DNA of 25,527 bases from the NCBI GenBank assembly GCA_029265085.1, contig JAJUJY010000052.1:1-25527 (forward strand), written 5' to 3'. The translations under genes and the position numbers were made by a program. Positions 1-25,527 of this stretch are shown here, in pieces. The stretch's first letter is position 1. Every line of letters starts with the position of its first letter. Under the pieces are notes generated by a model that saw nothing but the letters and a program-made list of their open reading frames with translations, made no database searches and had not been told where the DNA came from. This DNA is from Chloroflexota bacterium (GTDB lineage Bacteria > Chloroflexota > Anaerolineae > Anaerolineales > Anaerolineaceae).

Positions 1-441
1 CAAAAGGCCTCACCCAAAACAAATATTCGCCCCAAAAAGAATATCGTCTATTGGGCTGTTGTGGCAATTTTTGCATTATCGGTTATCTGGTTTAATGGAG
101 GATTATTTGGGGTGAAACCAATGCTGGTCAGTGGTTATAGTATGGAGCCTACCTTTATTGCAGGGGATATAGTAATAATCCAAGATATTGCACCAGACGA
201 AGTAAAAGTTGGTGATGTGATCCGTTTTAATCGGGGAGGGTCTGACATCCTCCACCGCGTTATTGTCATTCAAGTTAATGGGAATACCAAAGAATTTATC
301 ACCCGTGGTGACAATAATAATGTTGATGATGCGCCGATTGGGGGAGGCCAGATCCTTGGCAAAGTGGTTATGGTCATTCCCAAAATTGGCTGGATATCCA
401 TCTTCTTGCGCAATCTGGCCAAACCATTGATCGGGGGCTGA
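1..441 (+). CDS. Signal peptidase I, SipW/ER type (5' end outside window)
   Basis: A membrane serine protease that removes signal peptides from exported proteins at the outer face of the membrane. The frame is open from base 1 and codes for a basic stretch followed by a membrane helix (about 46-120), so the GTG at 61 lies inside the helix and is not the true start; the beginning is cut off by the window. The catalytic serine is in GYSMEP (codon 139-141). The second catalytic position is a histidine in ILHRV (codon 253-255), where classical bacterial LepB enzymes have lysine; this marks the SipW/Sec11-like subfamily. The TRGDNN..D box near 301-330 is also present. The stop is one base before the next gene, so the two are very probably co-translated. 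The family is clear; the preference for the neighbour as substrate is inference. Confidence 0.88.
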   Translation, partial: QKASPKTNIRPKKNIVYWAVVAIFALSVIWFNGGLFGVKPMLVSGYSMEPTFIAGDIVIIQDIAPDEVKVGDVIRFNRGGSDILHRVIVIQVNGNTKEFITRGDNNNVDDAPIGGGQILGKVVMVIPKIGWISIFLRNLAKPLIGG

Positions 442-442
442 G

Positions 443-1303
443 GTGAAGAAGTTAAATTTCAACCATGTCCTCTGGATTGGCCTGATCATGATCTTGCTGG
501 CCGGATTCCTCTTTATACCCATTGGGAACTCGCTTTGGGCTGGCATTCTAATTGGAGACAGCAGCATACAAACAGGCTATTGGATTACGCCCTCCGAAAC
601 CGCAACAGCAACCCTCACAGTAACACCGCCTCCAGGCCACAACTGCACCTTGTCATCCGGATATTGGAGCCAGCACCCGGAGATTTGGCCCAGCGACACC
701 GTTGAAATTGCCGGCCAAACCATAACGAAACAAACTGCGCTGGAAATCATGGTGATGGTGCCTAAAAGCGATGTGACCTTAAAATTAGCCCGCGAACTAA
801 TTTCCGCCAAAATAAACCTGCTCCAGGGAGCAGATCCCACAGCGATCCAGGAGGTAATTCTTGAGGCCGATTATTTTCTAACCATTTTCCCCATTGGCAG
901 CGATCCACCCAATCCAGACCGCCGCCTGGGAGTAACCCTGGGTGACACGCTGGAACAATTTAATAACGGCATGATTGGCCCAGGATTATGCACCGAGGAT
1001 AACCTTTCAGCCGAATCTTTTGAGCCTATTCTGGACGAACCAGTTGAGAACCCGTTAACCGCCACGCCAACCAGCACACCGGAAGAACCCGAAATTCCTG
1101 CCGAAATAACCTCTACGATAACGCCAACACAAGAATTGAGCCCGACCCCAGAAGCAACCTACACTTTAACTCCTGCACCAACCAACACCGGCACACCAGA
1201 ACCAATCATCGAACCCACCAACACAGAAACAGAGACACAGCCGCCGCCGGAGCCAACGGAAACCGAAACAGAGCCTCCTTCTGAAGCGCCGCCTACATCT
1301 TGA
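443..1303 (+). CDS. Secreted Thr/Pro-stalk protein with GYW-HPE-WP domain, probable client of the upstream signal peptidase
   Basis: A 286-residue exported protein of unknown function. It starts at GTG 443, one base after the peptidase stop. Residues 1-3 are basic, and about 9-34 are hydrophobic, forming a signal peptide or anchor. Residues about 65-195 form a compact domain starting with C-x(4)-GYWSQHPEIWP and continuing with a helical part (LARELISAKINLLQGADP). This resembles a domain often seen in bacterial surface proteins as GYWKNHPEAWP, for which I know no assigned biochemical role. From about residue 205 to the end the sequence is Thr/Pro/Glu-rich, a typical extended stalk. There is no LPXTG motif or C-terminal membrane helix, so how it stays attached, if it does, is not visible. 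Pairing with a SipW-type peptidase suggests a surface or matrix protein. Confidence 0.7.
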   Translation: MKKLNFNHVLWIGLIMILLAGFLFIPIGNSLWAGILIGDSSIQTGYWITPSETATATLTVTPPPGHNCTLSSGYWSQHPEIWPSDTVEIAGQTITKQTALEIMVMVPKSDVTLKLARELISAKINLLQGADPTAIQEVILEADYFLTIFPIGSDPPNPDRRLGVTLGDTLEQFNNGMIGPGLCTEDNLSAESFEPILDEPVENPLTATPTSTPEEPEIPAEITSTITPTQELSPTPEATYTLTPAPTNTGTPEPIIEPTNTETETQPPPEPTETETEPPSEAPPTS

Positions 1304-1309
1304 TCATTA

Positions 1310-2104
1310 TTAAGGTGTCACCAGGTAGAGATATCTGCCGTGAACCCCTTCGGTATATGCTTTTTGAATCCCCAAAGCTTCCCCAATATGGTTCTCATAC
1401 AGAAAGCTGTTCCCTTCAGCCTCAAACCGCGGCCGTAATTCTTCGCTGATCAATTCTTTCCGCCGGGCATGTTCCACATCTTGCTCGGTATAATCCCATA
1501 CCTGATACTGCCAATCAAATTTTTGCAAAACAGTTGCCAGGTCTGAACGATGCGGATGCACCTTCTCGCGCGGATAGGATTCAATCGGGGTCCAGGGTTC
1601 CCAGCTCTGGGCATAAAAAATTCCCATTCGTCCGCCAGGTTTTAGAATATTTCGCATCCGTCCTAATGTTTCGGTCAAATCAGAAAAGTACAAACTATCG
1701 ATTGAGAGCACCACATCAAATGTCGAGGCCGGGAAATCCAAATCTGCGATATCCATCATCAGGTAATGAAGCCGGTCGAGTTTCTCGCGAGTTCGCAGAA
1801 CTGCCTGCTCAATTGCAAAAGGAATAAAGTCAATTCCTGTGATTTGCGCGCCCGTACGGTCAGAAATGAACTCTGCCATCATGCCGTTCCCGCAGCCCAG
1901 GTCTAAAACGGTACAGTCTGCATTCAAGGCTGTGACTTCTATTAAATGCTCCAGGTGTGATATTTCTGCAAAGCCTTGCTGGCCCAGATTTTTCCCATAA
2001 AGGCGTTCACAATACACCGCATTGGCCTCACTGGTCGCAATCGCATTGTAATATTTTTCATAAAATTCTTTCGCCCAATCCGTAGAGCCAGTTTCTTCAC
2101 TCAT
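1310..2104 (-). CDS. Class I SAM-dependent methyltransferase
   Basis: A 264-residue methyltransferase with unknown acceptor. Motif I is VLDLGCGNGMMAEF around residues 64-77, followed by a motif II acidic strand end (ITGIDFIPFA) and a motif IV-like region (FDVVLSIDSLYF), the usual order for small-molecule methyltransferases of the Methyltransf_11/25 type. The ATG at 2104 is chosen over the ATG at 2122 because AAGGGAG lies 5-6 bases upstream of it and falls within the longer version. It lies 23 bases downstream of the HEAT-like gene on the same strand and converges with the stalk-protein gene, whose stop is 6 bases away. The substrate cannot be told from the sequence; the fold is secure. Confidence 0.82.
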   Translation of the reverse strand: MSEETGSTDWAKEFYEKYYNAIATSEANAVYCERLYGKNLGQQGFAEISHLEHLIEVTALNADCTVLDLGCGNGMMAEFISDRTGAQITGIDFIPFAIEQAVLRTREKLDRLHYLMMDIADLDFPASTFDVVLSIDSLYFSDLTETLGRMRNILKPGGRMGIFYAQSWEPWTPIESYPREKVHPHRSDLATVLQKFDWQYQVWDYTEQDVEHARRKELISEELRPRFEAEGNSFLYENHIGEALGIQKAYTEGVHGRYLYLVTP

Positions 2105-2127
2105 GGTAGCTCCCTTCCGCATGTCGT

Positions 2128-2763
2128 TCAGGTCAACCCGCGGCTTTTTAAAAATTCCCTGGCAATTTTTTTGGTTTTCGGGCTGTTACTGTACCTTTGG
2201 CGCTGCACAAAATCGATAATAGCTGCCTGATCTGTTACCAGGAGAAACATCTCATCCAACGACTGGATCACATACCCTTTAATAAGTTCTTTGCGCTCCT
2301 CCGGACAGGATGCCTGGTCAATAGCCATCAGGTGTCGAGCGATGGTATCTGCCAGGCGAGGGCATCTATGGGCAATCTGACCAGATACTGCAGCTGCATG
2401 AGACACAACCATCACACGCTCATCATTCAAAACCTGATAAAAGCGCGCCATATCCCGCTCAAACCAACAATTGTCCGCTTTTACCGTAAGATCAGCAATC
2501 ACGTGAATGGCGACATATTTGGAAAATCCATTATCACTTTCCAGTAAGGCCATAAAATCATTCCAAAAGGGCAATAATCGGTCGGGATTGTTCCGCGCTA
2601 AGGCCATCACCGCTTGAGAACAATTTTCGCGAACCGCACTTTTTTGTGCCGCCGGTGAAATCCCCTGCATTACCTGAGCGAAAAGCTGGTCATCTTCTAA
2701 GAGTTGTAACGCCAGCCAGTCAGGGTCGACACCTTTTTGCGCAAGATCAATCATATTGACCAT
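2128..2763 (-). CDS. HEAT/ARM-repeat-like helical protein of unknown function
   Basis: A 211-residue, almost wholly alpha-helical soluble protein. Amphipathic helix pairs of about 35-40 residues (for example LLPFWNDFMALL, YVAIHVIADLTV, RVMVVSHAAAVSGQIA, ELIKGYVIQSLDEM) resemble degenerate HEAT or ARM repeats, which usually serve as protein-binding scaffolds. There is no signal peptide, membrane helix or catalytic motif. No strong ribosome binding site precedes ATG 2763; a second ATG at 2754 is possible. The methyltransferase gene follows on the same strand, so the two may be one transcript. Function unknown. Confidence 0.6.
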   Translation of the reverse strand: MVNMIDLAQKGVDPDWLALQLLEDDQLFAQVMQGISPAAQKSAVRENCSQAVMALARNNPDRLLPFWNDFMALLESDNGFSKYVAIHVIADLTVKADNCWFERDMARFYQVLNDERVMVVSHAAAVSGQIAHRCPRLADTIARHLMAIDQASCPEERKELIKGYVIQSLDEMFLLVTDQAAIIDFVQRQRYSNSPKTKKIAREFLKSRGLT

Positions 2764-2835
2764 CCGTGCTTATTTCAGAAAGAAATATATTGGTGATTTC
2801 ATTATACACAGTTCGAACAAACTGGCTTGAACGAG

Positions 2836-2874
2836 AAAACAAAAAGAGGCTGCCGCGAACAGCCTCTCTTGTTT
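2836..2874 (-). terminator. Rho-independent terminator after the chemoreceptor gene
   Basis: An 8-bp stem, AGAGGCTG at 2845-2852 with CAGCCTCT at 2860-2867, and a 7-base loop. Read on the minus strand the stem is followed by TTTTTGTTTT. It lies just beyond the chemoreceptor stop codon, as expected of its terminator. Confidence 0.8.
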
Positions 2875-2898
2875 CATCTTCATCTTTTATATTTACAA

Positions 2899-5445
2899 TT
2901 ACTCCAGCCGGAATTCCCAAACTACTTCCAGTAAATCATTAGCCATTTTGGTTAATGTTTGAGCGGCCTGGGTCACCTCGACAACCTGGGCATTCATTTC
3001 TTCTGTGGAAGCGGAAACCTCTTCAACAGCCGCACTGTTTTCTTCACTGACAGCAGCGATATTCTCAACAGCCTGAGTTACTTCATTTGAACCAGCAGCC
3101 ATCTCTTCGGTCGAGGCTGTATTTTCTTCAACCACAGCCGAAACGCTGTCCATTGCAGCCACCAACTCATTCGCCAGGACGTTCATCTGGTCCGCAGAAT
3201 ACGCAATTTCTTCTCCGACCATTTGACTGCGTTCAGCAATCTCAATTAATTGTTCCAAAGCCTCCCGGCTGGTATCCGCTAATGAAACGCCGTTCTCCAC
3301 TTCTTGAGCACTTTCACGCATGGCCTTCATGGCCTCATTAGCCGTAACCTGGATCCCTTTCACCAGGCTATTGATTTCTTTGGTCGAGGCAGCCGCTTTT
3401 TCCGCTAATTTCCTCACCTCATCAGCCACAACCGCAAAGCCCTTGCCGTGTTCACCCGCTCGGGCTGCTTCGATGGCAGCATTCAACGCCAGCAAATTGG
3501 TTTGAGAAGCGATATCTTCAATTACATCCACTATTGCACTGATCTGCTCAGAACGTTTGCCCATTTCGGTTACTTTCAAAGCAGTCAGTCCGACCCGGTC
3601 TTTGATAGTCTCCATCCCTTTCACGGTATCTTCGACCATGCGGACATTTTCCCGGGTCCTGGCAACCGATTCTACGGCGCTTTGCGCCTGTGCTTTGCTG
3701 CCTCCTGAGACCATCTCGATCGCTGAGGTAATTTCTTCGGTAATTTGTGAAGCTCTGGTAACAGCGGCTGCCTGCTCCTGCGCTCCCCGTGCCACACCGT
3801 CAATCGCGCGTGCCATTTGTGAAACAGACGAAGCCGTATGGTTAATGGATTCGGTTTGTTGGGTAATACCGTGTGCTACTTGTTGAATCGTCGTTGAAAT
3901 TTGCTCAACTGCCTGGCCTGATTGATTGGCTGCTGTGGCAAGTTCTTTGGACGAGGTGGTTAACTGAACCGCATTTTGTTGTACCCTTTTTACCAATGCC
4001 CGCAAATTCGTAATCATGGTTGAAAATGCATTTCCAAACACATCATCCGCGCCCTTGGGCTGGATCGATTGCGATAAATCGCCGCTGGCAATATTAGCAG
4101 CCGTGTTGCTCATTTGCCGTAAATACAGGTACAAGTCCATAAACGCCCGGCCGATATCCCCCATTTCGTCCTGGCGTTGGATCATCTTTTGCACACTCGC
4201 TGAGTTCGGGTCCAATGCACCCAGTTCTCCCATGGCAAAACGCCCAGCCGCACGGGCTAACAGGACCAGTGGTTTTGAAATCAATTTGGAAATAAATAAC
4301 ATTACCAAAGCCCCAAGCGCGACAATGATTAGTGTTGCCATAATTTCCCCAATGAAAGAGGATTGTTGAATACGATCCAATTGAACCAGAGCAGCTTTTG
4401 CTTCACTTTCTGGGATTTGCACACCAATCACCCATTTCCAGGGAGCATAATACATCACCTGGACGATATTTACCTCGCCATTCAAGGAGTAATGCAATTC
4501 AGCAACATCACTGCCCTGCAAATTTTGGGCAGCTTCGATCATCTCACGCACATAATATTCGCCTTCATCGCCTTGGAGCATCCACCCCTTCAACCCATTT
4601 TGTTTTCCGGCTTGAGTAATTAAATACTCACCCAGATTGGTGGATTGAGCGCTAATAACAAAGGCCTCCCCTTTATCCCCAATTCGTAAATTTGCAATAC
4701 TGTTCCGTAATGAGGCAACACTTTCCTGTTTAATCCCGTAATATACCGCGCCAATCCACTCGCCATCCAATGAATAGAGCGGTTGGTATCCGGTAACGTA
4801 CCACGCATCCACAACAAAGGCTACACCATAGTAGGTTTCACCATTTTTCATGGCTTCCACGATTGGGCTGGGATTTCCTGAGGTGTCAACCGCTGGGATA
4901 TACGTACCATTGGCTCGTTTTCCATCCGTTCCGATTACAGAGGTTGCAACCCCCAATAAGTCTCCATCCTCATTCGCTTTTTGGAACAAAGTAACTGCCC
5001 CACCCGCCAGCTCCACAACTTGATCCACAATCGGAGAATACACTTGCGCATTAAAATTTTGCGGAATAGGTGTATTACCGATAATTAAAACCGGTAAATT
5101 CCATTGCACCAACTCGCCGGTCAATTGGTTCTTTGCTTCCCAGGATACTACTGCGTTGGATTGGCGAATGCCTCCCATTTGCGAAATAAGGTGGCCGGTT
5201 GTGGATAAACCATTTTTCACCATCATTTGCATCAATTCATCTTGCGATTGGACTGTGTTGTACACTCCTTCGGTCACGTGACGCAAATCTTTGATGGTTA
5301 AATTTTCGAGTGATGTTTCCACCTCTTTGCTATACAAGCTCATCGCAATTTGGTTGATCACAAACATGGCTACCGCGGTAACCAGAACAACAGCCGCCCC
5401 CACCAGCAATAACTGCGTGCCAATTAATAAACGGCGATGCTTCAT
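2899..5445 (-). CDS. Methyl-accepting chemotaxis protein with Cache sensor
   Basis: A transmembrane chemoreceptor of about 848 residues. Order: N-terminal membrane helix (about 5-32), a long extracytoplasmic region (about 35-360) of the Cache3-Cache2 type ending in [17 protein letters not shown], a second helix (about 363-390), HAMP (from about 392) with a second HAMP-like stretch, then the coiled-coil signalling domain. The hairpin tip is conserved ([16 protein letters not shown], then [14 protein letters not shown]), so it should contact CheA/CheW. The C terminus lacks a CheR/CheB-tethering pentapeptide. No che genes are in the window. ATG 5445 is preferred because AGGAG lies 9 bases upstream; the ATG at 5496 would add 17 residues and has no visible ribosome site. 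The ligand is unknown; Cache domains often sense small organic acids or amino acids. Confidence 0.93.
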
Positions 5446-5567
5446 TAACCTGAGCTCCTGTTTGAAAAGTCCTAGGATAAAAGTATCCTTATTCACAAAA
5501 AATCGCCGTAAATTTCAGATAAAGCCAGCATAAATTCTAAGTAAATTTTTTTATTGCGCACAAAACA

Positions 5568-5592
5568 AAAAACGGCTTAATAAGCCGTTTTT
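5568..5592 (-). terminator. Terminator after the LamG/LVIVD gene (symmetrical, could act both ways)
   Basis: An inverted repeat, ACGGCTTA..TAAGCCGT, flanked by A-runs on the left and T-runs on the right of the plus strand. On the minus strand it gives a hairpin followed by TTTTTTGTTTTG, 21 bases past the stop of the LamG/LVIVD gene. Confidence 0.8.
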
Positions 5593-5613
5593 TGATATCC
5601 GCGAAAATAATTC

Positions 5614-7626
5614 TTACCGCGATAAAACTCGCAAGCCGCTGTCAAAATCAGCCACCAATACCAGGCTGCTGGTTAAAGCCAAACCGCGTGCGCGGCCAGG
5701 GGTATCTTTCACTGCCAACAGCAGCGGCTGCCCCGGATTGGAAATATCCAATTCCACAATCCCGGTAGTTTCATCTGCGACAAATGCTATGGAACCATCT
5801 AGTCCAATAAAACGAGCCAACCCAGGCGTATCATAAAAACCTGCTGAAGATGGGCTAGCCGGATTTGAAACGTCAATCACCCGCATACCGCTGCCCCCAT
5901 CAGCAACATAGGCCAATCCGCCATTCACTGCCACCATAAATGCTGTATGAGGGGTATCCAGTGAACCGACAATGACCGGACTGGCTGGGTTAGTCACCTG
6001 GACAATTTGTAAACCAGCATAATTGGCTGTTACATAAGCGTAATCCCCATCCACGGTGACCCAGGTTGCTTGATCCGGAAATGCTACAGATGAAACTTCG
6101 GCAGGAGCAGCCGGATTGGTCACATCAATCACCCGTAATCCACCGCTGCGGTCCGCCACAAAAGCAATATTATTTTGTACATCGACACCCCAGGCGAAAT
6201 CTGGTGTGTCAAATGAACCAACAACCAAAGGCGCTGCCGGGTTGCTGATATCGAGGATTAATAAACCGTTCCGCCCATCCGCAAGGTAGGCAAGGTTGCC
6301 AACAACATCCACTGCATAAGTCCGGCCGCTGGTATCAAACGAGCCTACTTCAACTGGCGCATAAGGATTCGTCACATTAATAATCCTGACACCCCGATCT
6401 ACATCCGCAACAAACGCATACTGCCCGTTATAAGCAACCGACCATGCAGACCCGGGCGTATCATAAAATGAAAGCTCATCCAAATGATTCGGTGTTCCTG
6501 GGTCGGTTGGTAATGGGGTTGGTGTAGCGGTTGGCGGCACAGGTGTAAATGTCGCCGTTGGTGGAACAACCGTCGGAGTGAATGTAGCAGTTGGAGGCAG
6601 CGGTGTCGGCGTAAAGGTCGCTGTGGGAGGGGGTAAAGTTGCCGTAGCAGTTGGAGGCAAGGGTGTCGGGGTTGCGGTGTTGCCAGGAGCCGGTGTATTG
6701 GTCGGAAGAATTGCAGTGGGTGTCGCTGTTAAGGTTGCTCCTTGGGAAGGAGTTGAGGTTGGCAAAACAGGGGTTGCAGTTGGGGTACCATTGAATGCAC
6801 CAGAAGCAACCCACAATGCTGTCCCGCCATTGGTTGGTACGCCGTTTCCGCCATCTTTTAATGTTCCGTTAAATGTATTGATACTGTCATCGGTTAAAAC
6901 TGTCCCCGATCCATTCGACATTTTATAGTAGGCAGCCAATCCAGGCTCATTTCCAAGCAATTCCACAAACAAAGATTGAGCAATTTCTGTTTGATTGAGA
7001 GCCGTTGAGTAAATTCTTACCTCGTCCAATTCACCCTGGAAAGTCCAGTTGCGTGTCGAGCTATTAATCACACCACCTAAATGCAGCACAGGCAGCGCAC
7101 CGGTGTTGGGCTGTTGGGTGGTACCGCTAGCAACACTGCCAACCTCCACACCATTTTTATAAGCACGCAAAATACCATTCTGGTGAACCATAGCAATATT
7201 TACCCATTCCCCAGATGTATATGGAACAGCCACCACATCAAACGGGCTTCCGGCACTGCCGTCATAGTTCCAGACCCAAAGCATGTCCTGGCCGTTCAAT
7301 ACCCCGCGAGAAACACCCCACCAGCGTGGGCGATCACCAAAAACGGCATCACACCAGGCTACTGAACCATAAGGACAGGTTTCGCCAGGACCGGTTGGGC
7401 GCACCCACATGCTGACTGTTTTGGTATTGACCCAATTTGCCCCCATCATGGTAGTTGCAGGAACAAGTTCTACAAAATCATTAACCCCATCAAACTGGAG
7501 TGCAAATCCAGCACCCTCTGCAAGAGAGATGCGGGATGGAATGAAAGTGGTAACGATTAATAAGATAAAAATCAGAACCGTAAAAAGAAAGGTTTTCTGC
7601 TGTTTTGGTTTGTTAAGACCCATCAT
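5614..7626 (-). CDS. Secreted LamG domain plus LVIVD-repeat propeller protein
   Basis: A 670-residue exported protein. A signal peptide with a hydrophobic core (about residues 13-30) is followed by a LamG/concanavalin-like domain (about 38-260; FALQFDGVNDFVEL, then WTFQGELDEVRIYSTALN), which typically binds carbohydrate or protein. A Thr/Pro linker follows (about 282-387), and then seven LVIVD repeats of 42 residues, each containing a form of AYVADG..GLRVIDVTNP. Seven such units fit one complete seven-bladed beta-propeller. Start: ATG 7626 is used because GGAGG lies 6 bases upstream; a GTG at 7641 overlaps that site. There is no membrane anchor at the C terminus, so it is probably released or bound to the surface. 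Its ligand is not apparent. It has its own terminator and a candidate promoter. Confidence 0.87.
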   Translation of the reverse strand: MMGLNKPKQQKTFLFTVLIFILLIVTTFIPSRISLAEGAGFALQFDGVNDFVELVPATTMMGANWVNTKTVSMWVRPTGPGETCPYGSVAWCDAVFGDRPRWWGVSRGVLNGQDMLWVWNYDGSAGSPFDVVAVPYTSGEWVNIAMVHQNGILRAYKNGVEVGSVASGTTQQPNTGALPVLHLGGVINSSTRNWTFQGELDEVRIYSTALNQTEIAQSLFVELLGNEPGLAAYYKMSNGSGTVLTDDSINTFNGTLKDGGNGVPTNGGTALWVASGAFNGTPTATPVLPTSTPSQGATLTATPTAILPTNTPAPGNTATPTPLPPTATATLPPPTATFTPTPLPPTATFTPTVVPPTATFTPVPPTATPTPLPTDPGTPNHLDELSFYDTPGSAWSVAYNGQYAFVADVDRGVRIINVTNPYAPVEVGSFDTSGRTYAVDVVGNLAYLADGRNGLLILDISNPAAPLVVGSFDTPDFAWGVDVQNNIAFVADRSGGLRVIDVTNPAAPAEVSSVAFPDQATWVTVDGDYAYVTANYAGLQIVQVTNPASPVIVGSLDTPHTAFMVAVNGGLAYVADGGSGMRVIDVSNPASPSSAGFYDTPGLARFIGLDGSIAFVADETTGIVELDISNPGQPLLLAVKDTPGRARGLALTSSLVLVADFDSGLRVLSR
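5617..6471 (-). repeat. Seven tandem 42-residue LVIVD repeats within the coding region
   Basis: Seven in-frame units begin at 6471 and recur every 126 bases; the last is short. Each starts with a form of xSFDTPG and contains ADxxxGLRVIDVTNPAxP. The fourth is the most divergent, with SSVAFPDQ at its beginning. Confidence 0.85.
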
Positions 7627-7722
7627 CCTGTTCCTCCACACTACACTGCTTTAATGGTCATCAGGTTGATGCCGATTTTTCTAAGGTAAATAAGCCCATT
7701 TAGGACAAAATGAGGCAAATAC

Positions 7723-7728
7723 ATTATA
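7723..7728 (-). promoter_or_regulatory. Candidate -10 box for the LamG/LVIVD gene
   Basis: On the minus strand this reads TATAAT, about 95 bases upstream of the chosen start. No good -35 is visible 17 bases further up, so this is a tentative sigma-70-like site. Confidence 0.3.
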
Positions 7729-7775
7729 CATAATTAAGGTAATATTTATCCTATAATTTCCTATGAAATATGCCT

Positions 7776-9050
7776 TTAATTGAAAAACAAATCAACACCC
7801 ATTAAGAAAAACACACTCAGCATGACCAACCCAAAGAACCGCATCAGGTCTGGTTGAACCGGTGCTATTGCTTCCACCGCAGTTTGTTCAGAGGCGCCAG
7901 ATGCTGAAGGGGTATTTTCAACCGGGTTTGCGGTGGTCGCGGGTGGGGTGACGGTTGCCGAGGGGATGGGAGTAAACCGAGGGAGAGGATTTTGAGCCTC
8001 AGATTGAGTAATTACTGGAGGATTAGCCAGAAACCAGGGTTGGGCTGTCACATCCGTGGTGAAATACTCATACAACTGGTCAGCTACTTTATCAACCCCT
8101 TGCAAAGAGGGATGGGTACAATCCTGAGCCAGATCTTCTTGCAGCCAGGTCCGGCCATCGGCTCGAGGATTTTGCCCGTCCATCCACAAGTAGGGTCCCC
8201 AGGTCAGGTACGGCGCAGTAACTGTACCATTCAGTGGATCAAAATTTAAACCAGGGTCTCCATTGATCTGTTTTTCTACCAGCCATTTGACGGCGAAGCC
8301 GGTTTCAAAGGCAACTGGTTCCGGGCTCAGGCCACGTTCATAACTATAAGAACGAGTCCGGCTGGAAAGATAGACAATTTTCAAATTGGGGAATTTTTCT
8401 TTCAAGTTGATTACGATCCGTTCCAAATATTGCTGCAATTCCTCAGCTTTGGCCGGGAACTCCCCTCCCCGGGTAAGGGTTTGCTTGATCCAGGCAACCT
8501 GTACCTGGTTTGCACTGACTTGATAACGAGCCATTGTCCGATCTAACTCTTGCCAGACAAGCGCGCTGGGATCAACCCATTTTTCAGCCGTCTGCCCACC
8601 CAAAGCGCCATTAATAAAGAACAATCGCGGGTTGACTTCTGAATCATTTTGAACCTTTTTGATAAATGCATCAAACTCAGCATTGGTGTTAGACATTCCA
8701 ACCGAAAGCATAACAATTCGCCCACGCCGCGAATCGGGATTGCCATTCGCATCGAGCGGCTGAATTTGTTGAGCCAGGGCAAGTCCGGCTGCCTCGTGAG
8801 CAGGCGGCCGCTGATTACTCCCGTCAGGATACAGCCCGCCGGTAAAATTTGTCGCTTGCCCACCCATGCGAATATAGGTTTGGTTGCCCAACTCAGTTAA
8901 CGGTAAACTCACTGATCGAAACTCCCCCGTGCAAATATCTGCCTGAGCTTGAGCCAAAACCTTCTGAGGTATCACACTGACACCCAGCATAACCAGCACC
9001 AATGCGCTGTATACAACAACTTTGATTCTCTGCGCCATGCGTACACCCAT
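7776..9050 (-). CDS. Membrane-anchored SGNH-hydrolase-like extracellular protein
   Basis: About 424 residues. A signal peptide (hydrophobic stretch after MAQRIKV, ending near VLAQA) is followed by an SGNH/GDSL-like catalytic region and a Pro/Thr linker (about 365-400), ending in a C-terminal membrane helix (FFGLVMLSVFFLMGVDLFF) with almost nothing after it. Candidate catalytic residues are the serine in VGMSNTNAEF and the Asp and His in DCTHPS, the DxxH of the family; FINGALGGQT may be the oxyanion block. This is the pattern of extracellular esterases, such as carbohydrate acetylesterases, but the substrate is unknown. The start is uncertain: ATG 9050 (AAAGGA very close upstream), ATG 9038 (ideal signal peptide) or TTG 9068 (GGAGG too close). 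Confidence 0.65.
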   Translation of the reverse strand: MGVRMAQRIKVVVYSALVLVMLGVSVIPQKVLAQAQADICTGEFRSVSLPLTELGNQTYIRMGGQATNFTGGLYPDGSNQRPPAHEAAGLALAQQIQPLDANGNPDSRRGRIVMLSVGMSNTNAEFDAFIKKVQNDSEVNPRLFFINGALGGQTAEKWVDPSALVWQELDRTMARYQVSANQVQVAWIKQTLTRGGEFPAKAEELQQYLERIVINLKEKFPNLKIVYLSSRTRSYSYERGLSPEPVAFETGFAVKWLVEKQINGDPGLNFDPLNGTVTAPYLTWGPYLWMDGQNPRADGRTWLQEDLAQDCTHPSLQGVDKVADQLYEYFTTDVTAQPWFLANPPVITQSEAQNPLPRFTPIPSATVTPPATTANPVENTPSASGASEQTAVEAIAPVQPDLMRFFGLVMLSVFFLMGVDLFFN

Positions 9051-9154
9051 TTCCTTTATCCGAACCAAACCTCCAGATAGGTAATCCTATTGTAACAAAT
9101 TCAAGAGTAATTTTGTCCGATTTAAAAATGATCATATCAAGTTCAAAGAATTGC

Positions 9155-9183
9155 TTGACGCAGCGAAAAATCCTGGCTATTCT
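9155..9183 (+). promoter_or_regulatory. Candidate sigma-70-like promoter for the zinc-ribbon gene
   Basis: TTGACG at 9155-9160, a 17-base spacer, and TATTCT at 9178-9183, 38 bases before the chosen start. The -35 matches 5 of 6 consensus bases and the -10 matches 4 of 6. Confidence 0.4.
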
Positions 9184-9220
9184 TTATAAACTACAGAAAA
9201 CGCTTAACGTAAGCCAAAAT

Positions 9221-9628
9221 ATGAATTTCTTTTGCCCCCAATGTCAATCCGCAAATTTATCCATTCTCTACACACTGGAGCTTCCACCGGATGCCGTAGA
9301 GGATGAAATCAACCTGCAAGCGCTGGAATGCCAGAAGTGCGGTTTTCACGGCGCAGCAGTATACCGGGAATCGCGGCGAGGTGCACTGGACTCGGACAGC
9401 TATTTTCATGAGGGGTATTTCATTACCCCTGAAAACTACCAAAAAATGTCAATCGCGATGAAAGCATGTCCTGACCCGCAAAATGCCCGCTGCCCATGCC
9501 CATCACACCAATGGCTCGGGGAACAGGTGAACTATTATTGGAACGGGCTGGAAAAATTAGAAATTAATCCTCAAAACTGGTTCAGCATGCAAATTTCGCC
9601 CTCCAGTACAGACGAGCCATCTATATGA
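9221..9628 (+). CDS. Small zinc-ribbon protein, function unknown
   Basis: A 135-residue soluble protein. It begins with CPQC (residues 5-8) and has CQKC about 30 residues later, a four-cysteine zinc ribbon. A second Cys cluster, CPDP..CPCPSH, lies near residues 83-94 and could bind another metal. The frame is open upstream to 9113, but the ATG at 9221 puts the first CxxC right at the N terminus, as in other zinc-ribbon proteins, and follows the candidate promoter; the ribosome binding site is weak. The thioredoxin reductase gene is 97 bases downstream on the same strand. The family is not recognised beyond the ribbon. Confidence 0.6.
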   Translation: MNFFCPQCQSANLSILYTLELPPDAVEDEINLQALECQKCGFHGAAVYRESRRGALDSDSYFHEGYFITPENYQKMSIAMKACPDPQNARCPCPSHQWLGEQVNYYWNGLEKLEINPQNWFSMQISPSSTDEPSI

Positions 9629-9725
9629 TATTGAATTGATTTTTGCCAAAATCTGTAACATTTTGCGCTGCTCTGCATCTAAAAAGGGAATGAAGGTATA
9701 AAAGCACATTGTAGAGGAGCAGCGC

Positions 9726-10715
9726 ATGGATTTTAATTTAGGCCTGGAATTTAACGGCAGCACCAATCAAGGCTCAAACTACGATGTCGTCATTATTGGC
9801 GGCGGGCCAGCTGGTGCAACTGCGGCAATATATACCGCCCGGGCTGGATTGAAAACATTAATCATTGATAAAGGCTTGACGGCTGGTGCGTTGGGGATCA
9901 CCAGCAAAATTGCCAATTATCCTGGCATTCCAGGAGAGATTGGCGGAGCCGAATTACTAGAGCGGATGCGCGACCAGGCCAAGTCGTTTGGCACTGAATT
10001 TGTTGCCGACAAAGTGATTGGCGTTGACCTGGCCGGAGAAGAAAAAGCGGTATTTGCAAATAATGGCACATATACCGCTCGCGCGGTGATCATCTCCACT
10101 GGTTCGATGGGACGCGGCCAGCGTGTCAAAGGCGAGGATGAGTTATTGGGGCACGGCGTTTCTTATTGTGCCACCTGCGATGCAGCTTTTTTCCGTTCCC
10201 AGGATGTGGTGGTTGCGGGGAACAGCGATGAAGCCATTGAAGAAGCCTTGTTTTTAACCCGTTTTGTCAACCGGGTACATTTCCTTTCACCTACTCCTGA
10301 ACTCAAAGCACCGCAGCACCTGGTAAACGAACTGGAAGAAAACCCAAAGGTCAATATCTATCGCGGCGCTTCACTGCGTGAGATTATCGGAACAGACCGG
10401 GTAGAGCGTGTGCGCTTTGCCTTACGCGGGCAAGGAGAACAAGCCCTGGCTGTCACCGGTGCATTCATCTATTTGCAGGGAGGTAAACCTATCACTGATT
10501 TTCTGCAAGGCCAACTGGAGATCACCGAAAATGGCTGTCTGATCGTTGACCGCGAATTTCAAACCACTGTCCCAGGTGTTTTTGCGGTAGGCGATGTGCT
10601 CTGTAATCATGTAAAACAAGCTGTTGTTGCTGCTGCAGAAGGCGCAGTCGCCGGTATGTCGGTAGAAAAAGTATTACGCGGCCGGAAACAACTGGTCGTC
10701 GATTGGTCTAAATAA
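9726..10715 (+). CDS. trxB: Thioredoxin-reductase-like flavoprotein with atypical pyridine nucleotide site
   Basis: A cytosolic FAD disulfide reductase of 329 residues expected to reduce thioredoxin. A 20-residue lead precedes the FAD-binding GGGPAGATAAIY (about residues 24-35); the redox-active CATC lies near residue 149, and the second FAD motif PGVFAVGDV near 285. The NADPH domain is odd. Where typical TrxB has GGGNTAVEEA there is GNSDEAIEEA, and the HRRxxxR phosphate-binding stretch is replaced by SPTPELK. Similar losses are known in ferredoxin-dependent and other non-NADPH thioredoxin reductases, so the donor may not be NADPH. AGAGGAG sits 6 bases before ATG 9726. Thioredoxin follows 26 bases later, forming a two-gene unit. 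Family assignment is firm; the donor is inference. Confidence 0.9.
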   Translation: MDFNLGLEFNGSTNQGSNYDVVIIGGGPAGATAAIYTARAGLKTLIIDKGLTAGALGITSKIANYPGIPGEIGGAELLERMRDQAKSFGTEFVADKVIGVDLAGEEKAVFANNGTYTARAVIISTGSMGRGQRVKGEDELLGHGVSYCATCDAAFFRSQDVVVAGNSDEAIEEALFLTRFVNRVHFLSPTPELKAPQHLVNELEENPKVNIYRGASLREIIGTDRVERVRFALRGQGEQALAVTGAFIYLQGGKPITDFLQGQLEITENGCLIVDREFQTTVPGVFAVGDVLCNHVKQAVVAAAEGAVAGMSVEKVLRGRKQLVVDWSK

Positions 10716-10741
10716 TAAATTTAATCATTATGGAGAAGAAA

Positions 10742-11092
10742 ATGAACGAACCTGTACATGTCACCGATGCTGCTTTCGAAAAAGTCGTATTAAAATCATC
10801 CATTCCGGTTATTGTAGATTTTTGGGCTCCCTGGTGCGGTCCCTGCCGGATGGTTGCCCCGATTCTGGATAAAATCGCCAAGGAACAGGCCGGAAAGATC
10901 CTGGTAGCAAAAGTCAATACCGATGAAAACTCCGAATGGGCGATGCGGTATGGCGTGCAGGGCATTCCTACTATGCTCTTTATTGCCGATGGAAAAGTCA
11001 TTCACCGTCAGGTGGGTGCGCTTCCGGAACAATCACTCCGTGTGGTTGTAGAAAAATTCATGCAATCCATCACACCAGCCAAAGTGAATTAA
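10742..11092 (+). CDS. trxA: Thioredoxin
   Basis: A 116-residue thioredoxin that reduces disulfides in cytosolic proteins and is itself recharged by the reductase encoded just upstream. The active site is WAPWCGPCR (about residues 28-36), preceded by PVIVDF; the cis-proline loop is GIPTMLF. Length is normal for the family. ATG 10742 is preferred to ATG 10730 because GGAG lies 7 bases before it and no site precedes the earlier ATG. A strong hairpin 21 bases after the stop probably ends the transcript. Confidence 0.95.
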   Translation: MNEPVHVTDAAFEKVVLKSSIPVIVDFWAPWCGPCRMVAPILDKIAKEQAGKILVAKVNTDENSEWAMRYGVQGIPTMLFIADGKVIHRQVGALPEQSLRVVVEKFMQSITPAKVN

Positions 11093-11113
11093 GCCTTTCG
11101 ATAATACAATCAG

Positions 11114-11157
11114 AACAACCATGCAGCATTCCGGTATTCACAGGCTGCATGGTTGTT
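11114..11157 (+). terminator. Long hairpin after thioredoxin, probable terminator
   Basis: A perfect 14-bp inverted repeat, AACAACCATGCAGC at 11114-11127 and its complement at 11144-11157, with a 16-base loop. The T-tract after it is weak (TTGTTGATTT), so it may be a processing or mRNA-stabilising hairpin. Confidence 0.55.
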
Positions 11158-11223
11158 GATTTAATCGGTCCCTCTGACGTAATTTTCGATTGCTCCGCCT
11201 GATCCGATGCTTCAGTTTCCCGA

Positions 11224-11781
11224 TCAAATTTCACAATGATCGCTAAAACCCGCCGGGGGAATTTCCAACGCCTGAATCAACCGCGCCCAATAATTAACCT
11301 GAGCTGCTGTGCTCGCAAGGATCACAATTTCTCGTTCAGAGAAATGTTTTACCAATTCTTCTCGAAATTCGGGCGGAAATTGCAGCGGTGTTTGCGAAAC
11401 GAAAGAAGCATATTCGATGGCCAGCCGTTCTCGCTGCGAGAAACTTTCCACTTCGAAAACGGGTTGTCGTCCTTGAAGAGCGCGCATCTCATCATTGGTG
11501 ATTCCCGCAGCTTGATACTGAAAACTATTCATATCCACACAAAACGGGCAGGCTGTCGCCAGAGATGCTTGAATCCGAACCAATTTCAGCAGGCGCTCAT
11601 CGAGGCTGCCATCTTTGTGTGCCACCAACGCTTCGAGCACTCCTGACCCCACGGCTGCCCTGGGGTACCAGGCTAACAATCGGGCTGGAAGCATTACACG
11701 CCCGGTCAATCGCTCCGAGAACCAGATTCCGATTCTCAGCAGCAGCGGGATTTTTTTCGGGGGAGCAATCATAGCAGGCAT
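11224..11781 (-). CDS. AhpD/carboxymuconolactone-decarboxylase-like protein
   Basis: A 185-residue helical protein of the CMD/AhpD superfamily, whose best-known members use a CxxC pair to reduce peroxides. The CPFC motif is about residue 78, in the usual LVRIQASLATACPFCVDM setting, and the downstream helix RERLAIEYAS is also typical. Two relay positions known from AhpD look replaced: the glutamate 12 residues before the first Cys is Lys, and the His four residues after the second Cys is Asn. Peroxidase activity is therefore uncertain. AAGGA lies 7 bases upstream of ATG 11781. It diverges from the next gene; TATAAT boxes face both ways in the gap. Confidence 0.8.
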   Translation of the reverse strand: MPAMIAPPKKIPLLLRIGIWFSERLTGRVMLPARLLAWYPRAAVGSGVLEALVAHKDGSLDERLLKLVRIQASLATACPFCVDMNSFQYQAAGITNDEMRALQGRQPVFEVESFSQRERLAIEYASFVSQTPLQFPPEFREELVKHFSEREIVILASTAAQVNYWARLIQALEIPPAGFSDHCEI

Positions 11782-11813
11782 AGAATATCCTTTAGGGCAA
11801 TATGGATAGATTG

Positions 11814-11819
11814 ATTATA
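11814..11819 (-). promoter_or_regulatory. -10 box for the AhpD/CMD-like gene
   Basis: TATAAT on the minus strand, 32 bases before the start codon. The -35 region is AT-rich but does not match the consensus well. Confidence 0.45.
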
Positions 11820-11859
11820 GTCAAAAATGATTTCCAATTTTAATTTAGAACAAAATTTC

Positions 11860-11868
11860 TGTTATAAT
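11860..11868 (+). promoter_or_regulatory. Extended -10 promoter for the gene at 11902
   Basis: TGTTATAAT: a perfect TATAAT at 11863-11868 with the TGn extension, which can compensate for the poor -35. It lies 33 bases before the chosen start. Confidence 0.55.
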
Positions 11869-11901
11869 AGAAACACCAGTTACTCAGGGAGAAGAGACGT
11901 T

Positions 11902-12984
11902 ATGCCGGGGAAACTAATCCAAAACCAATCGGAAATCGTAATCCAAGGAATTCCTACTTTCAGCTACCGTCACGAAAGAGATTCATTTATTCTGGCACTG
12001 CGTGCCGCAGCAGCAGCCCTTGGGCGTGAAATACCCTATTATTTATTAAAAGGGCATTCAGCTGCTGCATTTCGATTGATGTTTCACCACGACTGGCAGC
12101 GCTACACGCCTGATGCTTTTTGTGGCTACAACCACGCGCCATTGGCTTTCAATGCGCTTGGCCTGCAATATGCCGCCCTTGAAACCCATCCAAATGACCC
12201 TCAAGAAAAAGCACAAGCAACCATAAAGGTCATCGATACGCTTCAAACCGGGTTTCCGTTGTTAGGCCTGCACGTAATGACCTGGGAAGACTGGGGCGTC
12301 ATCACTGGCTACTCAACAAATAAACAAAAATTATTATGTCGAAGCCCGCACGTTTCCACGCCTGAATACACAGAAAATTTGAACTGGCCCTGGTTGATCC
12401 TGGCAATTACGGGTGAAAGCCGCATCCCGAACCCGAAACAACTGGCCTTACAATCTCTACAGGTTGCTGTTGAATTATTTGATACGGAGAATTATGGTGC
12501 ATATTTTAGCGGACAGGCAGCCTATGATTATTGGGCTGCCGGGCTGCTGGACGAAGAATGGTACCAACAGGCAGGAGAACCGCAAACCGCCCTATACTCC
12601 ACCTGGGCAAACCATCTTTTTGAACAAGAAGAAGCTCAACGCAGCCAGGATCTTTGTTATCTCAGCCCCTACCTGGAGCGGCTTCATGTTAACCATTGGC
12701 GGTTAATCAGTCTGATTGATGCTCGCCGAGAAGCCGCCCGCTACCTGTTTGAAATTTCCTCTCTCTTTCCACGCACCAAAGCCGCAAAACTGGATGCAGC
12801 CGGGCATTTATTCGGCCAGATTCACGCCATATTGGAACAAACCAAAAGGTATGCGCGGTCAGAGTGGGATTTCAGCAGCCATCCCTGGACGCAAGCAGAC
12901 CGGGATCAGCAGGCAAAACTTTTAGCTTTTGTCGCTGAAACAGAGATGCAAGCAATCGAATTATTCCGGCAGGTCATCAACTAA
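11902..12984 (+). CDS. Unrecognised 360-residue protein, possibly BtrH/cysteine-peptidase-like
   Basis: A soluble protein of about 360 residues. The ATG at 11902 follows GGGAGAAGAG and an extended -10 promoter; the frame runs on upstream to 11827, but that part precedes the likely transcription start. The first 170 residues (SYRHERDSFILALRAAAAAL, later GYNHAPLAFNALG and PLLGLHVMTWEDWGVITGY) vaguely resemble the papain-fold N-terminal domain of BtrH-like proteins, but no catalytic Cys is obvious. The C-terminal half is helical and rich in Trp, Tyr and Ala. No signal peptide or membrane helix. A strong terminator follows, so it is a single-gene unit. No function is assigned. Confidence 0.6.
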   Translation: MPGKLIQNQSEIVIQGIPTFSYRHERDSFILALRAAAAALGREIPYYLLKGHSAAAFRLMFHHDWQRYTPDAFCGYNHAPLAFNALGLQYAALETHPNDPQEKAQATIKVIDTLQTGFPLLGLHVMTWEDWGVITGYSTNKQKLLCRSPHVSTPEYTENLNWPWLILAITGESRIPNPKQLALQSLQVAVELFDTENYGAYFSGQAAYDYWAAGLLDEEWYQQAGEPQTALYSTWANHLFEQEEAQRSQDLCYLSPYLERLHVNHWRLISLIDARREAARYLFEISSLFPRTKAAKLDAAGHLFGQIHAILEQTKRYARSEWDFSSHPWTQADRDQQAKLLAFVAETEMQAIELFRQVIN

Positions 12985-13034
12985 ATATTCCTTACCTCTC
13001 TTCCAGTTTCGATTTTCAACATCACACAGCTATC

Positions 13035-13072
13035 CACCTGGTCAGGCTTAAACCTGACCAGGTGTGTTTTTT
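13035..13072 (+). terminator. Rho-independent terminator
   Basis: A perfect 12-bp stem, CACCTGGTCAGG at 13035-13046 and its complement at 13053-13064, with a 6-base loop and TGTTTTTT after it. It ends the 11902-12984 transcript and separates it from the MFS gene. Confidence 0.9.
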
Positions 13073-13125
13073 CAATCCGGTCATATGGGTGTGGAGAATG
13101 TTCCATAAAACCTGTAAGGTTTAAG

Positions 13126-13131
13126 AGGAGG
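13126..13131 (+). promoter_or_regulatory. Shine-Dalgarno AGGAGG supporting a TTG start
   Basis: A perfect AGGAGG lies 7 bases before TTG 13139 and 16 bases before the first ATG (13148), so spacing favours the TTG. Confidence 0.7.
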
Positions 13132-13138
13132 TTTTATT

Positions 13139-14419
13139 TTGTTCCTCATGAAGAAGATCAAATTATTTATCCATTCCTTCTCACAACAATTAACCACCAT
13201 CTTTGGGGTGCTCTTTTTCACCGGCATGATGTCGGTTGGTTATTTTTATAATGTCACGTTTATTCAACTTGGATTAACCGACTTAATGAAGCACACTCTG
13301 GGCATCAATGAACAACTTGCCGCTGGAATGATGGCTGCCCTGGCGGTGCTGGCCTTGATAACCGCACTACTTTTTGGTGTCTGGCTGATGAAAACCAACC
13401 GCTCCGCAGATTTCATTTTTAAGCTGCGATCGGCTTTTGGCGTGGTGGTTGTTCAAACCATCCTGACCTTAACGATTATTTATATCCGGACTGAAGTAGC
13501 ACTTTATGGCTGGGTTGCCCTGGCCGCTATCACCCTGGGCATTGGGATGCCCGCCACCTTTAGCCTGACGGTTGACCTTGTTCCTCGCCGATGGCGGGGG
13601 ATGACGGCTGGCCTGATCACCGCAATCGCTTATTTTGCTTCCAATGCTTTTTCCTCGTCCACCTGGCAAATGGAGCATTTTCGCAATCTCAGCCTGATCG
13701 TGATGCTCCCAGGATGTGCCGTGCTGGCTTTAATAATTTTTGCAAAACTTCCCGTTCTGCAACGATTAGCCGCCCAACACCAGCGTCCAGAATTCTCACA
13801 CGGCCGGTTCGTCCAGGTCAGCCAGGACGGTAAGCCGCATATTCAACGCAGCCTGGCAGGAATATTGGTGCTGATGTTTGGTGTGTTTTTTATTGACAGC
13901 CTCGGTTTTTTGCGTTTATTGGAAACACCCCTGTATATGACCTTCGCCTGGCAATCCAATAACCAGAATATCCACCTGTTTATTGCGCTAACGCATGTTG
14001 CTGCCGCACTCATCGGTGGAATTCTCTACACCTACCTTTCTGAACGACATATCTTCGCCTGGATTTTTGGTTTATTTGCCCTGACTCACCTGTTTTACTG
14101 CCTGCATACCCGGGTTGGACCCGTTGATTACGCACCTCTGATCATGCCTATGCTGTATGCAATTGCGGTCAGCCTGTACACCGTGATTAACTTTGCCATC
14201 TGGGCAGATATCTCCACGCCGCAAAACATCAGTCTGAACACAGCCATCGGTGTTTCCCTCTCCGGATGGACCGCTACTTTTCTCAGTACTGCCCTGTCCA
14301 TGCAGTGGCGCGCCATTGGCGTCTCGCTGGAACGACATCTAAACATAGTGGATGCTTTGGCTGTGGCCTTTTTCCTGGGCATATTGCTGTTTTTATTCTT
14401 TTACAAAAGGAAAAAATAA
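13139..14419 (+). CDS. MFS-type permease
   Basis: A 426-residue integral membrane protein with about twelve hydrophobic segments, the layout of the major facilitator superfamily. The loop LVPRRWRGMTAGLITAIAYF resembles the conserved cytosolic loop region of the family, and the central hydrophilic loop (about residues 205-235) separates the two six-helix halves. TTG 13139 is used because of the well-placed AGGAGG. The substrate cannot be read from the sequence. The stop overlaps the ATG of the lipoprotein gene by one base, so the two are translationally coupled and may act together at the membrane. Confidence 0.75.
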   Translation: MFLMKKIKLFIHSFSQQLTTIFGVLFFTGMMSVGYFYNVTFIQLGLTDLMKHTLGINEQLAAGMMAALAVLALITALLFGVWLMKTNRSADFIFKLRSAFGVVVVQTILTLTIIYIRTEVALYGWVALAAITLGIGMPATFSLTVDLVPRRWRGMTAGLITAIAYFASNAFSSSTWQMEHFRNLSLIVMLPGCAVLALIIFAKLPVLQRLAAQHQRPEFSHGRFVQVSQDGKPHIQRSLAGILVLMFGVFFIDSLGFLRLLETPLYMTFAWQSNNQNIHLFIALTHVAAALIGGILYTYLSERHIFAWIFGLFALTHLFYCLHTRVGPVDYAPLIMPMLYAIAVSLYTVINFAIWADISTPQNISLNTAIGVSLSGWTATFLSTALSMQWRAIGVSLERHLNIVDALAVAFFLGILLFLFFYKRKK

Positions 14420-15354
14420 TGTCTGGCACAATTCGCACGCAAAAAAACCGCAGATTAAGCTCCCATTGGTTTCTTTGGATCATGCTGCTCCTTGGGGTAT
14501 TGCTTAGCGGCTGCACGGCAAGTGATTCTTATACATTTAAGATTATTGTGAATGGCTCGCATAAATTTGAGCCAGGAACAGGTTTTCCAGGAGATTTGAT
14601 CCTTCTGAAAGGTGATGTCCGATTGGAATCCGGAGCAAAACTAGCCGGTTCGATCCACCAGCTTGGCGGGAAATTATCCATCTCCGGCACAGTGACAGGT
14701 GACATTACCCTTCTGGATGGAGAAATCGCCCTGCTTCCCGGGGCATTTATTAGCGGAAATGTAAATATCTTAAATGGCAAAATCTCTGGGCTTGAAAACG
14801 CCAATGTTGTTGGCAAAATAGTCCAAAGCCAATCGAATGAACGCAAACCCACACCAAATCAAGCCGGCCGCTGGCTGACTCTGTTAATTGAATTTCTCAC
14901 GCTGCCAGCTTTCGCTGCTTTAATCGTCCGTTTTCTTCCAAAACCTATTGGGTTGATGGAACAGGCAGGTACACGCTATGCTTTGGTATCTGCCGCAATC
15001 GGTGTATTAGCCTGGGTTACCGCCCTGGCATTAATCGTGTTAATGGCATACACCCTGGTATTAATTCCCATCAGCTTAATCAGCTTTCCATTATTATTAC
15101 TGGTGACAACATATGGAGCCGTACCCTACGCATTGATCCTCGGGCGATGGGTAATGCACCGCCTGGGCTGGGAAAAAAGCCGCTCGTTCCAGGCTGCTTT
15201 CGGTATGATTTTGTTGATTCTATTGATCGAATCCTTCCGGTTAATTCCTGTGATTGGTTCATTAATTGGCTTATTGTTTTTAGCCACTTCCTTTGGGGCA
15301 GCCCTGCTAACAAAGATGGGATTTCAGCAGTTTGTATCAGAAAACATGAATTAA
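14419..15354 (+). CDS. Lipoprotein with bactofilin-like repeats and a polytopic membrane tail
   Basis: 311 residues, starting at the ATG that overlaps the preceding TAA (TAATG). The lipobox LLSGC puts the lipidated Cys at about residue 32. Residues about 45-135 contain hydrophobic/Gly repeats (GDLILLKGDVRLESGAKLAG, GDITLLDGEIALLPGAFISG) like the right-handed beta-helix of bactofilins and other polymer-forming proteins. From about 150 to 305 there are around four to five membrane helices with short loops. Bactofilins are normally cytosolic; here the repeats should lie outside the cell, next to the membrane. Other repeat proteins with the same rhythm are possible. The longer frame beginning at 14266 lies inside the MFS gene and is rejected. 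Confidence 0.72.
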   Translation: MSGTIRTQKNRRLSSHWFLWIMLLLGVLLSGCTASDSYTFKIIVNGSHKFEPGTGFPGDLILLKGDVRLESGAKLAGSIHQLGGKLSISGTVTGDITLLDGEIALLPGAFISGNVNILNGKISGLENANVVGKIVQSQSNERKPTPNQAGRWLTLLIEFLTLPAFAALIVRFLPKPIGLMEQAGTRYALVSAAIGVLAWVTALALIVLMAYTLVLIPISLISFPLLLLVTTYGAVPYALILGRWVMHRLGWEKSRSFQAAFGMILLILLIESFRLIPVIGSLIGLLFLATSFGAALLTKMGFQQFVSENMN

Positions 15355-15441
15355 TCTGGTATAAAGGAATCAAACAGAAACGATCACAAAACAAATTCCA
15401 CACAGCCCGTAACCTTTTCAAGACTAATACGACTTATTTAG

Positions 15442-15447
15442 TATAGT
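15442..15447 (+). promoter_or_regulatory. Tentative -10 box for the cytochrome operon
   Basis: TATAGT, 34 bases before the chosen start of the 15-haem cytochrome, in an AT-rich gap after the lipoprotein gene. There is no convincing -35. Confidence 0.25.
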
Positions 15448-15475
15448 ATATTGCGGATTGCATAGTGGAGGTAAA

Positions 15476-16708
15476 TTGAGAAAATCTGAGGGCACCCATC
15501 CTCCCTTATTTTCTCCATTAAGTATTTTCCTGGCAGTTATCGCTGTGATCATCATAGCTGCCTTTTTTGTGTTTAATGGCAGCAGCATGTTTAGTCCAGG
15601 CCCTTTATCCAGTCAAAACACACGCGGACTCAGCATCGCAGGATATACATCTCACGCGAATTTTGAAGATCAGTGCAATTTATGCCACCGGCCGCTTACT
15701 TCCAGCCAAAATGAAACCTGCCTGGAATGTCATCAAGATATCGGCGAACAAATTAAACGAACCAGCGGATTGCATGGGCGAATCAAAAATATTAGCAGCT
15801 GCCGTGAATGCCACTCCGATCATAAAGGCCGTAACTTTGACATGATTCAATCTGCACTAAATAATTTTGATCACAACCTGACCAGTTTTCCCCTTTCCGG
15901 AAAACACCTTTCGCTTACCTGCCAGGATTGCCACAAAACAGACTTCAAAATAACCCAAGCAGCCTGCATCAACTGTCATGAAGAACCCATGGTTCACGCA
16001 GGTCTTTTTCCACAAGACTGCAAACAATGCCATACAACCACAACCTGGAAGCCTGCCCTATGGTTGGAACAGGAATTCGATCATGCAAAAACTGATTTTA
16101 GTCTGATTCGCCACCTGCAAGACTTTCAAGGATTGCCGATCACCTGCCAATCTTGCCACCAATCTATTTCAGCAAACGTGGATACCAACCGCTGCAAAGA
16201 TTGCCACCTTACCCACCAATCAGCCGATTTTATTGATCAACATGTACAGACCTTTGGAATGGACTGCACTGGCTGTCATGACGGCACTGACCGAATGGAA
16301 AGCTTTGACCATCAGAAAGTATTCCCACTGGAAGGCAAGCATGCAGCGATCGAATGCCAGAATTGCCACATAAACCAACAGTTTCACGGGACTTCCAACC
16401 AGTGTTCTTCCTGCCACAGCGAACCAGAAATTCATGCTGGAAGTTTTGGGTTGCAATGCGCTGCCTGCCATGACGCACAAGCATGGCAGCCTGCATTTTT
16501 ACGCATTCACCCATTTCCGCTTGATCACGGTGCGCAAGCTGACAATGCCTGCACAGTTTGCCACACGCAAACCTATGCAACATACACCTGTGAAGCCTGC
16601 CACGACGTGGCAGAAAATGGATTTATAGAGGCACACAACCAGGCAAAGATACCGCAAGACCAGTTAAACAACTGTACCGCTTGCCACCTGGATGGGGCAA
16701 TACAATAG
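15476..16708 (+). CDS. Membrane-anchored 15-haem c-type cytochrome
   Basis: A 410-residue cytochrome with fifteen CxxCH haem-binding motifs, starting near residue 67 (CNLCH) and ending seven residues before the end (CTACH). A single membrane helix (about residues 16-36) anchors it with the haem part outside. Many free His residues near the motifs could act as second axial ligands. Local modules recur: FPLxGKH..CQxCH twice, and HAGxFxxxCxxCH twice. TTG 15476 is chosen because GGAGG lies 4 bases upstream; another TTG at 15458 would add 6 residues. It is the first of five co-directional genes and is followed after 19 bases by a second multihaem cytochrome. The expected role is electron transfer across the cell surface; the partner is unknown. 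Confidence 0.9.
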   Translation: MRKSEGTHPPLFSPLSIFLAVIAVIIIAAFFVFNGSSMFSPGPLSSQNTRGLSIAGYTSHANFEDQCNLCHRPLTSSQNETCLECHQDIGEQIKRTSGLHGRIKNISSCRECHSDHKGRNFDMIQSALNNFDHNLTSFPLSGKHLSLTCQDCHKTDFKITQAACINCHEEPMVHAGLFPQDCKQCHTTTTWKPALWLEQEFDHAKTDFSLIRHLQDFQGLPITCQSCHQSISANVDTNRCKDCHLTHQSADFIDQHVQTFGMDCTGCHDGTDRMESFDHQKVFPLEGKHAAIECQNCHINQQFHGTSNQCSSCHSEPEIHAGSFGLQCAACHDAQAWQPAFLRIHPFPLDHGAQADNACTVCHTQTYATYTCEACHDVAENGFIEAHNQAKIPQDQLNNCTACHLDGAIQ

Positions 16709-16727
16709 GAGAAAGGAGATCATCCTG

Positions 16728-18233
16728 ATGAAAAGACTGCTATTGATCCTCAGTTTAGCCGGACTTTTCTTACTAACTGGCACCAGCGCAGCAGTCGTAG
16801 GATTGGCTGAATTTGCTCCATTCCACCCTGGTCAGGCGCTTTTCCCTATCCAATCGATTGCAGAGCATGTGCTGTTGGGAATGAATTTTGACCCGGTAAA
16901 CCTGGCTGTACACGGTATGGATCTTTTAGAAAAAAGAATGAAAAATCTAGAAGAGGCACAAGGTCAATCAGTAGAAATTGAAAGCCTGCGCGAAGTACAG
17001 ATTGAAATTGACCACGTGCTAAATTTATTTCAAGCAGTCCCCCCGGAAAAAGAAGCAGCTTTACGCGAGCGGTTTATTAAGATATTAAATACACTGCAGC
17101 AATCATTACCCAACTACAAATATTCAGCCATTAATTTCCCGGAGGAATTTACAGCCTTTCGAGTAAAGATCGCTGAACTTAAGATGGCAGCGCAAGATAT
17201 AAACCAGCCTTTAGCCAACTTGATCCAAAAACAAAGTCCAGCATCTCAAAATTTATTGGCGCCAGGGAATTTACCTGCAGGTTCCTTAACGGCTACGCCA
17301 GCAATCATCAATCCTCGCGCGATACCGTTTTTTCCAGGGAGTGCTGGAGCTGTCCATGCTTTTTTCCCCCTCACCGGAAAGCACACCTCATTGGCCTGCC
17401 AAAGCTGTCACCCGCAAGGGATTTATGCAGGAACACCAAATCAATGCACCGACTGTCACCTATCTACAAGACCTGCCAATCACTTTGAAGGTCAATGCGC
17501 TTTGTGCCATACCACAAACGCCTGGCTGCCCGCCAGCTTTGACCATGCAGCTTTAAATGCTACTGACTGTTTGAATTGTCACAGCAAAAATCGTCCAGCA
17601 AATCATTTTCCTAGCCAATGCTCTGCCTGTCACAGCACTTCAGCCTGGTTACCGGCAAATTTCAACCATGCTGCCGCAGGCGCAACGGATTGTGTTAGCT
17701 GCCATAATGCAAACCGCCCAACTAATCATTTCGCGGGACAATGCTCTGCCTGCCACAGCACCTCAGCCTGGAGGCCGGCGTCGTTCAACCACGCCGCAGT
17801 TGGCGCAACCGACTGCGTTACCTGTCACAGCGCGAACCGCCCAGCCAACCACTTCTCCGGACAATGTTCTGCCTGTCACAACACCTCTGGTTGGAGACCC
17901 GCCACCTTTAACCATGCAGCGGTTGGCGCGACGGATTGTCTGAGCTGCCACACCGGTAATCGGCCAGCCAATCATTTTGACGGGCAATGCTCCAGCTGCC
18001 ACAGCACTTCTGGCTGGTTACCAGCCAACTTTAACCACAGCTTTCCAATAAATCACGGTGGAGCTGGCGGAGTCTGTTCCAAATGCCATCCTTCTGGCGG
18101 CAGCGGTTGGACCTGCTTCACCTGCCATAACGAGAATGAATTATCCCAAAAACATAATGAGGAAGGAATACCGGATTATGTTGGCCGCTGCATGGATTGT
18201 CATGCAAATGGCGAAGAAGGCGATGATGATTAA
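16728..18233 (+). CDS. Exported 14-haem c-type cytochrome with 41-residue repeats
   Basis: 501 residues from ATG 16728 (AGGAG 9 bases upstream). A signal peptide (about 1-22) is followed by a haem-free helical part (about 25-195) that opens with HPGQALFPIQSIAEHVLLG..FDP, reminiscent of DUF5667-type domains. Fourteen CxxCH motifs follow from about residue 219. Four full and one partial 41-residue repeats (NHFxGQCxxCHxTSxWxPA, FNHAAxxATDCxxCHxxNRP) each offer two CxxCH and two further His, as needed for two bis-His haems. The end (CSKCH, CFTCH, CMDCH) matches the end of the preceding cytochrome. With no anchor after the signal peptide it is probably outside the cell. Such repeats suit a linear haem chain, but a filament is only a possibility. 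Confidence 0.9.
   Translation: MKRLLLILSLAGLFLLTGTSAAVVGLAEFAPFHPGQALFPIQSIAEHVLLGMNFDPVNLAVHGMDLLEKRMKNLEEAQGQSVEIESLREVQIEIDHVLNLFQAVPPEKEAALRERFIKILNTLQQSLPNYKYSAINFPEEFTAFRVKIAELKMAAQDINQPLANLIQKQSPASQNLLAPGNLPAGSLTATPAIINPRAIPFFPGSAGAVHAFFPLTGKHTSLACQSCHPQGIYAGTPNQCTDCHLSTRPANHFEGQCALCHTTNAWLPASFDHAALNATDCLNCHSKNRPANHFPSQCSACHSTSAWLPANFNHAAAGATDCVSCHNANRPTNHFAGQCSACHSTSAWRPASFNHAAVGATDCVTCHSANRPANHFSGQCSACHNTSGWRPATFNHAAVGATDCLSCHTGNRPANHFDGQCSSCHSTSGWLPANFNHSFPINHGGAGGVCSKCHPSGGSGWTCFTCHNENELSQKHNEEGIPDYVGRCMDCHANGEEGDDD
17478..18038 (+). repeat. 123-bp in-frame tandem repeats of the 14-haem cytochrome
   Basis: Units start at 17478, 17601, 17724, 17847 and 17970, exactly 123 bases apart; the fifth is cut to 23 codons. 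The encoded start NHF and the middle FNHAA (FDHAA in the first) are nearly constant. Confidence 0.92.
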
Positions 18234-18265
18234 AAATCAAACCATAGAAAGAGCCTGAGATATTA

Positions 18266-18508
18266 ATGTTTGGATCACTATTTAAGAAAGCTGCAGAAAA
18301 AAGAAAGACTCTTGCCACTGGGGTGATTATTCCTGACCGCAGCCGCTGTGTTCAATGTGGAATTTGCATATTTAATTGCCCAATTGGCGTAGATGTTCGT
18401 TCCCATGCAATGAGAGGCCTGCCAATCCAGGAAAGTAAATGCCTGACCTGTGGTGAGTGTGTTCGCCGCTGCCCCAGAGGGACATTGCGGCTTGAACAAA
18501 AACCTTAA
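18266..18508 (+). CDS. 2x[4Fe-4S] ferredoxin-like protein
   Basis: An 80-residue small iron-sulfur protein. Two complete motifs are visible: CVQCGICIFNCP (Cys 28, 31, 34, 38) and CLTCGECVRRCP (Cys 59, 62, 65, 69), each able to hold a [4Fe-4S] cluster with the typical proline after the last Cys. The N terminus is basic with no export signal, so it acts in the cytosol. It lies between the multihaem cytochromes and the FAD oxidoreductase, 32 and 21 bases from them, and is a natural carrier between the flavoprotein and the membrane. The spacing between the two motifs (about 20 residues) is longer than in short clostridial ferredoxins. Confidence 0.88.
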   Translation: MFGSLFKKAAEKRKTLATGVIIPDRSRCVQCGICIFNCPIGVDVRSHAMRGLPIQESKCLTCGECVRRCPRGTLRLEQKP

Positions 18509-18529
18509 ACAGAAAATCAGGGTTTTTCT

Positions 18530-19876
18530 ATGTCTAACTATTGCATAATTGGCAGCGGAGCTGCCGGAATAGCAGCAGCAAATGCCATTCGCCAGGCTGA
18601 CCCACAAGGCAATATTCGGGTTCTTACAAATGATCCCAACCTTTATTATTCCCGACCAGGATTAGCCTATATACTCTCCGGCGAAGTTCCTCAAAACAAT
18701 ATTTTTCCATTTTCATCCGGGTATTTCCGCGATCAAAAAATCCAAATCGTCAACGCACCTGTAAAATCCATCAACTTAACAGAGCACTTGGTCTGGATGG
18801 ACAACCAAAAATTCATCTCGTACGATCGATTATTAATTGCCACAGGCGCGCGGGCGCGTTTACCCGACACGTCTGGAATTAATCTAACCGGTGTAGTTAA
18901 ACTCGATTCATTGGATGATGCCCAGCACATTTTGAAAAGTGCCCGTAAAACAAAAACTGCTGTCGTAGTTGGTGGTGGAATCACCGCTCTGGAACTGGCT
19001 GAGGGATTGGCCTCGAACGGAGTTCAGGTGCATTACTTTTTACGCGGAGACCGATACTGGACCAGCGTGCTGGATGAAGTTGAATCACGCATCGTAGAAA
19101 AACGTCTTCAACAAGACGGCATCCAAATCCATTATTTCACCAACCTGCTTCAGATATATGGGCATAAAGGCCGGGTGGCTGGTGTTCAAGTGGATGAAGG
19201 TGGCCGCAAATATGATTTGCCTTGCCAGATGGTCGCGGTAGCGATCGGAATTGAGCCGCGAATTGAACTGGCTGCCCAGTCCGGCTTAAATACCCAACGC
19301 GGCGTATTGGTCGATTCACAAATGCGCTCAAGCAGCCCAGATGTGTTTGCTGCCGGAGATGTAGCCCAAACATACGATCCACAGAGTGGAAAATATATCG
19401 TGGACAGCTTATGGGGACCGGCCGTCGAACAAGGCCGGACAGCCGGATTAAATATGGCAGGGGGATCTTATTCCTATACAAAAATTTTCCAGTTTAATGT
19501 CACCCGGCTTGCTGGCCTGGTCACAACAATTATTGGCCGTTTAGGACACGAAAATCAACCCGAAAAAATCGATAAAGATATTTCCGGAATAATGCGCGGG
19601 GATAGTGAAGTCTGGCGGCAACCAGCCAATGCGATTGCTGCCTATACCTATCAACATGAGAACCGGATCCGCATATGCCTGAACCATTCCACCATCACAG
19701 GGGCACTCATCATGGGCGACCAACGCATCTCTCACCCTGTTCAATATTTGATTCAGCACCAGGTTGATATCAGCCCGATCCGTGAAGAACTACTGACAAA
19801 AGAAAATGACCTGGCGGAAATAATTTTGGAATTTTGGAAAGCAAACATGGGGAAATATGCCGCGCAAATCGCATGA
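18530..19876 (+). CDS. FAD-dependent NAD(P) oxidoreductase
   Basis: A 448-residue soluble flavoprotein of the pyridine nucleotide-disulfide oxidoreductase class 2 fold, close in layout to rubredoxin reductase and to the FAD module of NirB. FAD site: IIGSGAAGIAAA (residues 6-17); ATGARARLP near 104-112; NAD(P) site VVVGGGITALELAEGLAS (about 145-162); second FAD motif FAAGDVA near 272-278. There is no redox CxxC, so it probably passes electrons to a separate carrier such as the adjacent ferredoxin. The last about 110 residues contain VTRLAGLVTTIIG and resemble the C-terminal part of these reductases. Its last 20 bases overlap the next gene. The donor, NADH or NADPH, is not decided. Confidence 0.87.
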   Translation: MSNYCIIGSGAAGIAAANAIRQADPQGNIRVLTNDPNLYYSRPGLAYILSGEVPQNNIFPFSSGYFRDQKIQIVNAPVKSINLTEHLVWMDNQKFISYDRLLIATGARARLPDTSGINLTGVVKLDSLDDAQHILKSARKTKTAVVVGGGITALELAEGLASNGVQVHYFLRGDRYWTSVLDEVESRIVEKRLQQDGIQIHYFTNLLQIYGHKGRVAGVQVDEGGRKYDLPCQMVAVAIGIEPRIELAAQSGLNTQRGVLVDSQMRSSSPDVFAAGDVAQTYDPQSGKYIVDSLWGPAVEQGRTAGLNMAGGSYSYTKIFQFNVTRLAGLVTTIIGRLGHENQPEKIDKDISGIMRGDSEVWRQPANAIAAYTYQHENRIRICLNHSTITGALIMGDQRISHPVQYLIQHQVDISPIREELLTKENDLAEIILEFWKANMGKYAAQIA

Positions 19877-20654
19877 ATTCGTCGTGGCACTGGCTGCCAT
19901 CATCGTTATTACCCTGGCTTATCTTTTTGTTCAAACCATTTCCGGGGGAACACCTACCGCCAGCAGTTTCTTTGGACACAGCCTTGGCGTACTGGGATTT
20001 ATCTTAATGATGATGACCGAAACGTTGTACTCGATACGCAAGCGCAGCCGGCGCGCCCGCCTGGGAAAAATGTCCGACTGGTTGGAATTTCACATCTTTA
20101 CCGGACTGGTTGGGCCATATATGGTCTTATTGCACCCAGGCTGGCAATTTAAGGGCTTGGCTGGAGTGGTAAGTTTGCTTACCATAGTGATGGTGATCAG
20201 CGGTTTTATCGGTCGGTATATTTTCACTGCCATTCCACGCACTGCAGAAGGTGCCGAGATTGGGGTAACTGGATTGGTACAACAAGTCAGGCAGTTGGAG
20301 ATGGAATTAGCGAGTTTAAAAAACAACGAAGACACCCGCCCCATATCAAAGCAAACTGTTGGCAGTGGCAACAGCCTGTCTGTGCTCTCACGGTTTTGGT
20401 ATGACCTTCAGGCCGTTCTGGTTGAAATAAATATCCGCTTACGGCAATCAGGGCAAACCCGCCAAAAAGCGCTGCAATTAGCCCGATTGCGCCGGAGACT
20501 TAACCAATTACACCGGCAAATCAACAATCTGGCCGCAGCTCGCCGGTTGCTATCTTTATGGCATACCATCCATATTCCATTAGGGTTAACACTGTTCCTG
20601 ATTGCCTTTATTCATATTGGGGCTGCCATCTATTATGCGCTTTTGCTAAAATAA
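19857..20654 (+). CDS. Four-helix membrane protein with His residues, probable b-type cytochrome
   Basis: 265 residues. Membrane helices at about 8-28, 38-58, 78-127 (one or two segments) and 235-262, with a long basic, coiled-coil-like hydrophilic part between about 130 and 230. His residues in or next to helices (H41, H79, H93, H236/H239, H253) could ligate haem b, as in cytochrome b561 or ferric-reductase-like proteins; no named family is certain. The start overlaps the end of the oxidoreductase gene by 20 bases, pointing to coupled translation. As the only polytopic protein of the five-gene set, it is the best candidate for moving electrons from the cytosolic carriers to the outside cytochromes. 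Confidence 0.68.
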   Translation: MPRKSHEFVVALAAIIVITLAYLFVQTISGGTPTASSFFGHSLGVLGFILMMMTETLYSIRKRSRRARLGKMSDWLEFHIFTGLVGPYMVLLHPGWQFKGLAGVVSLLTIVMVISGFIGRYIFTAIPRTAEGAEIGVTGLVQQVRQLEMELASLKNNEDTRPISKQTVGSGNSLSVLSRFWYDLQAVLVEINIRLRQSGQTRQKALQLARLRRRLNQLHRQINNLAAARRLLSLWHTIHIPLGLTLFLIAFIHIGAAIYYALLLK

Positions 20655-20666
20655 TCGCCCAAAAAT

Positions 20667-21332
20667 TTACTGGCGTTTCCGTTTTAACCGCAGCGATTCA
20701 TTAAGATGGGTTATCAAATGACGTGAAGCAGGCATCAATAATAAACCGGCGATATCGCGCTTAGCCCAATAATTCGCAATTCCTTGCGCCGCCGGGACCA
20801 AAGCCCCAACCTCATAGACTTTGTGCATTCTCTGCGGGTCCACTTTCTGGTAGAGCCGTTCGGGGGTAAGCTGCATTACAATCTCGCGCGTGCGCCGCCC
20901 CACCACCAGCCGGTAAGCCCGCAATGCGCTGAAATTCAACTCCTGGCTCAATTTGGCCAGATCGGTGCTGCTCATTTCGTTTCCCGAATCGCGGAATGCT
21001 GTATTCAGGCGTCCCGCCCAATCTTCCTGATCAAACACCTGGGGAGTCCCGGCCGCCAATAGATTCATGGTGGTATCCTCAATTCGCGCGATATGCCAGA
21101 AATTCCAGGCAATTGAATGTTCTTCATTCTCCGGAATGCGCCGGAACTGCTCTTCGGTGAGATCATCCAGAATTTCATCCTCAAACGACCAGGGTTCAGT
21201 CCCGGCCATTTGTGCAGAATGCAGCGCCGCATGGTGGTGCAGAAACAAATCCATGGCTGCGGTGAATTGTTGGGGATCGTCTAGCAAATCCCGCAGCCGG
21301 GTTTGTTGACGATTGATTTTTTGAGGATCCAT
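20667..21332 (-). CDS. DinB-like four-helix protein
   Basis: A 221-residue soluble protein of the DinB/YfiT superfamily, four-helix metal-binding proteins that include thiol-dependent transferases. The characteristic HSIAWNFWHIARIEDTTMN near residues 72-90 gives two His ligands, and HLITHLNES near the end gives the third. GGAGG lies 8 bases before ATG 21332. It converges with the cytochrome operon; only 12 bases separate the two stops and no clear terminator is seen there. The substrate and thiol cofactor are unknown. It is downstream of the flavoprotein/Cfa pair on the same strand. Confidence 0.82.
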   Translation of the reverse strand: MDPQKINRQQTRLRDLLDDPQQFTAAMDLFLHHHAALHSAQMAGTEPWSFEDEILDDLTEEQFRRIPENEEHSIAWNFWHIARIEDTTMNLLAAGTPQVFDQEDWAGRLNTAFRDSGNEMSSTDLAKLSQELNFSALRAYRLVVGRRTREIVMQLTPERLYQKVDPQRMHKVYEVGALVPAAQGIANYWAKRDIAGLLLMPASRHLITHLNESLRLKRKRQ

Positions 21333-21405
21333 ATATTACCTCCCTGTGTTTCGCAAAAAGAAGATTGAGCCTGTTATAAGCACCCCCAAGAAGCGGCAGC
21401 GTAAT

Positions 21406-22380
21406 TCAATCTATTTTAACTTGTGATCGCTTCCATCCTGACCTAACAATCGAAAACACTGAATATTTGGGTATCCCATCCAACCGGTATTCACCCCCTA
21501 AAAGGATTGCATCTGCGGCACGCAGTCCGCTTTGAATTGAATTTCCAATCCCTTCGCCCATGTCGCGCGTGGCCAGTCCCAAGGCATCCCCTGCCAGAAA
21601 CGCATTGCCCAATCGGATCTTTGGCAGTTCTTGACGCACATAATAGCTATGCGCAACCGGATGGTATTCGTATCCTCGGATTAACCCCAATTGCTCCAAC
21701 CGGCCTGTGAGAATATCCCAATGGCGTTTCAAGTGATCTCCATGCCGGTTCAACGTCTCAGCAGACCCGCCCACACCCACATTAATGATCTGGTTGGCTT
21801 TCGGCACAATCCAGGCGTAGCCCGGCAGGTTGTTATTAAAAAACCATAACCGGCAGTGTCCATCGGTTTCCGGGTAATAAAATTCATCCTCCTGAGCCAC
21901 GATTAACCGGCTTTTTTCTTTAGGGAAGGTAGGTTTAAACAATGTTCGATATACCGGGCAATACGTTCCACCCGCACCGACCAGGTACTTGCCAAAATAT
22001 TCACCATCAACCTCATAGCCGTCCTCGACTGGTTTAATTTCCTTAACCGTATGCTGGAGGATTGGCGCACCTGACCTTTTAACCAGCCAATCATCAAATT
22101 CAATCCGGCGAATGGCGTACTGCAATGCAGGCAGCCGGAATGAGAATCCTTTGATGGATATTAAAAATTCTTTAAAAGTCGTCCAACCGTACGGGTATTC
22201 TGAGATAACCAACTGCAGGCTGCGCACAACCTGCGGAGTTATCCACCCGGCGCAAGGTTTCAACCGTGGGAACTGCTTTTGATCCAGAATGAGGCAGTCC
22301 GCCTGGTTTTGACGCAAGCGCCAGGCGCAGGCTGCCCCAGCCGGTCCTCCACCTACAATCAACACCTCAACCCGTTTCAT
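21406..22380 (-). CDS. Geranylgeranyl-reductase-like FAD oxidoreductase
   Basis: A 324-residue flavoprotein whose family (GGR and relatives) reduces C=C bonds in isoprenoid or other lipid chains. FAD site: VLIVGGGPAGAACAWRL (residues 6-22). The family block PGYAWIVPK corresponds to the PxxYxWxFP substrate motif, and the second FAD motif is AGDALGLATRDMGEGI near 270-285. KPCAG stands where relatives have a conserved Cys-Gly segment. It is shorter than typical members (about 380-400) and stops about 45 residues after the GDALG motif, so the usual C-terminal part is missing. It starts 6 bases after the Cfa stop, so the two are made from one transcript and probably act on the same lipids. Confidence 0.82.
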   Translation of the reverse strand: MKRVEVLIVGGGPAGAACAWRLRQNQADCLILDQKQFPRLKPCAGWITPQVVRSLQLVISEYPYGWTTFKEFLISIKGFSFRLPALQYAIRRIEFDDWLVKRSGAPILQHTVKEIKPVEDGYEVDGEYFGKYLVGAGGTYCPVYRTLFKPTFPKEKSRLIVAQEDEFYYPETDGHCRLWFFNNNLPGYAWIVPKANQIINVGVGGSAETLNRHGDHLKRHWDILTGRLEQLGLIRGYEYHPVAHSYYVRQELPKIRLGNAFLAGDALGLATRDMGEGIGNSIQSGLRAADAILLGGEYRLDGIPKYSVFSIVRSGWKRSQVKID

Positions 22381-22386
22381 ATGCCC

Positions 22387-23508
22387 TTAGCTGATGCGGC
22401 AGTCCGGTTGCGGTGTGCCAGTGCGGGTAAACACAATCTGCCATAACTGCGAATGGCGTGCCCGGAAAGCCCCGGCATTACTCAACAAATAATAGCACCA
22501 CATCCGGTAAAACCGGTCGCCATATTTTGACTGCAATTCCGGCCAGGCTTTTTCAAAATTCGCATGCCAGGCCATCAAGGTCTTATCGTAATCCGGGCCA
22601 AAATTGTGCCAGTCTTCCATTACAAATTTATCTTCCATCACCGTGCCTAGCTGCGCGATGGATGGCAGCATTCCATTGGGAAAAATATATTTTTCGGACC
22701 AGGGATCTCCTGTGGTTGCGCTGATGTTACCGCCAATCGTATGAACAAACGCAACCCCTTCCTTTTTTAAGCAGCGATCTACCACATCCATATAAGTGTG
22801 GTAATTCTTATATCCCACATGCTCCATGATCCCAATGGAAATGACTGCGTCAAACTGGCCTTGCACTTCACGGTAATCCTGTAACCGCAATTCGACGGGC
22901 AGCCCCTGGCAAAGCTGCGTCCCTAAATCCGCCTGCTCTTTTGAAACCGTCACACCCAAAATGCGTGCCCCATATTGTTCCGCGGCAAATTTTGCAAAGC
23001 TGCCCCAGCCGCAGCCCAATTCCAGCACGGTCTTGCCTTCATGCAAACCGATTTTCTTGCATACCAGATCCAGCTTGGCCTCTTGGGCTTCATCTAACGT
23101 GGTTGCATTTTTCCAATACCCGCAGGTATAGCACAATCGCTTATCCAGCATGGCATGATACAAATCGTTTCCCAGGTCATAATGCCGCTCGCCCACCTCA
23201 TAAGCACGGTTGGATGACTGTAAATTGAACAACCTGGAGCGCATGAAATGCCACCAGATTTTCCAGTTTCCATTCACTTTTTGATCCAGTTTTGCCTGCA
23301 ATACGTGGTAAATAAACTGATCAATGGCCTGGCAATCCCACCAACGGAACATATAGGTTTCACCCAGACCAAGCTGGACTTCGCGAAGAACCCGCTCATA
23401 AAACCGGAAATCATGGACCTGAATATCCCACGGTCTGCTGCCATTTACTTCAACATCCGCCAACTCAAGCAAGTCGCGAATGATAAACTCGGGTTTTTGT
23501 GGTGCCAT
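22387..23508 (-). CDS. cfa: Cyclopropane-fatty-acyl-phospholipid synthase
   Basis: A 373-residue enzyme that transfers a methylene group from S-adenosylmethionine to double bonds of membrane phospholipid acyl chains. The SAM motif is VLELGCGWGSFAKFAAEQYG; family signatures include CYTCGYW, GIMEHVGYKNY, HTIGG, PNGMLPS and EDWHNFGPDYDKTLMAW, which keep the Cys, Glu, His and Tyr positions of the bicarbonate site of E. coli Cfa. Length is near that of E. coli Cfa (382). ATG 23508 is used because a perfect AGGAGG lies 6 bases upstream; the GTG at 23529 overlaps that site. The GGR-like gene follows after 6 bases. A close homologue in this family could also methylate rather than cyclopropanate. Confidence 0.92.
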   Translation of the reverse strand: MAPQKPEFIIRDLLELADVEVNGSRPWDIQVHDFRFYERVLREVQLGLGETYMFRWWDCQAIDQFIYHVLQAKLDQKVNGNWKIWWHFMRSRLFNLQSSNRAYEVGERHYDLGNDLYHAMLDKRLCYTCGYWKNATTLDEAQEAKLDLVCKKIGLHEGKTVLELGCGWGSFAKFAAEQYGARILGVTVSKEQADLGTQLCQGLPVELRLQDYREVQGQFDAVISIGIMEHVGYKNYHTYMDVVDRCLKKEGVAFVHTIGGNISATTGDPWSEKYIFPNGMLPSIAQLGTVMEDKFVMEDWHNFGPDYDKTLMAWHANFEKAWPELQSKYGDRFYRMWCYYLLSNAGAFRARHSQLWQIVFTRTGTPQPDCRIS

Positions 23509-23514
23509 ATCAAA

Positions 23515-23520
23515 CCTCCT
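23515..23520 (-). promoter_or_regulatory. Shine-Dalgarno AGGAGG of cfa
   Basis: CCTCCT on the plus strand; spacing of 6 bases to ATG 23508 decides the start. Confidence 0.8.
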
Positions 23521-23610
23521 TTGCTTCACAAACCCATCACAACCTGATCATGCGGTGATTGTGCATACCTGGCGCAGTGAAGTTTCGGCAAAGGACCCGT
23601 TGATGAAGGT

Positions 23611-23624
23611 GAAAAATATTTTTC
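23611..23624. promoter_or_regulatory. Palindrome upstream of cfa, possible operator
   Basis: GAAAAATATTTTTC is a perfect 14-bp palindrome in the 220-base gap between cfa and the flavodoxin gene, about 100 bases before the cfa start. It is AT-rich, so chance is possible. Confidence 0.25.
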
Positions 23625-23682
23625 TCATCATCATCATACAATGAATCGATTACAAAATTTCATAGATTTTTCGTTTAAAAAT

Positions 23683-23713
23683 AATAAGCCCGCCCAAAGA
23701 GGGCGGACTTATT
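23683..23713 (-). terminator. Terminator after the Tat-flavodoxin gene
   Basis: 13-base arms with one mismatch (23683-23695 and 23701-23713) around the loop AAAGA; on the minus strand the GC-rich stem is followed by TTATTATTTTT. It begins 16 bases after the flavodoxin stop. Confidence 0.8.
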
Positions 23714-23728
23714 AAAAAATGGATGAAG

Positions 23729-24391
23729 TTATGCAAGTCCTAACGCAGGAACGAGGCCTTTGCCCCAGGCACGGATCGCGTCCCAATTACGCCAATCCCC
23801 TTCCGGCGCTTTCATTCCTTTTGAAATCAACCGGTAAAGTAAGGGCAGCTTCTTCATATTCAAAGCACCCGCAAATAAACCTGCTTCCACCGGCTGGACG
23901 ATTTGACGCACTGGGTCAAGATAAGCAGAAACTGTCTTTCGATTTTCCTCCGTGTCGTTCATTAATGTCGTACAGGTAAGAAAATATGCTGTGGGCTTTT
24001 GATTAAGTTCTGTCTGGAATTTTTCTACAAACTGAACTGCCTCTTTCATCCATTGTCCCATGTAGATCGCACTGCCGATCACCACTGCTTGATATTCACT
24101 GACATCTTGAACATCTTTTGCCAGACGAACATCTACCTTCACACCATCTGCACACAGCGTTTTTCCAATTTCTTCAGCCACACCGCTGGTTGCTCCAGCC
24201 CGGCTGGCATAGGCAACTAAAATCTTTTTCATAGCCACTTCCGATCCACAACTTGTTTCCAAATAATCCACTTTCGGCTGAATTAATCCGACCGCGGTAA
24301 TTCCAGAGCAGGCCAGGATGCTGCCACCAATCACGCCACCTGTGATTTTCAAAAATTTTCGACGGCTCATTTTTTTGGATTCGTTCATCAT
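23729..24391 (-). CDS. Flavodoxin-domain protein with Tat-type leader
   Basis: 220 residues. The N terminus has the twin-arginine motif SRRKFLKI (residues 9-16) and a Gly-rich hydrophobic stretch (GGVIGGSILACSGITAVGL), a Tat signal or anchor; ILAC could be a weak lipobox. From about residue 54 (MKKILVAYASRAGATSGVAE) it is a flavodoxin: the FMN phosphate loop ASRAGATSG, then VVIGSAIYMGQW, and the C-terminal PEGDWRNWDAIRAWGK seen in HemG-like flavodoxins. The protein would carry FMN outside the cytosol, which is unusual for flavodoxins. AGGA precedes the start by 6 bases. It is the last gene of a leftward cluster with a membrane protein and another flavodoxin. The partner is unknown. Confidence 0.82.
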   Translation of the reverse strand: MMNESKKMSRRKFLKITGGVIGGSILACSGITAVGLIQPKVDYLETSCGSEVAMKKILVAYASRAGATSGVAEEIGKTLCADGVKVDVRLAKDVQDVSEYQAVVIGSAIYMGQWMKEAVQFVEKFQTELNQKPTAYFLTCTTLMNDTEENRKTVSAYLDPVRQIVQPVEAGLFAGALNMKKLPLLYRLISKGMKAPEGDWRNWDAIRAWGKGLVPALGLA

Positions 24392-24420
24392 TTTTTCCTC
24401 AGTCCCAAAGCAGGGTCTGC

Positions 24421-25290
24421 CTAGGCAGCTTGCTGTTTAATATTCTTCATTAATAGTACAGAGAGCACCAAATTAATCACAGTGATGGTGATGAAGATAA
24501 CAATCAGAACGGTATTATCAGGTACACCTTGCAGCACCATATTGATTGCCATCGTGCTGACTGCCACACCCATCGTCAGGAACTTCATTACAGCCACTGA
24601 GGAAAGCAGGTAGCCCCAGGCACTCCGGCGCAGTAATAAAATTCCGGACACAACCGCCAATGGCGTAATCATCCCCAGGTCCATCGCTTGAATGACCATG
24701 GTAGTTAAGTTGTCCAATGCAGGGGCTGTATTTTGCGTCAGCGGAGGTAATATCCGGCCGCCAATCCATGCAAAGGACAGAAAAAGCGCAGTAAAGAACA
24801 TCAAACCAGCAATCAATTTACGAGGTAATTTCTCGGAAAATTGCTGCGGTAATGTTTTAAGGTCATACGTTAACATACTCAAGATAAAAGCGTACATACT
24901 CAGGCTGAACAATATGACATATACCAGGAATAACGCATTGAACGCAGTTGCAAATGCCATCGACATATAAGTGTACAGAACAAATCCGAGTGTGCCGGAT
25001 TCTAACAACCGCCCACGCAGTGAGCCTCGGTTAGCCAGCCAGGCAGAAACCACCAACAGCGGCAACCCCAGAACCAGGGTGATCAGATCATTGGCTTGCA
25101 TCTGTGCAACAGAACTCACTGTATCATAGGCATACAGACCGTGCCCATTAATCATCACCTTCTCACCGCGGAATGTAGTCAACGCATAAGGTTCACCCGG
25201 AGTATCGTAGAACAAGCCCATTCCGGCAGCAAAACCGGCCAACACAATGATCAGCACAATTAAAATATTTAAAGCGGTTCGATTTTTCAT
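24421..25290 (-). CDS. Eight-helix membrane protein of unknown function
   Basis: 289 residues with about eight membrane helices (for example LNILIVLIIVLAGFAAGMGL, TLVLGLPLLVVSAWLA, TVLIVIFITITVINLVLSVL at the end). After helix 1 there is a loop of about 45 residues (FYDTPGEPYALTTF..NGHGLYAYDTV), and no transporter, redox or enzyme motif was recognised. ATG 25290 is preferred because GAGG lies 5 bases before it; the frame is open to a TTG at 25335 and has an ATG at 25308. It lies between two flavodoxin genes, 29 bases from one and about 45 from the other, so it may be their membrane partner. Confidence 0.7.
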   Translation of the reverse strand: MKNRTALNILIVLIIVLAGFAAGMGLFYDTPGEPYALTTFRGEKVMINGHGLYAYDTVSSVAQMQANDLITLVLGLPLLVVSAWLANRGSLRGRLLESGTLGFVLYTYMSMAFATAFNALFLVYVILFSLSMYAFILSMLTYDLKTLPQQFSEKLPRKLIAGLMFFTALFLSFAWIGGRILPPLTQNTAPALDNLTTMVIQAMDLGMITPLAVVSGILLLRRSAWGYLLSSVAVMKFLTMGVAVSTMAINMVLQGVPDNTVLIVIFITITVINLVLSVLLMKNIKQQAA

Positions 25291-25335
25291 TACTTCCTCT
25301 TTCAACATAATTCTAATAAATTCTTCTTCCAACAA

Positions 25336-25527
25336 TCAGGCTGCCAGAATCTGGTTTGCCCAGGCACGAATTTCATCCCAATTGCGAAAATCTCCCTCTG
25401 GAGATTTAACCATCCGGCCAATCAAGCCTTCCAATAATCCGACCTTCTTCATATCACCCACACCGGAAAAGCTCGCTTCAGCTTTAGGGGACACCAATTT
25501 CTTGACCCCATCCATATAGATCGAGCG
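25336..25527 (-). CDS. Flavodoxin-domain protein, C-terminal part (5' end outside window)
   Basis: An open frame of 63 residues running off the right edge on the minus strand and ending at TGA 25336-25338. It is too short to stand out by length, but it matches the end of the Tat-flavodoxin downstream: MKKVGLLEGLIGRMVKSPEG followed by DFRNWDEIRAWA, against MKKLPLLYRLISKGMKAPEG and DWRNWDAIRAWG. It is therefore a second copy of the same family and the first visible gene of the cluster. The N terminus, and hence any leader, is not in the window. Confidence 0.75.
   Translation of the reverse strand, partial: RSIYMDGVKKLVSPKAEASFSGVGDMKKVGLLEGLIGRMVKSPEGDFRNWDEIRAWANQILAA

Follow-up and report, generated by a model that had tools for sequence, protein, structure and literature searches.

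How do electrons cross the cytoplasmic membrane to reach the large multihaem cytochromes of Chloroflexota and Planctomycetota? To our knowledge, most of the routes described in bacteria run via quinol, and no description of the membrane-crossing step in these two phyla was found in the open-access literature searched. A five-gene unit in the window (the whole 25,527-nucleotide stretch of Chloroflexota DNA analysed here) bears on this question. An initial annotation had proposed that its products form a complete path from NAD(P)H through FAD, ferredoxin and haem b to haem outside the cell. The features of the unit are as follows.

15476..16708, + strand: cyt1, a 15-haem c-type cytochrome of 410 aa (Cytochrome_C7/Cytochrom_CIII, 15 CxxCH)
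16728..18233, + strand: cyt2, a 14-haem c-type cytochrome of 501 aa (Cytochrom_CIII, 14 CxxCH)
17588..18037, + strand: tandem array inside cyt2, 123-bp units, 3.7 copies (Tandem Repeats Finder)
18266..18508, + strand: 8-Cys ferredoxin with two [4Fe-4S] clusters (Fer4, 7e-11)
18530..19876, + strand: FAD/NAD(P) oxidoreductase, here called the flavoprotein (Pyr_redox_2, 2.7e-51)
19857..20654, + strand: five-helix membrane protein, predicted dihaem cytochrome b (invariant His, remote PF01292 likeness)

ORF analysis reproduced exactly the arrangement first described, with five genes on one strand, gaps of 19 nt (cyt1/cyt2), 32 nt (cyt2/ferredoxin) and 21 nt (ferredoxin/flavoprotein), and a 20-nt overlap between the flavoprotein and membrane-protein ORFs. 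The start of cyt1 was placed at a TTG codon preceded by GGAGG at positions 15467-15471, and the longest ORF would begin at 15458. A bactofilin-like ORF is the upstream neighbour of the unit, and a convergent DinB_2 ORF, 12 nt beyond the membrane gene, marks its downstream boundary. Scans for promoters and terminators returned numbers close to chance (9 versus 7.9 expected, and 9 versus 7.1 expected); the spacing of the five genes suggests that they may be co-transcribed.

The initial annotation had named a lack of conserved gene order in relatives as the result that would refute it, and the order proved to be kept. The best 80 of 229 relatives of the membrane gene were retained for neighbourhood analysis, and completeness was counted in the 39 of these loci whose flanks extended for 4 kb or more in both directions. 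In 38 of the 39, a flavoprotein gene and a multihaem cytochrome gene in the same orientation lay no more than 6 kb away, and all four parts were present in 37. Because the arrangement recurs in relatives, it is not a product of chance. The gene-order count was 14/80 loci, some with extra cytochromes downstream, and this count takes in one locus in which 1.6 kb separates the cytochromes from the ferredoxin (L044) and one with a split membrane gene (L017). Among 64 neighbouring pairs of flavoprotein and membrane genes, 47 overlapped and 59 were no more than 50 nt apart, based on longest-ORF starts, which inflate overlaps. Not all loci are independent: L112 and L071 are one and the same site, L049 is almost identical to L071, and L061 and L062 have sequence in common. 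Divergence was correlated (r = 0.73), with none of 2000 permutations as high.

The two genes were also found together at the level of genomes. At cut-offs of 1e-50 for the membrane protein and 1e-160 for the flavoprotein, set post hoc after the gap had been seen, 24 of 400 Chloroflexota genomes contained both proteins, one contained each alone, and 374 had neither, in a sample that includes the centre genome, picked for having both genes, and with a Fisher test that counts related genomes as independent; at looser settings, 29 genomes matched the membrane protein and 141 the flavoprotein. G231 had no full-length flavoprotein match, its gene being split (L112), and G196 had a flavoprotein match without a membrane-protein match. 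In some Planctomycetota, the 2x[4Fe-4S] ferredoxin, the FAD/NAD(P) protein and the same b domain are translated as one chain; such long chains, with the b domain from residues 493-584 onward, were present in seven loci and in many database relatives. Fusion and co-occurrence support the view that the parts of the module belong together.

The two cytochromes were recounted with the same result as before, 15 and 14 CxxCH motifs, which account for all 30 Cys of cyt1 and all 28 of cyt2. Both scored above the cut-off of the C7/CIII families (cyt1, Cytochrome_C7 8e-16 and Cytochrom_CIII 4e-12; cyt2, Cytochrom_CIII 4e-12), and each has one N-terminal hydrophobic segment. In cyt1 this segment spans residues 15-33, which suggests a membrane anchor followed by a haem domain outside the cell, and from residue 60 onward there are 17 spare His for the 15 haems. 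In cyt2 the segment (residues 6-24) forms a signal-like N-terminus, followed by a helical-looking domain without a family and then by the haem domain; the His outside CxxCH motifs, counted from residue 210 onward, number exactly 14. The array in cyt2 consists of 41-aa dihaem units starting at residues 252, 293, 334, 375 and 416, with the last copy diverging. Relatives of cyt1 with 15 haems and 43-55% identity were found in loci L001, L002, L003, L007 and L018, while the best 14 relatives listed for cyt2 had 11 to 42 haems. Among multihaem neighbours with at least 8 CxxCH and uncut by a contig end, 94/95 offer one or more spare His for each haem and haem number ranges from 9 to 42; elsewhere it reaches 47. 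With enough His to give every haem a potential distal ligand, the cytochromes look like electron wires. A cytochrome c assembly family was present in 7 of 8 genomes tested. Matches to characterized cytochromes were weak, at 25 bits for the C-terminus of cyt1 against ExtN/ExtO (cut-off 200) and at 19 and 27 bits for cyt1 and cyt2 against DmsE-type decahaems (cut-off 192), and assignment to the Geobacter Ext selenite/tellurite system was rejected because the ExtN/ExtO equivalogs were not reached.

Pfam also identified the 2x[4Fe-4S] ferredoxin and the Pyr_redox_2 flavoprotein that had been claimed for the cytoplasm. Each alignment comprised the window sequence and 67 relatives, a single representative being taken from a locus if its length fell within set limits. 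The ferredoxin has no hydrophobic segment, and its 8 Cys are kept in 68/68 sequences; of the 3 Cys of the flavoprotein, only C232 is conserved by alignment column. The pyridine-nucleotide site expected from the initial annotation is present, but its motif looks NADPH-type, which amends the proposed NAD(P)H input. In the second Rossmann motif, residue 171 is non-acidic in 68/68 sequences, R172 is found in 68/68 and A153 in 67/68, and the acidic residue of NADH enzymes is present in 0/68; position 171 is L, M, I, Q or V in this family and Glu in the closest solved relative, 8c0z_E (7.7e-39). Since the NADH-type acidic residue is missing, NADPH is the likelier donor. The protein belongs to the same family as its best matches, 8c0z_E, the FAD subunit of an aldehyde oxidoreductase, and PadH, the phenylglyoxylate dehydrogenase epsilon subunit, both of which presumably pair with a 4Fe-4S partner; these are parts of soluble enzymes. 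Identity with PadH itself was ruled out by a score of 199.2 bits against an NCBIfam equivalog cut-off of 475.

The membrane protein, described earlier as His-bearing, contains 8 His and 0 Cys and matched no Pfam family at E 0.01. Five of its His (H41, H79, H93, H239 and H253) are invariant in 40/40 family members, as is W235. H79/H93 and H239/H253 form pairs, each 14 residues apart, located in helices 3 and 5 of a structure model of a compact homologue (pLDDT 90.5), and two such pairs in two helices are suited to hold two haems, as in NOX and ferric reductases. Dihaem b proteins (CybB, b6, b561 and NOX) were among the top structural-alignment rows of this model. The loop between helices 2 and 3 is basic, with a mean of 5.75 K+R versus 0.7 and 0.8 in the loops of the opposite side. 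Membership in the prokaryotic cytochrome b561 family (PF01292) was rejected for the window protein, which scored 13.5 bits (E = 0.063) against the curated cut-off of 30.1. A compact family member reached 27.4 bits, PF01292 was matched at E<=1 by 30/40 family members (best 8.9e-7), and a precomputed label for it was carried by 3/120 homologues among the matches listed; a remote kinship with cytochrome b561 is likely. Matches to PF01794 were weak (5/40 members at E<=1, best 0.012), and its precomputed label was found on 4/120 among the matches listed, fused Planctomycetota-type relatives. The protein is thus predicted from its His pattern and the fold of the homologue to be a dihaem cytochrome b; these two features support the b-type-like identity first proposed for it, with haem binding as a prediction.

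Our preferred reading, which we hold to be reasonably probable, is that the five genes encode a quinone-independent NAD(P)H:multihaem-cytochrome oxidoreductase that exports electrons and is equipped with an external wire. The cytoplasmic flavoprotein would be reduced by hydride transfer from NAD(P)H, with NADPH as the probable donor, and would pass electrons one at a time to the 2x[4Fe-4S] ferredoxin, which would reduce an inner haem (H79/H239) of the five-helix cytochrome b. Electrons would hop from there to an outer haem (H93/H253), and then pass through the membrane-anchored cyt1 and the exported, repeat-built cyt2 to the cell surface, with no quinone required along the path. Of the path in the initial annotation, the overall course fits the gene order, the His pattern, the fusions and the co-occurrence, and the place of the ferredoxin between FAD and haem b is presumptive, as are the binding and pairing of the haems b, the order of carriers, the outward direction and the extracellular acceptor, all of which we infer. 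Export of electrons unaccompanied by protons should dissipate membrane potential. The likely role would therefore be not to conserve energy directly but to dispose of reductant, or to supply electrons to partner cells or to chemistry at the surface.

The same complex could also run in reverse, with electrons from outside (minerals, shuttles or partner cells) passing through the cytochromes and haem b to reduce cytoplasmic NADP+ for biosynthesis, given a low-potential donor. In favour of this direction, the NADPH-type motif would suit a pool used in biosynthesis, each of the carriers could in principle work both ways, and the FAD subunit of 8c0z, the closest solved relative, passes electrons to NAD+. 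However, established potentials make NADP+ reduction uphill from most extracellular donors, and the cytochromes themselves are neutral on direction, so that we consider reversal unlikely, though worth weighing. Anodic and cathodic currents were both reported for a chloroflexote isolate, which speaks for this reading, although its largest cytochrome, according to an excerpt of that report, has only 7 haems (PMC5808234), and the isolate therefore may lack the module. An exchange of electrons with menaquinol, in which the membrane protein would be a quinone-linked cytochrome b and the ferredoxin and flavoprotein an alternative entry for NAD(P)H, seems very unlikely to us. Some b-type proteins in the structural-match list of the compact homologue do use quinone, and the residues H41 and W235, which are also invariant, might form part of such a site, but the joining of ferredoxin, flavin and b domain in one chain in some Planctomycetota argues that it is the soluble path that stays constant.

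It is also quite unlikely that the cytochromes act as a terminal reductase, delivering electrons at the surface to one particular soluble compound, such as an oxyanion, peroxide or superoxide, and not to solids or partner cells. Electron export of the MsrQ or NOX type supports local chemistry, and the weak likeness to ExtN/ExtO and DmsE-type decahaems described above would fit such a role. So would an oxygen-exposed life, suggested by the haem-copper oxidase family, which was found in 28/29 carriers versus 306/371 non-carrier Chloroflexota (p = 0.065, not significant) and which means that obligately anaerobic respiration is not implied. In contrast, no haem need be without a distal His (cyt2 14/14, cyt1 17/15, relatives 94/95), no conserved catalytic subunit was seen in gene strings annotated for module parts alone, and a haem number varying from 9 to 47 would be odd for an enzyme.

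An exporter of the preferred kind shares features with several known systems. NOX, SpNOX and FRE have an FNR-type domain fused to the membrane domain and reduce O2 or an Fe chelate, whereas the window has a separate Pyr_redox_2 gene, an added 2x[4Fe-4S] ferredoxin, five helices in the model, and multihaem cytochrome c as the predicted output. Listeria FLEET is an NADH-driven electron export system of a monoderm cell and resembles the module in this respect, but it uses quinone and flavins without a multihaem cytochrome; that the host of the window also lacks an outer membrane is suggested by the taxonomy of its relatives, rather than by this contig. In the Mtr and Pcc conduits multihaem cytochromes likewise carry electrons out, and the divergent Planctomycetota version of the module pairs with a porin-like protein. 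Geobacter inner-membrane cytochromes CbcL and ImcH take electrons from menaquinol, in contrast to the input predicted here, NAD(P)H via FAD and ferredoxin, and in the Chloroflexota loci no relative of the Planctomycetota porin-like protein was found. The Geobacter ext cluster (extHIJKLMNOPQS) is similar in that a cytochrome b and an Fe-S protein are encoded next to multihaem cytochromes, but the excerpt of its description lists a porin, the Rieske protein ExtO, the bc-type cytochrome b ExtP, and no FAD/NAD(P) protein, unlike the window module (PMC5877670). Anaerolineales from bioanodes were described, in the part of the report at hand, as having large multihaem proteins that differ in haem number, and no porin-cytochrome genes (PMC7399161). 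No description of the present gene set was found in the PMC open-access literature, a scope that leaves out subscription journals and preprints. The module is therefore offered as a defined candidate for an electrical link between such cells and their surroundings, one that would need no quinone and for which the donor (NADPH), the haem ligands and the exit are all predicted. If true, this would explain the variable haem number of these cytochromes, since dihaem repeats could be added to the wire with no change in the module that feeds it.

A porin-cytochrome conduit was rejected for the window, where the module is flanked by the bactofilin-like and DinB_2 ORFs, on the basis of a search for relatives of a Planctomycetota porin-like family. 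In Planctomycetota, the profile search detected a homologous porin-like protein beside the cytochromes in 16 of 21 loci (9 of the 16 built the profile; an earlier hand search had found 12 of the 16). With this Planctomycetota profile, relatives were found in 0/91 other loci, 81 of which have a cytochrome of at least 8 haems. Predictions gave no support for a barrel fold, and a crude index failed its own control. The porin-like ORF sits between or after two multihaem cytochromes, always on their strand and overlapping or at most 262 nt from one, and its product, a putative porin, ends in F or W in 15/16. In Planctomycetota with a diderm envelope the related core would continue through the porin-like protein, which lends some support to the outward route. 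More tentatively, and with somewhat less than even confidence, we suggest that such quinone-independent exporters form a class spanning phyla, an analogue of NOX powered by NADPH and assembled from unrelated flavin and Fe-S modules, with interchangeable wires of 9-47 haems that would lead directly to the surface in Chloroflexota and to an outer-membrane conduit in Planctomycetota. Related gene sets recur among uncultured bacteria from two or more phyla, related membrane domains occur in 32/246 sampled Planctomycetota (centre genome included), and one Planctomycetota locus belongs to a named species, Engelhardtia mirabilis.

To evaluate the predicted genes, the five-gene electron-transfer module of the initial annotation was compared with ORFs found in the window, and all of its positions, gaps and the overlap matched. 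Sequence counts agreed on 15 CxxCH motifs in the first cytochrome (cyt1) and 14 in the second (cyt2), which use all cysteines of both proteins, and gave eight cysteines in the ferredoxin. Pfam placed cyt1 and cyt2 among class III/C7 cytochromes, the ferredoxin in Fer4 and the flavoprotein in Pyr_redox_2; the membrane protein, a predicted dihaem cytochrome b, matched no family at E 0.01. Open-access literature searches found no description of this gene set.

Relatives were collected by searching GTDB genomes once with an alignment of the membrane protein (best 80 of 229 retained), and completeness was counted in the 39 loci having at least 4 kb on either side. All four parts of the module were present in 37 of these, and a flavoprotein and a multihaem cytochrome occurred within 6 kb and in the same orientation in 38, L031 being the sole locus lacking these partners. 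The five-gene order was conserved in part: the window's arrangement, with two cytochromes first, recurred in 14/80 loci, some with additional cytochromes downstream, and elsewhere the order varied, the commonest being ferredoxin-flavoprotein-membrane-cytochrome (16/39 loci). Flavoprotein and membrane genes overlapped in 47 of 64 neighbouring pairs, with starts taken at the longest ORF. Among 400 sampled Chloroflexota genomes, strong matches to each protein were found in 25, with 24 shared (Fisher 3e-36, for cut-offs chosen post hoc at the observed gap and non-independent genomes). Distances of the two proteins were also correlated (r=0.73, 67 sets; 0/2000 permutations equally high), as would be expected from common descent alone.

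In two Chloroflexota loci, L113 and L114 (genomes G136 and G340), the membrane protein was accompanied by a 612-aa flavoprotein, and no multihaem cytochrome was found in 16 kb, so this core may be more general than the cytochromes; a ferredoxin was seen in L113, and none was labelled in L114. In Planctomycetota, many membrane-domain matches sit within open frames of ∼740-830 aa. The sole chain translated, from L083 (728 aa), read by motifs as a two-cluster ferredoxin, FAD/NAD(P) domain and b domain, and a database search with it returned at least 120 relatives that combine 4Fe-4S with Pyr_redox domains and are mostly 740-800 aa long; the matches listed came from Phycisphaera, other Planctomycetota and one Hydrogenedentes, and where named were called NAD(P)-binding proteins. 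The b-domain match began at residue 493-584 of a 739-823 aa chain in 7 of 16 Planctomycetota loci, the membrane ORF being separate in the others. Because they are fused in these chains, the ferredoxin, flavin and membrane domains can work as a single unit.

NADH enzymes carry Glu or Asp where the second Rossmann strand ends. In five aligned solved relatives of the flavoprotein, this position is Glu in four, and His then Arg in 1xhc; in the module's family it is L, M, I, Q or V, followed by Arg, in 68/68 sequences, and GxGxxA occurs in 67/68. From classical coenzyme-switch work, we take a non-acidic residue with Arg and GxGxxA to be the glutathione-reductase, NADPH type. At position 157 the residue varies (V 40, A 21, T 7). 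The nearest solved relative, 8c0z_E, carries an annotation as a possible aldehyde oxidoreductase subunit.

The N-terminus of cyt1 bears an anchor, and cyt2 carries a segment resembling a signal peptide. From residue 210 on, cyt2 has exactly 14 spare histidines for its 14 haems, and at least one per haem was found in 94/95 uncut neighbouring proteins of 8 or more haems. With a spare histidine available for each haem, these cytochromes resemble, by sequence, bis-His wires that lack a catalytic haem. A cytochrome c assembly family was found in 7/8 relatives' genomes tested. Part of cyt2 is repetitive:

17588-18037, + strand: 123-bp coding repeat in tandem, each copy a dihaem unit of 41 aa

The 14 best cyt2 relatives listed had 11 to 42 haems, and the wider cytochrome set reached 47. 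In the three closest loci of the window's order, cyt1 had 15 haems each and cyt2 had 14, 20 or 16. This array and the varying haem number make wire growth through repeat expansion possible; an earlier report on bioanode genomes includes a description of Anaerolineales cytochromes as variable in haem number (PMC7399161). The cyt2 N-terminal domain (16728-17342) matched no convincing Pfam family (Maf1, 0.00036, under cut-off).

In the path we propose, NADPH would hand electrons to the FAD of the flavoprotein, from which they would pass to the two [4Fe-4S] clusters of the ferredoxin, the inner and then the outer haem b of the membrane protein, and finally the multihaem c cytochromes, with no quinone involved. 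A role of the module as terminal reductase, set beside cytochromes that resemble wires, seems quite improbable, and electron uptake through the same components in reverse is unlikely. For outward flow, export of electrons without protons would lower membrane potential, and for this reason reductant disposal, surface chemistry or partner feeding is more likely than coupling.

Around more divergent module copies, all 16 Planctomycetota loci L089-L104, one of them in Engelhardtia mirabilis (the species named on its protein), encode a homologous ∼550 aa protein on the cytochromes' strand, either overlapping a cytochrome, as the ORFs are called, or no more than 262 nt from one. Its C-terminus is F or W in 15/16, and where starts are plausible the N-terminus appears signal-like by eye. 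These features are most naturally read as those of a candidate porin-like protein of the outer membrane; Pfam (no clear match), PDB and protein searches gave no support for a barrel fold. A model built from 9 of the 16 sequences, the other seven being new to it, found no such protein in the 5 further Planctomycetota loci, three of them on contigs <9 kb, or in any of the 91 loci from other phyla (one from Actinomycetota and the others from Chloroflexota, with L112 a repeat of L071); a cytochrome of at least 8 haems is visible in 81 of these 91. Absence from Chloroflexota loci fits a monoderm envelope; a similar remark is made in PMC7399161.

Other genes in the window were as follows:

5614-7641, - strand: protein combining LVIVD repeats and a Laminin_G_3 domain
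9726-10715, + strand: flavoprotein similar to thioredoxin reductase (318.8 bits, cut-off 343.45)
14266-15354, + strand: bactofilin-like domain, scoring below cut-off, linked to hydrophobic segments and located just upstream of the module
21406-23529, - strand: protein of the geranylgeranyl-reductase family (below cut-off) and adjoining cyclopropane fatty acyl phospholipid synthase (above cut-off)
23729-24391, - strand: protein with a flavodoxin domain and a weakly matching Tat signal

The nearest NCBIfam family to the last is menaquinone-dependent protoporphyrinogen dehydrogenase (57.7 bits against a cut-off of 142). In the related loci L001 and L002, the module is preceded by ORFs of opposite orientation. 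The 21406-23529 pair places lipid modification genes close to the module.
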